DNA of 64,000 nt from Desulfosoma sp. (GTDB taxonomy: Bacteria; Desulfobacterota; Syntrophobacteria; Syntrophobacterales; DSM-9756): the NCBI GenBank assembly GCA_037481875.1, contig JBBFKY010000002.1, positions 415,264 through 479,263 of the forward strand, in the 5' to 3' direction. Position numbers and translations under genes: made by a program. Numbering within the stretch: the first letter of the stretch is position 1; every line of letters starts with the position of its first letter. Positions 1-64,000 of the stretch are shown one piece after another. The notes under the pieces are model-generated. The model had not been told where the DNA came from. It did not search any database and saw nothing but the letters and a program-made list of their open reading frames with translations.

Positions 1-1312
1 TGAGAATCACGTGGCGGTTGGGTTGAGAGGTCCCGTCGTAGGGAGCGTCCACATAGGGAATACGCTTTTCCAAAAGCATAGGTTTAAGAACGGCCGAACA
101 GATGGTGCTGGGCATACAGGTAAAGGGGAACACATTGACGATGCCGTCAAAACCTTCTTCCACGTAAGCCAAAGCCCCTCCGATACTCAAGGCGGCCTCC
201 GTGCCGATCTCAAAGCTGAACAGACGGTCATTTTCTAAAAAACTCTCAATGTGCTTCACACTATGGTCCGGTTGAATATCCAGATGACGCAAAACGCGGG
301 CGTACACTTGATGTTGCCGCCAGGCTTGGTATCGGTTTTCTATGCCCTGATGGATGACGGCCTTCGCCGCTCGAATGGCTTGGGCCTTTCGACCTTGACG
401 CCACGCGTCGGCACACCGTTTCTTGGCCTTGCGCAGCCGTTCATAACTTACAAAATTGATCCATTCCGCAATGGAAGCGTCCACCACTTCGCCGCCATAA
501 GCTTCGATCTGGCGAATAATGTTCTGGTTAGAGTCCGGATGACTCCTCAAGTAAATCTCACCGACAATACCGATCTTGGGCCTGCGAGGTTTTCTGTCAT
601 CGATAAACGTGGCCGCCGTTTCAGCCACATCTTCCACCAAATCATAAAGCCGCGCAAAATCCCTTCGTGGCCCGTGAGTGACCACAGCCTTCTCCATGGC
701 CTCAAGAGCCTCTTCCATAAAGGCGTCCGTCAAGCCCGGCCGTACTTCATAGGGACGAACCCGCCACACGATGCGGTCCAAAACGTCGGCAATCACCGAC
801 GCCACATAAGCAACGCGACGAAAATAGCGCGCCTTTTTCTTGGGCAGTAAGCCGGCCACAGAATAGGCATCCGCCGTTGAAAGATAAGTGATTGGAATAC
901 CACGGTATTCCGGAAACTGATCCAAAACGATTCTCTGAAACTTGTTGTACATGCCGAAACGACATGGACCATCCGATTCCGGGAGAAAATAGACGTAACG
1001 TTCCGGATCAAAGTCCTTACCCAAACGACGTTTTTCTTCTTGCAAAAAGTAAAGAATATCTCCCAGGGTCACCTGGCAGGGAAAGCATTCCTTGCCGGAA
1101 GTAAACTCCTTTCCCAACGCCAATCCCTTGTAGGTTTCCATCACCACGGCCGGCACACCAAAGGCGCGAAAGCTTGCCGCCAGAAGGCGTGTGCCGAAAG
1201 GGGTCATTTGAGGCAGCAGCAGAACACGACCGGTAACGTCAAAACGGTCCACACCCTCGTGCAATCGATCCAAAACCCTGTGCGATGCTTGCATGGAACC
1301 TTTCGAACCCAT
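1..1312 (-). CDS. 2-hydroxyacyl-CoA dehydratase activase-related protein (DUF2229/HgdB-like), 3' end outside window
   Basis: Reading the minus strand from ATG 1312 gives an open frame that runs off the window edge (about 437 residues seen). It contains TSGKECFPCQVTLGD (about residues 71-85), ESDGPCRFGMYN, KIGIVGEIYLRSHP and FPFTCMPSTICSAV, the cysteine-bearing motifs of the DUF2229 / 2-hydroxyglutaryl-CoA dehydratase component D family. The start lies 3 bases after the stop of the upstream activase gene, so the two are cotranscribed and probably translationally coupled. In many anaerobes these modules are fused with the activase in one very large polypeptide; here they are separate genes. The family is expected to bind Fe-S clusters and take part in ATP-driven electron activation, but the substrate of this subtype is not established. 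The C-terminus is unseen. Confidence 0.85.
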   Translation of the reverse strand, partial: MGSKGSMQASHRVLDRLHEGVDRFDVTGRVLLLPQMTPFGTRLLAASFRAFGVPAVVMETYKGLALGKEFTSGKECFPCQVTLGDILYFLQEEKRRLGKDFDPERYVYFLPESDGPCRFGMYNKFQRIVLDQFPEYRGIPITYLSTADAYSVAGLLPKKKARYFRRVAYVASVIADVLDRIVWRVRPYEVRPGLTDAFMEEALEAMEKAVVTHGPRRDFARLYDLVEDVAETAATFIDDRKPRRPKIGIVGEIYLRSHPDSNQNIIRQIEAYGGEVVDASIAEWINFVSYERLRKAKKRCADAWRQGRKAQAIRAAKAVIHQGIENRYQAWRQHQVYARVLRHLDIQPDHSVKHIESFLENDRLFSFEIGTEAALSIGGALAYVEEGFDGIVNVFPFTCMPSTICSAVLKPMLLEKRIPYVDAPYDGTSQPNRHVIL

Positions 1313-1315
1313 CCC

Positions 1316-4300
1316 TTAATTGCTCAATTTTCCGGCCAGATCGTTCCAATCCGTCGAACCCAGCGAGCTTTCGTGAACGTTTTTGACCACGTTTCGAAAA
1401 GCTTCCACGCGCGTCAGAAGACCCGCCACGGCGCTATGCTCATCCAGTTCCAGAATCAAAGCTGGTTTGCGTTCCAAAATATGCCGGTAGAAATGTTCTA
1501 CAAAAGAATCCGGCCCACAACTGAAATTGCTCAAGTGAACTCCAAACCAATGAGGTGTGCGGGCGATTCTCTTGGCACTTTTTAGAATACGAGCGCCAAG
1601 CCCCCAGTACATGCGAGGGAAATCGCTCAGATCCTCTGGATCCACATCCAAAACATCCGCCGGAATCGCCCAGATACCCAGTCTGGCTAGGTGTCTTCCA
1701 AGCTTCAGGTTCAGGCGCTCGTCATAAAGATTGTAAGGACGACCTGTGACGATCCAGACAGGTTCCAAGGCCGGGACTCGAGAAAGGATGGCACGCCCCA
1801 CGTCATGGACACGTTTTCGAAACCATTGCTGATAGCCCCAAGCCGCACGCACCGCAGCCGCCACACGATCCCGATGGATCTTCCAAGACCTTGGCAAGGA
1901 TGCATACACCGAAGAGACCAGGGCATCGGGACCCTGCTTCATGAAAAGAGTCGGCCGAATCAAGCGGTCATCTGAAATGTTCAAGGCCGCCCGCACCACG
2001 TATTGCGAGCTTTGCACCAAAGGGCAGAACATGCCGGCTTCCTGAGATTCGGGAACGGGCATACTGATGACATTGGGCAAGAAGACATAATCCACATGAT
2101 CCAGCAGAACATCCACGTGTCCGTGAAAGACTTTCACGGGAAAACAGGTCTCCGCCGTCATGGATTCCACGCCTTTCAGGGCAATGCGGTTGTCGGTCTT
2201 GGGGCTCACCAACACTCGACATCCAAGAGCCGCTAAAAGGCGCACCCAAAAGGGTCCCCATTCCAAGGCATGCAAGCCCATAGGAACCCCCACCACAGGT
2301 CGCTCCTCCTCGTTTAACGAGGCTTCGGCAGGTTCCCCCAAAACGTGAGCGTATTCCCGAATCATCTCCCAAAACAGCCGTTGACGGGCTTCAAATGTGT
2401 TTTCCGCAGACGGCCCACGATAATGGCTCACTTCAAAACGTCCGCAATCCCCTCCCCAGACACTCTTTCGACCTACAAAATCATAAATCTTCAGCTTGCA
2501 CTCGTTATGGCAGTGTCTGTCCGCTCGACACACGGATTCCGTAAAGTGAACCGTGGCTTGAGCCAATGCCTCAAAATCTCTTTGCTTTTCAGAAAGCTCT
2601 CCCCTTTCAAAAGCTTCCTTGACCGCCAAAGCCGCTCCATAAGCCCCCATGACCTCGCGGTGAGGCGGGACCACCAGAGGCCGCTGCAAAACCCTTTCAA
2701 ACGCAGCCACCACAGCCTTGTTCAGGGAAGGACCTCCAAGAAACATAATCTTTTTGCCAATAGGCCTTTTGCCCACAACCCGGTTAAGGTAGTTATGAAC
2801 CACGGCGTAGCACAAGCCCGCAATGAGGTCCTCACGGCGCGCCCCTTTTTGCAGATAGCTGAAGAGATCCGATTCCATGAACACCGTACAGCGTTCCGCC
2901 AAGCTCACGGGGTTTTCGGATGTCAGGGCCAAGTCCTGAAATTCACCCACAATGTTAATTTTGAGTTTGTTCGCCAATTCATGAAGAAAACTCCCCGTCC
3001 CTGCCGCACACACCTTGTTCATGTCAAAGTCCAGAGGATGGGTGTCTTCAAGCCGAATATATTTGGAATCCTGCCCACCGATTTCAAAAATGGTGTCCAC
3101 GGTAGCGTCCACCGCCACCGCCCCTTTGGCGTGGGCCGTGATTTCGTCCAGGATAAGATCGGCGTGAAGGAAATCGCCCACCACGTTACGACCGGAGCCG
3201 GTGGTAGCCACAGCTTTGATGCGCACGCGCGACCCTACTTGCGAAAGCATCGTACGCAACAGGTTTTGCGTGACCTCGATAGGCTTTCCCTGCGTTTGGA
3301 CATAACGCTTGTGGCGAATCCTTCCCCATTCATCGATCAAGGCATATTTGGTTGTGGTGGACCCAATGTCCACTCCCAAGTAAACGGGCACAGGATTCTT
3401 TTCCTCCCACCCTTCCCAGGGAGGGAAAGTCTCGTCCACGTCAAAGACCGTCCAGCGCAGTTCCAATCGAGGCGCTCGAGGAAACTCTTCCCCGGAAACC
3501 TCCACGTTTTCCGACAACCTATTCAGATCCACTCGATGACAACGCCCGGCACGCCGGCTCTGCAAGGCCGCCCCTAAAGCCCCTAGGGAGGTATGATGAG
3601 CAGGTACTTGCAGATTCGGATAATACTGGCGAAATGCTTCCACCTGCAGTGGGTTGGAGGCCATGCCCCCGATAAAGATCACCGGCTCTTCCAACTTGCG
3701 AGCCGCCACGATGGTGCTCACATAGTTGGCCGCATTGCCGTAGTGAAGCCCGGCGATGATGTTGGGCAGAGGTTCCCCCTTGTTTTGCAGATGGATCATG
3801 TCGGATTTGGTGAAAACCGTGCAACGGCAGGCCACCGGCGCCGGAGAACTGTGTTGCAGGCCCAGGGAAATGAAATCTTGCAGAGTCTTCTGCATCTTTT
3901 CCTGGGTCATTTCAAATTCGGCCCCATAGATGGAAGAGGCCAATCGGGCACTTTGTTGATCCATAAAGGAACCCGTCCCCGAAGCGCATGGACCGTTCAT
4001 GTTGAAAGCGTCCAAGTGCCAGGATCCGTTCCTATGGCTTACCTGAAAAAGGGAAGCGTCTTGTCCGCCGATACTGATAATGCTGCGAACGTCGGGAACC
4101 ACATGGATAGCACCCGTAACTTGAGCGATGGTTTCCACTTCAAAAGGGGCGTTCAGGATTTCCGCCAGCCTCTCTCCATGGACTCCCGTAAAAGTGACGG
4201 ACCGCACCAAAGGCGCGCCGAACCTCGCAAACACTTCTTCCAAAACCCGCCGCACTTCATAAACGACTTGGCCGAAGTGCCTCACATACGGTGCTTCCCA

Positions 4301-4393
4301 AACGATCTTTTCGTGGTCATCGATCACCACCACGTTGACACTGACCGATCCCACATCCACACCGACATCGAACGCCACGACGGCACCCTCCAT
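1316..4393 (-). CDS. Acyl-CoA dehydratase activase: two BadF/BadG/HgdC ATPase domains plus DUF2229
   Basis: This 1025-residue protein has two tandem ASKHA ATPase domains of the BcrA/BadF/BadG/HgdC family followed by a DUF2229-like region. Phosphate-binding motifs are GVDVGSVSVN (11-20) and GVDIGSTTTKY (340-350). In HgdC-type activases two cysteines per subunit hold a bridging [4Fe-4S] cluster; candidates are C136 (CASGTGSF) and C191 (CTVFTKSD) in domain 1, and C462 (CAAGTGSF) and C502 (CTVFMESD) in domain 2. The expected activity is ATP-dependent one-electron transfer to a partner 2-hydroxyacyl-CoA dehydratase or reductase, probably the overlapping downstream product. An alternative GTG start at 4378 has GGAGG about 8 bases upstream. 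The physiological substrate cannot be read from the sequence. Confidence 0.88.
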   Translation of the reverse strand: MEGAVVAFDVGVDVGSVSVNVVVIDDHEKIVWEAPYVRHFGQVVYEVRRVLEEVFARFGAPLVRSVTFTGVHGERLAEILNAPFEVETIAQVTGAIHVVPDVRSIISIGGQDASLFQVSHRNGSWHLDAFNMNGPCASGTGSFMDQQSARLASSIYGAEFEMTQEKMQKTLQDFISLGLQHSSPAPVACRCTVFTKSDMIHLQNKGEPLPNIIAGLHYGNAANYVSTIVAARKLEEPVIFIGGMASNPLQVEAFRQYYPNLQVPAHHTSLGALGAALQSRRAGRCHRVDLNRLSENVEVSGEEFPRAPRLELRWTVFDVDETFPPWEGWEEKNPVPVYLGVDIGSTTTKYALIDEWGRIRHKRYVQTQGKPIEVTQNLLRTMLSQVGSRVRIKAVATTGSGRNVVGDFLHADLILDEITAHAKGAVAVDATVDTIFEIGGQDSKYIRLEDTHPLDFDMNKVCAAGTGSFLHELANKLKINIVGEFQDLALTSENPVSLAERCTVFMESDLFSYLQKGARREDLIAGLCYAVVHNYLNRVVGKRPIGKKIMFLGGPSLNKAVVAAFERVLQRPLVVPPHREVMGAYGAALAVKEAFERGELSEKQRDFEALAQATVHFTESVCRADRHCHNECKLKIYDFVGRKSVWGGDCGRFEVSHYRGPSAENTFEARQRLFWEMIREYAHVLGEPAEASLNEEERPVVGVPMGLHALEWGPFWVRLLAALGCRVLVSPKTDNRIALKGVESMTAETCFPVKVFHGHVDVLLDHVDYVFLPNVISMPVPESQEAGMFCPLVQSSQYVVRAALNISDDRLIRPTLFMKQGPDALVSSVYASLPRSWKIHRDRVAAAVRAAWGYQQWFRKRVHDVGRAILSRVPALEPVWIVTGRPYNLYDERLNLKLGRHLARLGIWAIPADVLDVDPEDLSDFPRMYWGLGARILKSAKRIARTPHWFGVHLSNFSCGPDSFVEHFYRHILERKPALILELDEHSAVAGLLTRVEAFRNVVKNVHESSLGSTDWNDLAGKLSN

Positions 4394-4615
4394 CCTGGTC
4401 TGAGATCATGGGCTTCAAGACCGTTTTGGCACGAACGGTCGGCACACCGTCCTTCAAACAGCAGGGTTTGTTTTAAAATTCTTACCCTGTACGGACATCC
4501 ACCGCAGCATACTCGAAGACGCTCTTCAGGAAAAGCCTCTCAGGGTTTCCCGAAATCACCGCTACCATCGCAAAGACATCGAGAAACCTTGAGTCAAAAA
4601 TCGCCAAGGAAATAC

Positions 4616-5578
4616 CTATGAGGGCGTGCCTTCTGCCGGCACCACAAAATCCCGAGCCTCAAACTTGCGAAGCTCCAAGCGGCCGCCTTCACAAAGGGTT
4701 TGGACCACGTGTTTCAGGGTGTCCAAGGGAACTCCCAGAGCGTCCGCCATTTCCTCCATGGAGCATGGCCTGCGTCGTACCAGCTGCACGATACGCTCTT
4801 CCAGGCTTTCATCGTCCCCGATGTTCCCCCTGGCTTCATAGGCACCCAAAACATCCACAGGGCATGATGTAAAAAAGGCCGCCGCTTCTTTCATGGCTTC
4901 GGCCGTCAAACCATCAAGACCGGGTTGGGCCGGAGGACGCACCACCGTGTTCAATTCCACTCGATCCGGGCCGATACGTCGCACCAAAGCCGCCAGGTCA
5001 CGCAGATGGGCCGGACTGTCATTGATGCCCCTCACCAAAAGGATTTCCAAATGATAAGCACCCCGGTATTCTCGACGAAAGGATTCCAAACCTTCCACAA
5101 GGAGATCCAGAGACAAATGCGGATGCGGACGATTAAGCCTTGCGAAAACCTCCGAGTGAGCGGCGTCCAAAGACGGCACGACCCGGTCAGCTTTCAGAAG
5201 GCCTCTGCGGACTTCTTCCTGCCACAGAAGGGTTCCGTTGGTCAGAACCACCAAAGGAATATAGCTGTATGCGGCTTTGATGGCGGAAATCAGTTCGCCT
5301 AAAGGCTCATAGAGCGTGGGTTCACCGGCCGAAGAAAAAGTCAGGGCATCCACGGCCTTTGAATGCTTTTGTAAAAAGTGCTGCAATTGGGCTAACACGT
5401 CATCCGGGGGTATAAAAGCCTTTCGGTGAAGACTCAGATGTGTCGTAGGGCCGGATTCACAATAAAGGCAGTCCAACGTGCAGGTCTTGGGAGGAATCAC
5501 ATCGATGCCCAGGGAACGCCCAAGTCGGCGGGACGGCACCGGCCCAAAAAGCGTACCGGTCACGTGAGAGGCTTTCAT
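4616..5578 (-). CDS. Radical SAM protein (COG0731-like Fe-S oxidoreductase)
   Basis: The 320-residue protein opens with FGPVPSRRLGRSLGID, diagnostic of the COG0731-like radical SAM group, followed by the cluster motif CTLDCLYC (CX3CX2C), which binds the SAM-cleaving [4Fe-4S] cluster. TFSSAGEPTLYEPLGELI is the glycine-rich SAM-binding segment. The C-terminal ~70 residues look like a winged-helix fold (RRRPCSMEEMADALGVPLD). The substrate is unknown; relatives are annotated as wyosine-synthesis-like or maturation enzymes. Its start overlaps the stop of the upstream MerR-type gene by 4 bases, so the two form one translational unit and the regulator may sense something tied to this chemistry (inference). 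Confidence 0.85.
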   Translation of the reverse strand: MKASHVTGTLFGPVPSRRLGRSLGIDVIPPKTCTLDCLYCESGPTTHLSLHRKAFIPPDDVLAQLQHFLQKHSKAVDALTFSSAGEPTLYEPLGELISAIKAAYSYIPLVVLTNGTLLWQEEVRRGLLKADRVVPSLDAAHSEVFARLNRPHPHLSLDLLVEGLESFRREYRGAYHLEILLVRGINDSPAHLRDLAALVRRIGPDRVELNTVVRPPAQPGLDGLTAEAMKEAAAFFTSCPVDVLGAYEARGNIGDDESLEERIVQLVRRRPCSMEEMADALGVPLDTLKHVVQTLCEGGRLELRKFEARDFVVPAEGTPS

Positions 5579-6051
5579 GCCTTGGAATCCTGCGCTTCTC
5601 CTTCATGGCAGCGCCGCATCATGACGTGATTCTTCTTTTTGAGATAGACTTCGCACTCGGTGCACAATTGCCCTTTTTCCTTGCAGGCACGAGGTACCAA
5701 ATCCCAGCAGGGCACAGGAAAATTCAGAATCGCCGGGCAGCTCTTGCGTACGGATTCCTCGCAACCTCGAATTTCCCAGCATGGGGCCACGGTGAGAAGC
5801 TTTTTAATCCCGGCAATGTTCAAACCGTCTTCAGTAAGCAAACGACGCAGGCATTTGAGCCACTGCAGGTCATTGTTGGAATAAAAACGTTTACCGCCTC
5901 GCCGTGCCGGCTTTATGAGGCCTTCCTGCTCGTAAATTCTTAGTGTTCTTGGGTGTATGTTGAGTAGTTCGGCCACAATTCCAATAGGATAAAGAGCCTT
6001 TCCGTTTTCTACCTCCACGATGCCTTCCTCCTTCGTGGGTGGACTCGACAA
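5575..6051 (-). CDS. MerR-family regulator with cysteine-rich C-terminal (two-CW-like) domain
   Basis: Residues about 17-85 form a MerR winged-helix domain (YPIGIVAELLNIHPRTLRIYE, then GLIKPARRGGKRFYSNNDL), close to the HspR/GlnR branch. The last ~70 residues contain eight cysteines, including APCWEIRGC and VPCWDLVPRAC, a pattern of paired CW dipeptides that suggests metal or Fe-S binding rather than the standard MerR dimer coil. It is the first gene of a two-gene unit with the radical SAM protein. A redox- or metal-responsive role is inference. The length of 158 residues is normal for the class. Confidence 0.8.
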   Translation of the reverse strand: MSSPPTKEEGIVEVENGKALYPIGIVAELLNIHPRTLRIYEQEGLIKPARRGGKRFYSNNDLQWLKCLRRLLTEDGLNIAGIKKLLTVAPCWEIRGCEESVRKSCPAILNFPVPCWDLVPRACKEKGQLCTECEVYLKKKNHVMMRRCHEGEAQDSKA

Positions 6052-6130
6052 AGTGACTTAGCAATGCATCTGCTACATCATGATGAAGGACATTGTCAAG
6101 CCATGGTTGCCCACCGATTCACGCACCGCT

Positions 6131-7936
6131 TCAGAAGCTGTGCTGCGCCAAAAAAGTCTTGTAGACTTCTTTGAGCCAAGCGCGACGCCAGCTGCCAACG
6201 GTGCGAGAGTTGGGGATGAGCCATTCGGAAATAGGGACGGAAAATCCTGTCTTGGCACGATGCGTCAAGGCTTCGGGAGGATTTCCGTTCCAGGCGCAAT
6301 GGGCTAGAAGGTGCTTGTAATTCCATGAATTGGCGCGCAGCAGACCCACGACGGTTTTCAAAAAGACCACATCCACAAGAGGAACACGTATTTCCAGGCT
6401 ATGGGCCATACCTGCCCAGTCGGTATCCCGAAGCAGCATATTGCGCATGTACTGGGTGACTTCCAAAGCGGAGACGGCGCGGAAAGGATCCTGAGTCTTT
6501 TCAACGGTTCGGTTTAAGGCGACCGTGACTTGAAGTGTTTGCCATCCTTCTCTGGCCATGTCCGAATCCATGAACCGAGAAAGCTCCCAAGGCATATAAA
6601 CGGCACGTCGCAGCAGGTAGGCTCCGCCAAAACTTCCACCATATTCCAACAAGCCTGCATACTTGGGTGACACCACACGACCGAGCGCGGGTTCCACCAA
6701 GGCTCGCACTAGAGCCCCGAAGGCCCCAAAGGGTTTGGCCAATTTGACGATCAAAGGGACATGCCGAAAGGAAGGATAGCCCCCAAAGAGTTCGTCACCG
6801 CCCAAGCCTGAGAGGGCCACTTTGATACCCTTTTCTGCGGCCCCCTTACTTACCAAATAGGTATTGATGCCGTCGATGGTCGGCTGGTCCATGGCGTCAA
6901 AAAAGTGATCCAGGTTGTCCATGAGATCTTTTTTGGACACCCACCCTGTTTCGTGGCACGTACCCAGCATCTGAGCGACCATTTCGGCAAAAGGCGTCTC
7001 GTCGTCCAATCTCCCTCGAAATTCATCAAATCCTAGAGTGAAGGTGCGTAGAGGTATCGGCGAACGGCGTGAAGCCAGGGCGGCAAGGGATGTGGAATCC
7101 AGGCCGGCTGAGAGAAACATGCCCACCGGCACATCGGAGACCATGTGGTAGCGCATGGTTTCTTCCAAAGCTTCTCCGAGAACTTCCTCCACTTTTCGGC
7201 GGTCCAAAATCGGTTCCGCAGTCGCCCTGCTTGCGATTTCCTTGGCAACATCGCAATGGACTCTTGCCTCAGGTACGGGACCTCCTCTGGAAACCCAGAG
7301 TGTGGAACCGGGAGGAAGGCATCGAATGCCTCGGTACAAAGTGAAAGGTTCGGGCACCCAACCCCAAAGGAAAAAGCCTGCATGACCGGCCGGTTCGGGA
7401 GACGTATCGGAAACACCCGCAGCCAGAAGAGCCTTGACTTGGCTTGCCACCTTCAAAGTGCCGGCATCGTCTGCATAGTAAAGGGGTTTAATGCCGAAGG
7501 GGTCTCGAGCGAGCAAAAGCCCCCCCTTCTTGCCATCCCACAAAGCAAACGCATACATCCCGCGTAGATGCTCAACCATGGACACGCCATAACGTTGATA
7601 GAGATGGATAAGAACTTCCGTGTCGCTTTGAGATCGAAACCGAGCTCCTTGAGCTTCCAAGGCGGCGCGCAAGTCCTTGTAATTATAGATCTCACCGTTA
7701 AAGGTTATCTGAATCTGACCGTCTTCAGATGCCATGGGCTGCCGGCCCGCCGGAGAGAGGTCGATGATGGCCAGACGTCTATGGGCGAGACCCACCGTAC
7801 GATCTTCGGAAACCCACACCCCTTCTCCGTCTGGCCCCCGTGACCTTTGACGAGCGTTTACCTTTGCCAACCATTGTTCTGCATCGCTTATAACACCATT
7901 GTTTTTGTAGCGAAAAATGGCACCTATGCCGCACAT
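6131..7936 (-). CDS. asnB: Asparagine synthase (glutamine-hydrolysing)
   Basis: The protein begins MCGIGAIF, exposing Cys2 as the N-terminal nucleophile of a class II glutamine amidotransferase domain (about 1-215); RGPDGEG is the usual glutaminase motif. The synthetase half carries the PP-loop variant LSAGLDSTSLAAL near residue 275, and GLGGDELFGGYPSF completes the ATP-pyrophosphatase site. The length of 601 residues is full for AsnB. It converts aspartate, glutamine and ATP to asparagine; AsnB paralogues also occur in surface-polysaccharide loci, so a specialised amidation role is possible. It is transcribed alone, with a 1.15-kb non-coding stretch upstream. Confidence 0.93.
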   Translation of the reverse strand: MCGIGAIFRYKNNGVISDAEQWLAKVNARQRSRGPDGEGVWVSEDRTVGLAHRRLAIIDLSPAGRQPMASEDGQIQITFNGEIYNYKDLRAALEAQGARFRSQSDTEVLIHLYQRYGVSMVEHLRGMYAFALWDGKKGGLLLARDPFGIKPLYYADDAGTLKVASQVKALLAAGVSDTSPEPAGHAGFFLWGWVPEPFTLYRGIRCLPPGSTLWVSRGGPVPEARVHCDVAKEIASRATAEPILDRRKVEEVLGEALEETMRYHMVSDVPVGMFLSAGLDSTSLAALASRRSPIPLRTFTLGFDEFRGRLDDETPFAEMVAQMLGTCHETGWVSKKDLMDNLDHFFDAMDQPTIDGINTYLVSKGAAEKGIKVALSGLGGDELFGGYPSFRHVPLIVKLAKPFGAFGALVRALVEPALGRVVSPKYAGLLEYGGSFGGAYLLRRAVYMPWELSRFMDSDMAREGWQTLQVTVALNRTVEKTQDPFRAVSALEVTQYMRNMLLRDTDWAGMAHSLEIRVPLVDVVFLKTVVGLLRANSWNYKHLLAHCAWNGNPPEALTHRAKTGFSVPISEWLIPNSRTVGSWRRAWLKEVYKTFLAQHSF

Positions 7937-9087
7937 AACTTATCTCCGTTTGTTGTTCCAAGCCCGCCCGTTCGCATGCGAGCCTCACCCCTTCACATTA
8001 CCCTAAAACGATAAGGTCGCCTCAATTGCATGCGAACCTGCATTTTTTCACGTTTTTTTTAAATGTCGAGAGTTCCGTGCAGGTGCCCGGCTGATCCGCC
8101 GGCATTGAGTGCATGGAAGGACGGCTGGGACCGTCCCGACAACTCACAATTCCAAGGTGTCTTGCTGTTTGAACATAGGAGCGAGGCGCCGCCTGGCTTC
8201 TATGCCGCAAGGCTTTTGTTTTCCTGGCAGCTCGGGCCTTTGACCTGCCGTTTACGTGTGCGGAATGCCCCCGCTCCCAAGGATAAATTCTCGGTCACGC
8301 TCGTAGCTCTGAGGAGCGGACACATGTGTCCGCCACGAAAGACCGTCGTCGGTAAGGGAATATGGGGCGCAGACACCGGTACGCCCCTACAAGGGATTGT
8401 GCCGATTGGGCCATACCAAACACCGGCGAGGGGTCTCAAGGCGAAAGGATCCTCTGCAAATCTGCGGGTAAACTCGAGGGGCTTTCGGCAAGAAGCAGGA
8501 GCCAAAGCACACAATCCGTAGGGGCGGCCCCATGTGTCCGCCCCCAGGCCATTCAGGAACGACAATCCTTTGGAGCGGACACGCAGGTCCGCCTCTACAG
8601 AGAAGGTACCGGAACAAACTTAAAACTTTACCCGACATTGAAAAAAGACCAAGGCTTTCTAGAGAGCTCGATTCCCACCCCGCTCATGATACGGGCGGAA
8701 CGTTCATCATGAGGGCAGGATGCCCGCGTCCCCAGGTGAATACTTACTCCCCGAAAAGACCCAGCGGTTCGATGTGTTCACTGTTGGGGTACGCTTGAGT
8801 GTTTCACATGATAGGTTGTGGAACAGGGTGATTTCGGAGTGGACATATGGATCCGGCGCTTACTGAAGTTTGGCCGTTGGGTGAAATGGAGCGGAAAGCC
8901 GTTGCGACCCGGAGCTATGAGGAAGACGAAAGGAAGCCTTTTTCCTTGCAAAGCATCAGGGCGCTACAGTAACCTTCAGTCTTTGGTAATACAACGCCGC
9001 AAACGCTTTGATCGGAATTGAAGCGATTTATCCCTCAATAAAAAACGACACCCCAAAGGCCCTGACCCTGACGGAGGAAAAACGGCC
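7937..9087. other. Non-coding intergenic stretch between asnB and ilvD
   Basis: No open frame here looks like a conserved protein; the short frames are low-complexity or shadows. The middle (8262-8598) holds a dispersed GC-rich palindromic repeat. Around 8671-8710 there is an inverted ATGATACGGGC...CATCATG segment, and GCTCATGATACGGG recurs near 24578. The right end supplies the ilvD leader with a strong ribosome site (GGAGG about 13 bases before ATG 9088). The asnB promoter must lie near 7937-8050 but I cannot place it confidently. Confidence 0.6.
8262..8598. repeat. Cluster of dispersed GC-rich palindromic repeat (copy A)
   Basis: Three palindromic units occur: GCGGACACATGTGTCCGC at 8316-8333 (perfect), a GGGGCGC...GCCCCTAC unit at 8364-8390, and a double unit at 8518-8598 that reads outward from GTAGGGGCGG to CCGCCTCTAC. 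The same blocks, including the flank GCTCCCAAGGATAAATT and a spacer ACGACAATCCTTTGG, recur at 34175-34347; shorter units occur near 45191-45257 and 52549-52573. It lies outside genes in every case, which fits a REP-like or MITE-like family. Confidence 0.75.
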
Positions 9088-10749
9088 ATGCGTAGCGATC
9101 TTATGAAAAAAGGACCGGAAAAAGCTCCCCATCGATCCCTTTTTAAGGCCATGGGCTACACTCGTGAAGAAATCGATCGGCCTTTGATCGGCATCGTCAA
9201 TTCCTTCAATGAAATCATTCCTGGGCACATACACTTGGACAAGATCGCCCAAGCCGTAAAGGCTGGCGTGCGCATGGCTGGAGGCACCCCTGTCGAATTT
9301 TCCACCATCGGCATCTGCGACGGTATCGCCATGAACCACGACGGCATGCGCTACAGCCTGGCAAGCCGGGAACTCATTGCAGACAGTGTGGAAGTGATGG
9401 CCATGGCCCATCCTTTTGACGGCTTGGTGCTTATTCCCAACTGCGACAAGATTATTCCAGGCATGATCATGGCGGCCTTTCGTTTGAACATTCCTTGCAT
9501 CGTGGTAAGCGGCGGGCCCATGTTGGCGGGTCGAGTCGGAGCAAAGCCCGTGGATCTGATATCGGTCTTTGAAGGTGTTGGTGCATTGAAAGCTGGCATC
9601 ATCGGCGAAGAGGATCTGGATGAACTTGAAGACAACGCCTGCCCAGGTTGTGGGTCTTGCGCAGGCATGTTCACCGCCAATTCCATGAACTGTTTGAGCG
9701 AGGCTCTGGGACTGGCTCTTCCCGGTAACGGGACCATTCCCGCTGTTTCAGCCGCCCGTTATCGCTTGGCCAAAATGGCCGGTATGCGTATCATGGACCT
9801 GGTCCGTCACAACGTAAAACCTCGAGACCTGATCACCATGGAATCCTTTGAAAATGCTATCGCTGTGGACATGGCCCTGGGGTGTTCCACCAACACGGTG
9901 CTGCATGTGCCGGCCATCGCCCATGAAGCCGGCTACAAGTTGAATCTAGATCTTTTCAACAGCATCAGCGCCAGGACACCGCATCTTTGTTCTCTACGAC
10001 CCGGAGGCCCTCATTTCTTGGAAGATCTTCATGCAGCGGGTGGTGTTCAAGGAGTTATGAAGGAACTGGCCAAGATCGGCGCCGTTCATCTGGACGCACG
10101 AACCGTGACAGGAAATACCGTAGGCAAAAACCTCGAATCCGTAAAACATGTGGACCATTCCGTGATTCGCCCTGTGGATAATCCTTATCATTCGCAAGGT
10201 GGGATCGCTATTCTCTATGGCAATCTGGCACCTGAAGGAGCGGTTGTGAAACAAAGTGCCGTAGCTCCAGAAATGTTGAACAGAACTGGACGTGCCCGTG
10301 TTTTTGAAAGTGAAAAAGAGGCCGCTGATGCCATCTTGGGTGGTGCCATTCAACCAGGAGACGTGGTGGTCATCCGATACGAAGGACCCAAAGGCGGTCC
10401 CGGCATGCAGGAAATGCTTACACCGACGGCAGCCATCATCGGCATGAATTTGGGCAAGGAAGTGGCGCTTATCACCGACGGCCGCTTCAGTGGCGGAACC
10501 CAAGGAGCCGCCATCGGACACATCAGTCCGGAAGCAGCGGCCGGGGGGCCCATTGCCTTGGTGGAAGAAGGGGATCTTATTTCTATCGATATTCCAGCCA
10601 AGAAACTTAATCTTCTCGTAGACGAAGCCACCTTGGAAGCACGTCGAGCGGCATGGCGCCCCAGGCCGCCACGCGTCCAGCATGGATATCTGGCACGATA
10701 TGCCAAAATGGTTACCAGCGGCGCTACGGGAGCCGTTTTTTCGGAATGA
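9088..10749 (+). CDS. ilvD: Dihydroxy-acid dehydratase
   Basis: This 553-residue protein matches IlvD along its length: [46 protein letters not shown], then the cluster-binding [17 protein letters not shown] and ALPGNGT, and near the end [22 protein letters not shown]. The cysteines in NCDK, GICDG and CPGCGSC are the Fe-S ligands in the family. It dehydrates 2,3-dihydroxy-isovalerate and -methylvalerate in valine and isoleucine synthesis. A GGAGG site precedes the ATG. Other ilv genes are not in the window. A new run of overlapping genes starts about 70 bases downstream. Confidence 0.96.
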
Positions 10750-10818
10750 CTTGAAATCGTAAGGTCGTCAATCGTGAAACCGTGAATCATGCATTCGGCA
10801 TGTTGGGAAGAGGTGGTT

Positions 10819-11700
10819 GTGGGATACATTTTTCGCCTCGAAGATGCCCTGCGCATGGAAAGATGGGCTGAAACCGAGCCCGGACGCACCGTTTTGCGCT
10901 TGGAACGAAATCTGCTCCAACGCCTCTGGAATCCAACGAGTCCGCAACGTGTTCTGGATGTGGGTTGCGGCACAGGCTGGACCCTTCAGTGGCTCGCTCA
11001 ACTTGGGCATGCCGTCACGGGCGTCGAACCATCGTGGGAATTGGTCCGCTATGCCCAGAGAAAACTTCCTCAGCGTATCCTTATTCATCACGGATTTGCC
11101 GAAGATCTGCCCTTCAGTGACAATGAGTTCGATACGGTGACTCTGATCACCACGCTGGAATTTGTTGAAAACCCTCGAGCAGCTTTGGCCGAGGCGTGCC
11201 GAGTGGCACGGCGGCATGTGCTTATCGGTACTTTAAACAAATGGTCTCTGACCGGTTGTTATCGCCGCATGGAATTTCTGTGGAAGCCTTCGCTTTACCG
11301 TCACGCAGTCTTTCAATCGGTGCTTTCCCTGAAACATCTTCTGGAAGACGTGCTTTATGGCTCCGCGGTCTGCCAGTGGAGAACCTGCCTGGTTTTTCCA
11401 TTATGGCTTGCCACACATCTGGAGATAGTGGAAGACCACCCGCTTTTCCAATACCAGCCTTTCGGACACTTTTTGGCCATGCGTGTGGACCTTCGTCCCG
11501 TGCATAGGCCGGTTCAGGATCCGCTTATGGAACGCGTCGTAGGTGCCGGACCGGCGGGAACCCCTCGATCTTGCTGGCGTCTTCATGGCCGAAATGGGTG
11601 TTCCCCATCGACGGGTGTTCCGTGCCAAGGGTCCGTGGTGTCTTCTCGGCGTTCCAGGGCCGTAACAAGATCCCTCGATGAAGGAAGCGGCCATGCATGA
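10819..11700 (+). CDS. Class I SAM-dependent methyltransferase
   Basis: VLDVGCGTGW is motif I of the Rossmann-fold SAM-binding site, followed by the acidic VTGVEPSWELV and DLPFSDNEFDTVTLITTLEFV. The last third has no clear match and probably recognises substrate. I placed the start at GTG 10819 because AGAGG sits 5 bases upstream; an in-frame ATG at 10789 has no ribosome site. The end overlaps amrS by 8 bases. The substrate is unknown; the ubiE-like core alone cannot decide between a small molecule, lipid or quinone. Confidence 0.78.
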   Translation: MGYIFRLEDALRMERWAETEPGRTVLRLERNLLQRLWNPTSPQRVLDVGCGTGWTLQWLAQLGHAVTGVEPSWELVRYAQRKLPQRILIHHGFAEDLPFSDNEFDTVTLITTLEFVENPRAALAEACRVARRHVLIGTLNKWSLTGCYRRMEFLWKPSLYRHAVFQSVLSLKHLLEDVLYGSAVCQWRTCLVFPLWLATHLEIVEDHPLFQYQPFGHFLAMRVDLRPVHRPVQDPLMERVVGAGPAGTPRSCWRLHGRNGCSPSTGVPCQGSVVSSRRSRAVTRSLDEGSGHA

Positions 11701-12709
11701 AGCGCGTTTTTATACTCAGGAAGAAAAGAACGCCGTGCGTTGCCGCCTGTGCGCGCACGGCTGCCTGATCAAGCCGGAAAAAACCGGATTGTGCGGTGTT
11801 CGCCGTAACCTTGAGGGCCGTCTTTATTCTATGGTTTACGGCAAGTTGATCGCAGCCAATGTGGATCCTATAGAAAAAAAACCCCTCTTTCATTTTCTTC
11901 CGGGAACTTTCAGTTATTCCATCGCTACGGTGGGATGCAATTTCCGGTGCCTCTTTTGTCAAAATGCGGATATTTCTCAGGCTCCTAGAGACCATGGGGC
12001 CGTCTACGGCAGGGAATCCACTCCGAGCTCCGTGGTCCAAGATGCTTTAAGAACACGATGCGCCAGTATCAGCTACACCTATACGGAACCCACAATCTTC
12101 ATGGAATTTGCCATGGATGTGGGGATCGAGGCGAGAAGAGCCGGCCTGAAAAACGTCTTCGTCTCCAACGGCTACATGACTCCGGAAGCCCTGCAGGTAG
12201 CTGCCGAAACCTTTCTTGACGCCGCCAATGTGGACCTCAAAGCTTTTCGAGACCGTTTTTACAAGGAAATGTGCGGCGCCCGCCTCGATCCGGTGCTGGA
12301 AACTTTGCAGGGCATGAAACGTTTGGGAATTTGGCTCGAAGTGACGACGCTCCTCATCCCGGGTCTCAACGATGACCCTCAGGAACTCAAGGAACTGGCC
12401 GAATTTCTCGTGTCTTTGGGACCGGAGACTCCATGGCATGTGAGTCGTTTTCATCCCACATACCGCTTGACCGATCGACCACCCACACCTGTGGCTACAG
12501 TGCGGCAAGCTCGCGAGATCGGATTGAAAGCAGGACTGCGTTACGTGTACACAGGCAATGTGCCTGGAGACGAAGGCGAAAACACTTACTGTCCACAATG
12601 TGGCGCCGTCGTCATGAAACGCTACGGCTTTTCCATAAAGCCTCAGGGAATTTCCAAAGGAGCCTGTACGGCATGCGGTGCGCGCATTCACGGAGTGCAT
12701 TTGCCGTAA
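11693..12709 (+). CDS. amrS: AmmeMemoRadiSam-system radical SAM enzyme
   Basis: The N-terminal CRLCAHGCLIKPEKTGLCGVR and the following KPLFHFLPG are hallmarks of the AmrS (PflA-like) family. The radical SAM site is CNFRCLFCQ (CX3CX2C). A C-terminal zinc-ribbon-like pair, CPQCG and CTACG, follows GNVPGDEGENTYCP. About 338 residues is the usual length. ATG 11693 has AAGGAAG at the right distance and is preferred over ATG 11678. The usual partners (AMMECR1 and Memo domain proteins) are not adjacent here. The gene ends in TAATG, coupling it to the DNA glycosylase. Confidence 0.88.
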   Translation: MHEARFYTQEEKNAVRCRLCAHGCLIKPEKTGLCGVRRNLEGRLYSMVYGKLIAANVDPIEKKPLFHFLPGTFSYSIATVGCNFRCLFCQNADISQAPRDHGAVYGRESTPSSVVQDALRTRCASISYTYTEPTIFMEFAMDVGIEARRAGLKNVFVSNGYMTPEALQVAAETFLDAANVDLKAFRDRFYKEMCGARLDPVLETLQGMKRLGIWLEVTTLLIPGLNDDPQELKELAEFLVSLGPETPWHVSRFHPTYRLTDRPPTPVATVRQAREIGLKAGLRYVYTGNVPGDEGENTYCPQCGAVVMKRYGFSIKPQGISKGACTACGARIHGVHLP

Positions 12710-13392
12710 TGGAGGCCGAGCCTTCCGTTATTCTTCACCATCTTTTCGAAACTCTTTTGGCCGCCTTCGGCCCTCAGGGCTGGTGGCCCGCCGATACGCC
12801 GTTTGAAGTCATCATCGGCGCTATCCTGACGCAAAACACCTCCTGGAACAACGTCACCCTCGCCATCAAACGCCTTAAAGCCAGAGACCTGCTGGACCTT
12901 TCAAAGATTCTCAACACTGATTCCGATACTTTACGCGAGTGCTTACGGCCTTCGGGTTTCTTCAACCAGAAAACCCGCTATGTCCTGGAGTTCTGCCGAC
13001 ATGTGCACCATCATCACGAAGGAAACTTGTCCGCTTTTCTTCAACAAAACTTGGAAACACTGAGAAAAGAACTTTTATCCATTGCCGGCATCGGACCTGA
13101 AACCGCCGACAGCATCATCCTTTACGCCGCGCATCAGCCCAGCTTTGTGGTGGATGCCTATACACGCCGTATCCTATCCAGGCACGGCCTTGTGCCTAGC
13201 AACATCGGCTACGAGGCCTTACGCCAGTATTTTATGGACGCTCTTCCCCCCAATGTGTATCTTTTTCAGGAATTTCATGCTCTGCTGGTGCGGGTCGGCC
13301 ATCTTTATTGTCGTAAAAACCCGCGGTGTGCGGATTGCCCTGTCCTTTCCCTGGAGATGAGAGAACCATCGAAGACGAGGAGATTGCCATGA
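12709..13392 (+). CDS. Endonuclease III-family DNA glycosylase, MagIII-like
   Basis: The 227-residue protein has the HhH-GPD fold: FEVIIGAILTQNTSWNNV, then the hairpin SIAGIGPETADSII and the catalytic aspartate in VVDAYTRRI. The EndoIII catalytic lysine position in the hairpin is Glu (GPETAD), as in the monofunctional alkylpurine glycosylase MagIII (GKESAD-type), so base excision without lyase activity is likely. The Fe-S region CRKNPRCADCP shows only three of the four expected cysteines and CX5C instead of CX6C spacing. The ATG overlaps the amrS stop. An open frame extends upstream to 12433 but lies inside amrS. Confidence 0.82.
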   Translation: MEAEPSVILHHLFETLLAAFGPQGWWPADTPFEVIIGAILTQNTSWNNVTLAIKRLKARDLLDLSKILNTDSDTLRECLRPSGFFNQKTRYVLEFCRHVHHHHEGNLSAFLQQNLETLRKELLSIAGIGPETADSIILYAAHQPSFVVDAYTRRILSRHGLVPSNIGYEALRQYFMDALPPNVYLFQEFHALLVRVGHLYCRKNPRCADCPVLSLEMREPSKTRRLP

Positions 13393-13865
13393 TCCAATTG
13401 AAGAAGATTCTGGTTCCCGTAGACTTTTCCGAATTTTCTCAAAAAGCCATTCGCTACGGTGTGGAAATCGCCCGGGATCGGCAAGCGTCTTTGACGTTGA
13501 TCCACGTGATTAATCAGAGGATCATCGATGCCGTCCATGAGCTGAGTGTAAAAGGTTACAAAGGGGATTTCGTAGAGGCCATGCGCAAGATGGTCCAAGA
13601 TCGAGAAGAGGAACTCCATCAGCTGTTGCCTTTGGAATGGAGAGAAGGAATTTCTGAAATCCACTTTGAAATCCGTAAGGGCCGTCCGGCGGAAGAGATC
13701 ATTAACTACGCCAAGGAAAATAACATTGACATGATCGTTGTGGGCACCCACGGCCGATCCGCTCTCATGAGCACCCTCATCGGCAGTGTGGCCAACAACG
13801 TGGTCCTTCGAGCCCCGTGCCCCGTTTTGGTGGTACGAGCTGTGCAGCACGATTTTGTCACATAG
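13389..13865 (+). CDS. Universal stress protein (UspA family)
   Basis: The 158-residue single Usp domain starts MIQLKKILVPVDFSEFSQKAI and ends with GTHGRSALMSTLIGSVANNV, which fits the G-2X-G-9X-G-S/T nucleotide-binding pattern of ATP-binding Usp proteins, followed by CPVLVV. The start ATG overlaps the previous stop (ATGA). The in-frame extension to 13326 lies within the glycosylase gene and lacks a ribosome site. It probably acts as a cytoplasmic stress-associated dimer; the exact role is unknown. Confidence 0.9.
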   Translation: MIQLKKILVPVDFSEFSQKAIRYGVEIARDRQASLTLIHVINQRIIDAVHELSVKGYKGDFVEAMRKMVQDREEELHQLLPLEWREGISEIHFEIRKGRPAEEIINYAKENNIDMIVVGTHGRSALMSTLIGSVANNVVLRAPCPVLVVRAVQHDFVT

Positions 13866-13869
13866 CCTC

Positions 13870-14412
13870 ATGACTCGACGAGAGCTTATTCCGCCGTCGT
13901 GGAGCATCATGTCCGAAGCTCTGTGGCGGCGGTTTTTTCAGGACCTGGATGCCTATCTTTCCTCCGAAACTCGCAGCATTCTTCGATCCTTGGCCCTTCG
14001 CACACGTCAGGGTATTGAAGCTTTGGATCCTTTGATGACCCGTTACTGTGCCGACACGTGCCCTCAGTGCGAAGACGTCTGCTGCACGGCGGCGCGCGTG
14101 GCCTACAACATCACCGATATGGCCTACCTTATGGGCTTGGAACTGGCGCTGCCGATAGGACAGACCCGCCTGCACAAGGGAGACCCCTGCCGTTATTGGC
14201 TTCCCAGCGGCTGCGCCCTGCCCCGGTATCTTCGACCCTATGTTTGCACCTGGTTTTTTTGTGAGGCCCACATGCAGCTCTTTTTCATGGAACCTCCCAA
14301 GTTTCAAAGGCATATTCTTTCAATTCTTCAGGACGTTCACGGTCTTAGAGAAGCTATATACCAAACTGTTCGGCCGTACCTTTCGATTCTGCATTTCGAG
14401 GAATCCCTATGA
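13870..14412 (+). CDS. Cysteine-rich protein, YkgJ-like metal-binding
   Basis: The 180-residue soluble protein has two cysteine clusters: CADTCPQCEDVCC near residues 60-72, and further on GDPCRYW, GCALP and RPYVCTWFFC. The alternation of a CX2CX3CC-type cluster with C-x-Lp and RPxxC resembles the YkgJ putative zinc/iron-chelating family. The gene starts four bases after the Usp stop and overlaps aroK (ATGA), so it belongs to the run. An internal ATG at 13909 is another possible start. Its function is unknown. Confidence 0.65.
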   Translation: MTRRELIPPSWSIMSEALWRRFFQDLDAYLSSETRSILRSLALRTRQGIEALDPLMTRYCADTCPQCEDVCCTAARVAYNITDMAYLMGLELALPIGQTRLHKGDPCRYWLPSGCALPRYLRPYVCTWFFCEAHMQLFFMEPPKFQRHILSILQDVHGLREAIYQTVRPYLSILHFEESL

Positions 14413-15038
14413 TGTCTGCTTCACCCGATTCGGGCACCATACGGAAAGATGCCCTTTTTCTCCTTAAACCCCAAGCCCCCAATCTTGTGCTCATCGGTAT
14501 GCCCGGTGTGGGGAAAAGCACTTTGGGTGTTCTTGTAGCCAAGCAGCTGGCAGCCCCTTTCGTGGACACCGATCTGCTCATACAAGCCGCCCACGGAAAA
14601 AGGTTACAGGAAATCATTCTTGAAAAGGGCCTCTCGGGTTTTCGTGCCATCGAACAAGCCACCGTTTGTTCTCTAGGGGTTACCGGCACGGTGATCGCCA
14701 CGGGAGGCAGTGTGGTCTACAGTTCAGAGGCAATGGAACACCTCAAAGCCCATGGATTTATTCTGTGGCTTGACCTTTCATTACCTTTCTTGGAACAGCG
14801 TTTGGGCGACCTGGACGCTCGAGGTGTGCTTCGAGCCCCAGGGCAGACCTTGGAAGCACTCTACCAGGAACGCAAACCCCTTTATGCACACCATGCGCAA
14901 GCTCACCTTCTTTTGGATGGCCTCAGCCATGATGAGGCCGTGGACGCCATTCTTCATACCCTCAAAACCCACGGCTTTTTTTTTGCTGAAAAGAAAACCC
15001 ACGAATGCCGGCACGTTTTTGAAGGGGCCGCCTCGTGA
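14409..15038 (+). CDS. aroK: Shikimate kinase
   Basis: The P-loop GMPGVGKST is followed by the shikimate-binding VDTDLLI, GFRAIE and ATGGSVV, and a lid region RGVLRAPG with ERKPLYAHHA near the end. At 209 residues it carries ~25 extra N-terminal residues and a ~25-residue tail compared with the usual 165-180. It phosphorylates shikimate in aromatic amino acid synthesis. The start overlaps the upstream stop. It is the last gene of the plus-strand run; a convergent ABC permease ends 18 bases beyond. Confidence 0.9.
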   Translation: MMSASPDSGTIRKDALFLLKPQAPNLVLIGMPGVGKSTLGVLVAKQLAAPFVDTDLLIQAAHGKRLQEIILEKGLSGFRAIEQATVCSLGVTGTVIATGGSVVYSSEAMEHLKAHGFILWLDLSLPFLEQRLGDLDARGVLRAPGQTLEALYQERKPLYAHHAQAHLLLDGLSHDEAVDAILHTLKTHGFFFAEKKTHECRHVFEGAAS

Positions 15039-15056
15039 AATTCCGCTATAGGGTTC

Positions 15057-17666
15057 TCAAGGTTCATCTTCGCGAAGAAGCACGGCCGGACTATAACGGA
15101 AAGCCAGGCGTTGCGCCGGAAGGGTAGCGGCCAGGGAAGCGACGGCAATGAGAGGAAACGCCGCAGCCAACTGATGCCAAGGCACGTGGTAAAGAAACGT
15201 CCAGCCGAAAGACTGGGCGTTGATCACTTCGATGAGGATCACGGATAAGGCAAACCCGCAAGTGGCGCCTAAGACAAGCCCGACAACGACCATGAAGAGG
15301 GCTTCCCACAAAAGCATGCGACGCACTTGGCCTGTGGAAGCCCCTACGGCCTTGAGTGTGTTCAGCGATACCATCCGTTCCAGGACCATAATGGTCAGGG
15401 TGGTCATCATGCCCAAACCGGCGATCATTAAAGCCATGATCAGAAGCACCGAGGTCACAGCGAAGGTCTGATCAAAAACCTGAAGAATTTCCCGCCGAAG
15501 CGTGCTGCCAACTAAAACGTCCAAAGCATCACGAGATCCAAAACGCTCAAGCAGTTGTCCTCGAACCTCTAAAGCCCGTCGTTGTCTGGTTTCTTCCGAT
15601 CCCGAGAAAAACAACCGCGCCCCACTCCAGGACCTGTCTTTCGTCCGCTTTTGCAGTACGTTTAAGTCCACATAGATGACAGCGCCCTGCGTCCTATAAT
15701 CCCTGTAAATCCCGACAACTTGGAACGTCATGGGAACCCCTGAGACCGTAAACTCCATGGAATCCCCAAGCCTAAGCCCTGTTCGATTGGCGAACACCTC
15801 ACTCACGATGACACCCTCTCCAGATTTCATGGCCTTGTAGGCCTGCTCTTCTTCGCCCTTAAGGAAAAGAAATCCGCCGTGCTTTCTCAGCCCGTCCAAA
15901 TCGATTCCTTCGAGAGCGCAGTCGACGCCGCGGTAGGTCATATTTATTCTTCGATACGGCACCACAGCGGTTTCGGGAACATCTTTGACGAACTGGACCA
16001 CAGACTCCGGAAGTGGATCCCGATAACCATTCATGTCCGCCATCACGGGACGGACAAAAAGATCCCCGCTCACCGTCTGAATCACCCAGGCTTCCACGGT
16101 TTTTCGAAAGCTGGAAATCATGACCACCAGAGCCGTAAAAAGCCCAACAGCGGTAATAAGAGCGCCTACAGAAACAGCGACACGTGCTCCCGCCTTTTCC
16201 AGATGTTTCAAGGCCAGCACACAGGGTTCGCCGGCCACACGGCGCACCAAAGACAAAGGCAGGGTGGTCAATCGCTGCAACATGCCTGGAGCTAAAAGAG
16301 AAAACCCGCAAAAAAGGAAAAAAACCGCTGCGTAACCTGCGACCGGAATCCCTTTCACGGGCGGAAGCAACGACAAGGGAAGGATTCCTGCCAAAAGAGC
16401 CAGGCCCCAGAATGTTTGGCGCCGCGTTCTTGCCTCCCCGTACGAAGCAGAGCTTCGAGGACGAATGGCTTCCGTGGCAGAAACCGCCATGACACTATGA
16501 GCGGGCTGTAAGGCAGCCAAGGCTGCCACACCGGATGTCAAGATAACGGAAACCAGCACATCCCAGGCGCTCACGGCAACCGTCCGCACATCCACCCTTG
16601 CAAAAAGCACGGTGACCGTCTCGCTGACTGCTTTCAATAAATCCCTGGTAAACAATAAGCTTATGGGTATTCCGACCAACCAGGCGAGAAGCCCAAAGAC
16701 CAAGCCGTCCATGACAAAGAGGCCAAAAACGAAGCGAGTGGAAGCCCCTATGGATCGCATGACGGCGATCTCTCGGCGCCGAGAAACACTGTTAAAGGCT
16801 GTAAGGCTGTAGACAAGAAACATGCCCACAAAAAGAGACACAAAACTGAGCACCGAAAGGTTTTGCTCATAGGCGGCCACCATGGATCGAGATGATCTTT
16901 CACGTTCTTGAGGTTGATAAAGGGAATAAGTGGAGGCCAGGGTGTCTTCCAGTTCACGTAACCCTCTCTCCTTTTGTCCCTCTTGGAAAGCACCTTCCAC
17001 ACGATCCACAATGTCACCACGCCCCAAGAACTCTTGAATGGTGGCCAAATCCGAGAGAAGAATCCAACCTCCTTCCGCCAATCCTAGACCTTCGTCTCTG
17101 AGAATGCCCAAAACCCTGAGGGTTTTCTGACGGTTCTGATAAAAGACTCTGATGTCTGATCCGGGTTGCACACCTAAAGAGTGAGCCGCCGATGATCCCA
17201 TGAAAACCGTGTCAGGTTCACCGATGAGGCGCATCCAATTGTGAAGCCCTTCGGATTTTTCAAGCTGCTGCACCGCCCAAGGTCTTAGCGGGCGGTCTAA
17301 AACAGGATCCACACCCACCCAACGCAGCACGGTGCCACCTCCCTCTCTGGATAAGGGTTCGGCGCGAACCGTCAATACAAGCAGTGGGGACACCGTCTTG
17401 ATATGAGGCCGAGATAGCAGGTCAAGAACCAAGGAATGCGGTGGGATTCCACCCGGGCGTGTCACCACAAAATCCGCACTTCCCGACAAAGCGTCCATAC
17501 TCTGGACAAAGGAACGCACGGATGTGGTCGTTGCAAGCCGCACGGCGACAAAGACGCCTGACCCAAGACTTAACCCTAGAATCACGGCGAGCGTGCGCCA
17601 CACATGCCTACGAGCATGGCGAAGAGAAAACCAGGCGTAGATTCGCAGCCCTAAGAAGACAGACAT
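15057..17666 (-). CDS. ABC transporter permease with two FtsX domains
   Basis: About 869 residues. An N-terminal membrane anchor (about 20-45) precedes a MacB-type periplasmic domain, and there are two FtsX-like membrane blocks, one near 280-410 with YSLTAFNSVSRRREIAVMRSIGAS and one at the C-terminus with MVLERMVSLNTLKAVGAS. This duplicated layout is seen in lipoprotein- or lipid-related export permeases. ATG 17666 has GGAAG upstream and overlaps the ATPase gene by 16 bases, so the pair works together. The substrate is not evident. Confidence 0.88.
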   Translation of the reverse strand: MSVFLGLRIYAWFSLRHARRHVWRTLAVILGLSLGSGVFVAVRLATTTSVRSFVQSMDALSGSADFVVTRPGGIPPHSLVLDLLSRPHIKTVSPLLVLTVRAEPLSREGGGTVLRWVGVDPVLDRPLRPWAVQQLEKSEGLHNWMRLIGEPDTVFMGSSAAHSLGVQPGSDIRVFYQNRQKTLRVLGILRDEGLGLAEGGWILLSDLATIQEFLGRGDIVDRVEGAFQEGQKERGLRELEDTLASTYSLYQPQERERSSRSMVAAYEQNLSVLSFVSLFVGMFLVYSLTAFNSVSRRREIAVMRSIGASTRFVFGLFVMDGLVFGLLAWLVGIPISLLFTRDLLKAVSETVTVLFARVDVRTVAVSAWDVLVSVILTSGVAALAALQPAHSVMAVSATEAIRPRSSASYGEARTRRQTFWGLALLAGILPLSLLPPVKGIPVAGYAAVFFLFCGFSLLAPGMLQRLTTLPLSLVRRVAGEPCVLALKHLEKAGARVAVSVGALITAVGLFTALVVMISSFRKTVEAWVIQTVSGDLFVRPVMADMNGYRDPLPESVVQFVKDVPETAVVPYRRINMTYRGVDCALEGIDLDGLRKHGGFLFLKGEEEQAYKAMKSGEGVIVSEVFANRTGLRLGDSMEFTVSGVPMTFQVVGIYRDYRTQGAVIYVDLNVLQKRTKDRSWSGARLFFSGSEETRQRRALEVRGQLLERFGSRDALDVLVGSTLRREILQVFDQTFAVTSVLLIMALMIAGLGMMTTLTIMVLERMVSLNTLKAVGASTGQVRRMLLWEALFMVVVGLVLGATCGFALSVILIEVINAQSFGWTFLYHVPWHQLAAAFPLIAVASLAATLPAQRLAFRYSPAVLLREDEP

Positions 17667-18349
17667 CGATCTTCCACAATGATGCCGTCTCGAAGACACA
17701 AACGGCGCGTGGCCACTTCATCGGCGATGCTGCTGTGCGTGGCCATAACGATGGTGCGTCCGTATTCTCGATGGAGAGACTCAAGGATGTCGATGACTCG
17801 AACACCGTTGGCAGTGTCTAGATTTCCGGTCGGTTCGTCGGCAAGGATGAGGTGGGGGTCGTTGACCAAGGCTCGAGCGATGGCGGTGCGCTGAGCTTCC
17901 CCGCCCGAGAGTTCTCCCGGCACATGATGAAGACGGTCCAGCATATCCAGCCATTCAAGCCAATGCAAAGCTTTGGATCTGGCGGATTCGTAAGAGGTTC
18001 CTGCCAAGAGCGCTGGAAGACACACATTTTCTAGAACCGTTAAGGTGGGCAACAGATGAAAGTTTTGGAAAACGATTCCGACCACTCGGCGACGGTATCG
18101 GGTCAGTTCACGCTCGGTCAGGGCGGCCACATCATACCCTGCCACGTGCAACCGACCTGAGGTAGGCCGATCCAGACCGCCGAGCAACGCCAGAAGGGTA
18201 CTCTTTCCGGAACCGCTATCGCCTTTGAGAAGGACAAATTCCCCGGAAAGCACTTCAAAGCTCACACCGTTCAGTCCGGCCACCCCCACGGGACCTAGGC
18301 GATAAACACGGGACAGGTTTTCCGCTCGAATCATGGAGGAAACATTCAT
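17651..18349 (-). CDS. ABC transporter ATP-binding protein, LolD/MacB-like
   Basis: A single nucleotide-binding domain: Walker A GDSGSGKSTLLALLG, Q-loop GIVFQNFHLLPTLTVLENV, signature LSGGEAQRTAIARAL, Walker B HLILADEPTGNLD and the H-loop MATHS. This sequence style is that of ATPases pairing with FtsX-type permeases, as with its overlapping neighbour. The frame stays open to ATG 18430 within rfaE2; the 27 extra residues look unconserved, so I chose ATG 18349 (ATG 18334 also possible). The complex acts at the inner membrane. Confidence 0.88.
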   Translation of the reverse strand: MNVSSMIRAENLSRVYRLGPVGVAGLNGVSFEVLSGEFVLLKGDSGSGKSTLLALLGGLDRPTSGRLHVAGYDVAALTERELTRYRRRVVGIVFQNFHLLPTLTVLENVCLPALLAGTSYESARSKALHWLEWLDMLDRLHHVPGELSGGEAQRTAIARALVNDPHLILADEPTGNLDTANGVRVIDILESLHREYGRTIVMATHSSIADEVATRRLCLRDGIIVEDRCLSS

Positions 18350-18413
18350 GGAAGTTTTGGTCTTGGAAGGATTCGGCACATCGGCCGCGAAAGATTTCCC
18401 TTGATAGGTTCGG

Positions 18414-18932
18414 TCACGGTGTAAATCCATGGTGACGCAGAATCTTTTCGATAAGACTAGTGGTGGAAAAGCCTTCGACCACGGGAATGCGTACTACGCT
18501 TCCACCTCGACGTGTCACCCAGTCAGCACCGACAATCTGGTTCAAAGGCCAGTCGGCTCCTTTCACCAACACATGCGGCTCCACACTTTGAATCAGTGCC
18601 AGGGGATCCGGATCATCAAACAGCACCACGCAATCCACGCAATGCAATCCCGCCACCAATTCCGCTCGAGCCCTTTCATGCACCAAAGGCCTTTGCGGGC
18701 CCTTGATACGGCGAACCGAATCGTCGGTGTTGACACCCACGATGAGATAATCCCCCAGGGAACGGGCTTCTTCCAGGTAACGCAAGTGTCCCACATGCAG
18801 CAAATCAAAGCATCCGTTGGTAAAAACAAGACGCCGCCCTTGCTCCCTTAGGACTCGACTTAGGCTAGCCGCTTCTTCAAGCGGTCGAACTTTTTCCCTG
18901 GCCCTCATGCTTGCTATCGTCGTGGGCCTCAA
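18414..18932 (-). CDS. rfaE2: D-glycero-beta-D-manno-heptose 1-phosphate adenylyltransferase
   Basis: A nucleotidyltransferase with FTNGCFDLLHVGHLRYLEEA, including the HxGH catalytic signature, and VGVNTDDSVRRIKGPQRP. These match the HldE C-terminal (RfaE2) domain, found here as a stand-alone protein of ~165 residues. It activates heptose-1-phosphate with ATP for LPS inner core synthesis, supporting a Gram-negative envelope. TTG 18932 has GGAGG six bases upstream; ATG 18908 is an alternative. It overlaps the preceding gene by about 55 bases. Confidence 0.92.
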   Translation of the reverse strand: MRPTTIASMRAREKVRPLEEAASLSRVLREQGRRLVFTNGCFDLLHVGHLRYLEEARSLGDYLIVGVNTDDSVRRIKGPQRPLVHERARAELVAGLHCVDCVVLFDDPDPLALIQSVEPHVLVKGADWPLNQIVGADWVTRRGGSVVRIPVVEGFSTTSLIEKILRHHGFTP

Positions 18933-19389
18933 CAGGACCCTCCGTCATCTGCTTCAATAACCGCTCCACTTCTTCTCGAGGCGTCTCATGGGAGAGGCTC
19001 ACATGCTCGCTCTCCAAAGCGTCGATGATTCCTTCCAGATACATCTTGATCCAAAAAGGCAAGCTGGCCTGATCGGCATTGGTCACACGAATGACACGGC
19101 CAGGGTCTTCCACGAACACTTCCCCACGGAAAATACTCTTCAAATAAAGGAGGGCCTGACGGCCCTTGCCGCGCCGTCTCGCTCCTTCCACTTCCAGATG
19201 GTAAATGGTGATCTCTTTGGTGCCTTGAGGGCTCAAGGACACGCTCAACTCTCCCCAAAAGGCTCCCGGTTTTCGAAACCGAAGCACTTCCATGGGACCG
19301 TGCCCTTTGAGAATGGTCAGGAGATCCTTGATGGGCAGATCACCGTAAGCAGCTTTCCAGATGATGCCTTTCCACTCGATTTCCGCCAC
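18877..19389 (-). CDS. Conserved hypothetical protein, GNAT-acetyltransferase-like
   Basis: The 170-residue protein is not firmly recognised. The central segment YHLEVEGARRRGKGRQALLYLKS resembles the acetyl-CoA-binding motif A of GNAT proteins (R/Q-x-x-G-x-G), followed by a strand and an FWIKMYLEGIID segment as in GNAT C-termini. The tail (about 140-170) is charged and probably disordered. It starts at GTG 19389 with GGAG 9 bases upstream, and an in-frame TGA immediately before rules out an extension. It lies upstream of rfaE2 in the same transcript. Confidence 0.6.
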   Translation of the reverse strand: MAEIEWKGIIWKAAYGDLPIKDLLTILKGHGPMEVLRFRKPGAFWGELSVSLSPQGTKEITIYHLEVEGARRRGKGRQALLYLKSIFRGEVFVEDPGRVIRVTNADQASLPFWIKMYLEGIIDALESEHVSLSHETPREEVERLLKQMTEGPVEAHDDSKHEGQGKSSTA

Positions 19390-19711
19390 TTTTTTTCACT
19401 CCGGATGTCCGACACAATGGCAACGATGAAGTCGAGGATGTCGCGCGCTTGCCTTCGCCAAGCTTTCTTTCCGCTTCTCGAACGGCGCGCCTGAGATCGC
19501 GTTCCCACAGGGACACATCGTGCGCGGAAGATGTGCGAATCGTGAAGGAACTTAGGGGAGGATCCTTCGTCGAGCAGGCCCTGCTCTCAAAAAAAATCAC
19601 TCAGTAATGGGTCCCTCGACCCACCACGACAGCATAGAGTTCCATTTCCCGGATCTCGGGACAGAGCTCGGTCATCCTCAACACAAGGCCTTCTTTGGAC
19701 AGCGTCTCCAT
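19340..19711 (-). other. Possible small ORFs or decayed gene upstream of the GNAT-like gene
   Basis: Reading minus, ATG 19711 opens a 36-residue frame ending in GRGTHY then TGA (19601-19603). The very next codon, GTG 19600, opens an 86-residue frame in the same phase (VIFFESRACSTKDPPLSS...). Its last ~35 residues lose protein-like composition, while the alternative frame reads RDILDFIVAIVSDIRSEKKW. That pattern fits one ancestral gene with an in-frame TGA and a frameshift near 19450, or two short genes. I do not recognise the protein. Confidence 0.3.
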
Positions 19712-19763
19712 GGATTCCCTTTGCGTTTTGGATGGGCAAAGCCTATTCAGGGGTAGGCCCTTT

Positions 19764-20282
19764 TTACAGGGGAATCACCGCCTGGGCTCGGCTTACGGCC
19801 GACTGCCGTCTTAATTGCCTGCGTGCTTCAAAGAGGGCGATGCCTACCGCTGTCGAAAGGTTGAGACTGCGCACATAGGAACTTTCCATGGGAATTTTCA
19901 AGACCCTGTCCGCATGGGCTTCCAGAAGCCATGCGGGAAGCCCTCTGGTTTCAGAGCCGAAAACGAGACAATCGCCAGGTTCATAGGCAAATCGGTCGTA
20001 ATCCACAGACCCTTTTTTAGAGAAAAAAAGAAGCCTTCGACCTTCCATGTAGCGAAGAAAATGTTGCAAAGATCGATGAAGGATCACTTGAACGTACGGC
20101 CAGTAATCGAGACCGGCGCGTTTCAAATGCCGGTCCGTGAGGCGAAAGCCCAGGGGTTCGACCAGGTGAAGCGGGGTAAGCACGGCGGCACAGGTACGAG
20201 CCACATTGCCCGTGTTTGGAGGAATCTCCGGCTCCACCAAAGCCACCTCCAGCGGTGCTTCAGTCTCCTGAAACCTTTGCAA
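19764..20282 (-). CDS. trmL: tRNA (cytidine(34)-2'-O)-methyltransferase
   Basis: The SPOUT methyltransferase motifs of TrmL are clear: EPEIPPNTGNVARTCAA near the N-terminus, GFRLTDRHLKRAGLDYW, then LVFGSETRGLP and IPMESSYVRSLNLSTAVGI forming the trefoil-knot SAM site. The length of 172 residues is typical. It methylates the wobble ribose of tRNA-Leu. The start codon is TTG 20282 with AGGAG six bases upstream; no ATG is available nearby. Confidence 0.93.
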   Translation of the reverse strand: MQRFQETEAPLEVALVEPEIPPNTGNVARTCAAVLTPLHLVEPLGFRLTDRHLKRAGLDYWPYVQVILHRSLQHFLRYMEGRRLLFFSKKGSVDYDRFAYEPGDCLVFGSETRGLPAWLLEAHADRVLKIPMESSYVRSLNLSTAVGIALFEARRQLRRQSAVSRAQAVIPL

Positions 20283-20306
20283 TCGAGCTCCTACTTCCTC
20301 TTAAGG

Positions 20307-20786
20307 CTAAGCCCGACTTCCTCGCACAGCCCGCACGAAATGGTTGGCGTACTTTTGTTCCACCACATACATCTCGCCGTAGTAGAAATCGGCATACACG
20401 GACTTGTGGTGGCCCACTTCTGTGCTACTCCATACGCAGCGTTGTTCTCCAAAGATGGGATCTATGTAGAGCCCGGTGGAAGGATTTTCTTCGGTCGTCA
20501 GTAGGGTGGCCAGTTCTTCTTGAGTGGGATAACGCCAGTCGTCGAAGCCTCCCCAGCCGGTTCGATTGAGCTGCTCAATATAGGCGAAGCCCTCAGGCCA
20601 CATGAGTCTGTCCGAGGAACCCTCCCGCTGCCACATGAGACCTGTGAGCCGATCGATAACGATCTGATCCTTGAGCAGGGTGAACCGCGCCGTCATAGGC
20701 TTCTCCTCCATATGAAAGTCCAATGAACGGGTTGTCTGAAAACGAGAAACATGAGAAAACCGGTCGGCATGCAGCATTTCGTTCAT
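20307..20786 (-). CDS. DUF1566 (Lcl C-terminal domain) protein
   Basis: The roughly 159-residue protein contains the DUF1566 pattern: DRLTGLMWQREGSSDRLMWPEG, WGGFDDWRYPTQEELATLL, then VWSSTEV and FVRAVRG at the end. No signal peptide is seen, unlike many members of this family. The function is unknown; DUF1566 domains are linked to surface or fimbrial proteins and to stand-alone small proteins in sulfate reducers. The start could also be 20798 or an internal Met; ATG 20786 follows a purine-rich stretch. Confidence 0.8.
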   Translation of the reverse strand: MNEMLHADRFSHVSRFQTTRSLDFHMEEKPMTARFTLLKDQIVIDRLTGLMWQREGSSDRLMWPEGFAYIEQLNRTGWGGFDDWRYPTQEELATLLTTEENPSTGLYIDPIFGEQRCVWSSTEVGHHKSVYADFYYGEMYVVEQKYANHFVRAVRGSRA

Positions 20787-20921
20787 GGTGCCCCCCATTT
20801 CGCTTTTGCATGGGAACGTCCAAAATGCAAGTTACATACACCAAAGGGTCCCGAATCCGCAAACGCCAATTGAATCGTCAAAAGATGCTGAACGGTTAGC
20901 TCAAAAGAAGGAAAAAACACA

Positions 20922-21779
20922 ATGCCCATGTTCGTGACATCTTCGCTGGAGCTTTACTACGAAATCCACGGAAACGGTCCGAACCTCGTTTTGGTCAGTG
21001 GTCTTGGCGGTGGAACCTGGTCCTGGTACGGACAAATTCCCTTTTTCAGCCGACATTACCGCACCATCGTCTTTGACAATCGAGGTGCCGGCCGATCCTT
21101 TATCCCCCCAGGGCCATACACCATGCTGGACTTTGCTCAGGATACCCTGGCCTTGTTGGATCATCTCAAGGTTCACCGATGTTTCATGGTCGGGTTGTCC
21201 ATGGGAGGTATGATCGCTCAGGAAACAGCCCTCTTGGACCCGGACCGGTTTGAAGCGCTCGTGCTTGGATGCACCCATGCCGGAGGGCCCCGGAGAGTGT
21301 CTCCGTCTTCCGAAGTTCTTGCGCGCTTCATGGATAATAAAGGGCTAACTCAGGAAGAGGTCGTAACCAAAAATCTTCCTTTTTTTTTCAGCGCCGACGC
21401 CTTTGCGCATCACCGAGAAGTGATCGAAGAATACAGGCGCGTGCAAATCAACGCGCCCTTTCAGAGCGAAGAAGCTTTTTTCGGTCAACTGACCGCCATT
21501 CAAAACTTCGACGCCTCCGGTCGTCTGACCCAACTGAGGATCCCTACCCTTGTGGTGACCGGCACAGAAGATCTTCTTGTTCCGGCCGCCAATGCCCATG
21601 TCCTTTTTGAACTTCTCCCTAACGCTCTGCTTGTGGAACTGGAAGCTGCCGGGCATGCCATTCACTTTGAATGCCGTGAGGCGCTGAACGCCCTGATTCA
21701 TGCGTTCTTTGCCGATCCCGTCACAGAATCCAGAAAGTTTCCCAAGAAACGCCGAATTTCCTGTTCTCGGCCCCAGTAG
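20922..21779 (+). CDS. Alpha/beta-fold hydrolase
   Basis: The 285-residue protein has the oxyanion segment VSGLGGGTWSW, FDNRGAGRS, the nucleophile elbow VGLSMGGMIAQE, the acid in VTGTEDLLVP and the histidine in EAAGHAIHFE, giving a complete Ser-Asp-His triad. It resembles the esterase / 3-oxoadipate enol-lactonase-like branch. The substrate is not predictable. The last 82 bases overlap the 3' end of the convergent hydrolase gene. Confidence 0.85.
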   Translation: MPMFVTSSLELYYEIHGNGPNLVLVSGLGGGTWSWYGQIPFFSRHYRTIVFDNRGAGRSFIPPGPYTMLDFAQDTLALLDHLKVHRCFMVGLSMGGMIAQETALLDPDRFEALVLGCTHAGGPRRVSPSSEVLARFMDNKGLTQEEVVTKNLPFFFSADAFAHHREVIEEYRRVQINAPFQSEEAFFGQLTAIQNFDASGRLTQLRIPTLVVTGTEDLLVPAANAHVLFELLPNALLVELEAAGHAIHFECREALNALIHAFFADPVTESRKFPKKRRISCSRPQ

Positions 21780-22345
21780 AAATGATCGGCATGAGGGCAC
21801 AGGTCCAAATGCAGAAGCCTTTCAGGCGATTTCTGACTTTCAACCCATGCCCTGACTCGCTCCACCTTGGCAAAGGCATCGCCGTCCCCGACCAGGATCC
21901 AGGTCGGGCACGGTGGAAGAAGAAGATCGGTAAAGTCCAAGAAATCCACAGGTGGGGAGACCAGGGCCAGCGTTTGCGGGTCAATGCCTTGAGCACACGC
22001 TCTGACGGCTACCCAGGCCCCAAAGGAATATCCGGCAAGGTGAAGGCCTTGCACGCCACGCTCATGCAACCATCGATGCACAAACACAATGTCCTGAACC
22101 TCCCCATCCCCGTCTCCGTAAGTTCCCGTGCTTCCTTCAACCCCTCGGAAATTGAACCTCAGGGTGGTCCAGCCACGGGCTCCGTACGTTGACTCCAAAG
22201 CCAAAACCACATTGTTTTCCATGGACCCACCGTACAGAGGATGAGGATGGCACAACAAAGCCCCATGTTCCAAGGACCTCCATTGCACCCTTGCTTCCAA
22301 CCGATGTGTTCCGCAGTCGATGTAAACATGTTCCGCTGAAGTCAT
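21698..22345 (-). CDS. Alpha/beta hydrolase of the COG2945 type
   Basis: 215 residues with LLCHPHPLYGGSMENNVV, LRFNFRGVEGSTGTYGDG, the nucleophile elbow LAGYSFGAWVA, WILVGDGDAFA for the acid and HADHFYWGRE for the histidine. This arrangement is that of small cytoplasmic COG2945-like hydrolases. The substrate is unknown. It is convergent with the preceding hydrolase and divergent from the patatin gene. Confidence 0.85.
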   Translation of the reverse strand: MTSAEHVYIDCGTHRLEARVQWRSLEHGALLCHPHPLYGGSMENNVVLALESTYGARGWTTLRFNFRGVEGSTGTYGDGDGEVQDIVFVHRWLHERGVQGLHLAGYSFGAWVAVRACAQGIDPQTLALVSPPVDFLDFTDLLLPPCPTWILVGDGDAFAKVERVRAWVESQKSPERLLHLDLCPHADHFYWGREQEIRRFLGNFLDSVTGSAKNA

Positions 22346-22508
22346 GGCCGATCAATCTCCTTGCAGAATCTCGTCAAAGTCGATTAAGGGAAAAGAGAAA
22401 GGCTTCAAGAGTTCTATTGGCACGACCACTTTTGTCAAGTTATTCCCTTTTCGCTCATACCCGACGGTCGCTCTGCATGAGCACGGCACGTACGAGAATG
22501 GAGGTGGT

Positions 22509-23462
22509 ATGCTGAAAACCGCTTTGGTCCTTAGCGGAGGCGCTGCCAGGGGTATCGCTCATTTAGGTGTGCTTCGCAATCTCAATAACGACATTTTTCC
22601 CGTGCACATGATTCTGGGAACCAGCATGGGAGCCGTCATCGGTGCCTTGTATGCCCATCATGGATCGGCGGAAATTGTCGAAGAAAAGATTCGCTCCTTC
22701 GTCAGCAGCCCTGTTTTTCGAGAAACCCTCTCTTTGGCCGTAGATGAAAACAGCGGCTCGTCTTCCGCATCGTCACTCTTTGACCGTTTCGGGCAACAAA
22801 TTCGAAAAGGTTATCTTTACACACGTCTCGTCACTCGAACCAGCCTGGTCCCTGAAGATGATTACTGGAAGCTTCTTGGGGAAATTGTTCCCGACATACG
22901 CATCGAGGATCTGCCTGTTCCATTCGGTGCCGTCGCTCTGGATATTCTTACGGGAGAAGAAGTGGTCTTGACCACCGGGTCTTTGCTCAAAGCATTAGGG
23001 GCCAGTGCTTCCATTCCGGGCATGGGTCCTCCCGTGCGCTATCAGGGCAGGTTATTGGTGGATGGCGGATGGATCGATAATGTGCCGTGCGTTCCTGCGC
23101 GATGCCTCGGCGCTCGTTTCGTGGTCGCTGTGGACACCTCTTCGGAAGTGGCCGACATTCAGCCCCTTCCCAGCTGCGCTCTGGAATATGCCCTCAGAAG
23201 CAGCGAGGCTTCCCGGATCGCTTTGAACAAGCTGAGGCTGCAAAACGCGGATATCGTCGTTCGGCCGAGGGTATCTTACATTCGCTGGTCGGATTTTCAC
23301 CTTTTTGAACAGAGCCTTCAAGCCGGTGAAGAAGCTTGGCGTGCGGCGGCTTTGGCCCTTAGGAAAGCCTATCGGCGTTACCGCGTCAACCCTTGGCTGC
23401 GAGTGCGGGCTAGATGGCGATCGGGTTCCTCACCTTCTGGATCCCCCCTGGTTTTTCTTTAG
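22509..23462 (+). CDS. Patatin-like phospholipase
   Basis: MLKTALVLSGGAARGIAHLG carries the oxyanion-hole glycine loop, GTSMGAVIGALYA the catalytic serine (GXSXG) and VDGGWIDNVPC the catalytic aspartate (DGG), so the Ser-Asp dyad is intact. 317 residues, in the bacterial RssA-like group. I chose ATG 22509 because GGAGG lies 5 bases upstream; the frame extends to 22344 without homology. It probably hydrolyses phospholipid acyl esters; no signal peptide is visible. Confidence 0.88.
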   Translation: MLKTALVLSGGAARGIAHLGVLRNLNNDIFPVHMILGTSMGAVIGALYAHHGSAEIVEEKIRSFVSSPVFRETLSLAVDENSGSSSASSLFDRFGQQIRKGYLYTRLVTRTSLVPEDDYWKLLGEIVPDIRIEDLPVPFGAVALDILTGEEVVLTTGSLLKALGASASIPGMGPPVRYQGRLLVDGGWIDNVPCVPARCLGARFVVAVDTSSEVADIQPLPSCALEYALRSSEASRIALNKLRLQNADIVVRPRVSYIRWSDFHLFEQSLQAGEEAWRAAALALRKAYRRYRVNPWLRVRARWRSGSSPSGSPLVFL

Positions 23463-23640
23463 CAACCCTTGTTCATTTCACAAAATCAAACAAAACCTCG
23501 ATGCCACAAAAGCTCTCTTTAGGGAGAAGATCGGCTACTACGCCGCTATGAAACCATCGCAGCGCATCCTCATGCCCAGCCCATGGGCGAAACACCGTTC
23601 GAGCCACCCATCTTGCCACCTGTCGACCGTTCTCTGAAAG

Positions 23641-24590
23641 TTATCCAGACCTGATCAGATATAACCGAACTCGGTCAGGGCCGGTTTCGGGCTTCATCGA
23701 GGCCGGGTTCCCTCCGGTCTCACGTCTCGAGCCGGAGCCTGACTCTTCACAGACTGCCACCGGGGAACTTACGGTTATGCCTTTTAGATCGATCGCTCCG
23801 TTAAGGTCGTCATCGGGCGCGGGGCCGGACTCCGGGCAGGTCCTGAACTGCACAGCATACTGAAGGGATCCGGCTGCGTGGAAACCAACGATAGACCACA
23901 ACCACCACCATGCTAGGACGTTGGGCTTTGTGTTCCAGTTTCCGACGGCGCTCGGCAAAGCCCATGTATGCAATGGTACGCGTCAGATGCCGATTCTTGA
24001 CCCTGCCAGGTATGGTTGGGTCGACGATACAGATGGTATGAGGCCAACGTGTTATGGCGCAGGGGAACTTGTGGGGCACGTTTTTAGGATGTCGGCAATG
24101 CGTGCATGAAGCCGTGAAAGCTTCATGTTGGTTCCGGCGCGGTCGGGCGAGCCTTTTGGTTTGGGCAAGAAACTCCTGGAAAGCCTTTCCAAGACCTTGA
24201 ACAGCGCCTTGGGTCGTTTTGGACCGCGGCGTGCAGGTGCGCACCGCCGACTCCTGGGCTGCATCCTTAACACGGCCCAGAATCCCATTCCGTCGAGAGG
24301 GTCGCTGACGCCGCAACACCTAAGTCCCCATCCGGCTCGTTTGGTTTTAGGCACAGCGCGGCAAAACATCGTCGACCGCCAAGGTCGACGGGGCGAAAGG
24401 GGAAAGCCCACGAAGCCACCACCAACCACGGTGCGCCTTCGTGGATACAGTTCTTCAGCCACGGAGGCAAAACTCAGGCGAAGCGGAACACAGTCGGCAG
24501 GGCGGGTGAAGAGGGGCGCGAGCCGCCCCCTTCAAGCCCAAAACGAGGCTTGGTTCTCAAACGCCCCGCCTCAGGCCGGCTCATGATACG
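23641..24590 (-). pseudogene. tnpB: Decayed IS605/IS1341-type tnpB (RNA-guided nuclease family)
   Basis: TnpB signatures are spread over three minus-strand frames. Near the RuvC-I position: DGDLGVAASATLST (24267-24470 frame). Then KGSPDRAGTNMKLSRLHARI (24052-24462 frame). Then GRVKNRHLTRTIAYMGFAER and VVVVYRWFPRSRIPSVCC (23810-24319 frame). Finally DDDLNGAIDLKGITVSSPV up to stop 23641. The usual IEDLN glutamate reads IVDPT and the CSxCG zinc knuckle is broken, so the nuclease would be dead even without frameshifts. No tnpA is present. It lies directly downstream of atpF. Confidence 0.8.
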
Positions 24591-24635
24591 GGAACTTCCC
24601 CTCGTTTCCAGGGAAGACTCGGTCTTGAACAGTTC

Positions 24636-25244
24636 CTAGGGTTCCGCCGTTTCGGCCGAACCTTGCGCTTTTTGGATAAGCAGGATGTAATTTTCTAAAA
24701 GAAGCCGATGATCATTTTTGGTCATTTTCTTTCGAATTCGCTCCTCAGCCATCGCTACGGCTGCTTCCACCACTTCAGCTCGAAACCTCTTTTTGGCGTC
24801 TTCAAATTCGCGCGCCGCCACCAGCTTGGCTTCCTCGAGAATCTGTCGGCGAGTGCGATCAGCTTGGGCAAGAATTTTGTTTTTTTCTTCCTGGCCGATC
24901 TCGTGGTAGTAGGCCTTGATGGCTTTGATCTTTTCATCCAGCCCGGCCAAAAGCTCTTCCAGCTCACGACGACGGCGTTCCAATGCCCTTTCCTTTTCGG
25001 CGATCTCGTCAAAGACACCGGCGATGGCCAGTTGGCGCCCTTTAATAAAATTGACCACAGGCCCCTTCAGGTACTTAAGAATGAAATAGACGAGTATACC
25101 GAAATTGATCCATCGCCAGCTCAGATCCCATAGGGATCTCTCAATGCCAAAAACAGTCGACGATGCACCGAAGGCGTAGTCACCCCCTTCAAAGGCGACC
25201 AGCAGCAGCCCCCCCATGATCCCTAAGGCTCGCACCATGCTCAA
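24636..25244 (-). CDS. atpF: ATP synthase F0 subunit b
   Basis: 202 residues. A hydrophobic start (about 5-28) and the membrane segment WINFGILVYFILKYL (about 45-60) are followed by a long charged helix (KERALERRRRELEELLAGLD, ADRTRRQILEEAKLVAAREF) that forms the peripheral stalk coil, ending near ENYILLIQKA. It follows the shorter b' gene by 12 bases, the arrangement used where b and b' form a heterodimer. The N-terminal extension may be a cleaved or second membrane segment. In many genomes atpH and F1 genes follow; here the next sequence is a tnpB relic. Confidence 0.9.
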   Translation of the reverse strand: MSMVRALGIMGGLLLVAFEGGDYAFGASSTVFGIERSLWDLSWRWINFGILVYFILKYLKGPVVNFIKGRQLAIAGVFDEIAEKERALERRRRELEELLAGLDEKIKAIKAYYHEIGQEEKNKILAQADRTRRQILEEAKLVAAREFEDAKKRFRAEVVEAAVAMAEERIRKKMTKNDHRLLLENYILLIQKAQGSAETAEP

Positions 25245-25256
25245 ACTCCAGATCCT

Positions 25257-25682
25257 CTATATTTTACGCCCCACGACCTTCGTGGAAATTTCGTAAGAGA
25301 GTGCCCGAGCCAGTTTCTGGAGGCTCTTTCTTGCCTTGCCCAGCTCAACCTCCACTTCGGCACGCACCTTCTGGCGCAAAGCCGTGATCTCCTCCTGAGT
25401 CGTCAGCATCGTCCGATGGGCTTCTTCCTGTGCCTCTGCCTTGGCTGCCTCACTAGCTTTCCGGGCCTCCCACTCCGCCGCTTGAAGCCTAGCGTTGTAA
25501 GCCGCCGCCATCTTTTCCAATTCCACTCCCGCAGATTCCAGCGCTTTTTCTTTTTCTTCAATCGAGCGTTCCCGCTCTAAAACAAGCCGGTAAAGCGGCT
25601 GGATCATCATGCGGTTTAGAATGAACAGAAGCACCAGGAACAAGGTCACTTGAACGACGATCGTTGCATTCAGGCTGATCAT
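25257..25682 (-). CDS. atpF': ATP synthase F0 subunit b'
   Basis: 141 residues with one N-terminal membrane helix (VVQVTLFLVLLFILNRMMI), the PLYRLVLERERSIEE junction typical of b/b', and an uninterrupted alanine- and glutamate-rich coiled coil to the end. It is shorter than the partner b subunit and has no C-terminal delta-binding region as long as that of atpF. It sits between the single-hairpin c gene and atpF in the F0 operon. Confidence 0.88.
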   Translation of the reverse strand: MISLNATIVVQVTLFLVLLFILNRMMIQPLYRLVLERERSIEEKEKALESAGVELEKMAAAYNARLQAAEWEARKASEAAKAEAQEEAHRTMLTTQEEITALRQKVRAEVEVELGKARKSLQKLARALSYEISTKVVGRKI

Positions 25683-25713
25683 GGCAGACTCGTTCTTCGG
25701 CCTTACGGCCCGT

Positions 25714-26007
<294 letters not shown>

Positions 26008-26982
26008 TTAAGCGTTCAGAATCAGTAAAAGCGCCACGACGAGCGAATAGATTCCCGTCGATTCGGATACCGCCTGTCCAACCAACATCGTGCGGGTTAA
26101 CAAAGTAGCCTCTTCGGGCACACGGCCAATCTGATCCAAAGCATAGTAGCCTGTGATGCCTTCACCGATCCCAGGACCGATCCCTCCAAACCCCATCGCC
26201 AAGCCCGCTCCCAGCAGAGCAAAAGAAGGAACATAGCTGGTGCTTTCCGGAAACCCTTTGAAAATCAGGATGAGACTGATCAAAAAACCGTAAATCGCCG
26301 TGGATTGCGTCGTTCCCATGCCCACCAACATTGCCGTGGTGATAGACCTTTGTGCTTCTGGATTACGCGCCAGGCTGCGGCAGGCTCCGGCTCCCACCAC
26401 GCCTCCACCCATCCCGGGTCCAATGGCAGCCAAGCCCGTGGACAATCCGGCGCCGACTAGGGCCGCCCAATAGGGGTAGTAGGGTTTGGAGCCAAAGTCC
26501 AAAAACATGAGAAGAAAGGCGACGACCAAGCCAAAGATACAGGGCGTTTGAGTGATGGAGGATCCGATCAGCATGTTCAAGGTAATCTGACCCCCGGCAC
26601 TCGGCTGCCGTCCTATTGCTACACAGGCCTCCGCGGCCGGATATCCTGCACCGATGCCGGATCCGACAGCGGAAAGTCCAGCCGATAGGCCCGCACCCAC
26701 ATAAGCCCAAGCTGCCAAAACCGTTTTTCCCTCCAAAGCACCGAACATCAACAGCATGGAAACGACGAGAGCGAAAATACCTGCCGTTTCCGCAATGGCT
26801 TGGCCGGTCAGCATCGTCTTCAAAATATCCCCGGACATTCTCGGACGATAGCTCAAAATGCTGTTGGCCTTACCCGCGGTATAGCCTTCACCCAAAGCGG
26901 CGCCAATGGCCCCAAAACCGACGGACACACCTGCCCCGAAATAACTTGCCGCGTGAATCCATGTGATTTGGTCAATGGCCAT
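26008..26982 (-). CDS. ATP synthase F0 subunit c with four fused hairpins (eight helices), two sites lacking the ion-binding Glu
   Basis: 324 residues made of four tandem c-type hairpins (about 1-82, 83-162, 163-242, 243-324), each with the helix-loop-helix AGxSxGxxAxG...GxGx pattern. Ion-site residues by hairpin: 1 has E32 and E65 (AIAETAGIF); 2 has A112 and Q145 (SITQTPCIF); 3 has G193 and Q226 (TTQSTAIY); 4 has E274 and E307 (VSESTGIY). So only hairpins 1 and 4 keep the carboxylates. Fused c with a silenced site is known as a duplication (Acetobacterium woodii c1); a fourfold F-type fusion with two silent central hairpins is not one I know. It lies 1 base from atpB and upstream of the single-hairpin c. 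Confidence 0.93.
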   Translation of the reverse strand: MAIDQITWIHAASYFGAGVSVGFGAIGAALGEGYTAGKANSILSYRPRMSGDILKTMLTGQAIAETAGIFALVVSMLLMFGALEGKTVLAAWAYVGAGLSAGLSAVGSGIGAGYPAAEACVAIGRQPSAGGQITLNMLIGSSITQTPCIFGLVVAFLLMFLDFGSKPYYPYWAALVGAGLSTGLAAIGPGMGGGVVGAGACRSLARNPEAQRSITTAMLVGMGTTQSTAIYGFLISLILIFKGFPESTSYVPSFALLGAGLAMGFGGIGPGIGEGITGYYALDQIGRVPEEATLLTRTMLVGQAVSESTGIYSLVVALLLILNA

Positions 26983-26983
26983 G

Positions 26984-27658
26984 CTACTTTACCTGCACCG
27001 AAATGTAGACGAGGGTTAACATTGTGAACACAAACGCCTGAACCGTCCCCACAAAAAGTCCGAAGAACCCGTAAAGAAACGGGGGAATGACCAAGCCGTA
27101 AACCAGATGCGAAACCACGAGAATGATGATGGACCCACCCATGATGTTTCCATAAAGACGGAAAGATATGGAAATCACCTTGGCCAGCTCGCCGATGACG
27201 TTAAGAGGCATCATAAAAAACACCGGTTCAAAATATTCCTTGGCATACCGCCAGAAGCCCTTCGTCTTGATTCCCGCATAATGGGCAATGATAAAACCCA
27301 TTATTCCCAAACCAAGCGTGGTGTTCAGGTCTTTTGTCGGTTCATCCATGTGAGGCAAGACGCCGATCCAATTGGAAAGAAGAAGGAACATGAAAAGAGA
27401 GCAAATGAGGGGAAAATACTTTTTGGCCATTTTCTCGTCTAAGGCATCTTTGGTCAAATTCCAAAATGTCTGCACGAAAAGTTCCGCCACCATCTGGCAT
27501 GGGTTGGGCACATACTGAGTCTTACGGGTGGCGTAGAAAGCAAAGACGATGAGAAGGCCCATGACGGTGAGCGTCATCACGATGGTCGTGGCATTGAACA
27601 CGAGGTGATAGCCTGCCACGTCCAAAGTCCATACCCATACGTGGGTCAATTCTTCCAT
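26984..27658 (-). CDS. atpB: ATP synthase F0 subunit a
   Basis: 224 residues, about five to six membrane helices. The invariant arginine is R167 in VISISFRLYGNIMGG, and the final helix GTVQAFVFTMLTLVYI carries the conserved Gln. It faces the c ring to pass ions. The protein is short at the N-terminus like other bacterial a subunits of the Na+ or SRB type. Reading order in the operon is atpZ, atpI, atpB, fused c, c, atpF', atpF. Confidence 0.94.
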   Translation of the reverse strand: MEELTHVWVWTLDVAGYHLVFNATTIVMTLTVMGLLIVFAFYATRKTQYVPNPCQMVAELFVQTFWNLTKDALDEKMAKKYFPLICSLFMFLLLSNWIGVLPHMDEPTKDLNTTLGLGIMGFIIAHYAGIKTKGFWRYAKEYFEPVFFMMPLNVIGELAKVISISFRLYGNIMGGSIIILVVSHLVYGLVIPPFLYGFFGLFVGTVQAFVFTMLTLVYISVQVK

Positions 27659-27692
27659 GCTTCACTCCGCTTCCTGCTGCCGAGCCCTGGAT

Positions 27693-28124
27693 TTACGCGC
27701 TCGGCTCCTCAGTCGACCGCGCACCCATCCAACGCCTGATCACAAGGTGCTCACCCATGATCGCTAACTGCACGGTAAACAAACCCGCAACAACCGCCCA
27801 AAATCTAAACTGGTCGCTCTTTAACCCCACAATCAAGGGAATCGCCAACAAACCGAACCGAAACGCCAGCGACACAAAGGCCAAACCCGCCGCTCTTTTT
27901 CTGTTCTTAAAGGTTCCAACTTGATACGGTAAAATGTATGCCATAATCACAAAATTAAGGACACTGAATAGTGCCCCCAGAACCAAACCCTTGGCTACAG
28001 CGACAAAACCCAACAGATAGACCACTAGACCGACCATCACGGCCCCAGTAAAGGCTCCTCGCACCAAACGTCTTTGATAACTGTGATAGGCTTGAAAGCC
28101 TTCGGGTGGAATCTGTGCGCTCAT
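27693..28124 (-). CDS. atpI: ATP synthase subunit I (AtpI/UncI-type)
   Basis: 143 residues from ATG 28124, which overlaps the upstream stop as ATGA. Four membrane helices are visible (GAVMVGLVVYLLGFVAVAKG, LVLGALFSVLNFVIMAYILP, AAGLAFVSLAFRFGLLAIPL, FWAVVAGLFTVQLAIMGEHL). Subunit I proteins assist assembly of c rings and Mg2+ supply. The frame continues upstream to 28226 but that part is the other gene's territory. Confidence 0.82.
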   Translation of the reverse strand: MSAQIPPEGFQAYHSYQRRLVRGAFTGAVMVGLVVYLLGFVAVAKGLVLGALFSVLNFVIMAYILPYQVGTFKNRKRAAGLAFVSLAFRFGLLAIPLIVGLKSDQFRFWAVVAGLFTVQLAIMGEHLVIRRWMGARSTEEPSA

Positions 28125-28345
28125 TTCTTGGGAAGCCTCGTTATCTGCCGGTACACCGTCACCGCCCCTCCCACGATGCCGAACAAGATGAAAAGGACAA
28201 GAAACAAGCCGCGCGTTCCGAGCCACTTGTCCAGGTAATAGCCTACCATGAAGCAGAATGCGATACTTCCCGCCATGGTCAACCCCACCTGGGTGACCAA
28301 GGCTAAATATTCTATGCTGTCCCTCTTCTTCTTGAAGTCCTTCAC
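28121..28345 (-). CDS. atpZ: AtpZ-type F0 accessory protein
   Basis: About 74 residues from GTG 28345: a basic start (KDFKKKRDSIEYLALVTQVG) and two membrane helices, LTMAGSIAFCFMVGYYLDKW and GLFLVLFILFGIVGGAVTVY, the AtpZ/AtpI two-helix pattern. The start is uncertain: a TTG about 20 bases upstream has GAGG before it, and the frame is open to 28750. It is the first gene of the F0 operon and overlaps atpI. AtpZ-AtpI pairs form a Ca2+/Mg2+ channel in other bacteria. Confidence 0.72.
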   Translation of the reverse strand: MKDFKKKRDSIEYLALVTQVGLTMAGSIAFCFMVGYYLDKWLGTRGLFLVLFILFGIVGGAVTVYRQITRLPKK

Positions 28346-28558
28346 AACCCTTTGACGGTCCTTTCTCAAAAAGCCTCGACCGTATGGCGTCGGCTTTTTC
28401 TTACCAGAGCGACAAGAATATGTGAAATATTTTTTTAAGCCCTTCCGGGATTTTTTATTCCAGACAGTGATCCGCTCTTGGCAGAAAGGCGCTGATGGTG
28501 TCAAATAGGCGGCACGGTTCGATGCTCTGCAAATTGAAAATCTGGGAGAGTTGCGGCT

Positions 28559-30307
28559 GTGTTGTTCGAAAGGATCTGCCATCTGAAACGGGTCTTCTCC
28601 AAAATGCTTGGGATCTTCTTGGGGGTCTGCACGAGCCTTGCCTTCCTTTTCACTCCTCATGCCTTGGCCCGGCATGCTTCCGTTGAAGAAGCTTTGCAGG
28701 GGATCCTTTCCCACCCAGGTGCGGAAGAAAACCTCTATGCGGCTTGTCAAAGGCTTCAGTCCGCACCGGAAATGATCGCTTTTTACCGGAATCGAGGATA
28801 TGCACCGGCATGGCTGGAAGACTCAAAACCTTCTTCGTGGGCCAGCGATTTCGTTCGTTTTCTTCAAGAGGAAGCCTCCAATCACGGTTTAAATCCAGAT
28901 GATTATCACCTTTCCTGTCTTAAGGCGCTTCTTGATGTGATCGAGAACGCACGTCGTAAACAACGGGAGCTTTCTTCGAGCCTTTTGGCGAATCTGGACC
29001 TGGTGCTGACGGACGCTTTTTTGGTCTTGTTTTCCCATCTCTCTTCTGGACGCGTGAACCCGACGGCTCTGGATTCTCAATGGATGGCCCATGCTCACCA
29101 GGCAGACTTGATCGCCGGACTGGAAGAATTCCTAAACCACCATGATCTTCGCCGCACCCTGCGCCACTTCGCCCCCCCTGACGAAGATTACTGGCGCCTT
29201 GTAGCCGCCGTGCCGACTCAAAGAAAAATGGCCGCTCAAGGACCCTGGCCGGTCTTGCCTGAAGGCCCCAGCCTTCATCCCGGAGAAAAGGACCCTCGAG
29301 TCCCCATCCTGCGCCGTCAACTTTATCTATTGGGTGATTATGCCTCTCAGCCGTCAAAAAGCTCGGACATTTACGACGCGGAGCTGGTCAAAGCCGTCCG
29401 CCGTTTTCAAGAGCGCCACGGGCTCGGTGCCGATGGCGTTGTGGGAAAGAAAACCATTCAGGCACTCAACGTGTCACCCCGAGACCGACTCTTGCAAATG
29501 CTGGCCAATCTGGAACGTCGCCGATGGCTTCCTCGAACCTGGGGGCAACGCTACGTGGTGGTCAATACGGCCGACTATTCCCTGACAGCCTACGAACACG
29601 GTGCCAGCGTATTAAAAATGAAGGTCATCGTCGGTGAAAGTGCCACTTCCACGCCCGTATTCAGTGAAGTGATGCGTTACGTGGAACTGAATCCTTATTG
29701 GAATGTCCCCAAAAGTATCGCGACGGAAGAGATGCTGCCCAAGATACGAAGGGATCCAAGCTATCTGGAGCGGCATCACTATGAACTGTTGGCCACCTCG
29801 GGGGATAGAACGGTCCGGCTGGATCCCACAAGCATTGATTGGCAAACAGTGCGGGCGGAGAATTTCCCCGGCCGAATTCGGCAATTGCCGGGCCCTTGGA
29901 ACGCTTTGGGCCGTATCAAGTTTGTGCTTCCCAACCGATTCAGTGTTTACCTGCATGACACTCCGGAACGGCATCTCTTTCAAAGACCGCACCGGGCTCT
30001 AAGCCACGGCTGCATTCGCCTGGAAAAACCCCTGGATCTGGCCTTGTTCGTCCTTCAAGACGATCCCAAATGGACCCGTGAATCCTTACAAAAACTCATG
30101 GACAGCGGTAAACGTCACATAATTCCGCTGCTCAAGCCATGCACGGTGCATTTGCTCTACATCACGGTTTGGGTCCATGAAGATGGTCGTGTCCACTTTC
30201 GCCAGGACATTTATGGCCGGGATAAAATCTTGGTGGAGGCTTTGAAGCTAGAAAGATTGGCTTTGGAAGCTACCAGTAGCGCACGGGACCCACATCCAGG
30301 TGGATGA
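28559..30307 (+). CDS. L,D-transpeptidase, YcbB-like
   Basis: 582 residues. A signal peptide (about 16-38, GIFLGVCTSLAFLFTPHALA) is followed by an N-terminal scaffold domain (WLEDSKPSSWASDFVRFLQ), a peptidoglycan-binding repeat (RFQERHGLGADGVVGKKTI, about 280-308) and a YkuD domain with the catalytic SHGCIRLEKP (about 482) and an upstream YLHDTP histidine. This is the YcbB/LdtD order. It makes 3-3 crosslinks in the periplasm. GTG 28559 is preceded by GGGAGAG. Divergent from the F0 operon; the 3' end overlaps the convergent gene by 38 bases. Confidence 0.93.
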   Translation: MLFERICHLKRVFSKMLGIFLGVCTSLAFLFTPHALARHASVEEALQGILSHPGAEENLYAACQRLQSAPEMIAFYRNRGYAPAWLEDSKPSSWASDFVRFLQEEASNHGLNPDDYHLSCLKALLDVIENARRKQRELSSSLLANLDLVLTDAFLVLFSHLSSGRVNPTALDSQWMAHAHQADLIAGLEEFLNHHDLRRTLRHFAPPDEDYWRLVAAVPTQRKMAAQGPWPVLPEGPSLHPGEKDPRVPILRRQLYLLGDYASQPSKSSDIYDAELVKAVRRFQERHGLGADGVVGKKTIQALNVSPRDRLLQMLANLERRRWLPRTWGQRYVVVNTADYSLTAYEHGASVLKMKVIVGESATSTPVFSEVMRYVELNPYWNVPKSIATEEMLPKIRRDPSYLERHHYELLATSGDRTVRLDPTSIDWQTVRAENFPGRIRQLPGPWNALGRIKFVLPNRFSVYLHDTPERHLFQRPHRALSHGCIRLEKPLDLALFVLQDDPKWTRESLQKLMDSGKRHIIPLLKPCTVHLLYITVWVHEDGRVHFRQDIYGRDKILVEALKLERLALEATSSARDPHPGG

Positions 30308-30818
30308 AGTCGCTGTAAGTGCCCACACCACCGGCTCTGAAATCGGCCGCAGCGGATCGAAGAGCGTCCAAGGACACCCCTTCAATATAGACATCCGCCG
30401 CCATGGCCTTCATATGATAGCTTTTTTCAGCCACTGAATAGCCCTGTTGGCGAAGGTACTCGTTGTAAACAGGGGATCTGTACCCTGAAACCAAAAAATA
30501 AGGTCGACGATACGCTCTGAGGCGCTGCTGCACCGCATCCAACAAGAGATACAAAGACCGGTCCACAGGGCGAATCGTATTGGTAAAATGGCACCGAAAA
30601 AGATAGTCGAGCCGTCGTAAGGCCCGAGCATCCAGGCGGCCGTTTCGGCTCATGTAACGGACCGTGAGTTGTTCATCGGTATGAAGGTTGTAGACGCTTA
30701 GAACACCGGAAAACCTTCGAAGATAGGGGGCTGCCAGAACCGGGTTCGAGCGCATTAGAACCATGCCGGAACTGAGGCCGGCTCCAAGGATGCCTTTGAA
30801 AAAATCGCGCCTGGTCAT
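30270..30818 (-). CDS. DUF882 / YcbK-type peptidase M15 family protein, Tat-exported
   Basis: About 182 residues from ATG 30818. The start MTRRDFFKGILGAGLSSGMV is a twin-arginine signal. The mature part carries VSGYRSPVYNEYLR, KSYHMKAMAADVYIEG and FIHLDVGPVRYW, which supply the zinc-ligand histidines and aspartate of the M15/DUF882 fold. A periplasmic peptidoglycan peptidase role is likely, next to an L,D-transpeptidase; E. coli also has ycbB and ycbK adjacent. ATG 30842 is an alternative start. Confidence 0.88.
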   Translation of the reverse strand: MTRRDFFKGILGAGLSSGMVLMRSNPVLAAPYLRRFSGVLSVYNLHTDEQLTVRYMSRNGRLDARALRRLDYLFRCHFTNTIRPVDRSLYLLLDAVQQRLRAYRRPYFLVSGYRSPVYNEYLRQQGYSVAEKSYHMKAMAADVYIEGVSLDALRSAAADFRAGGVGTYSDFIHLDVGPVRYW

Positions 30819-31099
30819 CGTTGCCCTCACCTCATGAAACACGACCGCTCCCTATAGCCTAAGCCACGTGAAGCCAGACCTCATCGGCCTTGCCAGGGCA
30901 TGGGGACCTTTCACAAAAACCGGCCCTGAACCGCTCACCTTTTGGCATTTGTCGGCGCAAACCAGGGACGTGCGGGGCCATGTGTTGTCGGGGCTGAGCT
31001 GTGTGTTCGCCCTTGGTTTGGCCGCTTTTACGAAGCTCCTAGCAAAGGCGGCTCATGGTGTCAATCTCACAGATACCATCCCAGGAAGCCGCTAAGGTT

Positions 31100-31708
31100 T
31101 CAGGTTGTTTGACAGACCGCAATAAGTTCTTGCGCAGTGTATTCGGCCACATCCGCCAAGGCGTCCAAAGGCATAAAGGAGGCGCAATCTCCTCCAAAGA
31201 GGCAAGTGACCGCCGCGGGAAACTCATCGTCCGCTTCATGAACGATGTAGTAAAGCGGGATTCGAGGAAACGGGTAAAGAGTGAAAGAAAAATCTCCGGA
31301 CGGTGCATCCGTGTTGCGATGTCCGGAAAAAAACGGAATCAGATGATCCAGCCGAGCCTTGATTTTCGGCACATGGGGTACCAGAACCTGTTCTGCATGA
31401 ACCGCAAAAGCGGCCTGGTAGGGACCGCTGTTGGGAATTTCCTTGAAAGCTTTAAGAGGATGCAACGGGGCGGTTCGTTCAGGAACATGGGCCGCATAAA
31501 TGGCGGTGAGGACCGCTCTTGGTCCCACGTCCAAGACACTATCAAAGAAAACACTTTCACACTGGATGGTGCATCTTTTTCCAAAAGCTTCAAAAGACAG
31601 AGCCCCCGAAGAATCCGGCACAGCAGGCACCGCTTTGGCAAGAGATTCTAGGGATCGATCCCAAGCCTTTTTCAAGTATTCTCGAATGATCTCTTCATAG
31701 CCGCTCAT
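31100..31708 (-). CDS. DUF3786 domain protein
   Basis: 202 residues. The GPRAVLTAIYAAHV, FKEIPNSGPYQAAF, LPLYPFPRIPLYYIVHEADDEF-like stretch and CLFGGDCASFMPLDALADVAEY match the DUF3786 pattern common in Desulfobacterota. The function is unknown; several members are associated with corrinoid or C1 proteins, but no such neighbour occurs here. ATG 31708 has GAGG upstream. It stands alone between the DUF882 gene and the tmRNA. Confidence 0.75.
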   Translation of the reverse strand: MSGYEEIIREYLKKAWDRSLESLAKAVPAVPDSSGALSFEAFGKRCTIQCESVFFDSVLDVGPRAVLTAIYAAHVPERTAPLHPLKAFKEIPNSGPYQAAFAVHAEQVLVPHVPKIKARLDHLIPFFSGHRNTDAPSGDFSFTLYPFPRIPLYYIVHEADDEFPAAVTCLFGGDCASFMPLDALADVAEYTAQELIAVCQTT

Positions 31709-31811
31709 ATCCGTTGCCTCTTTTTCGTGCTTTTTTGTCTTAAAGGCCCTACGGACCCGTTCATAATCGAAAGAACCCCTGACCGCAACCTCTTAGAAAC
31801 CCATTTGTCGC

Positions 31812-31840
31812 TTGACTCCTCTTGCCGATGCGCTTATATA
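31812..31840 (+). promoter_or_regulatory. Sigma-70-type promoter for tmRNA
   Basis: TTGACT at 31812-31817, a 17-base spacer, then TATATA at 31835-31840. Transcription would start near 31847, leaving a leader of about 65 bases to be trimmed from mature tmRNA. Confidence 0.7.
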
Positions 31841-31912
31841 TCAGTAGTAATGATTACGGACTTGCAGAGGTTCACTGCACTCCCTTCGGTAAATGCCGTC
31901 TGGCACATTTAG

Positions 31913-32269
31913 GGGGGCGAAAAGGGTTCGACGGAGGTCATGAAGCTTAAGAAGCATGCCGGGGGTCCTGGCCGCCCGTATTCCGGTCGGGGTTAAAGCA
32001 AACGCAGACGACTATGCGTACGCTGCAGCCGCTTAAGCCGGCTGCCGTTCCTTCGGCCTAAGCCCGTACGGCCGAAAGGGGCGTCGACTCCTCGGGCTGG
32101 TTTTCAAGGCCGCGCCCTAGGCCGAGAAAACGAGAACCTTCAGGGCTAGCTTCCAGAGGATCCGGCGCACGGGGAGCCCGCGGAAGCGAAACTCAAAACT
32201 GTGGCTAAGCATGTAGAAACTTAAGCGGAAGGCTTTCGGACGCGGGTTCGATTCCCGCCGCCTCCACCA
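31913..32269 (+). ncRNA. ssrA: tmRNA (transfer-messenger RNA)
   Basis: The 5' end GGGGGCGA and the 3' end CGCCTCC-ACCA pair as the acceptor stem (one G-U), with the T-arm GGTTCGATTCCC just before it, making a one-piece tmRNA of 357 bases with an encoded CCA. The tag frame starts at 31998 (GCA) and ends at TAA 32034-32036, coding ANADDYAYAAAA, a normal proteolysis tag with an alanine tail. It rescues stalled ribosomes with SmpB. SmpB is not in the window. Confidence 0.96.
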
Positions 32270-32304
32270 TCGATTTCGCAGGTCAATACGGTTCATTAAA
32301 GGGC

Positions 32305-32333
32305 TTGACGCTCTCGCTTGACGGCATTTTAAT
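32305..32333 (+). promoter_or_regulatory. Sigma-70-type promoter for the small gene at 32396
   Basis: TTGACG at 32305-32310, a 17-base spacer and TTTAAT at 32328-32333. Expected start about 32340, giving a ~55-base leader before ATG 32396. Confidence 0.55.
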
Positions 32334-32395
32334 AGGATCGATCAGTGAAGACAACTTGGAGTTTCACAGCCACACCGAAGTGTGGAGGCTCAACT

Positions 32396-32584
32396 ATGGA
32401 ACAAAAAAGACACTTAACCTTTGAAGATTACATTCGGCTTCAATTGCAAGAGATCCAGAAACACAAATGGATTGAAAGCGAAAAGGCGGGAAGGGATCTG
32501 GGCCAAGACGCCGTTTTCGACTGGATCGAACAGTATGCCGAAGACTTTCGCCGCTATTACGAACCCATGCTTCAAGACGACTGA
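32396..32584 (+). CDS. Small conserved-looking hypothetical protein (62 aa)
   Basis: MEQKRHLTFEDYIRLQLQEI continues with HKWIESEKAGRDLGQDAVFD and DWIEQYAEDFRRYYEP. It is hydrophilic, helical and rich in aromatic and charged residues, as in a folded small soluble protein. ATG 32396 follows GGAGG by 8 bases; the longer frame from 32345 lacks a site. It has its own promoter and a hairpin terminator about 170 bases downstream. I do not recognise the family. Confidence 0.65.
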   Translation: MEQKRHLTFEDYIRLQLQEIQKHKWIESEKAGRDLGQDAVFDWIEQYAEDFRRYYEPMLQDD

Positions 32585-32914
32585 ACCTTTGACGTGCTGT
32601 ATGCCTTTCATTTCCAGACTCTCGACCGTCGCATCCCACCCGTGGTCGACGCTCATGACAACAACCTTTCAACTCCAGTATCAAGGCTAAACGATCCTTC
32701 ACGGCACATTAAGATCCTTACCCTCGCTGCGCAAACCTGAATCCCCCTCTTGCCTTTTGCGAAAAGGCTTTTCTCCATGGAATTAAAATCTACGGGTTTT
32801 TTTGCTCAACATCCGTTGACAGCGTTCCAATAACGCATAAGTTTCAGTTGTAATGCTTCTAAAACCTACGGCGCTTCGAGAACTGAACGGTAAAATGAGG
32901 GAGGGAAAGGCACG
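32585..32914. other. Intergenic stretch upstream of rubredoxin
   Basis: No gene is evident. It contains a terminator-like hairpin at 32752-32772 and TTGACA at 32816-32821, with a weak TAAGTT 16 bases further on, which could be the promoter for the rubredoxin-flavodoxin operon. Confidence 0.5.
32752..32772 (+). terminator. Hairpin terminator
   Basis: GCCTTTT (32752-32758), a 3-base loop, AAAAGGC (32762-32768), then TTTT. It probably ends the transcript of the 62-residue gene; the stem is short and the T-run only four bases. Confidence 0.45.
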
Positions 32915-33112
32915 ATGGGTAAGCCGGAGGAATGTTATCGTTGTGGGGGACCGACGTGTGGTTTCGTTTATGATCCTGATCGCGGAGATAAACGAGGCAA
33001 AATTCCCAAAGGAACTCCCTTTGAGGAACTTCCCGATGATTGGAAGTGCCCGGTGTGTGGAGCGCGCAAAAAGAGTTTTTGTTGCATGACCGAAACGGAA
33101 ACTTCCCGATAG
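32915..33112 (+). CDS. Rubredoxin with CX4C first knuckle
   Basis: 65 residues ending the Rd fold with [16 protein letters not shown], the normal second CX2C knuckle. The first knuckle reads [15 protein letters not shown], so the ligands are C10 and C15 spaced CX4C instead of CX2C; this extended spacing is known from a second rubredoxin type in Desulfovibrio. [11 protein letters not shown] is the usual rubredoxin core. Two additional cysteines lie near the C-terminus (FCC). It is the first gene of a three-gene redox unit and probably passes electrons in the cytoplasm during oxidative stress. Confidence 0.9.
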
Positions 33113-33154
33113 GTTCTGAGAATCCTTTTCCATCCGTGCCGTAAGGAGTCATCC

Positions 33155-33280
33155 ATGGCGGTATTTCAATGCACCAAGTGTGGTTTTGAAAAGGATAGTC
33201 GTTGTAAGCCCCAAAAGTGCCCTCAGTGTGGTGAAAAGAAAACTTTTGAAAAGAAACCCGAAGAAGGAGGGAAAGCCTGA
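33155..33280 (+). CDS. 41-residue RCKPQKCPQCG-type metal-binding protein
   Basis: MAVFQCTKCGFEKDSRCKPQ continues KCPQCGEKKTFEKK and ends in a charged tail. Two CX2C knuckles with an intervening RCKPxKCPxCG motif resemble the rubredoxin-like centre of small sulfate-reducer proteins that go with rubrerythrin or flavodoxin. TAAGGAG precedes the ATG by 6 bases. Its TGA overlaps the flavodoxin ATG. It is probably a zinc- or iron-binding redox partner. Confidence 0.85.
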   Translation: MAVFQCTKCGFEKDSRCKPQKCPQCGEKKTFEKKPEEGGKA

Positions 33281-33723
33281 TGAAAGTGCTCATCGCGTAT
33301 GTGAGTCGGACCGGACACACGGAAAAAATGGCCAACTACATTGCTGAAGGCGTCCGCTTTGCCGGGCATGAGCCGGTACTTAAGAAAATTTCCGACATCA
33401 AGAAAGCGGACGAAATCAAGGGCTATGACGCCTACATTTTCGGGTCTCCCACCTACCATCGCGACATGACCCAAAGCATGAAAACCTTTCTGTTTATGGC
33501 CCAGGAAGCGGGCTTGGAAGGCAAGGTTGGCGGCGCTTTTGGATCCTACACCCACAGCGGCGACGCTCCCAAGTACATCTACGACACCATGGAACATGTC
33601 TTCAAGATGCGCATGACAAGTCTTGGGTCTTTCAACCTTCTGGAACACAAGGTCAACACTTCCGAAGGCATGAGGGCCTGTCAGGATTACGGTCGAGTCC
33701 TCGGCGAAATGCTCAACGCCTAA
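33280..33723 (+). CDS. Flavodoxin-family protein
   Basis: 147 residues with the FMN phosphate loop YVSRTGHTEKMA, the FGSPTYHRDMT loop and GAFGSYTHSGDAPKY, as in the flavodoxin domain of FprA-type flavodiiron proteins. No beta-lactamase-like diiron domain is attached. Start codon overlaps the preceding small gene (TGATG). Together with rubredoxin it probably forms an electron-transfer unit for O2 or peroxide detoxification (inference). Confidence 0.88.
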   Translation: MKVLIAYVSRTGHTEKMANYIAEGVRFAGHEPVLKKISDIKKADEIKGYDAYIFGSPTYHRDMTQSMKTFLFMAQEAGLEGKVGGAFGSYTHSGDAPKYIYDTMEHVFKMRMTSLGSFNLLEHKVNTSEGMRACQDYGRVLGEMLNA

Positions 33724-33763
33724 CCTACTTCTTCCGCCATTCCTCGGCGCATGCAAAAGGGGG

Positions 33764-33793
33764 TTGACAGGGGCATGCGCCGGCTGCTATAGG
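33764..33793 (+). promoter_or_regulatory. Sigma-70-type promoter for tRNA-Ala
   Basis: Consensus TTGACA at 33764-33769, an 18-base spacer and TATAGG at 33788-33793; the tRNA begins 17 bases downstream. Confidence 0.65.
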
Positions 33794-33810
33794 ATCGCCC
33801 ACATGCCGCT

Positions 33811-33886
<76 letters not shown>

Positions 33887-33897
33887 GGAATTTCAAG

Positions 33898-33926
33898 GGT
33901 TAGCCGAACGGCTAACCTTTTCTTTT
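33898..33926 (+). terminator. Rho-independent terminator after tRNA-Ala
   Basis: Perfect 9-bp stem GGTTAGCCG / CGGCTAACC with an AA loop, followed by TTTTCTTTT. Confidence 0.85.
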
Positions 33927-34013
33927 GAAGTCGGCCGGCCGGGCCCATGGTGCCGCCGGCCCATGCGAGTGCAAAACGCTTCTCGACATGAGGGCGAAAC
34001 AAGGGGGAAAGTC

Positions 34014-34145
34014 ATGCCGTCCAATACGCACAAGACGCGTCTTATTCGCAAAAGAAAAGACAAACCCAACAAGGACAATCGTAAGGCCGACCAAAAGAGA
34101 ATGCAAAAGAATCTGGAAATCCTTGCCAAAGCCTCTCAGGGCTGA
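34014..34145 (+). CDS. Small basic protein (43 aa)
   Basis: MPSNTHKTRLIRKRKDKPNK continues with DNRKADQKRMQKNLEILAKA. It is lysine- and arginine-rich with a helical C-terminus. AAGGGGGAAAG lies right upstream of the ATG. Similar short basic proteins occur in Desulfobacterota genomes as far as I recall; an RNA-binding role is only a guess. The frame extends upstream to 33963, but that part has different composition. Confidence 0.6.
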   Translation: MPSNTHKTRLIRKRKDKPNKDNRKADQKRMQKNLEILAKASQG

Positions 34146-34174
34146 AAAGGTGGGTCTCGCCCGTCTGTTCGGCT

Positions 34175-34347
34175 GGAATGCCCGCGCTCCCAAGGATAAA
34201 TTTCCGGTCACCCTCGTAGGGGCGGACCCATGTGTTCGCCCCTGGGCCATTCTGGCACTACAATCCTTTCGGGCAGTCTCATGTGTCCGCCCGTAGGCCA
34301 TTCTGGTACGACAATGCTTTGGGGCGGACACGCAGGTCCACCCCTAC
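34175..34347. repeat. Dispersed GC-rich palindromic repeat (copy B)
   Basis: Begins with the flank GGAATGCCCGCGCTCCCAAG also seen at 8262, then three palindromic units: 34216-34242, 34271-34296 and 34321-34347 (GGGGCGGACACGCAGGTCCA...). The spacer GGCCATTCTGG and ACGACAATGCTTTGG matches copy A with few changes. It fills the gap between the small basic protein and pyk; a further shared segment CCGACATAGAAAAAAGACC sits at 34381-34399. Confidence 0.75.
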
Positions 34348-34483
34348 GGATCGGGAACCCTCAGAAACCTAGCCGCTTGCCCGACATAGAAAAAAGACCG
34401 TGACTTTGCTGGAAGTTTGTAGGGGCGAGGCATGCCTCACTCCTATCCCCTCACAGGCCATTGCCTGGTCCGGCTCATTTCCC

Positions 34484-35902
34484 CTACAGCACGATCACTT
34501 TCACCATGTTGGTGGTGCCGCTTCGACCTACGGGCACACCCGCCGTGAGCACAATCACGTCGCCGGGACGGGCGACTTTCTGATCCAAAGTCCATCGTCT
34601 TGCAATGGCAAACAAAGTGTCGGTCTCCTCGCATCGAGGGACCAAAACGGGATAAACACCCCAAGAAAGAGACAATTGACGCACCGTGGCCGGTGCATGG
34701 GTAAAACCCACAATGGGGCTTTTGGGCCGAAGGCGACTGACCAGCCGTGCCGTTTCTCCGGAAGCCGTGGAAGCGATGATGGCCGCCGCGTGCAGATCGT
34801 TCGCCAACCCGAGAACGGCTTCGCTGATGGCGGCAGCCATTCCCGGAATGGTCGCGGAAGTGAACCTGTTATGATGGGATGTATCAAACATGTACTTTTC
34901 CGCAGCCACGGCGATACGATCCAACATACGCACGGCTTCCACGGGGTAGGATCCCATGGCTGTTTCTTCCGAAAGCATCACAGCATCGGTGCCGTCCAGG
35001 ACAGCGTTGGCCACATCGGTAGTTTCCGCCCGTGTCGGACGAGGACTGGACACCATGGAACGAAGCATCTGCGTGGCGGTGATGACAGGTTTGGCACGAT
35101 CCCGTGCGGCTTGAATGATTCTTTTCTGAATTACCGGCACTTCATAAAGAGGGGTCTCAACCCCGAGGTCCCCTCGAGCCACCATGACCCCGTCCACTCT
35201 ATCCAGAATGGCGTCCAGACGTTCCAGCGCTTGAGGTTTTTCAATCTTGGCAATGACCATGGGTCTGGGATCGGCCGTTTTCAGAATGTCCAAAACGGGT
35301 GTCACATCCTTTTCGTGACGAACGAAGGAAAGCCCCACGAAATCCACGCCATGTTCCAGACCAAAGAGAAGGTCCTGCCTGTCCTTTTCGGTGAAGGAAG
35401 GAATTCGCAAGTTGCTGGAAGGCAGATTGACGCCTTTGTGGGAATGGATGACACCCCCCACCACCACATGGCACACCAAGGCTTGCGCATCCTTGTCCAA
35501 AACCTGCAGTTCCACCAGACCATCGGCCAGAAGAATTCTGTCACCCGCATTCACATCTTCAAGCAAATAGGGGTACTGCACGGCCAGGTCGTCGCCGTGT
35601 GAGGAGTCGCCGGGGTACAATCGAACCTTTTCCCCTACCGTCAGGACTCTTTCCCCTTCCGGAAGAACACCCAGCCGAATCTTTGGCCCCCCAAGATCCT
35701 GAAGGATGCCGATTTCCTTCCCTTCCGCCGCCGCCACGTCGCGCAGGGCCTGAATGGTCCACGCATGGCTTTCGTAGTCACCATGGGACAAGTTGATACG
35801 CGCCACATCCATCCCGGCTCGCACAAGGTCTCGAAGCACGTCCTTGCTCTGACTTGCCGGTCCGATGGTACACACGATCTTGGTGCGTCGTTCTCTCATC
35901 AT
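34484..35902 (-). CDS. pyk: Pyruvate kinase
   Basis: 472 residues. RRTKIVCTIGPAS starts the TIM barrel; NLSHGDYESH, QDLGGPKIRLG, the K/E active site in MVIAKIEKPQALERLDAIL, VARGDLGVE and ITATQMLRSM follow; the B domain lies at about 70-165 and the C domain ends FTHAPATVRQLSLSWGV. It converts PEP and ADP to pyruvate and ATP. The start overlaps the stop of glycerate 2-kinase by 4 bases, so the two enzymes of lower glycolysis entry are co-translated. Confidence 0.96.
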   Translation of the reverse strand: MMRERRTKIVCTIGPASQSKDVLRDLVRAGMDVARINLSHGDYESHAWTIQALRDVAAAEGKEIGILQDLGGPKIRLGVLPEGERVLTVGEKVRLYPGDSSHGDDLAVQYPYLLEDVNAGDRILLADGLVELQVLDKDAQALVCHVVVGGVIHSHKGVNLPSSNLRIPSFTEKDRQDLLFGLEHGVDFVGLSFVRHEKDVTPVLDILKTADPRPMVIAKIEKPQALERLDAILDRVDGVMVARGDLGVETPLYEVPVIQKRIIQAARDRAKPVITATQMLRSMVSSPRPTRAETTDVANAVLDGTDAVMLSEETAMGSYPVEAVRMLDRIAVAAEKYMFDTSHHNRFTSATIPGMAAAISEAVLGLANDLHAAAIIASTASGETARLVSRLRPKSPIVGFTHAPATVRQLSLSWGVYPVLVPRCEETDTLFAIARRWTLDQKVARPGDVIVLTAGVPVGRSGTTNMVKVIVL

Positions 35903-37227
35903 GAAATCACCACTCCGATAAAATCCATAACATTGGTTCGTGTCGGCCCGGTGATCACCAGGTCCCCTAGCCTTTCAAAAAAGGGATAAGCATTGTGAGC
36001 GTCCAAAAAGCTGGAAGCATGCCATCCCATGAGAGCCGAACGGATCACCGTGCTGCCGTCTGCAAAGGCCCCGGCCGCATCCGTAGGACCGTCGGTGCCG
36101 TCCGTACCTGCGCTCAGAAGGGTTATCTTGTGCCAGCCGTCCAGTGCCAGGGCCGCCGCCAGAGCCAGTTCCTGGTTACGGCCTCCTTTTCCTGGGAACG
36201 GGCCGAGGGTGACGGTGGTTTCTCCGCCGAAAAGAAGACATGCCGGAGGGGCTACAGGCCTTCCGAATAAAGCGACTTCTTTGGCTAAAGCGGCTATGAC
36301 TTTGGCCACATGGCGAGCTTCCCCTTCCAGGCGTGACGTCAGCACTAGGGTGCGGTAACCTCTACGGATGGCTTCTTCTTCGGCCGCCTTCAAGGCCGCC
36401 GGATTATTGGCGACAACCGTATGCGAAACCTTTTGGAACATGGGATCGTTGGGTTTGGGGGTTTCCGGACGTCGTCCTTCCAGACCTTCCCGTAAAACAT
36501 GCAAGACTTCTGCAGGAATCTTGTCTTTGAGATCGTAGCGCTCAATGACCTCAAAAGCTTCCCGGTAGGTGGAAAGATCCGGAGCCGTCGGGCCTGAAGC
36601 AATCACATCCAAGGGATCGCCGATCACATCCGACACCAAAAGGGTCACCACACGAGCGGGAGCTGCCGCGCGGGCCAGGCCGCCTCCTTTAAACCGAGAC
36701 AGATGTTTCCGCACTACATTGATCTCATGAATCGTAGCTCCAGCTCCCAAAAGCAATTCCGTGGTTTTCTGTTTGTGCTCTAAGGTCACAGGGGGCACGG
36801 GAGCCGGTGTCAAAGCGCTGCCACCTCCTGAAAAAACTGCCAAGATCAAATCGTCTTTCCCGGCCTGTGCGGCCAAATGCAGCAGTTCCTCCGTCGCTCT
36901 CACTCCCGCCGCATCTGGAACGGGATGCGCCGCTTCCAAAACCCTCACTTTTTTTAAAGGGACACCGTGGCCGTATTTCACCACGATCACCCCTTGAGTG
37001 AGAAAAGATTCAAGCAGGTCTTCAAGCGCTCTGGCCATGGGTGCCGTGCCCTTGCCGGCCCCCAGCACAAAAACCCGCCGATATCGCTCAAGATCCAATT
37101 GCTGACCATCGAAGACAAGACGAGTGCCTTGTCGGTGCACATGTCGCCGTACCGCCTCTTCGGGATCCACGGCAGCGAGGGCGGCACGAAAGACAGCAAG
37201 CAGATCCTCTCGAGCCTTGGAATCCAT
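35899..37227 (-). CDS. Glycerate 2-kinase (DUF4147/MOFRL family)
   Basis: 442 residues. The N-terminal DUF4147 domain has RVFVLGAGKGTAPMARALE, LAVFSGGGSALTPAP and INVVRKHLSRFKGGGLA; the C-terminal MOFRL domain has LFGGETTVTLGPFPGKGGRN and LLSAGTDGTDGPTDAAGAFA. These proteins are often mislabelled hydroxypyruvate reductase; the biochemical activity established for the family is glycerate 2-kinase. Its product 2-phosphoglycerate feeds enolase and then the overlapping pyruvate kinase. Confidence 0.92.
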   Translation of the reverse strand: MDSKAREDLLAVFRAALAAVDPEEAVRRHVHRQGTRLVFDGQQLDLERYRRVFVLGAGKGTAPMARALEDLLESFLTQGVIVVKYGHGVPLKKVRVLEAAHPVPDAAGVRATEELLHLAAQAGKDDLILAVFSGGGSALTPAPVPPVTLEHKQKTTELLLGAGATIHEINVVRKHLSRFKGGGLARAAAPARVVTLLVSDVIGDPLDVIASGPTAPDLSTYREAFEVIERYDLKDKIPAEVLHVLREGLEGRRPETPKPNDPMFQKVSHTVVANNPAALKAAEEEAIRRGYRTLVLTSRLEGEARHVAKVIAALAKEVALFGRPVAPPACLLFGGETTVTLGPFPGKGGRNQELALAAALALDGWHKITLLSAGTDGTDGPTDAAGAFADGSTVIRSALMGWHASSFLDAHNAYPFFERLGDLVITGPTRTNVMDFIGVVIS

Positions 37228-37314
37228 TCTTGCCTCCCCTTAGAAAAAAGATTAGGAAAAAGCCTTGTCAGCTCTTAGATCCCTGCGCCTGGGCACGTGC
37301 CAAGGAGGCCGTTT

Positions 37315-37872
37315 ATGGAACTGGCTCCGGAAATGTTCAAACGTTTTTTTCCTTTACCCGTCACGGTGCTCACCACCGTGAACCGGGAAGGCACACCCAA
37401 TGCCGCACCCTATAGCTGTGTGATGCCCATCTTGAGGCCCTTGCCCTTGATTGCCGTTGCTTCAGCGCTGCCTCGAGACACCTTGCGTAATATTCGAGAA
37501 ACCGGAGATTTCGTCGTTAACGTTATCGGAAAGCCGTCTTTTCGAGAAGCTATGCGCACGGCCCGACCCTATCCCTACGGAGTGAATGAACTGGAAAGAG
37601 TGGGCCTGGAAACCATGCCGGCAAAACGAGTGAAACCACCTCGCATCGCGGCAGCCATCGGCTGGATCGAAGCTGCTTTGGAACGGGAACTGACCGACGA
37701 GCGTTATGCGTTGCTTGTCGGGCGTATCTTGTGTTCAGAAATCAACGACCGCTACCTCGTCGATGGAAAACTCACGGAACATCCCCTGACGCTTCTCATG
37801 CCTCATTTCCGCACCCTCGGGGACGTGGTGCTCCACCGCGACGATCTTGAAAAGGACCTGACCAATCCATGA
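37315..37872 (+). CDS. Flavin reductase family protein
   Basis: 185 residues from ATG 37315, which has AGGAGG upstream. PLPVTVLTTVNREGTPNAAP, LIAVASALPRDTLRNIRETG and DFVVNVIGKP form the FMN-binding split-barrel of DIM6/flavoredoxin proteins. In sulfate reducers such proteins act as flavoredoxins or FMN reductases. The stop overlaps trmO by 4 bases. The electron partner is not known. Confidence 0.88.
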   Translation: MELAPEMFKRFFPLPVTVLTTVNREGTPNAAPYSCVMPILRPLPLIAVASALPRDTLRNIRETGDFVVNVIGKPSFREAMRTARPYPYGVNELERVGLETMPAKRVKPPRIAAAIGWIEAALERELTDERYALLVGRILCSEINDRYLVDGKLTEHPLTLLMPHFRTLGDVVLHRDDLEKDLTNP

Positions 37873-38267
37873 CCGACATCGTTTTTAAACCCATCGGCAT
37901 CGTTCGCACCCAGGCAGCTTCCGTCCCCCGGCACTGGACTATCTCCGACGTTGAAGGCACCCTGTGTATCGACGAAACCTATCAGCAAGGCCTCAGGGAC
38001 ATTCAACCCGGTCAGAAAATCATTGTCTTGTTTCACTTCCATAAAAGTCAACCCTTTTCGACCCAGGACCTTATTCAAAAGCCACCCCATCGTAACCAAC
38101 CCATGGGCGTCTTCAGCACCTGTTCTCCTCGACGTCCCAACCCCATCGGGCTTTCCGTAGTGGAAGTCTTAGATATTCAGGGATCAAAACTTCGCGTGAA
38201 AGGGATCGATATGCTGGATGGAACTCCAATCCTGGACCTCAAGCCCTGGATCGTTCCCGATTCCTAA
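37869..38267 (+). CDS. trmO: tRNA (N6-threonylcarbamoyladenosine(37)-N6)-methyltransferase
   Basis: 132 residues. FKPIGIVRTQ, IVLFHFHKS, GVFSTCSPRRPNPIGLSVVE and LDGTPILDLKPWI are the TrmO/TsaA (UPF0066) signature with the SRRPNPIG SAM-binding loop (here SPRRPNPIG). It methylates t6A37 in tRNA. It is shorter than E. coli TrmO, lacking the extra C-terminal domain, as in many bacteria. Co-translated with the flavin reductase. Confidence 0.92.
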   Translation: MTDIVFKPIGIVRTQAASVPRHWTISDVEGTLCIDETYQQGLRDIQPGQKIIVLFHFHKSQPFSTQDLIQKPPHRNQPMGVFSTCSPRRPNPIGLSVVEVLDIQGSKLRVKGIDMLDGTPILDLKPWIVPDS

Positions 38268-38279
38268 AAGGTGATTGAT

Positions 38280-39131
38280 ATGACCCAAGAAGCCACACAA
38301 TTAGACGCCGTAACCCTGACACGACTTCTTGACGGTGTGCCCATGCTTCCGGACACGGCTTTCACCGTTATGGACATGATGCAGAGGCCCGATACAGAGC
38401 CCAAAGTGTTGGCCGGCGTGGTGGCTCAAGATCCGGGGCTCACGCTGCAGACGCTGCATCTATGCAATTCACCTTTTTATTCTCTGCCCGTAGAAGTCGC
38501 TTCCATCGAACACGCCGTGCGTTTGCTGGGTTTAGAGACGGTATGCGGCATCGTCATGGCCGCCTATGTCCATGGACTCATGACGCGGTATTCGGGGGAA
38601 GGAGCCGGGTTATGGCTCAAAGGAGCCCGTCGCCATGTGATGCGCGTGGCGGATTGTGCCCAGTACTTGACGATGCATACTTCCTTGGGCATCGGCAAAA
38701 GCGTGGCCTGGACCCTGGGACTTTTGCATGACATAGGGAAACTCGTCCTGGCCCAGGTGAATGCACGAACGGCTCGAGCTGTGGAAGAACATATCTTTGC
38801 GCAGAGTGTGTCCTTGGTGGATGCGGAATGGGAAGTGTTGGGAACGGATCATGCCGAGGCGGGATTTCTTTTGGCTCAACGCTGGAGCCTTCCCGACATG
38901 ATCGCCCAGGCGGTGCGATGGCACCATCGCCCTGAAAAAAGCGAAGAGACGGCGGCGCTTCTTTTGTATTTGGCCGATACTTTGGCGCAAGTCGCCGAAG
39001 GTCGAAAGTCATGGAAGGCTCTTTTGGAAGACACCTTCACATTCAACTTGGTGCAAGATCGACTTGGACTGGATCCGAAGAACTTTTGCGCGCTGGCTCA
39101 AACCTGGCTGCAAAGCCCCAAAAGCCGTTGA
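38280..39131 (+). CDS. HDOD domain protein
   Basis: 283 residues. LDGVPMLPDTAFTVMDMMQR, VAQDPGLTLQTLHLCNSPFY, IEHAVRLLGLETVCGIVMAA and GLLHDIGKLVLAQ are HDOD features; HD-like residues remain in LHDIG and DHAEAGFLLAQRW. HDOD proteins act in signalling without proven hydrolysis. ATG 38280 has AGGTGA upstream; GTG 38271 is another option. It stands between trmO and the kor operon. Confidence 0.88.
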   Translation: MTQEATQLDAVTLTRLLDGVPMLPDTAFTVMDMMQRPDTEPKVLAGVVAQDPGLTLQTLHLCNSPFYSLPVEVASIEHAVRLLGLETVCGIVMAAYVHGLMTRYSGEGAGLWLKGARRHVMRVADCAQYLTMHTSLGIGKSVAWTLGLLHDIGKLVLAQVNARTARAVEEHIFAQSVSLVDAEWEVLGTDHAEAGFLLAQRWSLPDMIAQAVRWHHRPEKSEETAALLLYLADTLAQVAEGRKSWKALLEDTFTFNLVQDRLGLDPKNFCALAQTWLQSPKSR

Positions 39132-39210
39132 AAAGTCTTCGGCGCTCGGCTATGGGATAGGATCGGCTCTGATGAACGCCAACGGCCATTTTGGTGAAGG
39201 ATAAGGGGAC

Positions 39211-39570
39211 ATGGTGGAAAGGACTAAACCATCCAAGAAGCGAAAAGTTCAAGAGTCGGCACCCCGTGAAGAACCCGAAACGTTGCAGGTTCCAGAACCG
39301 GAAAACGTCGAGATGCCTGCTTCCACTCCGGAAGAACGAGAAAAACCCAAGCGCCATTTCGATATCGCCATTTTTTCGGGCTGGTGTAAAGGATGCGGCA
39401 TTTGTGCCGCCTTTTGTCCTCGAGAATGCATTGAAATGGGCGAAGACGGCAATCCCGTGGTCAAGGATGCGGACCGCTGCACGGGCTGTGGGTTTTGTGA
39501 AATCCACTGCCCGGACTTTGCCATCAGTGTTCGGGCGCGCAAGGTGGCCTCCAGTGACGAAGCCGACTAG
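39211..39570 (+). CDS. korD: 2-oxoacid:ferredoxin oxidoreductase, delta subunit (2[4Fe-4S] ferredoxin)
   Basis: 119 residues. The first ~48 are a charged, proline-rich extension; then CKGCGICAAFCP and CTGCGFCEIHCP (CX2CX2CX3CP twice) bind two [4Fe-4S] clusters. It passes electrons from the TPP subunits to ferredoxin. It heads the korDABC operon. Confidence 0.92.
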   Translation: MVERTKPSKKRKVQESAPREEPETLQVPEPENVEMPASTPEEREKPKRHFDIAIFSGWCKGCGICAAFCPRECIEMGEDGNPVVKDADRCTGCGFCEIHCPDFAISVRARKVASSDEAD

Positions 39571-39582
39571 GGAGACAAAATC

Positions 39583-40728
39583 GTGAGTGTTGCCAATATT
39601 TCGGGAAAACAAGTGCTGCTGCAAGGCAATGAAGCCGTGGTGGAAGGCGCATTGGCTGCCGGGTGCACATTCTTTGCCGGCTACCCCATCACTCCGGCAA
39701 CAGAAATCAGCGAGGTCATGTCCGTGAAGCTCCCGGCCATGGGTGGCACTTTTATTCAAATGGAGGACGAAATCGCCAGCATGGGGGCTATCATAGGAGC
39801 TTCCCTTGCCGGCGCCAAGTCCATGACGGCCACCAGTGGTCCGGGATTTTCCCTGATGCAGGAAAACTTGGGATTCGCCTGCGTGGCCGAAGTGCCATGT
39901 GTAGTGGTCAATGTGATGCGCGGAGGTCCCAGTACGGGGTTGCCCACGAATGTGGCTCAAGGCGATGTGATGCAGGCTCGATGGGGCACCCACGGGGATC
40001 ATCCCATTATCGTTCTGGCCGTTTCCAGCACAAAGGACTGCTTTGACATCACCGTCAAAGCCTTCAATCTTGCGGAAAAATACCGCACTCCGGTGATTAT
40101 CCTTTCCGATGAAGTGGTCGCCCATACGCGGGAAAAGATTCGAATTCCTCACCCGGAAGAAATCGAGGTGGTTGACCGCATACGACCCAATATGCCTCCG
40201 GAATGGTATATCCCCTACGAAGACAACAGTCGCGGTGTGCCGCCCATGGGCATCTTTGGAGACGGATACCGATACCACGTGACAGGTCTGATTCACGATG
40301 TTCGTGGATTCCCCACCCAAAGGGCCGATGAAATCGTTCCTTTTTTGACACGTATTCATCGAAAGATTTCCCAAAACTTTTTCGATATTCTCATGGTGGA
40401 AACGGAACTGGACGAAGATGCCGAAATTCTTGTGATCGCCTATGGATCGGTGGCACGATCGGCGCGTCGAGCTGTCAGAGAAGCCCGCAAGCGCGGTGTG
40501 CGGGCGGGTCTGGTACAACTGATTACCCTGTGGCCTTTTCCTCGCCAAATTTTGGAACCTTACCTGAAACGGGTGAAAGCCGTTCTGGTGCCGGAATTGA
40601 ACATGGGTCAGGTGTCTCGGGAAGTGAAGAGAATCAATCAGGGTATGACCCGCGTGGAGACCCTGAACCGTATCGATGGAAACCTCATCACCCCCGAAGA
40701 AATCCTGACGCGTCTCCTCAAGATTTGA
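39583..40728 (+). CDS. korA: 2-oxoacid:ferredoxin oxidoreductase, alpha subunit
   Basis: 381 residues. GNEAVVEGALAAGCTFFAGY and PITPATEISEVMS define the pyrimidine-binding domain of the alpha subunit; TSGPGFSLMQENLG and MRGGPSTGLPT follow. GTG start with GGGAG upstream. The gene order D-A-B-C and sequence fit the 2-oxoglutarate-type (Kor) enzyme, though 2-oxoisovalerate or related substrates cannot be excluded. It makes acyl-CoA and reduced ferredoxin. Confidence 0.93.
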   Translation: MSVANISGKQVLLQGNEAVVEGALAAGCTFFAGYPITPATEISEVMSVKLPAMGGTFIQMEDEIASMGAIIGASLAGAKSMTATSGPGFSLMQENLGFACVAEVPCVVVNVMRGGPSTGLPTNVAQGDVMQARWGTHGDHPIIVLAVSSTKDCFDITVKAFNLAEKYRTPVIILSDEVVAHTREKIRIPHPEEIEVVDRIRPNMPPEWYIPYEDNSRGVPPMGIFGDGYRYHVTGLIHDVRGFPTQRADEIVPFLTRIHRKISQNFFDILMVETELDEDAEILVIAYGSVARSARRAVREARKRGVRAGLVQLITLWPFPRQILEPYLKRVKAVLVPELNMGQVSREVKRINQGMTRVETLNRIDGNLITPEEILTRLLKI

Positions 40729-40774
40729 GCCGGCGCGGTCAAGGATCCGTAAGTGAATGAATGTGAGGCATTCC

Positions 40775-41617
40775 ATGGCTGAAGTCACCAAACTCATTCA
40801 TAAATACCTTCGTCACGACAAGAAATTTCCACACGTATGGTGCCCGGGATGCGGCAACGGCATCCTCTTGGGAGCGCTGATTCGAGCCATCGATCGGACG
40901 GGGTATGAAAAAGACGATATCGTGCTGGTTTCCGGCATCGGGTGTGCAGGAAGGTTGCCGGTCTACGTGGACTTCAACACGTTGCACACCACCCACGGGC
41001 GAGCCCTCACCTTTGCCACGGGGGTTAAGCTGGCCAATCCACGTCTCCAAGTCATTGTCATCATGGGAGACGGGGATGCAACGGCCATCGGAGGGAACCA
41101 CTTTATTCATGCGGCACGACGCAACCTGAATCTGACGGCCATTATTGTCAACAACAACATCTACGGCATGACCGGGGGGCAATACTCCCCCACCACGCCT
41201 TACGGAGCTCTGGCCACAACGGCCGTCTACAGACATATTGAGCAGTCTTTTTCCATCGCCGAACTGGCCGTAACAGCCGGCGCGAGCATGGTGGCACGAG
41301 GCACCGTCTACCACGCCACCATGCTGGATCGGCTTATTGAACAGGCCATTCGCAAGAGAGGGTTTTCCGTGGTGGAAGTGATCAGCCATTGCCATACCCA
41401 ATATGGGCGGCGCAACAAATTGGGAGGTGCTGTAGACATGTTGCGCTGGCAAAAAGAAAATGCGGTGCGCGTGGAAAAGGCTGCGAAAATGAGCGAAGAA
41501 GAACTGGCAGGAAAATTCACCATCGGTGTTTTGGTGGATCGAGATCTGCCCATATACACGGAAGAATACCGAAAGATTCGCGAAGCCGCTCGAAGCCGCA
41601 TGGCCGCCGTTAAATAG
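40775..41617 (+). CDS. korB: 2-oxoacid:ferredoxin oxidoreductase, beta subunit
   Basis: 280 residues. CPGCGNGILLGAL holds the cluster/TPP entry motif; MGDGDATAIGGNHFIHAARR and NNNIYGMTGGQYSPTTP are the TPP-Mg2+ binding motif and the following loop. GTGAGG lies upstream of ATG 40775; ATG 40757 would add six residues. It forms the catalytic core with KorA. Confidence 0.93.
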   Translation: MAEVTKLIHKYLRHDKKFPHVWCPGCGNGILLGALIRAIDRTGYEKDDIVLVSGIGCAGRLPVYVDFNTLHTTHGRALTFATGVKLANPRLQVIVIMGDGDATAIGGNHFIHAARRNLNLTAIIVNNNIYGMTGGQYSPTTPYGALATTAVYRHIEQSFSIAELAVTAGASMVARGTVYHATMLDRLIEQAIRKRGFSVVEVISHCHTQYGRRNKLGGAVDMLRWQKENAVRVEKAAKMSEEELAGKFTIGVLVDRDLPIYTEEYRKIREAARSRMAAVK

Positions 41618-41651
41618 GATCAAAGGAACGCTATAAACGGAAGGAACACCG

Positions 41652-42200
41652 ATGGGGTACCGATATGAAGTGCGTTTAAGCGGGTCTGGAGGTCAAGGGC
41701 TGATCATGGCCGGAATCATTTTGGCTGAAGCCGCCGGCATTTATGACGGCAAATTCGTTTGCCAAACCCAGAGTTACGGGCCGGAAGCTCGAGGTGGGGC
41801 CAGCAAGTCGGAAGTCGTCATCAGCGATGAGGAAATCGATTACCCCAAGGCCATCAAACCTGACGTGCTTCTGGCCATGAACCAGAAATCCTGCGACGCT
41901 TACTTTTTCGACCTGAAGCCCGACGGCATTCTGATTGTGGACAGCACCTTTGTGAAACAGGTGCCCACGACGCGAGCCATCTCCATTCCCTTTACCCAGA
42001 TCGCTCGATCGCAATTAAAGAAAGAAATGACCGCCAACATCATCGCTCTAGGAGCCTTGGCCGTGCTGACACGGTGCGTTTCCTTGAGTTCTCTGGAAGC
42101 GGCGGTGTTGGCTCGAGTCCCCTCGGGGACCGAAGAGCTCAATAAAGCGGCCCTGGAAGCCGGCATCAACGCGGCTAAAAGTCATTTGAAAGGAACTTAG
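41652..42200 (+). CDS. korC: 2-oxoacid:ferredoxin oxidoreductase, gamma subunit
   Basis: 182 residues. LSGSGGQGLIMAGIILAEAA binds the CoA part, and QTQSYGPEARGGASKSEVVI is diagnostic for gamma subunits. It is the last subunit gene; surE begins 7 bases later, probably on the same transcript. With KorD, A and B it completes a four-subunit enzyme. Confidence 0.93.
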   Translation: MGYRYEVRLSGSGGQGLIMAGIILAEAAGIYDGKFVCQTQSYGPEARGGASKSEVVISDEEIDYPKAIKPDVLLAMNQKSCDAYFFDLKPDGILIVDSTFVKQVPTTRAISIPFTQIARSQLKKEMTANIIALGALAVLTRCVSLSSLEAAVLARVPSGTEELNKAALEAGINAAKSHLKGT

Positions 42201-42207
42201 AAAACCT

Positions 42208-43002
42208 ATGAGAATCCTTCTGACGAACGACGATGGCATCTTCGCCAAGGGTATTGAAGCCCTGTACGAAGCCCTAAGCCGTCACCACGATGTTTATGTG
42301 ATTGCCCCGGAAACGGAACGCAGCGCCGTCGGTCATGCCATCACCTTTCTGGATCCTCTGCTGGTCAAGCCGGTCAAGCGTAATGGAGCTTTCTTCGGCT
42401 ACGCCTGCACGGGAACACCGGCTGACTGCGTCAAACTGGGCGTCTGCGAACTCATGCGCCCTCTTCCCGATGTGGTGGTTTCTGGGATCAACCTGGGAGC
42501 CAACGTGGGAATCAACGTGCTTTATTCCGGAACCGTTTCGGCCGCCACCGAAGGAGCCATTCTAGGATTTCCGGCCGTAGCGGTTTCCATCGATTCCTTT
42601 GAACCGCAGGACTTTTCAGGAGCCACCGAAGCGGTGCTGCATCTTCTTACCATTATCGAAAAGCGCGGCCTTCCGCGCGGCGTCTGCCTCAATGTCAATG
42701 TGCCCAACCTTTCTTCCAAAGATATTCGCGGTATGCGCATCACTCATCAAGGTCGCCTGATCTACCAGGAAAGCTATGAACGCCGCATTGACCCTCGAAA
42801 CCGCGTCTACTACTGGTTGACGGGATCGGTTCAGGTGGTTGAAAACAGTCCGGATGCCGACGTGCAAGCCTTGGCCGAAGGCTACATTTCCATTACGCCC
42901 ATTCAGCATGATCTCACCCATCACGCCATGCTGGCGGAACTCAAACGCTGGGGCCTGGACGACTCTGCAAAACGCCTGCACGTGGCGGCTTCACGAAAAT
43001 GA
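42208..43002 (+). CDS. surE: 5'/3'-nucleotidase SurE
   Basis: 264 residues. [10 protein letters not shown] supplies the metal-binding aspartate pair, [12 protein letters not shown] the substrate serine, [10 protein letters not shown] and [20 protein letters not shown] the remaining active-site loops. It dephosphorylates nucleoside monophosphates and is often stress-linked. AAGGAAC precedes the ATG. Confidence 0.95.
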
Positions 43003-43067
43003 AACCTGGATTTTTCCCTTGCCCCACAAAGCCCAAAGTGGTATGAAGCCTGCGTTTCGCCGATTGG

Positions 43068-43144
<77 letters not shown>

Positions 43145-43152
43145 GAAAAGTC

Positions 43153-43188
43153 AGGGACTTAGCTCATCAGGCTAAGTCCTCTTTTTTT
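43153..43188 (+). terminator. Rho-independent terminator after tRNA-Arg
   Basis: Stem GGACTTAGC / GCTAAGTCC (43155-43163 and 43171-43179) followed by TCTTTTTTT. Confidence 0.85.
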
Positions 43189-44055
43189 GGTGGCGGAAGA
43201 GCCGACAGATTTCCATGAGCGAACAAAGCGGCCTCTCTTGGCCAAAAATTGCTTTTCGCCGTCTAGAGTCGCATGACATGGCTCCAGGCGCCCAGCAGTC
43301 GGTTTCAGCAGCACGGTGAACATATCGTCCGTGACCCTTGGTAGCTTGCCGTTTTAATTCTTTGCATTGCATAAAAAGATTTCGAGGTTTTCATCGGGTG
43401 CCGAATGGCTGTAAACACACAAGGATGTGACAAACTTCTGGAGGTCTTCATACCGGTCCCAGTCGTCCTTGCCGCTCACCAGACTGTCCACTAATTCCAT
43501 TGCGCGCCACTCTTCGGCTTCAGCATTCGAGGTGTGGATTCCAAAATCGCCCCGCGAGCCCCCGAAACCTCGATATATTCCTCCGAAGGCTCCCGTCGCC
43601 GGTACGGCTCTTCCACGATCACCCAGCTACCGGGCTTCGGCATGGTCTCCAACGCTTCGAGAGTCCTGGCACGCCCTCCAAAGATCCAACCGGCACCGAG
43701 ACATGAGGGCAAATCCGGGCTGTTTTCATTGTCTGGCTTAAAGTCCGCGGCATCCATGCGGACGAAGGGGATACCTGCAGCCGGAACTCGAGTTTCATGC
43801 CTTCTCTTCCCTTCCGGTATGAAGAAATTTCTGCACAAACGATAAACTGCGATGAATCTTATGGGCAAAGTCTCGTTTCTTGCTCATGATCCCGGGGCAC
43901 CTGATCCCATGAGGGCCCAGGAGCGCTTTCGGCATGCTTTGATAGCCGTATAGTTGATCGGGGCCTGGCAGCCCCAAAAAAAGACATAGGGCTTGCTTTT
44001 GAAGTTGACGCATAAAGACGTTCCGGCACCCTGCCGGTCAACGACACGAAGAACT
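43189..44055. other. Low-coding region holding a methyltransferase relic
   Basis: Apart from the relic at 43354-43868 I see no gene. The bases 43869-44055 contain short frames without protein-like composition, and 43189-43353 are blank. Confidence 0.5.
43354..43868 (-). pseudogene. Decayed class I SAM-dependent methyltransferase
   Basis: The frame 43491-43868 reads VRMDAADFKPDNENSPDLPS, CLGAGWIFGGRARTLEALE and GSWVIVEEPYRRREPSEEY, which match motifs II-III of small class I methyltransferases. The N-terminal SAM motif I is missing. Near 43500 the frame shifts: the continuation EEWRAMELVDSLVSGKDDWD then RYEDLQKF runs in another frame to stop 43354. So there are a 5' truncation and at least one frameshift. 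Confidence 0.6.
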
Positions 44056-45150
44056 TCAGGTGCTGGAAGGACATGGATCCTCGACCCCGCTCAAGGATGG
44101 ACTTTTTTGGGGAAGGCCTGACCAGCGTATCGCCACCACGGACCACAACCAGAGTGCAACAAAAACAGCTGCACAGATGCCACCCACGGGATCAATCCCC
44201 GACTCCACGCGCAAGCTCCCCAGTGGATGCACGCCAATGCCAAAGGCTTCGAAAAATCGGTTGGTGAGCCATCCCATGAAAAGCGAACAGGAAGAAACGC
44301 CCAAAAGATAAACCGTCGTTGCCGCTTTGCCCCAAAAACGGTTGAGCACGGTCAGAGTCGCTGCATTGGTGGCAGGACCTACAAGGAGAAAGACCAAGGC
44401 TGCGCCTGGAGAAAGACCGTCGGCCATAAGCACGGCGCCAATAGGAGTTGAAGCGCTTGCACACATGTAAAGGGGAATCCCTGCAATAAGCATGAGCAGC
44501 ATGGATCGACCTTCACCGGCGGAGATCCATCGGCTGAAATCTTCCGGAACCAGAACGCCGATGAGACCGGAAAGAAGAATTCCCAACAAAAGCCACCCAC
44601 CCATATCCCGGAGCAAGTCGACAAAGGCATAGCGAAAACCTTCGCCAAGACGTCGAGGCCATGGACGAACGGATAGAGCTTGCTCCTTCGAGTCATCCGT
44701 GAAACACTGACAAAAACCAGAAGTCTTGGAATCTTTGACATCGCGAACGCAGCTTACCAGAACCCCTGTCACCGTTGCGGTCAGAAAGGCGGCCACGGGA
44801 CGAATCACCGTGAACACCGGCCCAAGGAGTGCATAGGTGACAGCCATGGAATCCACACCTGTTTCTGGCACAGAAACCAAAAAAGCCGCAGCGGGGCCTT
44901 TGCCAACGCCTTGATTTCGAAGATCGATGGCAACGGGAAGCACACCACACGAACAGAGCGGTAGGGGAATCCCCCAGAGCGAAGCCTTGATAATGGGGCC
45001 TAACCCTCTTCCGCCCAGCTGCCGTTTCACCAGACTCGTCGGGACGAAAGCCCGCACGCATCCGGCCGCGGCAAGCCCAAAAAGCACATAAGGGGCGGAT
45101 GCCGCCAGGATTCGAAAACTTTCCCATAGAATCTTGAAAAGAATTTCCAT
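44056..45150 (-). CDS. Permease of the SO_0444 / DUF318 (ArsP-like) family
   Basis: 364 residues with ~10 membrane helices in two blocks separated by a hydrophilic loop (about 145-180). PLPLCSCGVLPVAIDLRNQG carries the diagnostic CSCGV motif, mirrored in the second half by IPLYMCASASTPIGAVLMAD. This pseudo-symmetric layout is that of putative Cu/Zn efflux or organoarsenical permeases. The substrate is uncertain. It stands alone. Confidence 0.85.
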   Translation of the reverse strand: MEILFKILWESFRILAASAPYVLFGLAAAGCVRAFVPTSLVKRQLGGRGLGPIIKASLWGIPLPLCSCGVLPVAIDLRNQGVGKGPAAAFLVSVPETGVDSMAVTYALLGPVFTVIRPVAAFLTATVTGVLVSCVRDVKDSKTSGFCQCFTDDSKEQALSVRPWPRRLGEGFRYAFVDLLRDMGGWLLLGILLSGLIGVLVPEDFSRWISAGEGRSMLLMLIAGIPLYMCASASTPIGAVLMADGLSPGAALVFLLVGPATNAATLTVLNRFWGKAATTVYLLGVSSCSLFMGWLTNRFFEAFGIGVHPLGSLRVESGIDPVGGICAAVFVALWLWSVVAIRWSGLPQKSPSLSGVEDPCPSST

Positions 45151-45190
45151 TGGCTCAACCCTTTATTCCAAACCATGCCGGTAGACTTGG

Positions 45191-45257
45191 AGCGGTCACC
45201 TAGGTCCGCCCCTACGGCTCATTGGTTTCCAGGCGGATACACGAATCCGCCCGTACG
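45191..45257. repeat. Dispersed GC-rich palindromic repeat (copy C)
   Basis: Two units: AGGTCCGCCCCTAC (ending 45215) and GGCGGATACACGAATCCGCC (45232-45251). Same family as at 8262 and 34175 but shorter. Confidence 0.6.
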
Positions 45258-45292
45258 GGCCTGATGGCTACAAGGGTGAGGTCGCTCCATGT

Positions 45293-45664
45293 CTATTTGC
45301 GGTGCCAGGTGCCATCAGGATCCTGTATCCAATACCCGGCAGGCTCGTTGGCGGCAATTTGCGCAGCCCGTGCTCGACCCACAATCTCGGGCGTGGTGTT
45401 GTTGCGCGCCGCAATGGTCGAGTACACCATGGCTCGATCTTGATTCTCGGCTTCAACCACATCGGCATGCGGCCTATCGCCACCCCGGAATTCCAAGAAT
45501 CCCCTATTGTTTTCACCCACCAAACCTTGAGCCTTGAGTTGATTGATAATGGGTAAACGAGCCAACATACGAGCTTTGATGTCATCGGCCCAGCCATTGT
45601 GGCTCATAAGAACCAGGCCCAGTAGGGTCGGCACGAAAAGGGCAAGCAATGTGATTCGGCGCAT
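45293..45664 (-). CDS. ydbL: YdbL-like (DUF1318) periplasmic protein
   Basis: 123 residues. A signal peptide (about 1-26, ending GWADD) precedes a helical domain: RMLARLPIINQLKAQGLVGE, NNRGFLEFRG, and VYSTIAARNNTTPEIVGRAR, the DUF1318 pattern. The end WIQDPDGTWHRK is typical. It follows the ynbE-like lipoprotein and ydbH-like gene, reproducing the E. coli ydbH-ynbE-ydbL order. Confidence 0.88.
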   Translation of the reverse strand: MRRITLLALFVPTLLGLVLMSHNGWADDIKARMLARLPIINQLKAQGLVGENNRGFLEFRGGDRPHADVVEAENQDRAMVYSTIAARNNTTPEIVGRARAAQIAANEPAGYWIQDPDGTWHRK

Positions 45665-45673
45665 GGTTTCTCC

Positions 45674-45868
45674 CTATTGTTTTAGCTGTTCCTTGGCGCG
45701 ATCAATGTCTCCGAAAAAGTCTTCCAGATCCTTCTGGACGCGAACATTCACATCGATGGTGATATGAATGGGCTTGACTTCCACCGGGGCCATTTGAACT
45801 TCGTGACGGGTACTGCATCCCATGGGCAAAAGCAGAAGCAGAGCCATGAACATTCGGGGAATGGGCAC
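45674..45868 (-). CDS. ynbE: YnbE-like lipoprotein
   Basis: 64 residues. The start MPIPRMFMALLLLLPMGCST has a lipobox with Cys18; the short mature part VEVKPIHITIDVNVRVQKDL ends in a charged helix. GTG start with AAGGAGG upstream. In E. coli YnbE is an outer membrane lipoprotein that stacks by beta-strand addition on YdbH to form an intermembrane bridge. Confidence 0.85.
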   Translation of the reverse strand: MPIPRMFMALLLLLPMGCSTRHEVQMAPVEVKPIHITIDVNVRVQKDLEDFFGDIDRAKEQLKQ

Positions 45869-45869
45869 G

Positions 45870-48509
45870 TCAACCTCCTTGTTTGATGAGTTCGTATAGG
45901 CGGCGGTATTGCAGAATCCGGTCCAAAGGGAGCCGAAAGTTCACATTCAGTCGAATGCCCTGAAACACGGATCCCGGGGAGTCCGCCGAAACCCTGCCAA
46001 AACCGCCGAGGTCCTGCCTGTAGGTAAAAGGTAAGGCACGACTGGGTTTGCCGTCTAGATCCAGCGTCAAAATCAATAGTTCACCCTGGGTGTTCAGCCG
46101 GATTTTCGCCCACTCGTAATTGAAATCCTTCAGGGCTTCGGAGGCCAGATCAAGGTGCCCGAACTGAGAGGAATCCTTCGGAATACCCGCCAGAAGCATT
46201 TCGGCGCTTTCAATACGCAGAGTGCCTCCTTCACCGGGTGTGGAGTAGAGAAAACCATTGTCAAAGGTCAGGGCTCCTTTGTGATAGCGGAGAGGAATAC
46301 GGCCATTGACCGTGCCGTCGCCCTGCACCTGTTGCACGCCTAGTTGAGCGAGAGCTTGGGCAAGCTGCACTCGGTCGCAATAGAGTTCTATGGACACATC
46401 CTGCATTGCTGGGTTGATGCGAAAAGCATGGACTCCAATCCTCCCGCCGGCCCATTCAAGACGCCCCCCTTCCACAAAAAGTCTTTCTTTCCCTTCCACC
46501 TGGTATCGGATGTCCGCCCGCTCCAGATGCACAGCTCCCAGTTGCAGCCGGCTAAAGCCCAGCTCCTGGTTCGGTTTGGATCGAAAAGTCAGCAGATCGT
46601 CAAAATTCAGAGTCAATGTGCCTCCAATAAGGGTCGTTTGGGATGAAGGATGACGCACGTTTACATCCTGAAGATGGAAACGCAAGGGGATTTCGGGAAC
46701 TCCTCGAGGCGCGTGAAGGTTCGCCTGAAGATCGATGACAGCGGTTCCGATCATGTTTTTAAAACCCGGGAAAAGGCGAGCCAGATCTGCGGGTAGAGAA
46801 ATTTTTTGGAAGGCTCGAATCTGGAGCGTGCTTTCTTGAAGAACCAAAGGAGAGACATGAGCTTTTACGCTGCCCCGCCCTTTCACAAGAGGAAAGAAGA
46901 TCGTGCCGTCCAAATCCAACCCGGCTTTATTCTGCTTCAAAACCCCGTCGATCCTAGCAAGATCCACGTTTTTCCAAGCCGCTGTCAGATCCAGTCGTCC
47001 GGCTTTGGATGAAGGATCAGGCCAGGACAAAGGTAAGTGCAGCCCAACCTCGGCTATGGTTTCCTGAAACCTCGCCCGAAGGGTCGCGTCCAGGAGGGCG
47101 TTGATGGACATGGTCTCTTGAAAGATCGCATCCACGTGACCCGTGAGCTCGGTGCCGGTCATGGAAAACCCCGAAACATCGCCTTCAAGTCCCGCCACAC
47201 TAAAAACGACACGTGCATGGTGTGAAGCGGCATCGAATGAGCCTCGAAATTCCAATCGCAGCCCTTTCAAATCGGCTCGCACCGAGTCCCTGGTCAAGGT
47301 AAGCTTCGGTGCACTGATAACAGCATGCAGCTTTGTCTCGACGTCTTCGTGGTTTATTTCGACGACAAAAGAGAGCGGCTCTGCATGCACACCAACGTTT
47401 GAAAACCCAGGCCATCGCCCTTGAAATGCTTGGGATTCCCCCGTGAGCCGAGCCATCCAGCCCGTGGTCGATCGAGCCCCATGCAGGTCTCCCTTAATGA
47501 GCAGAGGCTCTTCTAGGGCCATGCCCGGCCATGAAGTCCAAGCCGCCTCCCATGAACAGCTCAGGCTTTTCAAGTCGGCAGCCACCATCGGTTTCCGTAC
47601 CGTCAACACCATGGGCCAAGGGCTTTCCAAAAACAAAGGGGACAGGGAAAACGCCGGCGAATCCTCCCAGGAAAAGTTAAGCTCCAGGCGTCCTTTTTGA
47701 GCGATCCTCCCGAAGTCGAAAGCGGCTACCGCTGAATCCACGTGCACTCGGCCATGAAGGCGCGGAAACTGCTGCGGGGACAACAAGGCTTCAAGATCCG
47801 CGGCGATATGTCCGCTGACAGGAACATTCAGTTTCGGAAAAAGAGCGGTCAGCCGTGCCAGGGACAACTGGGGAAGCTGAAAGGCCAAGCGCCCCGAACC
47901 TAATTTTGGATCAGCCTCCAGTGTCAGCGCGAGCTCCTGACCAGCCACGATCAGGCTGCTATGAAATTCAAGGAGATGGGGATCAAGGCGGCCGTGCCCC
48001 GAAAAAGGAATCACCAGACGAGTTTCTTCGGGTAGCAAGATTTGACCTTGGGCGGTCACCTCCGCAATGGCTCGAATGAAGGATCGGTTTCCACCATGGC
48101 CAGGGGCCGAAGAAAAGTCCAGCCCCGGCACATGCCAACCACGCTCGTCATGCGCCGGTTGTATTTCCACACCCAAGAGTTCCACACGATCCAAACGGCC
48201 ACGCAACACACCCGGTAAGGTCCAATCCACCCTTGCAGCTCGCCATCGGAGACCTCCCTCGGTACCCAGACGAAACATACCGGTCTCCAGGCCCGCGAGA
48301 TCCAACCGACGCAAATCCACTTCCAGGGTTGCCCCTGCCAGAGCCCGCTGCAGCATGGGCAGAGCCAGGTTTCGGCCCAGCCAGAGTAAAAGGTGGCTCA
48401 ATCCACACCACAGCAGCAAAACCACAAGACCCACCAGGGCCAAAATCCGTAAAGTCCTGCCGGCACGAGATGCAACCGGCCGTGAAGGTGAAGCCGCATC
48501 CTGAGGCAT
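45870..48509 (-). CDS. ydbH: YdbH-like AsmA-family intermembrane protein
   Basis: 879 residues. One N-terminal membrane helix (about 18-38, ILALVGLVVLLLWCGLSHLLL) is followed by a long repetitive beta-rich region typical of AsmA/TamB-like bridges, ending with LNVNFRLPLDRILQYRRLYE. Together with the ynbE- and ydbL-like genes it probably carries phospholipids between inner and outer membranes (role established in E. coli, inferred here). Confidence 0.85.
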   Translation of the reverse strand: MPQDAASPSRPVASRAGRTLRILALVGLVVLLLWCGLSHLLLWLGRNLALPMLQRALAGATLEVDLRRLDLAGLETGMFRLGTEGGLRWRAARVDWTLPGVLRGRLDRVELLGVEIQPAHDERGWHVPGLDFSSAPGHGGNRSFIRAIAEVTAQGQILLPEETRLVIPFSGHGRLDPHLLEFHSSLIVAGQELALTLEADPKLGSGRLAFQLPQLSLARLTALFPKLNVPVSGHIAADLEALLSPQQFPRLHGRVHVDSAVAAFDFGRIAQKGRLELNFSWEDSPAFSLSPLFLESPWPMVLTVRKPMVAADLKSLSCSWEAAWTSWPGMALEEPLLIKGDLHGARSTTGWMARLTGESQAFQGRWPGFSNVGVHAEPLSFVVEINHEDVETKLHAVISAPKLTLTRDSVRADLKGLRLEFRGSFDAASHHARVVFSVAGLEGDVSGFSMTGTELTGHVDAIFQETMSINALLDATLRARFQETIAEVGLHLPLSWPDPSSKAGRLDLTAAWKNVDLARIDGVLKQNKAGLDLDGTIFFPLVKGRGSVKAHVSPLVLQESTLQIRAFQKISLPADLARLFPGFKNMIGTAVIDLQANLHAPRGVPEIPLRFHLQDVNVRHPSSQTTLIGGTLTLNFDDLLTFRSKPNQELGFSRLQLGAVHLERADIRYQVEGKERLFVEGGRLEWAGGRIGVHAFRINPAMQDVSIELYCDRVQLAQALAQLGVQQVQGDGTVNGRIPLRYHKGALTFDNGFLYSTPGEGGTLRIESAEMLLAGIPKDSSQFGHLDLASEALKDFNYEWAKIRLNTQGELLILTLDLDGKPSRALPFTYRQDLGGFGRVSADSPGSVFQGIRLNVNFRLPLDRILQYRRLYELIKQGG

Positions 48510-48524
48510 GTTCGACCCTTGGAC

Positions 48525-49460
48525 TTATTCTCTCAAGCCTGCCACAGATCTTCCTTTAAGGCTCGTGGTCATGCTAGGTATCGGTGCTTCCAGAAGTGGC
48601 AACGACCAGGTTTTTGTTCCCATGATGCCGCGAAGCGCAGCCGGCAAATCCGCCGGAAGAGCGACAACTTTTGCGTTCTGAGATTCCGCGAGCGCTTTCA
48701 CGCTTTCCACGTAACGTTCCCCTAAAATGAACATGAGAGGCAGCGGGTTGTCTCGAGCAGCCTCCACAATCAACTGAATGGCTTTCTTGTTTGCCTCAGC
48801 CAGAACAATCTTCGCTTCGGCATCCCGCCGGGAAGCTTCAAGACGTCCTTCGGCTTGCAAAACGGCAGCGGTTTTTTCCCCTTCGGCCCGTGTGACCGTC
48901 GCCCGGCGTTGCCGTTCAGCCGCTGCCTGTTCTTCCATCGCCTTTTGCATGGTTTGAGAGGGCGCGATGTCTTGAATCTCAACGGTTTTAACGGTGATGC
49001 CCCAATCGGCGATATCGTCGGAAATGGCTTCCTTGAGTTTGGCCTTGATGACTTCCCGCGAAGATAAAGCATCATCCAGGTCCATCTCCCCGATGATGGC
49101 ACGCAAGGACGTCTGCACAAGGTTTTGAATGGCGAGAATGTCGTTTTCCACACCGTATACAGCTTTTTCCGGCGAGACGATATCGATGTAAGCGACCGCA
49201 TTGGCTACGATGACCGCGTTGTCTCGAGTGATGACTTCCTGGGATGGAATATCCAGCACCAAGTCTTTGGTAGGGACCTTGTAGGCCACCGTGTCCATAT
49301 AGGGAATAATCAGATGAAGTCCTGGCGTTAGGGTCTTGTGGTATTTTCCCAGCCTTTCCACGACAAATTTATCGCCTTGGAGAACGGTTCGCACCCCCAT
49401 AATGATAGTTACGAGAACCAGAACGAGAAATATCAGAGCAAGAATCAATCCGGGTGTCAT
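48525..49460 (-). CDS. qmcA: SPFH/Band 7 domain protein (paraslipin)
   Basis: 311 residues from ATG 49460 (AAGGAGG upstream). One membrane helix (ILALIFLVLVLVTIIMGVRT) anchors the SPFH domain (VVERLGKYHKTLTPGLHLII, SQEVITRDNAVIVANAVAYI), then a coiled coil rich in Ala/Glu (EEQAAAERQRRATVTRAEGE). It forms membrane microdomain oligomers. Paired with an NfeD protein, as is usual. Confidence 0.92.
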   Translation of the reverse strand: MTPGLILALIFLVLVLVTIIMGVRTVLQGDKFVVERLGKYHKTLTPGLHLIIPYMDTVAYKVPTKDLVLDIPSQEVITRDNAVIVANAVAYIDIVSPEKAVYGVENDILAIQNLVQTSLRAIIGEMDLDDALSSREVIKAKLKEAISDDIADWGITVKTVEIQDIAPSQTMQKAMEEQAAAERQRRATVTRAEGEKTAAVLQAEGRLEASRRDAEAKIVLAEANKKAIQLIVEAARDNPLPLMFILGERYVESVKALAESQNAKVVALPADLPAALRGIMGTKTWSLPLLEAPIPSMTTSLKGRSVAGLRE

Positions 49461-49474
49461 GATGCTTGCCCTCC

Positions 49475-49918
49475 TTACATGGGGCAAACCACAAGAACGT
49501 TGCCGACAATATCCACAACCTGGACTCGGTCTCCTACCGCCACGACTTTTCCCTCGTGCACCAAACAAGACCATTCTTCGGCTCCGAGAAGAGGGACCCA
49601 AAAGCGAACTTTTCCCCGCCTTTGTCCTACCGACGTCTCCATGACGTGACCCACGGCTCCCACGACAGCTTCCCTGGACAGTCCGGCTTTGGTCTTGTCA
49701 GCCGTACGGGGCTTGATGAAAAGAAGCAACAGTCCCAGCAAGGCAAGGGATAGCAAAGCCCAGAAGACCAATTGGTATGTGAGGGAAGGTTCTGTAACCG
49801 TCCGAAGCCATCCCACGAAGATGGCGGCAACACCAAACCAAACGATGACAAAGTTGGGGACAAAGATTTTAAGGATCACGAGCATCATCCCCAGAGAGAT
49901 CCAAACCCAGTATGGCAT
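49475..49918 (-). CDS. NfeD family protein
   Basis: 147 residues. Three membrane helices (YWVWISLGMMLVILKIF, FVIVWFGVAAIFVGWL, VFWALLSLALLGLLLLFI) are followed by the OB-fold domain VVGAVGHVMETSVGQRRGKV, ending VGDRVQVVDIVGNVLVVCP. No protease domain is attached. GAGGTG lies before ATG 49918. It sits 14 bases upstream of the SPFH gene. Confidence 0.9.
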   Translation of the reverse strand: MPYWVWISLGMMLVILKIFVPNFVIVWFGVAAIFVGWLRTVTEPSLTYQLVFWALLSLALLGLLLLFIKPRTADKTKAGLSREAVVGAVGHVMETSVGQRRGKVRFWVPLLGAEEWSCLVHEGKVVAVGDRVQVVDIVGNVLVVCPM

Positions 49919-50200
49919 TTTTTCACCTCGAAGACTTTTTTCGCTAACAAGAATCGATGCCTTCCAAGCCCTTGGGCCTAGGGCGGCCCCAAAAGGCACA
50001 CCCTCAAATTCGAGCATCGCTGAGAATCTTCTTTTTCGGCGTCAGGGCCATCAACCATGGTTCTCAGCATACCCGATACCATGCTTTTAGAGGCATCCCC
50101 TACGAATTCTGATCCCCTGGGCAAAGGCTCTGGACCCGTGACACGAACCACCACCGACCCTTATGGGCGCTCTTTTTGTTTCCTTAGTTTCAGTACCGGG

Positions 50201-50383
50201 TTAGGGGTTGCGGTTGGAAGTGTCTTGTTTCTCCCATTCCCTGCCGCAGTGGGGACACCTTCCGCTTTTGAGGTGTGAGGCCACTTTAAAGGATGCGCCG
50301 CAGTGCGTGCAGCGTCGGCTGACCTTGGACCTTTTCTTTTGTGGTCTCAAAAGCAGAATCAAGCTACTGAGAAAACCTCCCAT
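50201..50383 (-). CDS. Small zinc-ribbon protein (60 aa)
   Basis: A hydrophobic N-terminus (MGGFLSSLILLLRP) precedes CTHCGASFKV and GRCPHCGREW, two CX2C knuckles making a zinc ribbon. GTGAGG lies 6 bases before the ATG. It starts 7 bases after the antiporter stop, so it is in the same transcript. The function is unknown. Confidence 0.75.
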   Translation of the reverse strand: MGGFLSSLILLLRPQKKRSKVSRRCTHCGASFKVASHLKSGRCPHCGREWEKQDTSNRNP

Positions 50384-50390
50384 GAAAGCC

Positions 50391-52382
50391 TCACAATTTG
50401 TGGGAGAGAAGCAAGTGAGCTTGGCGAAGTTGCTCCGTCGTACCTATGAGCACCGTCTGGTCCCCTGGGTTTAAAACCGTATCAGGTCCAGGATTGGGCA
50501 TCAGCATTCCGTTTCGGCCCAAAGCCAGAACAGTCACACCGATGTTTTTACGCAGTCCTAATTGCCCGATGGTTTTCCCGGCCGCCCGTGACTCGGGAGA
50601 CACTCGAAAAGATCGAATTTCCACACCGGGCAAGGCCTCGGCAATGTCGCACCAACTAAGGCTCGGCAAATATGGAGCGCTCAAGGCCTTATACCCTTCT
50701 GCACGAATTTCCTCCACTACCCGTTCCACATCCTCTTTGGGAACCAGATATTTGCTGAGCACACGGCTGAAAATCTCTATGGAAGTTTCCAGTTCTTCAG
50801 GTACGACTTCATCGGCGCCCAATTGCGCCAACCGATCCATTTCAGAAAGAAACCGAGTGCGCGCAATGAGATGCACCGCAGGAGCCTGAGCCTTGACGGC
50901 TGCTGTGATGCGCCGCACCGAGGCCGAATCCGCCAAGGAAATCACCACTACGCGAGCCGTGTGCACGTTGGCATGTTCCAAGATGGTGGGCTGAGAGGCA
51001 TCACCGAAAAAGATAATTTCCCCTTTTTTCTTTTCGGAAACAACCGTGGAAGGATTCATTTCCACGATACAGTATGGAATTTGACCGATGCGAGCGGCTC
51101 GAGCCAGATTGCGCCCCACGGGGCCGTAACCCACAATAATGAGATGGTTGGCAAGATCCAATTTCCTATCGGAAGAAAGCTTGACCGTATCGGCCAGGAG
51201 GCCGTGGCGAATCTTGTGGGGCCAGGGCAGGGATTCCACCTTGGCCGCCCAGGATGGGGCTCGAGCGATCAAGAAAGGGGTCACCAACATGCTCAGTGTG
51301 GAGACGCAGAGAAACAAACTTGCGTGAGCCCCGCCGAGAACACCGTGGGCTAAGCACACGGTGCACAGCACAAAGGAAAACTCTCCGATTTGAGAAAGCA
51401 CCAGTCCCGAAGCGACAGCCACTCGAATGGGATAGCCCATGAGCAGCACCACCAGAATACAAAGGAACCCTTTCAAAGCCAAGGCAGCCAGGGTAAACAT
51501 GGTCACAAGTGCCGCGTTTTGGGCGATAAAGGAAAGGTCAAGGATCATTCCGACGGAAATAAAAAAAAGACTTGTGAAAAGATCCTTAAAGGGAAGCATG
51601 TTGGCCAAAGTCTGATGGCTGTATTCGGATTCAGAAAGCATTAAACCGGCTAGAAAAGCACCCAAGGACAGGGACAAGCCCGCCGTAGAAGTGATCCAGG
51701 CCACACCGAAGCAGACAAGAACCGATGTCAGAAGGAACAACTCTCGGCTTCGCGTCATCACCACTCGATGAAGCACTCGAGGCAGAAGCCATCTTTGCCC
51801 TGCAAACACCAAGAGCAAAATCCCGGCTGATTTCAGCATAAGCACGGTCCACGCCAGAAGAGGGTTAGCCTCACGGCCGGAAAGCAAGGGAATAAGAAGC
51901 ATCATGGGGACCACCGCGACGTCCTGGAAAAGCAAAATCCCCAGGCTCATCTGCCCATGAACGCCGTCCAGTTCCATGCGGTCTTGAAGAATTTTGAGGA
52001 CGATGGCCGTACTGCTGAGAGCCACGAGGAATCCCAAGGCGAGGGCGGTCTGTTCGCTGCTGACGACCTGTCGAAAAATAGCCCATACGGTCAAAGTGGT
52101 GAGACCTACCTGCAATCCGCCTCCAAGAAAGACGATGCGTTTGATGCGCATCAATTCCGAAAGGGAAAATTCAAGTCCGATGGAAAACAACAGCAGCACC
52201 ACACCCAATTCAGCCAGAAACTCCACCTGTTCGCTGGATTGCACCAAACCGAGTCCATGGGGCCCTGCTAGAGTCCCTGTGAGTAGGAAGCCCACCACAC
52301 TGGGAAGTTTCAGCCGGTAACAGATGAGGCTCACCAGCACCCCCAAACCGAAAACCACCAAAAGATCATTCAAAAGATGCAC
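50391..52382 (-). CDS. CPA2 monovalent cation:proton antiporter with TrkA-N and TrkA-C domains
   Basis: 663 residues. About 12-13 membrane helices fill residues 1-385 (VFGLGVLVSLICYRLKLPSV, GVVLLLFSIGLEFSLSELMR, ALSSTAIVLKIL, FLAGLMLSESEYSHQ). A TrkA-N/RCK domain follows with LIIVGYGPVGRNLARAARIG (about 410), and a TrkA-C domain ends the protein (GKTIGQLGLRKNIGVTVLAL). This KefB-like architecture exports K+ or Na+ in exchange for protons, regulated by ligands on the cytosolic domains. Confidence 0.93.
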   Translation of the reverse strand: MHLLNDLLVVFGLGVLVSLICYRLKLPSVVGFLLTGTLAGPHGLGLVQSSEQVEFLAELGVVLLLFSIGLEFSLSELMRIKRIVFLGGGLQVGLTTLTVWAIFRQVVSSEQTALALGFLVALSSTAIVLKILQDRMELDGVHGQMSLGILLFQDVAVVPMMLLIPLLSGREANPLLAWTVLMLKSAGILLLVFAGQRWLLPRVLHRVVMTRSRELFLLTSVLVCFGVAWITSTAGLSLSLGAFLAGLMLSESEYSHQTLANMLPFKDLFTSLFFISVGMILDLSFIAQNAALVTMFTLAALALKGFLCILVVLLMGYPIRVAVASGLVLSQIGEFSFVLCTVCLAHGVLGGAHASLFLCVSTLSMLVTPFLIARAPSWAAKVESLPWPHKIRHGLLADTVKLSSDRKLDLANHLIIVGYGPVGRNLARAARIGQIPYCIVEMNPSTVVSEKKKGEIIFFGDASQPTILEHANVHTARVVVISLADSASVRRITAAVKAQAPAVHLIARTRFLSEMDRLAQLGADEVVPEELETSIEIFSRVLSKYLVPKEDVERVVEEIRAEGYKALSAPYLPSLSWCDIAEALPGVEIRSFRVSPESRAAGKTIGQLGLRKNIGVTVLALGRNGMLMPNPGPDTVLNPGDQTVLIGTTEQLRQAHLLLSHKL

Positions 52383-52548
52383 AACCCATCCCTCCAGTTT
52401 CCTCGGACATAAGCCTTTTCAAGACTTAGCCCATGAGACCAACTTTAACGCCTGGAGTCAAACCCAATCGACCCGGAAACTCATTGGTTTTCAAAACCAT
52501 GGACCGCTGGCAAGCTTCACCGATGTTTTTACGTTTTCGGGGGATTCA

Positions 52549-52573
52549 GGGGCGGACACGCCGGTCCGTCCCC
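52549..52573. repeat. Dispersed GC-rich palindromic repeat (copy D)
   Basis: GGGGCGGACACGCCGGTCCG followed by TCCCC, an imperfect palindrome of the family seen at 8262, 34175 and 45191. Confidence 0.6.
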
Positions 52574-52597
52574 TGCGAGGTTCTCTTGTGGAAGGGG

Positions 52598-53380
52598 TCA
52601 GAAGAACAGGATTTCGCCCACAAGGTAGGTTTTGGCTTTTCCGGCGATTTCCACTCGATCGCCCAAATCCCGACAAAAGAGCTCACCGCCTCGAGCCGAA
52701 ACCTGAAGCGCATGAAAAGACGTTTTCTGGAGCACCTCTTTCCAATAAGGCACCAGGGATGTGTGAGCCGATCCCGTCACGGGATCTTCATTCACACCCA
52801 CTTTAGGCGCAAAAAACCGCGACACGAAATCCACGTGATCTCCTGGAGCCGTAACGATCACGCCACGAGCCGGCAATTGGGCGAGGCGCTCCAGATTCGG
52901 TTGAAGATCACGAATATCCTTTTCCGATTCAAAGACGATCAGATAATCCGTCTTACCCTTCAACGCCTTTAATGGCCTTGCGGAAAAGCAGGCTGTGATC
53001 TCGTCGGACAAGGGTATGGGTGTCAGAGTGTCCTTGGGAAAATTCATGGCCAAAAGGTCACCTTGACGGGTGACCGTCAGAAGGCCGCTTTTTGAGTGAA
53101 ACGCCACAATCTTTTCCTTGTAACCTAGGTGGTGGAAAAGCACATGAGCTGAAGCCAACGTGGCATGTCCGCACAGGGCTACTTCAACCCTGGGCGTAAA
53201 CCAGCGAATAGCATAGCCGCTTTCCACGGGAAGGAAAAAAGCCGTCTCCGAAAGGTTATTTTCGAAAGCAATATCTTGCATCGTTTTGTCCGGCAACCAC
53301 TGGTCTTTCAAAGGGCACACCGCCGCCGGATTACCTCGAAACAGCACGTCCGTAAAAGCATCCACCTGATAGAGTTGCAT
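52598..53380 (-). CDS. PhzF-family isomerase
   Basis: 260 residues from ATG 53380. YQVDAFTDVLFRGNPAAVCP, the catalytic glutamate in NNLSETAFFLP, RWFTPRVEVALCGHATLASA, and EDPVTGSAHTSLVPYW are the PhzF fold motifs in order. The family includes isomerases acting on small acids. Phenazine synthesis genes are absent, so the substrate is unknown. The frame extends to 53428 without ribosome site. Confidence 0.92.
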   Translation of the reverse strand: MQLYQVDAFTDVLFRGNPAAVCPLKDQWLPDKTMQDIAFENNLSETAFFLPVESGYAIRWFTPRVEVALCGHATLASAHVLFHHLGYKEKIVAFHSKSGLLTVTRQGDLLAMNFPKDTLTPIPLSDEITACFSARPLKALKGKTDYLIVFESEKDIRDLQPNLERLAQLPARGVIVTAPGDHVDFVSRFFAPKVGVNEDPVTGSAHTSLVPYWKEVLQKTSFHALQVSARGGELFCRDLGDRVEIAGKAKTYLVGEILFF

Positions 53381-53442
53381 TTTCACCCCTTTCATGGAAG
53401 GTTGTCTCCAGAGGCGCAAACTGTTCAAGTCCGTTTTTGGGT

Positions 53443-54627
53443 TTAAGGTTCAAAACGAACGGGTATCGTGATGGTGCGACCGTCCCGATCCAGTGTAAAC
53501 ACCATTTCGGGAACCGGCCTCTGAAAAAGCCGATGCAGACTTTCCAAATCCCTCACCGATTCTCCGTCCACCGCCATAATCATGTCCCCGGCTTGAAATC
53601 CGGCCAGGTCGGCTCGACTGCCCGAAACCACTTCCACCACGCGCAGCCCATCCCCCTTTGGATTCCGTTCCAGGCGCACACCCAGACGCCGCCCATGGCC
53701 TTCGAAAGGTTTTTGCGCAGCCGTTACCACCAAAAAATCGGCTACTTCCGCCGTGACCTGATCCGGTTCTTCATTAATCGCCACAGGTATGACCACGGCA
53801 TAACGATGTTCCACACGACGACGTACCCTTTCGGGAATCCCGAACCTTTGATTGACATGCCCTTTTCCGGCCAGCACCACCACTTGCCGAAAAGGTTCCT
53901 GCACCAACCACATCGCTATGGTTTCGGCCATGGTTTCATCCCACACAAGCTGCGCCTCATAGAAAGCTTGCAGATCTCGAATGCTTCCAGGCACATGAGC
54001 CTTGAATTCCTTTTCCACATAGGATCGATACACCTCATCGTCCAGATAAAAGTGTCCGGCAATGGAACGGCGTTCCTCAGCATTTAGAGACGCCAGGCCT
54101 TGTCGCGACACCTTTCGCACCACTGCCGGAGGTGCATTGAGAGCCCGCATGGGGATGGATTTTTCTCGAGCCAAGGCAAAAACGGGCCGATACAGGGCAA
54201 AAGGAAAGCCCCAGTTGTCTTCCCAAAGGACCGCATTCAGAAAAGATGTCTCATCGAGATTTCCTTCTACCCATCGGTCCAAATCGCCTTGGGTGGATCG
54301 CGGAAGCATTTCCACACCCACACCAATATTTTTGCCACGCTCCCAAAGTCCTTCCACAATACGTCGCTGAATTTCATGATCCGAAGCCCTTGCGTGGACT
54401 TCCCCCACATAGATGACCCGCATCTTTTCCAACTCCGAGAGCAATTCCTCGAAGCTGATTTTCTTTCCCGTATGAAGGTTCACGATGTCGTGAATCTCCG
54501 GCTTGAAGGGTAAAACATGGACGAACGCCCCTTCACGGGATTTCTCTAGACCCGCACAACCCCAAAGGCCAAACGAAACGCTTAGAAAAAAGATCAGAAT
54601 CAACCGCCTTCCTCTGTCATGTTTCAT
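53443..54627 (-). CDS. ChaN-family lipoprotein with C-terminal PDZ domain
   Basis: 394 residues from ATG 54627. A lipoprotein signal ends GLWGC (Cys24). The ChaN domain shows VIYVGEVHARASDHEIQRRI, EMLPRSTQGDLDRWVEGNL, WDETMAETIAMWLV and VVLAGKGHVNQRFGIP with the conserved His/Glu residues. A PDZ domain (about 320-390, GSRADLAGFQAGDMIMAVDG) closes it. ChaN binds heme dimers in Campylobacter; the PDZ addition is common in deltaproteobacteria. It starts 5 bases after the gene at 54633-55583. Confidence 0.88.
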   Translation of the reverse strand: MKHDRGRRLILIFFLSVSFGLWGCAGLEKSREGAFVHVLPFKPEIHDIVNLHTGKKISFEELLSELEKMRVIYVGEVHARASDHEIQRRIVEGLWERGKNIGVGVEMLPRSTQGDLDRWVEGNLDETSFLNAVLWEDNWGFPFALYRPVFALAREKSIPMRALNAPPAVVRKVSRQGLASLNAEERRSIAGHFYLDDEVYRSYVEKEFKAHVPGSIRDLQAFYEAQLVWDETMAETIAMWLVQEPFRQVVVLAGKGHVNQRFGIPERVRRRVEHRYAVVIPVAINEEPDQVTAEVADFLVVTAAQKPFEGHGRRLGVRLERNPKGDGLRVVEVVSGSRADLAGFQAGDMIMAVDGESVRDLESLHRLFQRPVPEMVFTLDRDGRTITIPVRFEP

Positions 54628-54632
54628 GGGTA

Positions 54633-55583
54633 TCACCTTTCTTTGGTGGAAAAACGTGTCAACACCTCTTGAGCTTCCTCGGAAGAGCTGCGACGCACCA
54701 AGGGCCATAGCTCTTGGCAGTCGTTCCATGAAAGATGCCGTGTCCATCGCCACGCTTCAGCTTCATTTTCCAAGTGCGGGTAAGCATCAACGGCGGGCAC
54801 CATTTCGTCCTTGTGTAACAACTTGATATAAATAAGGCTTTGCGCCGCAAGGCGATCTAGGTCAGGCCCGGTCATCTCGGGATGAAACACAAACAGCAAG
54901 GTCAGGCGATCTCCCGGGCCCAGAATCTGCTTCCTTTGTATTCGATGACGCGCCTGGTCTTGCAGAAGAAAGCAGGGTCGCACCCTAACCTTGCTTTTCA
55001 CAAGGCGTTGCAGCTCCACAAAAAACAGCCAGTGGATGTACCCACATTCCACATAAAGGGCTTTTGCTTTTTCTACCCAATGCATCACAGAACCCGCCCG
55101 CATGCGGTCCCTCAAAGCGAGGCGAGCGGCATCAGCCCTGGCAAAAGCCAACACCGCCTGCACAACTTCCGGAAAAGGCTTCGTAAGGGATATGGTGTAA
55201 AAATTCAAAAGAGCGGCTGTGGCGTCTCTTTCAACACGGTAGACGATGAAGGCCGGGTCGTCGGGCTTCAGTTCGTGAAAATCACCTCCAGCCGCAAAGA
55301 AGTCATGAAGCCGAAAGAGATGTTCCATGTAAGGCTCCACCTGCAGAAGCCTCTTACCTGCAGCATAAAGTCTGCGGTATAGGCGGCAACAGGCTTGAGC
55401 GAAACTTGGAAATTCGAAATCAGCTTGTGCCAGGTAAGTGTCTATGGATATTTCTCCACGCAGCATGGATTCAAACTCGGTCTGGGGCGGCTCTTCCAAG
55501 ATAATGACATCGTGGCCTTGCATAAGCGATTCCGCTTCTTGGAGCACTTCGAGGCGATGGGTGGAAAAGGCCACCGTGATCAC
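54633..55583 (-). CDS. Hypothetical protein, possibly TraB/ChaN-superfamily
   Basis: 316 residues, soluble, no signal peptide. The opening MITVAFSTHRLEVLQEAESL and HDVIILEEPPQ resembles the first strand and acidic motif of the TraB/TIKI/ChaN superfamily, but the other histidine motifs are not obvious. The middle is helical, rich in Tyr and Phe. It lies between mutY (4-base overlap) and the ChaN lipoprotein. I do not recognise it with certainty. Confidence 0.55.
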   Translation of the reverse strand: MITVAFSTHRLEVLQEAESLMQGHDVIILEEPPQTEFESMLRGEISIDTYLAQADFEFPSFAQACCRLYRRLYAAGKRLLQVEPYMEHLFRLHDFFAAGGDFHELKPDDPAFIVYRVERDATAALLNFYTISLTKPFPEVVQAVLAFARADAARLALRDRMRAGSVMHWVEKAKALYVECGYIHWLFFVELQRLVKSKVRVRPCFLLQDQARHRIQRKQILGPGDRLTLLFVFHPEMTGPDLDRLAAQSLIYIKLLHKDEMVPAVDAYPHLENEAEAWRWTRHLSWNDCQELWPLVRRSSSEEAQEVLTRFSTKER

Positions 55584-56707
55584 GGAGATTCCTCCTTGGC
55601 GGACTGCAGGAGGCGAATCAGGCGCCGGTTGGCCGAAGGGAATGCATACTGATCCAAAGCGTCAAGGCGAACCCATCTCCCCTCGGTAGCTGCACGCAGT
55701 GCTATTGTCTGGTCGGCGGGATCCAGAACACAGTGAAAGGCATGCAGGTGCATACGAAAGCGGGTCACCGCATGGCGAATCTCCGTAATTTTTTCTACGA
55801 TTGAAACCCTCACCCCAAGCTCCTCCATAAACTCGCGCCGTACCGCCTCCTCCAGCGTTTCGTCCTTTTCGGCCTTGCCTCCAGGAAACTCCCACAGTCC
55901 TGCCATGAGCCCATTCGGCGGTCTTTTTTGAATGAAAACTTTTCCGTTGTTCCTCAAGACACCCACGGCCACCGTCACGGGGCTTACGGCAACCCGGTTT
56001 GACTTTACAGGTCGAATCGATACCGTTCCCGCGGTGCGAGCGCGGCACCACAGGGCTACAGGACACTGGTCGCATCGAGGGTTTCGAGGTGTACACACCA
56101 AGGATCCAAGTTCCATGACGGCTTGATTGAATTCCCGAGATCGGCCTGAGGGCATCCATTCCTTTAGAGCTTCTCGAAACATCTTGTCACTTCGGGGATC
56201 CGAGACGGGCAGGGACCAATCTAACAATCGAGCGCTCACCCTCTGCGCATTGCCGTCCAGAACGGGAACATCACAGCCAAAGGCAAGACTGGCCACGGCA
56301 GCGGCCGTATAAGAACCAATGCCCGGAAGGCGGCGCAAAGATGCTTCATCGGAAGGAATCTTTCCTTGATATTCTTCCAGAATGATCTGCGCCGCCTTTT
56401 TGATGTGCTGGACGCGTCGGTAATAACCGAGCCCCTCCCACGCTTGAAGCAATGCATCCAGCGAAGCTTCCGCCACGGCCCGCACGTCGGGAAACCGAGC
56501 CATCCAATGTTCATAATACGGTATCACCTTGGACATCTGGGTCTGTTGCAGCATGACTTCCGAGATCCACACGGCATAAGGATCGTAGTGTTTTCGCCAG
56601 GGAAGAGGCCTCTGGTTTTGAACAAACCAAGCCACAAGGGCGATTCCGATGGATGCATTCTGCGCTCTGGAAGGATTGCAGCTCGAAGTTTGGCGCGGGT
56701 TCCCCAT
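55580..56707 (-). CDS. mutY: A/G-specific adenine DNA glycosylase
   Basis: 375 residues from ATG 56707 (AAGGAGG upstream). WISEVMLQQTQMSKVIPYYE includes the catalytic glutamate; LPGIGSYTAAAVASLAF and VPVLDGNAQRVSARL the hairpin and catalytic aspartate; CTPRNPRCDQCPVALWC the CX6CX2CX5C cluster. The C-terminal NUDIX-like domain (PPNGLMAGLWEFPGGKAEKD) recognises 8-oxoguanine. It removes adenine opposite 8-oxoG. Confidence 0.95.
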   Translation of the reverse strand: MGNPRQTSSCNPSRAQNASIGIALVAWFVQNQRPLPWRKHYDPYAVWISEVMLQQTQMSKVIPYYEHWMARFPDVRAVAEASLDALLQAWEGLGYYRRVQHIKKAAQIILEEYQGKIPSDEASLRRLPGIGSYTAAAVASLAFGCDVPVLDGNAQRVSARLLDWSLPVSDPRSDKMFREALKEWMPSGRSREFNQAVMELGSLVCTPRNPRCDQCPVALWCRARTAGTVSIRPVKSNRVAVSPVTVAVGVLRNNGKVFIQKRPPNGLMAGLWEFPGGKAEKDETLEEAVRREFMEELGVRVSIVEKITEIRHAVTRFRMHLHAFHCVLDPADQTIALRAATEGRWVRLDALDQYAFPSANRRLIRLLQSAKEESP

Positions 56708-56917
56708 GATTCTTGCCTCCTTGCCTAGCTTAAGAACGCCAACAGGTCTTGGAAAGAGGTTTTCATGGCGTGAATGAGGTTCGATGCGTTGACATTTGCT
56801 TTCAAGCGTGTTGTTTAACGGAAACGATCCCATACATCTCCTTTAGGGATGAGGGATGGATACCACGTTTTCGCGAACCGAGAGACATGGACGCACTCTT
56901 CGGGGAGTACCTCACCC

Positions 56918-59422
56918 ATGATGCTCAAAAAACCCCTTTGGTACTGGGCCCTTACGCGCTGTCGAGCTCTTCAGGCAACGCTTTTAGCACTCATCGTTTT
57001 GACTGTCTTTTTTCGAGTCTTTCCTCTGGAGATGCAAAAACGGATCGTTAATGAAGCCATCCGTTTTGGAAAGATTCACACCCTTTTCTTGTATTGTGGT
57101 CTGTACCTGGGCGCCGTGCTGCTGGCAGGTCTTTTGAAATACGCCATCAATGTGCTTCAAGGATACGTCGGCCAAAAAATCCTCTATGAACTGCGCACAG
57201 GCCTCTACCGCCATATTCTGCGTCTTCCCTTACCCTTTTTCCGCCGAACCCCGCCCGGAATGGTCATTTCGTCCGTCACCGGAGAATTGGCTTCTGTGGG
57301 AGATTTTCTCGGGGGTGCCGTGGCGATTCCAGCCGTCAACGTGTTGACCTTGATCACTTTCGGCGTCTATATGTTCACCCTGAATCCGTTGCTGGCTGTC
57401 CTCAGTCTGACCGTGTATCCCATAGAAATCCTTGTCATTCCCATCTTGCAAAAACGATTTAATCAGATCAACAGCGAACGGGTGACCACCACGCGCAAAC
57501 TCAGCAGTGTGGTGGGAGAAGCCATCAGCGGCATTCAAGAAATTCATGCCAACGCCGGCTATCAGCTGGAGAGCCGGAAGATGGACCGCCTTGCTCAGAA
57601 GCTCTTTCAGTTGCGCCATCGTATGAATCTGTACCGCTATGGCATCAAGTTCTCCAACAATTTCTTTCAGAGCCTCGGCCCTTTTCTTCTCTTCCTTCTT
57701 GGGGGCTACTTCAGCATCACCGGCCGATTCAGCCTCGGCGCTCTTGTGGCTTTTCTTTCCGCTTACGAAAAGCTCTATGATCCTTGGAAGGAACTGATGG
57801 AATTCTATCAGGGTTACCAAGAGGCTCGCGTGGCGTATCGTCGTATTCAGGAAGCTTTTGATGTGGAACCTGAGTTTCCTTTGCTGCCCCAAGATCGTCC
57901 TCCTCTGGAACTGCAAGGTGCCATGACCGTGGAAGATTTGGTCTTTGAAGTGGAAGACCGTGTCCGGCTTCTGGATGGTGTCAGTCTTCGAGTGTCTCCC
58001 GGTGAGCGGTTGGCTTTGGTGGGACTTTCCGGAAGCGGCAAAAGCACCCTGGCGATGGTCATGGCTCAGTTGTACCGTTACGATCAAGGCCACGTGTATG
58101 TGGATCAATGGGAACTGAGGGATCTCACCAAGGCCGATGTTTCTCCGCATGTGGGATTTGTCTCCCAGTACCCTTTCATTTTTGACGGCACACTGAAAGA
58201 AAACATTATTTACGGTAGGCAATCGGCTCTTTTGCATTCCAATTCTGTGACGCCCGGTGAGGCAGACTCCCCGGACCTGCACGAGATTCTTCACGCCGTG
58301 GCAACGGTGGGACTTACGGAAGACGTACTCCGGTTCGGACTCAATTCCGTTTTGGACCCTGTCCGGGAACAGTTGCTGGGTGGAAAGATCGTTTCCTTGC
58401 GACGGCGGTTTCGGGATCGGTGGAGCGAAACACTGCAAGACACCATCGAATTTTTCGATATCAACCGTTTTCTCGACTACAGTTCCGTGGCTGTCAACAT
58501 TATCTTCGGGTACCCCGTGGAGGGAGGCCGGCCTTGCGAGCTGCTGCCGGCACGACCTCGTTTTCGCCGATTTCTCGAGGAAGTCGGCCTGGAAGAACCC
58601 CTGCTTCGGTTGGGTCTCGACGTGGTTCAGCGTACCGTGCCTCTTTTGCGCGACTTGCGGGATGACCCTTTCTTCTTTCGCCAATCTCCCATTCCCCTGG
58701 AAGAGATGGATCAGTTCATTGACATCTACGAGCACTACGGTTCGGCTTCCGTGGATCGGCTTCCTTCCTCCGTTCGAGAGAGCCTACTCGCGTTGGCGCT
58801 TCGTGTCGTTCCAGGGATTCACAAAATGGTTGTCATTCCCAGGGAACTGCGTGAGGCTATTCTTAAATCTCGATCCCAATTCAAAGCTTATTGCACGCAG
58901 CGCCAAGCCGACGCTTTTGTCTATTATTCAGAGACGGAATTTCTCGGCGGTCGAAGCCTCCTCGAAAACATTCTCTTCGGCCGTCTTAAGGAAGAAACCT
59001 CCTGGGCTTGGACTCGTATCACCGAAGCCGTCATTGGCCTGCTCAAACAAGAAAACCTGTATGACACGGTTTTGGAAATCGGGCTGGATTTTGAGGTGGG
59101 CAGCAAAGGGGATCGACTTTCCGGAGGTCAAAAACAAAAGGTTGGGATCGCTCGAGCCCTTCTGAAGAACCCACGCATCTTTATTCTCGATGAAGCAACA
59201 GCCAGTTTGGACATGGCTTCGCAAAACCGTATTCAACAGTGGCTCGATGAGGAACTTCGCGGAAAAGCCACGGTGATTTCCGTGGCCCATCGACTGGAAA
59301 CCATTCGCGACTATGATCAGATCGCGGTCATGAAAGCGGGCCGCATCGTGGAAATGGGACGTTATGACGAACTTCTGGAAAAGAAAGGGCTTCTCTATGA
59401 ACTGGTCCGCGGACACGAATAA
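56918..59422 (+). CDS. ABC exporter (membrane + ATPase) with a ~250-residue insertion inside the ATPase domain
   Basis: About 834 residues from ATG 56918 (frame open to 56849). The membrane domain of six helices fills the first ~290 residues (RTPPGMVISSVTGELASVGD). The ATPase has Walker A GLSGSGKSTLAMV and Q-loop FVSQYPFIFDGTLKENIIYG, but the signature LSGGQKQKVGIARALLKNP and Walker B IFILDEATASLD come ~320 residues later rather than ~60. A second ETEFLGGRSLLENILFGR just before the signature looks like a duplicate of the post-Q-loop segment, so the insert is bracketed by two copies. The substrate is unknown; the 3' end overlaps the next gene. Confidence 0.85.
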   Translation: MMLKKPLWYWALTRCRALQATLLALIVLTVFFRVFPLEMQKRIVNEAIRFGKIHTLFLYCGLYLGAVLLAGLLKYAINVLQGYVGQKILYELRTGLYRHILRLPLPFFRRTPPGMVISSVTGELASVGDFLGGAVAIPAVNVLTLITFGVYMFTLNPLLAVLSLTVYPIEILVIPILQKRFNQINSERVTTTRKLSSVVGEAISGIQEIHANAGYQLESRKMDRLAQKLFQLRHRMNLYRYGIKFSNNFFQSLGPFLLFLLGGYFSITGRFSLGALVAFLSAYEKLYDPWKELMEFYQGYQEARVAYRRIQEAFDVEPEFPLLPQDRPPLELQGAMTVEDLVFEVEDRVRLLDGVSLRVSPGERLALVGLSGSGKSTLAMVMAQLYRYDQGHVYVDQWELRDLTKADVSPHVGFVSQYPFIFDGTLKENIIYGRQSALLHSNSVTPGEADSPDLHEILHAVATVGLTEDVLRFGLNSVLDPVREQLLGGKIVSLRRRFRDRWSETLQDTIEFFDINRFLDYSSVAVNIIFGYPVEGGRPCELLPARPRFRRFLEEVGLEEPLLRLGLDVVQRTVPLLRDLRDDPFFFRQSPIPLEEMDQFIDIYEHYGSASVDRLPSSVRESLLALALRVVPGIHKMVVIPRELREAILKSRSQFKAYCTQRQADAFVYYSETEFLGGRSLLENILFGRLKEETSWAWTRITEAVIGLLKQENLYDTVLEIGLDFEVGSKGDRLSGGQKQKVGIARALLKNPRIFILDEATASLDMASQNRIQQWLDEELRGKATVISVAHRLETIRDYDQIAVMKAGRIVEMGRYDELLEKKGLLYELVRGHE

Positions 59423-59924
59423 CCGCACCATTGAAACGTCGCAGGACAGGCCAGCCGACACCTGCGAATTGGATCATAACCTGGAATGGCTGCGTCGCAC
59501 GGATGTGTTCTCGTCCATTCCGTTGGAACGTCTTCGCGTCTATGCCTTGATATGCGGTCGACGGCGTTTTCGACGCGGCGAATTCCTTTTTCGACAGGGA
59601 CAGCCCGACGATAAGGGGTATATTCTGGTATCTGGAAAGGTGCAGATGGTTCGCCAATATGAAAATCACTCGGTGATCATCCATGATCTGGAACCGGGAG
59701 CTTTTTTCGGCGGGCTGGCTCTGCTGGCGGATATTCGACGTCTTTTCGGAGCTCGTGCCGCCACCGATGTGGAAGTGATTTACATCGAACGAGAAACCTT
59801 TCGAAAGATACTCCGCCAATTCCCGGAACTCACCGAAAAGATTCTGGATGTGATGATCCGGCGTATCGTGCTCATGGAAGAAAAGATTTTGGAACGTCAC
59901 CTGCACGAATGTGTGCTGGTCTAA
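59397..59924 (+). CDS. Cyclic nucleotide-binding-like domain protein without DNA-binding domain
   Basis: 175 residues from ATG 59397, which overlaps the ABC gene by 26 bases. The single CNMP-fold domain spans VFSSIPLERLRVYALICGRR to VEVIYIERETFRKILRQF. The phosphate cassette reads FFGGLALLADIRRLFGARA where FGE...RSA is canonical, so the Glu and the Ser are lost and cyclic nucleotide binding is doubtful. No HTH follows. It may tune the transporter (inference from overlap). Confidence 0.82.
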   Translation: MNWSADTNNRTIETSQDRPADTCELDHNLEWLRRTDVFSSIPLERLRVYALICGRRRFRRGEFLFRQGQPDDKGYILVSGKVQMVRQYENHSVIIHDLEPGAFFGGLALLADIRRLFGARAATDVEVIYIERETFRKILRQFPELTEKILDVMIRRIVLMEEKILERHLHECVLV

Positions 59925-59961
59925 AAACAAAACAACCCCGTTGAAGAAATAGGATGGAATC

Positions 59962-60801
59962 ATGCCACACCAAAGTGAATCCCCCATTGTAGAAAATATG
60001 TTCATTGACGAACTGGAAAGCTATCGAGCCGCTCATCGAGAAAAGGACTACGAACTGATTGATGTAAGGGAACCGGCGGAATACGCCGCCGGTCATATTC
60101 CCGGAGCCCGGCTGATGCCTTTGAGCCGCTTTGAGAAGCTTTTGAACAACCTGGAACCCGGCAAGGAACTGCTTTTTTATTGCTCCAGTGGAGGCCGTTC
60201 CATGACCGCCGCCATGTTGGCCGCCGAAAGCGGGCTCAAACCGCGCCGTGTGGTCAACTTGCAAGGGGGCTACATGGCTTGGGACGGCAAGGAACTTTTT
60301 GATTTTCCCAAAGTGCGCCTGCTTGCCGACAAGTCGTCTCTGGTGGAAATGCTTCAAGAGGCCATAAACTTGGAAAAAGGGGCCTATCGTTTCTATGCAC
60401 TGTCGTCTTTAAAAGAATCCGCTTGGGTGGAAACGGCTCAAAAACTGGTTCAATGGGAACGTCGGCACGCTCAAGCCGTTTATCATCTGTTGGAAGCATC
60501 CCCAGGCAAAGAGCCGCTTCCTCCCTTTGAGGACTTATTTGAGGCCCTGCCGGGAAACATTTTGGAAGGTGGCGAAGCTTTGGAAGAGGCTCTGAAAAGG
60601 CTGGAAAACCTGCCCGTTTCTTCTTGTTTTGCCTTTGCCGAACTGGCTTTGGACATCGAATATCGAGCCTACGATCTGTATCTTAATGCAGCGGCGGTTA
60701 GTAAGGATGCCACCGCCTCGGCCTTGCTTCGGGATCTTGCGGAACAGGAAAAAGCCCATATTCGTTTTATTGCTAGCGTTTTCGCGGCCTGTAAACCCTA
60801 G
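59962..60801 (+). CDS. Rhodanese / ferritin-like diiron fusion protein
   Basis: 279 residues. The rhodanese domain (about 10-110) has YELIDVREPAEYAAGHIPGA and the active-site loop LLFYCSSGGRSMTAAM. The second half is a four-helix ferritin-like domain with Glu and ExxH candidates in EAINLEKGAYRFY, WERRHAQAVYH, ELALDIEYRAYDLY and EQEKAHIRFI, a rubrerythrin-like diiron site. It combines sulfur transfer with a peroxide- or O2-reactive diiron centre. Last gene of the plus-strand three-gene unit. Confidence 0.88.
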   Translation: MPHQSESPIVENMFIDELESYRAAHREKDYELIDVREPAEYAAGHIPGARLMPLSRFEKLLNNLEPGKELLFYCSSGGRSMTAAMLAAESGLKPRRVVNLQGGYMAWDGKELFDFPKVRLLADKSSLVEMLQEAINLEKGAYRFYALSSLKESAWVETAQKLVQWERRHAQAVYHLLEASPGKEPLPPFEDLFEALPGNILEGGEALEEALKRLENLPVSSCFAFAELALDIEYRAYDLYLNAAAVSKDATASALLRDLAEQEKAHIRFIASVFAACKP

Positions 60802-60858
60802 ATAGCTAAGAACTCTTTTGCGGCGAGCTTGGATGGCGCAGCCTCACCGAAAGCGGTG

Positions 60859-62198
60859 GTGTAAAAAGTTTTGTGTAAATTTTAAGTGCTAGAAAAAAAA
60901 GCGCTTTTCCTTTACAGAGGGGGTGACCCAATAACACCTCGAAGAAAGGCAAAGCGCCTATGAAGATCGAACTGAGTGTGTCTGAGGTTGTGGCGATTTT
61001 CAATGAAATTCAGTGTCAGCCTGAGAAGCTTTTTGAAATGCTTCGCCTAGACATACGCACAGTGGTGGGTCGCTCTTTGTGCGAGATGATGAAGGCGGAA
61101 CTGACCTAATTTTTAGGAAGAGAGCCTTATGAGAGGAAGGGAGATTCTTCCAATGATCGAAATGGGTCTTACGAGCGCCGTTTGACGATGAAAAGCATCG
61201 GCGAAGTACGCGTAAAGGTCCCTCGGGATCGGCTGGGTGAGTCTCAGACCAAGGTCATTCCTCGTTGTCAGCAATATGAGAAAGAAATCGGCAAGGATCT
61301 GTGTTTGATGTTTCTTGGGGGTTTCAGCACTCGAACGTTGGCGATGATGTCAGAGCGTCTCATAGGTCGAAAAATTTCCCATACAAACGTCAGTGAAGCC
61401 AAAAGGGAGCTTACGGAAGCTGTTGAAAAGTGGGGAATCGGGATCTTTCTCAAGAGTCTGTCAAATATCTTTTTATCGACGGCGTCAACTTTGAGATGCG
61501 CCTTGTGATTCCATCGAAAAAGTTTCTGTCCTTGTTGTGATTTGAGTGAGACGAACCAGAGAATGGTTCAGTGCTTGCAAGCAGGCGATAAAGAATCGGC
61601 GTCGACGTGGAGGGAGGTTCTTAAAGACCTTAAAAGACGCGGCTTTGACCCATCAAAGGTGCAGCTGGGAATCATGAATGGGCTACCTGGTCTTGAGAAG
61701 GTTTTCAAAGAGGAATTTCCCAAGGCCAAGGTGCAGCGATGCCAGGTGCATGTGGCGAGAAATGTTCTGGCCAAAGTGCCAAGAAAATACAAGCAGGCTG
61801 TGGCCGACCACATGCGCTCCATCTTCTACGCTTCTTCGAAAGACAAGGCCGGTGAGCTTTTCATGGAATTCAAAACAAAGTGGGAAAAAGATCTACCCTC
61901 CGCCGTCGCCTGTTTGGAAAAGGGCCTGGAATCCTGCCTGACTTTCTTCAACTTTCCTGAAGAAGAATGGATTTCGCTGAGAACGACCAACATCATCGAA
62001 AGGCTCAACAAGGAATTTCGATGGAGAACAAGACCCATGGAGATCCTGGCAGGAGAACGGTCCTGCTACACTCTGCTTGCCTTCATTGCCTTTAAAATGG
62101 AAGTCCACTGGAGGTCTAACCCTCTGGGAAAAGTGCGAAAAAACTTGCCAATATGGCAACGGCTCGAAGGCAGAAATTTTACACAAAATGCTTGACAC
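60859..62198 (+). mobile_element. Decayed IS256-family insertion sequence
   Basis: Imperfect ~25-base terminal inverted repeats: left GTGTAAAAAGTTTTGTGTAA (60859-) and right, on the minus strand, GTGTCAAGCATTTTGTGTAA (from 62198). Between them lies one transposase frame with several lesions. The 8-base flanks (AAGCGGTG left, TACCGATA right) do not match, so no target duplication is seen; a rearrangement or deletion has probably occurred next to the element. The right end abuts a glycosyltransferase that has lost its 5' end. Confidence 0.85.
60960..62195 (+). pseudogene. IS256-family transposase, inactivated
   Basis: Translation from ATG 60960 gives MKIELSVSEVVAIFNEIQCQ up to KAELT, then TAA (61107-61109), and continues in frame as FLGREPYERKGDSSNDRNGS and YERRLTMKSIGEVRVKVPRD. 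A frameshift follows near 61445 (the expected KYLFIDGVNFEMRLVIPS is in another frame) and a further break near 61530. The rest, from 61542, is intact: MNGLPGLEKVFKEEFPKAKV, RCQVHVARN and TNIIERLNKEFRWRTRPM, the DDE-type core. The product would not be functional. Confidence 0.88.
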
Positions 62199-63213
62199 TA
62201 CCGATATCTTGATCCATGCAGTGGAGTCAGGGTTGATTAGGGATTATCGCAATCGTGGCGCTTTAATATATGCGATGGTTCATGATTTACTGCCTGTGCG
62301 GATGCCGGAAGTCTTTCCTCCAGGCGCAGATCAAATATTTGCTCTATGGCTCAAGGCAGTCTCTACATTTGATGGAGCGATCTGTGTTTCCAGGGCTGTA
62401 GCGAATGATCTGCGTGCACGGTTGGATGAGCATGTGCCAGCAATCAACAAGCGCCGTCTTCCATATTTTATAGAATGGTCCCATCATGGGGCGGATATTG
62501 TCAATTCGGCGCCTACCAGGGGTATGCCGCATGACGCGGAGGTAACTCTCCAAAAGCTCAAGTCTCGTGTTACTTTTCTCATGGTAGGCACCATAGAGCC
62601 GCGCAAGGCCTACCTGCAAACGATTCATGCCTTCGATCAACTTTGGGCGAACGGTCTCGATGTCAATTTAGTCATTGTGGGTCATGAAGGATGGAAACAT
62701 GTGTCCCACGACATGCGCCGTGACATCCCACAAACCATCGAACTTCTGCGTTCCCATCCTGAACGAGACAATCGCCTTTTTTGGCTTGAAGGTATTAGCG
62801 ATGAATATTTGGAAAAGGTCTATGCAGCAAGCACTTGTCTCCTTGCTGCTTCCTATGGTGAAGGCTTTGGATTGCCCCTTATCGAGGCTGCACAGCACAA
62901 ACTCCCTATTATCGCCAGGAATATTCCTTTATTCCGCGAGGTGGTTGGGGAACATGCGTTCTATTTCGAAGCAGCATCACCGGGCGAGTTGACTCAGTCG
63001 GTTAGTACCTGGCTCGATCAATACCGCCGAGGGGAGCATCCGAAGTCGGATAACCTACCATGGCTGACATGGGCAGAGAGCGCCAAAAGGCTCTGTGAAA
63101 TTGTGCTCAGTGTAGCGTCCGAACAAAAAAAGAAAGCATATGGAGAAAGAGATAAAAATTATGGAAAAGCAGATAAAAATTGGCAATTCGGTCTATACGG
63201 TTTTCTCGGATGA
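62188..63213 (+). CDS. Glycosyltransferase (GT4-type), 5'-truncated by the IS
   Basis: About 341 residues from ATG 62188, which lies inside the IS inverted repeat; the true N-terminus has been lost. Visible are FDGAICVSRAVANDLRARLD, FLMVGTIEPRKAYLQTIHAF, NRLFWLEGISDEYLEKVYAA and the EX7E motif in SYGEGFGLPLIEAAQHKLPI, all GT4 features of the C-terminal half. The N-terminal Rossmann domain is partly missing, so activity is doubtful. It overlaps the FkbM gene by about 70 bases. It probably belongs to a surface-polysaccharide locus. Confidence 0.75.
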   Translation: MLDTTDILIHAVESGLIRDYRNRGALIYAMVHDLLPVRMPEVFPPGADQIFALWLKAVSTFDGAICVSRAVANDLRARLDEHVPAINKRRLPYFIEWSHHGADIVNSAPTRGMPHDAEVTLQKLKSRVTFLMVGTIEPRKAYLQTIHAFDQLWANGLDVNLVIVGHEGWKHVSHDMRRDIPQTIELLRSHPERDNRLFWLEGISDEYLEKVYAASTCLLAASYGEGFGLPLIEAAQHKLPIIARNIPLFREVVGEHAFYFEAASPGELTQSVSTWLDQYRRGEHPKSDNLPWLTWAESAKRLCEIVLSVASEQKKKAYGERDKNYGKADKNWQFGLYGFLG

Positions 63214-64000
63214 CAATTACCTTGACGCCATGGGGAACGACTTCGAGCCGCACATGGTACAGCTGTTTCGTGCCCTGATTGGCCCGGATGATGTGGTGGC
63301 TGATATTGGTGCAAACATCGGCCTAACCGCAATCCTGTTTTCCTCGCTTGCGAAGCACACGTATGCCTTTGAGCCCAGCCCATCGACCTTTTCCATCCTG
63401 TTGGGTAATCTGGCCAAAAACAGCATTGCAAATGTGGAAGCGATCAATCTTGGCCTCGGGGACAAGGAAGAAGTCACGACCATAACGTTCGCTTATAACA
63501 ATCGCTCGGGCGGCTATGTCAGCGAGAAGATCCGTCCGGAGACAGGACACGTCAGCGAGGAAATCTGTATTGACACACTCGACCATTTCTTTTCTTCCAA
63601 GGCGCCTGCACCAACTTTTTTGAAGATCGACGTTGAGGGCTTCGAGCTGAACGTAATTCGGGGGGGGGCGTTGTTCCTTCAACGCGTCCGTCCGGTCGTG
63701 GTGATGGAAATGAATCACTTCTGCCTTGATGTTCTACAGCGAGTTACAGTTCCCGATTTTCTTGACTTCATGCGCTCCGTTTTCCCCTATCTGTATGCCA
63801 TTGATACCGACAACAGAACCATTGTCGATCTGCATGTGCCTGACAAGGCCTACATGGTGATGCACGAGCATGTGGTCAAACATCGGTTTCCGAACATTGT
63901 CGGCGGCTTCGGTTCCGAGCTCAAAGAAAAACTACAGAGACTTGAAGCAGCAGCAATCTTCAAAACGCCGCTCTTATCGAGACCAATCGGAAAAATCACC
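63140..64000 (+). CDS. FkbM-family methyltransferase, 3' end outside window
   Basis: Open to the window edge (287 codons). VVADIGANIGLTAILFSS is SAM motif I, followed by YAFEPSPSTFSILLGNLA, ICIDTLDHFFSSK and FLKIDVEGFELNVIRGG, the FkbM signature order. FkbM enzymes methylate sugar hydroxyls in polysaccharides or antibiotics. ATG 63140 or 63161 could be the start; neither has a strong site. The base composition looks AT-richer than the rest of the window, fitting a laterally acquired island. Confidence 0.85.
   Translation, partial: MEKEIKIMEKQIKIGNSVYTVFSDDNYLDAMGNDFEPHMVQLFRALIGPDDVVADIGANIGLTAILFSSLAKHTYAFEPSPSTFSILLGNLAKNSIANVEAINLGLGDKEEVTTITFAYNNRSGGYVSEKIRPETGHVSEEICIDTLDHFFSSKAPAPTFLKIDVEGFELNVIRGGALFLQRVRPVVVMEMNHFCLDVLQRVTVPDFLDFMRSVFPYLYAIDTDNRTIVDLHVPDKAYMVMHEHVVKHRFPNIVGGFGSELKEKLQRLEAAAIFKTPLLSRPIGKIT

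What the first reader, a model, noticed from the sequence alone, without database searches (positions are those of the whole stretch)
26008..26982. Fused four-hairpin F-type c subunit with two silenced ion sites
Seen: 324 residues form four c hairpins; carboxylates are E32/E65 (hairpin 1) and E274/E307 (hairpin 4), while hairpins 2 and 3 have Q145 and Q226 in place of the ion-binding Glu and A112/G193 at the helix-1 position. Known: Acetobacterium woodii has a two-hairpin c1 with one site, and such fusions change the ion/ATP ratio. Inferred: a rotor mixing this protein with the single-hairpin c would carry fewer ions per turn and so need a higher ion-motive force per ion, yet could generate a steeper gradient when hydrolysing ATP. 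I know of no described fourfold F-type fusion.
Basis: partly seen in the sequence, partly recalled or inferred. Interest (0 to 1): 0.92.

Follow-up and report, generated by a model that had tools for sequence, protein, structure and literature searches.

The report
Four-in-one ATP-synthase rotor subunit
A sulfate-reducing bacterium carries, besides its ordinary ATP-synthase membrane parts, a second set whose ring protein has four rotor hairpins fused into one with the two middle ion-binding sites switched off; relatives have two to six hairpins, and the cell seems to have only one ordinary catalytic head to share between the two sets.

Summary
Observation confirmed, on the minus strand: a 324-residue F-type c subunit with four hairpins, E32/E65, A112/Q145, G193/Q226, E274/E307. 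It is no artefact: 82% identical full-length copies lie in three other genomes, one being Desulfacinum infernum DSM 9756 by contig, with low dN/dS. It is one rung of a ladder. In 122 distinct fusions (2-6 hairpins) the silent hairpins form one contiguous block after an intact first hairpin; position 65 is only E or Q, and every Q65 comes with a non-acid at 32. The operon is Z-I-a-c4-c1-b'-b: an Fo set, Na+-like by motif, without F1. The genome has one F-type F1 and a second, ordinary a+c pair. In 11 of 11 relatives examined where F1 is instead joined to this Fo, the ordinary a+c pair persists although only one F-type b'/b pair was found. Best reading: two interchangeable Fo rotors on one F1. 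c4 is probably built once per ring (next to subunit a, weak Shine-Dalgarno; c1's is stronger in 98 of 101 operons), lowering ions per ATP. Untested at the bench. New variant of the A. woodii hybrid rotor.

The parts
28121..28432 (-). atpZ-like gene (start codon uncertain)
   Evidence: PF09527 ATPase_gene1, 60.4 bits; found upstream of I-a-cn in most relatives read
27693..28226 (-). atpI-like gene (true start probably further in)
   Evidence: PF03899 ATP-synt_I, 34.3 bits over cut-off 25.1
26984..27658 (-). Fo subunit a (a2)
   Evidence: PF00119, 175.7 bits; keeps an arginine in SFRLYGN (alignment; its role is recalled)
26008..26982 (-). c4: four fused c hairpins, starts 1 base after the stop of a
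   Evidence: AlphaFold model mean pLDDT 95.5, pTM 0.92
26743..26976 (-). hairpin 1 (residues 3-80), E32/E65, site kept
26500..26733 (-). hairpin 2 (residues 84-161), A112/Q145, silent
26260..26466 (-). hairpin 3 (residues 173-241), G193/Q226, silent
26017..26238 (-). hairpin 4 (residues 249-322), E274/E307, full E/E..SESTGIY site
25966..25985 (-). strong Shine-Dalgarno before c1; duplex -11.6 against -4.7 kcal/mol for c4 and -6.1 for a
25714..25965 (-). c1: single-hairpin c, E32/E65/S66/T67/Y70
   Evidence: PF00137 69.1 bits
25257..25682 (-). peripheral-stalk subunit b'
   Evidence: PF00430 53.7 bits
24636..25244 (-). peripheral-stalk subunit b; last gene of the operon, no F1 gene follows
   Evidence: PF00430 38.5 bits; ORF list

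Best explanation
The window holds a second Fo sector (a, rotor, b', b, with AtpZ and AtpI) but no F1. Its rotor is a hybrid ring: most probably one c4 plus many single-hairpin c1, with two adjacent silent positions, so fewer ions (by motif Na+) pass per turn than there are hairpins. It docks on the only F-type F1 of the cell, which it shares with the ordinary a+c pair encoded elsewhere. Shown: the fusion, its site pattern, its conservation, the operon, the single F-type F1, the second a+c pair, and the persistence of two Fo sets with one F1 where gene linkage is swapped. Inferred: docking on the shared F1, one c4 per ring, Na+ as the ion, the lowered ion/ATP ratio, and a preferred role as an ATP-driven Na+ pump or as a synthase for high sodium-motive force.
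For: One F-type alpha/beta pair in the own genome and one F-type beta in 12 of 12 class members with this operon, own included. At least two a genes in 50 of 51 genomes with cn. The ordinary a+c operon has no b or F1 gene in the stretch read in 18 of 18 loci, some close to contig ends. Linkage swap: in 13 of 43 phylum-sample genomes the F1 genes follow the cn Fo (10 read, 3 by coordinates); in 28 they do not (14 read; 14 by coordinates, 11 of these only by lying on another contig); 2 unresolved. Of 11 swapped genomes examined, all show only one F-type b'/b pair, against two pairs in 8 of 8 Fo-only genomes, so ordinary a+c must borrow stalk and F1 there, or be idle. R-x-P loop: P kept in 223 of 260 silent, 107 of 118 first and 108 of 108 single hairpins, but 43 of 77 later E hairpins; R45 in 226, 79, 77 and 73 of the same. 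Stoichiometry hint: cn starts 0-4 bases after the a stop in 69 of 99 operons, and c1 has the stronger Shine-Dalgarno in 98 of 101. The E32/E65/S66/T67/Y70 set matches the F. nucleatum two-carboxylate Na+ site (passages of PMC3692424). A. woodii precedent: 9:1 ring (passage of PMC8904574), Q in its second hairpin.
Against: No expression, assembly or transport data. In Bacillus PS3 a single E56Q in a fused c10 abolished ATP synthesis (passage of PMC8809890), so silent hairpins might stall rather than regear a ring. Within this genome b and b' are only 60 of 187 and 37 of 141 positions identical to the F1-linked pair, and a2 to a1 71 of 221, so docking on the same delta is not guaranteed. Two of 80 named loci (L200, L203) hold a c4 gene alone, with no a, c1 or b near it, and L199 has no b detected. 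G002, of the same genus, has no match at E<=1e-18. The own genome shows no RnfC at E<=1e-60, so a Na+ source is not identified. The two-carboxylate motif is not proof of Na+: the B. pseudomallei N-ATPase ring with two carboxylates is H+-coupled (passages of PMC5376962).
Confidence: 0.6

Rival explanations
1. The fused protein is mainly an assembly scaffold that fixes ring size: one c4 seeds the ring and c1 fills it. Loss of sites in the middle is tolerated rather than selected for a gear ratio.
For: cn lies next to a and c1 has the stronger Shine-Dalgarno; hairpin number varies from 2 to 6 among relatives while c1 varies little.
Against: Tolerated loss would give assorted residues, but position 65 is only E or Q in 562 hairpins (one more has a gap there), and dN/dS is low in silent hairpins too. 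Fusions with all sites intact exist (12 EE two-hairpin proteins), so silencing is a separate step.
Confidence: 0.2
2. The Fo-only complex does not work with the cell's F1; it is a stand-alone Na+ channel or a motor for another partner.
For: No F1 genes beside it in our window, and none in the 80 named loci within the flanks held: the only F1-like hit on either strand is a weak one (178.6 bits, L153) of FliI size. b/b' are divergent from the F1-linked pair.
Against: It keeps b and b', whose known job is to hold F1 via delta; the same kind of Fo is joined to F1 genes in 13 of 43 phylum-sample genomes; the R-x-P loop that faces F1 is kept in most hairpins (numbers).
Confidence: 0.13
3. The silent block makes the rotor nearly one-way: rotation across the dead sector must be pushed by F1, so the complex is an ATP-driven Na+ pump that cannot synthesise ATP.
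For: Silent hairpins are one contiguous block in all proteins that have them among 122, up to five in a row, while about four c subunits face subunit a (passage of PMC8809890); a single E56Q abolishes synthesis in PS3 (same source).
Against: In genomes with swapped linkage the cn Fo is encoded with the F-type F1, as expected for a main ATP synthase; A. woodii makes ATP with one silent hairpin (n = 3.3 in passages of PMC5662883).
Confidence: 0.25
4. Assembly or frameshift artefact, or a decaying gene.
For: None found for the window gene.
Against: 82% identical in three other genomes, one a cultured isolate; low dN/dS; 89 of 122 distinct fusions have four or more hairpins.
Confidence: 0.01

Closest known systems
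Acetobacterium woodii c1 / hybrid FoVo rotor (PDB 4bem)
   Same: F-type c with fused hairpins, E in one hairpin and Q in the other, mixed with single-hairpin c; best PDB sequence hit (6.4e-26) and best Foldseek hit (TM 0.83 over the target); 9:1 ring (PMC8904574 passage).
   Different: A. woodii: two hairpins, one silent, in a full F1Fo operon (operon recalled). Here: four hairpins, two adjacent silent, Fo-only operon in a genome with another a+c pair; relatives reach six hairpins with five silent.
V/A-type K (c) subunits of archaea and eukaryotes
   Same: Tandem hairpins, often with lost sites; 3 hairpins in M. jannaschii and 13 (all with sites) in M. kandleri (PMC2359735 passages).
   Different: The operon and subunits a, b, b' are F-type; V-type K models score below their cut-offs on c4.
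Fusobacterium nucleatum two-carboxylate Na+ c11 ring (3zk1)
   Same: E32/E65/S66/T67/Y70 set in c1 and hairpin 4.
   Different: Single hairpin, homomeric ring.
N-ATPase (alternate F1Fo)
   Same: A second ATPase beside the ordinary one, with two-carboxylate c; it can coexist with cn operons (14 of 47 genomes have a second, 50-54% identical beta beside the F-type one).
   Different: In the three such loci read it has its own beta, epsilon, alpha and gamma, beta first, and at most one b-like gene; ours has no F1 and has b' and b.

Membership tests
F-type ATP synthase subunit c (PF00137 / TIGR01260) | two-helix hairpin matching the family | tested here: met
   four stretches, 185 bits over cut-off 24; TIGR01260 137.7 over 43.95 as a whole-protein sum
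F-type ATP synthase subunit c (PF00137 / TIGR01260) | one ion-binding carboxylate per hairpin | tested here: not met
   hairpins 2 and 3 have Q145 and Q226
Hybrid rotor of the A. woodii kind | fused-hairpin c with silent site co-encoded with single-hairpin c | tested here: met
Hybrid rotor of the A. woodii kind | two hairpins with one site | tested here: not met
   four hairpins with two E/E sites
Hybrid rotor of the A. woodii kind | part of a complete F1Fo operon | tested here: not met
   no F1 gene follows b; F1 on another contig. Joined to F1 genes in 13 of 43 phylum-sample genomes
Hybrid rotor of the A. woodii kind | fused c physically present in the ring | not testable with these tools
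   needs purified ring
N-ATPase | own F1 with gene order beta-epsilon first (order as in PMC11738941) | tested here: not met
   no F1 in the operon
N-ATPase | c over the cut-off of TIGR03322 | tested here: inconclusive
   c1 67 bits under cut-off 130.85; c4 174 bits only as a sum of four stretches
Na+-translocating F-ATPase | Na+ ligand set Q/E32, E65, S/T66 in the c subunit (PMC2359735) | tested here: met
   c1 and hairpin 4 full set; hairpin 1 has E32, E65, T66 but A67 and F70
Na+-translocating F-ATPase | Na+ transport or Na+ protection from DCCD | not testable with these tools
   bench assay needed

The most novel reading that the evidence does not exclude
Many anaerobes of this phylum run a gear-shift: one F1 is exchanged between an ordinary H+ or Na+ rotor and a second Na+ rotor with a contiguous dead sector of one to five hairpins, whose length was tuned by internal duplication. 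The dead sector gives ion/ATP ratios below any F-type enzyme known to me and makes the second rotor favour ATP-driven Na+ pumping against steep gradients.
Probability: 0.32. Interest if true: 0.92.

Novelty: new variant of a known kind. Interest (0 to 1): 0.76.

Why it matters
The ring fixes how many ions an ATP synthase spends per ATP. Here relatives in one phylum encode fused rotor parts with zero to five dead positions, a natural series for the open question of how a rotary motor passes a site that carries no ion. And one catalytic head apparently serving two rotors would be an unusual way for a cell to change its energy currency or gear ratio. Several named isolates carry it (Desulfacinum infernum DSM 9756, Desulfosarcina widdelii), so both can be tested directly.

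Tried and rejected
Misassembly, frameshift or decay: rejected by conservation and dN/dS. V-type origin: rejected; F-type genes around it, V-type K models under cut-off. N-ATPase: rejected for the window operon. A second F1 hidden in the genome: the other two PF00006 hits lie in a flagellar-type neighbourhood (C1) and in a Rho-like gene (C7), named by eye. Rnf as the Na+ partner: cn and rnfC co-occur in the phylum sample (25 of 43 against 75 of 352, odds ratio 5.1, p = 1.1e-6; taken as the same 395 genomes), without correction for kinship, and the own genome has none at E<=1e-60; kept only as a hint. Ring size from the AlphaFold arc: the model's coordinates were not found in the script box, so not done. 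The best row of VIA-align was a designed flat repeat protein (8ugc_A, Z 17.3) above 4bem_J (Z 15.6); taken as a general helical-repeat match. The hairpin tree has few columns and many open forks; it supports only that first, middle, last and single hairpins tend to cluster by position. The Shine-Dalgarno background of 'best of four' random sites is a rough choice of mine. Rfam: tmRNA and two tRNAs, nothing in the operon. Promoter and terminator scans: within about one standard deviation of shuffles. Literature: a 2014 structure paper and two reviews on hybrid rotors and rotary ATPases are not held; the ProAD supplement was not read (no look-ups allowed), its main text was read in parts 1 and 2 of 3.

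Full report
WHAT IS THERE. The ORF at 26008-26982 is real and lies on the minus strand. It encodes 324 residues with four PF00137 stretches. Reading on the minus strand the operon is atpZ, atpI, a, c4, c1, b', b. c4 starts one base after the stop of a; c1 follows after 42 bases. No F1 gene follows b. AlphaFold predicts c4 with mean pLDDT 95.5 and pTM 0.92, helical throughout; the best Foldseek match is A. woodii c1 (4bem_J, rmsd 1.3 over 164 columns), also the best sequence match in the PDB.

NOT AN ARTEFACT. Among 40 genomes searched first (own included), 12 carry the operon with a fused c. Three others hold the four-hairpin form at 82% identity over its whole length: G004, G005 (one contig) and G007. 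In the named scan D. infernum DSM 9756 holds it, on a contig of the same length (96,527) as G004's. dN/dS between G000, G004 and G005 is 0.05-0.06 for the whole gene and 0.01-0.11 per hairpin, the silent ones included; several dS values are saturated. G002, of the same genus, has no match at E<=1e-18.

A LADDER OF FUSIONS. In the class, 24 of 55 genomes match at E<=1e-18 and all 24 have a multi-hairpin c. In the phylum sample, 43 of 395 match at E<=1e-17. Hairpins could be counted in 41: two in 2, three in 9, four in 18, five in 7, six in 5; G248 and G290 are cut by contig ends. In the class of G317 the six-hairpin form matches over its whole length (69-100% identity) in 7 of 42 genomes. A named scan confirmed 513 relatives and kept the best 80, titled as Desulfobacterota genera or families, Deltaproteobacteria, or unplaced proteobacteria and uncultured bacteria; 79 gave readable fusions of 3-5 hairpins (L216 is cut off). 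Over both sets, after dropping 14 identical copies, 122 distinct proteins show the patterns EE 12, EQ 2, EQE 14, EQQ 5, EQEE 3, EQQE 35, EQQQ 30, EQQQE 10, EQQQQ 5, EQQQQQ 5, and L189, an EQQQE protein with an extra leading fragment counted as a hairpin. Where silent hairpins occur they form one contiguous block. Among 563 hairpins (distinct by sequence and position), residue 65 is E in 301 and Q in 261, with one gap; all 261 with Q have a non-acid at 32, while E65 goes with E or D at 32 in 294 of 301. A tree of 106 hairpins groups first, middle, last and single hairpins by position (7 label changes against 55 in shuffles), but with few columns. This fits one old fusion lengthened by duplication of silent middle hairpins.

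TWO Fo, ONE F1. The own genome (99.6% complete) has one F-type F1 operon, b'-b-delta-alpha-gamma-beta-epsilon, on C6, and a separate a+c operon with a Z-like gene on C5. All 12 class members checked first have exactly one F-type beta (85-100% identity to ours); G027 also has an N-type beta. Of 47 further genomes, 42 have one F-type beta at 75% or more (a fragment in G046), G277 has only an N-type one, and four have none at E<=1e-90 (G040, G043, G051, G052); 14 have an additional N-type beta. Of 51 genomes, 50 have at least two a genes; G039 (89% complete) has one. In 18 of 18 loci read, the ordinary a+c operon has no b or F1 gene in the stretch held, some of it short. In the phylum sample of 43, the F1 genes follow the cn Fo in 13 (10 read, among them G174 only to delta at a contig end, G290 with its cn split over two contigs and G248 with cn cut off; 3 by coordinates). 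In 28 they do not: 14 were read, 3 lie on one contig with F1 about 100 kb or more away, and 11 were judged only by lying on another contig. 2 are unresolved (G201, G277). PF00430 counts: 8 of 8 Fo-only genomes have two b'/b pairs, 11 of 11 linked genomes have one, extra hits being N-ATPase or below cut-off. So in linked genomes the ordinary a+c pair has no stalk or F1 of its own that I could find: it must share, or be idle.

NAMED LOCI AND EXCEPTIONS. Of the 80 named loci, 70 hold a and both b types. Seven others end at a contig edge; L199 has Z-I-a-c4-c1 but no b detected; L200 and L203, two near-identical loci, hold a c4 gene alone, without a, c1 or b. No F1 gene is seen in any of the 80 within the flanks held; the only F1-like hit (L153, 178.6 bits) has the size of a FliI gene, named by eye.

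HOW IT PROBABLY WORKS. The rotor should hold one c4 and many c1. cn starts 0-4 bases after the a stop in 69 of 99 operons (8 more overlap by four), and its Shine-Dalgarno is at background (median -4.2 kcal/mol; random best-of-four -5.5), whereas c1's is strong (-10.3) and beats cn's in 98 of 101 operons. The A. woodii ring is 9:1 (passage of PMC8904574). c1 and hairpin 4 carry E32/E65/S66/T67/Y70, the set of the F. nucleatum two-carboxylate Na+ site (passages of PMC3692424), but a two-carboxylate N-ATPase ring is H+-coupled (passages of PMC5376962), so Na+ is inferred. If a ring had 11 hairpins (assumed from known Na+ rings) and one fused subunit, two silent hairpins give 3.0 ions per ATP and five give 2.0, needing about 173 and 259 mV per ion at 50 kJ/mol instead of 141 mV (arithmetic). 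Passing a silent block is the mechanical puzzle: a single E56Q in a fused PS3 c10 abolished ATP synthesis, while two E56D changes did less harm the closer they were (passages of PMC8809890). The natural blocks are contiguous. Pumping driven by F1, which turns in 120-degree steps (recalled), may cross a dead sector more easily than synthesis. Within this genome b and b' share only 60 of 187 and 37 of 141 positions with the F1-linked pair, so docking on the same F1 is an inference.

PHYSIOLOGY. Rnf with Na+ is considered important in Desulfobacteraceae (passages of PMC11887813 and PMC5109826). rnfC over its cut-off is found in 25 of 43 cn genomes and 75 of 352 others (no correction for kinship). 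The own genome lacks it at E<=1e-60, so this cannot be the general reason.

WHAT IS KNOWN. Hybrid rotors with a two-hairpin c are known from A. woodii; I recall that a 2015 review counted a dozen species with such pairs, but it is not held. Multi-hairpin subunits are known in V/A types (PMC2359735 passages). The ProAD paper states that c/K subunits with two or more hairpins exist, with or without sites, and assumes that subunits of one enzyme are co-localised (parts 1 and 2 of its text). A 2026 paper notes two to four atpE copies in Desulfatiglandales clade B and relatives and could not resolve ion specificity (passages of PMC13343851). None of the listings (capped at 10 to 20 rows) shows a paper that, by title and start of abstract, describes F-type c with three or more hairpins or two Fo sharing one F1.

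VERDICT. Observation confirmed; interpretation partly supported and enlarged. New variant of a known kind, with high interest because the two central inferences are directly testable in cultured strains. On recheck I lowered the main confidence from 0.62 to 0.60 and the novel case from 0.33 to 0.32, because 11 of the 28 unlinked cases rest on contig breaks alone and three named loci depart from the operon; the stand-alone rival rose from 0.12 to 0.13.

Noticed in passing
window 31913-32269 (+): tmRNA gene (Rfam RF00023, 183.9 bits), with tRNA genes at 33811-33883 and 43068-43141.
   Followed up: no
window 28559-30842: L,D-transpeptidase (YkuD with scaffold and PG-binding domains, +) beside a Peptidase_M15_2/DUF882 gene (-); the transpeptidase start lies just upstream of atpZ on the other strand.
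   Followed up: no
L268, L269, L270 (G027, G182, G106): N-ATPase operons coexist with cn operons, 14 of 47 genomes have an N-type beta besides the F-type one.
   Followed up: partly
L097 hairpin 4, L048 hairpin 3, and others: Seven of 301 E65 hairpins lack an acid at position 32 (L, I, K or V), perhaps sites on the way to H+ use or to silence.
   Followed up: no
L055 and eleven of L078-L089: Two-hairpin c with both sites intact in 12 distinct proteins, with the order c1-c2 where read (G039, G044; also G041, which is EQ): perhaps the unsilenced stage of the fusion.
   Followed up: partly
L200 and L203, 9998-10975: A four-hairpin c gene standing alone, without a, c1, b or F1 genes near it, in two near-identical loci of different MAGs.
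   Followed up: partly
window 31100-31708 (-): DUF3786 protein of unknown function near the tmRNA gene.
   Followed up: no

Follow-up and report, generated by a model that had tools for sequence, protein, structure and literature searches.

How the nucleotide site communicates with the transmembrane domain (TMD), by way of the Q-loop, the helical subdomain and the coupling helices, is a central question for ABC exporters. The exporter fold has precedents for use as a channel (CFTR) or a regulator (SUR), both of which still bind ATP, and degenerate halves are common among heterodimeric ABC exporters, where they usually keep Walker A and bind ATP. Rad50/SMC proteins carry a long insert between the Q-loop and the signature. 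UvrA, RecF and RecN, which are non-transport ABC ATPases, are likewise described as having long inserts at this place in PMC3688454.

The window examined here (the whole stretch of 64,000 nucleotides from Desulfosoma sp.) encodes a protein that by its fold and motifs is an ABC exporter with an unusual nucleotide-binding domain (NBD) and a dedicated partner. Its family has naturally tripled exactly the coupling segment, has a CRP-like partner and, in one branch, retains the segment without the ATPase motifs, which makes the link between nucleotide site and TMD testable apart from hydrolysis. A literature search, in which few subscription journals were covered, returned no description of an insert-ABC exporter family.

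The ABC gene and its enlarged helical subdomain

The gene lies within an ORF that is open from 56849 to 59422 on the + strand and ends with the stop codon at 59420-59422. Its likely start is the ATG at 56918, the same place at which the family alignment begins, while residue numbers refer to P0001, i.e., the ORF counted from 56849. The product (56918..59422, +) is a TMD-NBD half-transporter of 834 aa, in which an ABC_membrane domain (PF00664, 2.5e-32; TMD core at 57038..57763, +) is followed by an ABC_tran NBD (PF00005, 2.1e-28). As in the rest of its clade, Walker A, Q-loop, LSGGQ, Walker B with its Glu and the H-loop are all present. On the + strand, these correspond to an intact Walker A GLSGSGKST (58022..58048, residues 392-400), the Q-loop Gln (58166-58168, residue 440), and an intact signature LSGGQ (59117..59131, residues 757-761), Walker B IFILDEA (59177..59197, residues 777-783) and H-loop VAHR (59282..59293, residues 812-815). 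The NCBIfam model for the MsbA lipid A exporter (TIGR02203) scored 317.8 bits, below its curated cut-off of 602. From Q-loop to signature the protein spans 317 residues, about 250 above the usual distance, and the motif positions within 56918-59422 thus bear out the insert of ~250 residues on which the original prediction was built.

The AlphaFold2 (AF2) monomer model of the whole ABC protein has a mean pLDDT of 87.5 and a pTM of 0.83, and compared with ABC exporters it reaches a Z of about 32, with the exporter fold recovered. Almost all of the insert is modelled at pLDDT > 80, apart from a single low loop, as a compact lobe whose helices are short, none exceeding 22 residues. VIA-align placed model residues 320-832 on the TAP1 NBD over 248/251 residues (1.8 A, Z 32.5); the predicted NBD thus lacks nothing, and the insert comes on top of it. 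The central part of the insert together with its flanking helices (residues 500-690), when modelled alone, gave a pLDDT of 91 and a pTM of 0.86. For this central part, Foldseek returned no PDB neighbours at E <= 0.001 and the best VIA-align match had a Z of 2.8, a result that does not in itself prove a new fold.

The insert had been described as bracketed by a duplicated segment. The two copies named, GTLKENIIYGR and RSLLENILFGR, both exist, but a third, SSVAVNIIFGY, lies midway, so that the segment is tripled and not merely bracketing. The first copy, R1 (58148..58396, +), contains the Q-loop Gln and GTLKENIIYGR (58187-58219, residues 447-457), and the third, R3 (58865..59116, +), contains RSLLENILFGR (58952-58984, residues 702-712) and continues into the x-loop and the signature; both rest on the family alignment and hhalign. 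The central copy, R2 (58397..58864, +), supported by hhalign, the fold of R2 alone and an insert-profile match, combines SSVAVNIIFGY (58481-58513, residues 545-555) with unique helices and is without the Q-loop Gln.

In the window sequence alone the repeat is weak, with 4-7 of 300 shuffles scoring as high for each pair of copies, which are ~20% identical to each other. Family profiles of R1, R2 and R3, built from relatives aligned over the region, were matched by hhalign for R2-R3 (98.6%, 5e-16, score 86.7), R1-R3 (96.9%, 1.6e-10, score 53.3) and R1-R2 (92.5%, 4.9e-7, score 40.6), compared with a score of at most 17.5 in a column-shuffle control (60 per pair). Against other segments of the same protein the R2 profile scored ~9-15, with the exception of a segment covering the beginning of R1, which scored 26.8. 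In a 66-row alignment the invariant positions include Arg518 and Asn550 in R2 and Arg675 and Asn707 in R3, with a spacing of 32 both times. The R2 part of the insert profile also aligns with the Q-loop segment native to a 603-residue ABC exporter of ordinary type from another phylum (ISFVSQEQFLFNMSIMDNIRLG), so the Q-loop-to-helix segment of the host itself is the origin of at least part of the insert. A second, degenerate NBD is rejected, since neither Pfam nor NCBIfam gives a match in the insert and the segment that R2 resembles is a Q-loop one rather than a P-loop. The NBD thus carries a genuine elaboration, folded and conserved, and neither of the outcomes that would have undone the original prediction, a degenerate second NBD or a fusion artefact, was found.

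Searches with the R1-R3 profile or the protein located the insert in 35/59 relatives, in 20/297 genomes of the window's phylum, in 29/398 genomes of the phylum of a Salinisphaera genome and in 2/52 of the phylum of a SAR324 genome; the full insert was found in 0/299 genomes of the phylum of a Neobacillus genome. Every full match falls in an ABC-type open frame. The window's genome has a single copy. Named carriers are Desulfosoma, Halodesulfovibrio and other Desulfobacterota, and plasmid carriers are found in Rhizobium, Sinorhizobium, Ensifer, Ruegeria and Azospirillum.

The cNMP-domain partner and the neighbourhood

The ABC gene is followed by a cNMP-domain gene (59397..59924, +; PF00027, 1.3e-21), which starts at M12 of the ORF 59364-59924 and overlaps the end of the ABC gene, stop codon included, by 26 nt. 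The overlapping downstream gene with a degenerate phosphate cassette was predicted correctly: the cassette reads FFGGLALLADIRRLF, in which Gly replaces the canonical Glu and the Arg is kept. In the 186 aa protein PF00027 is the sole domain found, with no DNA-binding domain or C-terminal helix-turn-helix.

Among the 88 insert-ABC proteins with neighbourhoods, a cNMP domain is encoded directly downstream on the same strand in 73 and fused at the ABC C-terminus in 7 (80/88 together), and a cNMP gene lies upstream in 0/88. Of the eight others, two stop at a contig edge or close to it and another is a fragment, while five loci (L032, L128, L129, L144 and L181) have room downstream and no nearby cNMP gene. 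As a control, in five genomes a cNMP gene was found within ~1.5 kb downstream of 7/7 insert-ABCs, compared to 0/22 other ABC_membrane genes. The cNMP gene is a near-obligatory partner, and the ABC and cNMP module is well supported. The fused forms sit in two separate branches of the tree, and a partner ATG overlapping the ABC stop is seen in 49/52 loci of the window's clade versus 2/21 of the other clade described below. A crude partial mirror-tree analysis (partial distance correlation) indicated that the partner follows the TMD and the NBD core, with no signal for R2. At one locus (L157, genome G004), the pair is followed, further downstream, by a second gene with a cNMP domain (contig C52:134376-134630).

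The next gene (59962..60801, +) does encode a fusion of rhodanese with a ferritin-like domain, but its place beside the pair is confined to the window's genus and family, and it does not belong to the conserved module, contrary to what had been suggested. At loci with intact ATPase motifs, genes for SpoIIE phosphatase (11 loci), HATPase_c_2 (12) and STAS (16) often occur within three genes of the pair and mostly not further away, which suggests a link with partner-switching signalling; they cluster beside the pair at, e.g., L166, L171, L036 and L138. Further downstream in the window, a Mutator-family (PF00872) transposase gene (61182-62195) is split across two frames, probably an inactivated insertion sequence, and after it come glycosyltransferase (PF00534) and FkbM methyltransferase genes (62077-64000). 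In Sinorhizobium medicae an FkbM gene likewise lies downstream of the pair, and its resemblance to the window is probably a coincidence. Upstream of the ABC gene, 53443-54753 encodes a ChaN/Tiki haem-binding domain joined to a PDZ domain, and 54633-55583 is a conserved-looking ORF with no Pfam match, a relative of which lies near the pair in L156.

A second clade that has lost the ATPase motifs

Motif tallies divide the family into two clades. Motifs are intact in the window's clade, which comprises 57 sequences, the named ones being Desulfobacterota. The second clade (30 proteins in the tree, monophyletic with a support of 1.0, named members Alphaproteobacteria) has LSGGQ in 0/30 and is missing the Q-loop Gln in 29/30. 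Walker A, Walker B and the H-loop are mostly lost as well, with some members retaining single residues, for instance the Lys of Walker A or the His of the H-loop, and further members beyond the 30 in the tree show the same motif loss. Full-length frames and low NG86 dN/dS values (~0.03-0.34 by region, 0.04-0.11 for R2) rule out that these are decaying pseudogenes. Genes for glycosyltransferases often adjoin this clade (14 loci), and its rhizobial members L108, L111, L112, L071 and L184 have two or three of them alongside.

Mean identity of the core from signature to H-loop drops from 0.65 in the motif-intact clade to 0.33 in the second clade, whereas that of R2/R3 is equal in both (0.38/0.37 vs. 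0.38/0.38). Thus, it is the repeats and the partner, and not the catalytic core, that selection keeps in both clades. The cNMP cassettes differ in the opposite sense. Tallied by pattern, with a few rows mis-parsed, the cassette is canonical in the pseudo-ATPase clade (Glu/Asp in 28/28, Arg in 27/28) and degenerate in the motif-intact clade, as in the window (Glu in 4/51, Gly in 35, Arg in 44/51). L145 is an exception, with an intact NBD together with a canonical cassette. Because this is essentially one phylogenetic contrast, and in view of L145, a coupling of the NBD and cassette losses is best treated as hypothetical, and the two may coincide by chance. As judged from its motifs, the second clade appears to consist of pseudo-ATPases, perhaps under cyclic-nucleotide control.

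Proposed mechanism and comparison with known systems

We propose that the window protein is an MsbA/Sav1866-like exporter whose NBD helical subdomain has been enlarged through tandem duplication of the Q-loop-to-helix segment. The working Q-loop is that of R1, with the x-loop and LSGGQ placed after R3, so the link between the nucleotide site and the coupling region, as read from sequence and model, runs through the extra lobe of ~250 residues. With the CRP-like cNMP protein from the overlapping gene it would form a two-component machine. The association of the two genes is conserved, and we infer a physical contact, in which the cNMP protein would bind the ABC protein and control it. Since the ATPase motifs are complete and the cassette is degenerate, an ATP-driven exporter is the most likely role for the window's clade; its cycle would be tuned by, or would require, a subunit of cNMP fold that has lost its response to cAMP or cGMP. 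In the second clade, a pseudo-ATPase NBD together with a canonical cassette suggests that the roles may be reversed: input would have passed to the ligand-binding cNMP subunit, with the ABC part serving as a membrane scaffold, channel or receptor under ligand control. Both clades retain the cNMP protein as well as the TMD and the repeats, so the repeats probably have their role in assembly or in relaying a signal, and not in ATP hydrolysis as such. We give even chances to this reading as a whole, namely an ABC exporter served by a CRP-like subunit of its own, with a helical subdomain enlarged by tandem duplication, of which a second clade turned into a ligand-controlled pseudo-ATPase. More tentatively, and with the chances rather against it, the second clade (Alphaproteobacteria and some genomes of the SAR324 phylum) could consist of ATP-independent, cyclic-nucleotide-controlled membrane proteins, in which the tripled segment would relay the state of a cAMP/cGMP-binding subunit to the TMD, the window's family being their ATP-driven relative.

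The original prediction held that the insert could gate ATPase activity. In that case the ATPase rate would be set by the extra copies alone, as a mechanical brake or clutch between the Q-loop, the coupling helices and the signature, with the cNMP protein acting elsewhere. The insert's position between Q-loop and signature suits such a role, as does the divergence of the partner, which tracks the NBD core and the TMD but not R2. However, the repeats are equally conserved in the clade without Walker A, Walker B, signature and H-loop, where there is nothing to brake, and we consider this explanation unlikely. Because the sister clade keeps the insert after losing its ATPase motifs, gating is doubtful as the insert's whole story. 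This same retention bears on the idea that the duplication has no dedicated function, being an expansion that the structure tolerated and that drift fixed before it became locked in. Such an origin would fit copies that have diverged to ~20% identity and an R2 that, taken alone, has no recognised fold, but the repeats are conserved across phyla and under purifying selection, and R518/N550 and R675/N707 are invariant at matching places in two copies, all of which makes it very improbable.

Another explanation concerns the second clade, whose proteins might be the inactive halves of heterodimers with a canonical ABC exporter encoded elsewhere, so that ATP would still drive the complex. The abundance of degenerate halves among heterodimeric exporters favours it, and an ABC gene lies nearby at a few loci (L127, L133), but no ABC exporter is a conserved neighbour, and all motifs decay in this clade, unlike in the usual heterodimer halves with their Walker A and bound ATP; we find it quite unlikely. 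That the whole construct is an ORF artefact or a chance gene fusion has nothing in its favour except the weak single-sequence repeat score, and it is already refuted by the conserved full-length frames, unbroken across dozens of genomes with dN/dS well below 1, so that its probability is next to nil.

The family would also offer an example, in bacteria, of an ABC membrane protein that is a pseudo-ATPase, and possibly a target of cyclic-nucleotide signalling other than transcription factors, rhizobia included. The retention of repeats and partner without the catalytic motifs in a related branch suggests an undescribed kind of regulated, or even motor-less, ABC protein. With the homodimeric MsbA, Sav1866 and TAP exporters the family shares the TMD fold, the domain order, all NBD motifs (in the window's clade) and an NBD core that fits TAP1 at 1.8 A, but it has ~250 extra residues, i.e., two further Q-loop/helix copies, and a cNMP partner. 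It shares the topological place of insertion with UvrA, RecF, RecN and Rad50 (for the first three, as given in PMC3688454). Unlike the UvrA/RecN/Rad50 type, the window protein is a membrane exporter with a PF00664 TMD and not soluble, and compared with UvrA, RecF, RecN and Rad50/SMC, its insert is made of repeats of a host segment, which the model shows as a compact lobe of short helices. The partner has the PF00027 domain of CRP/FNR-type proteins and, in the second clade, also their canonical cassette, but in the window no DNA-binding domain was found in it, the cassette Glu is lost in the window's clade, and the protein is tied or fused to an ABC exporter. Finally, in contrast to CFTR and SUR, the second clade is bacterial and has lost the NBD motifs altogether.
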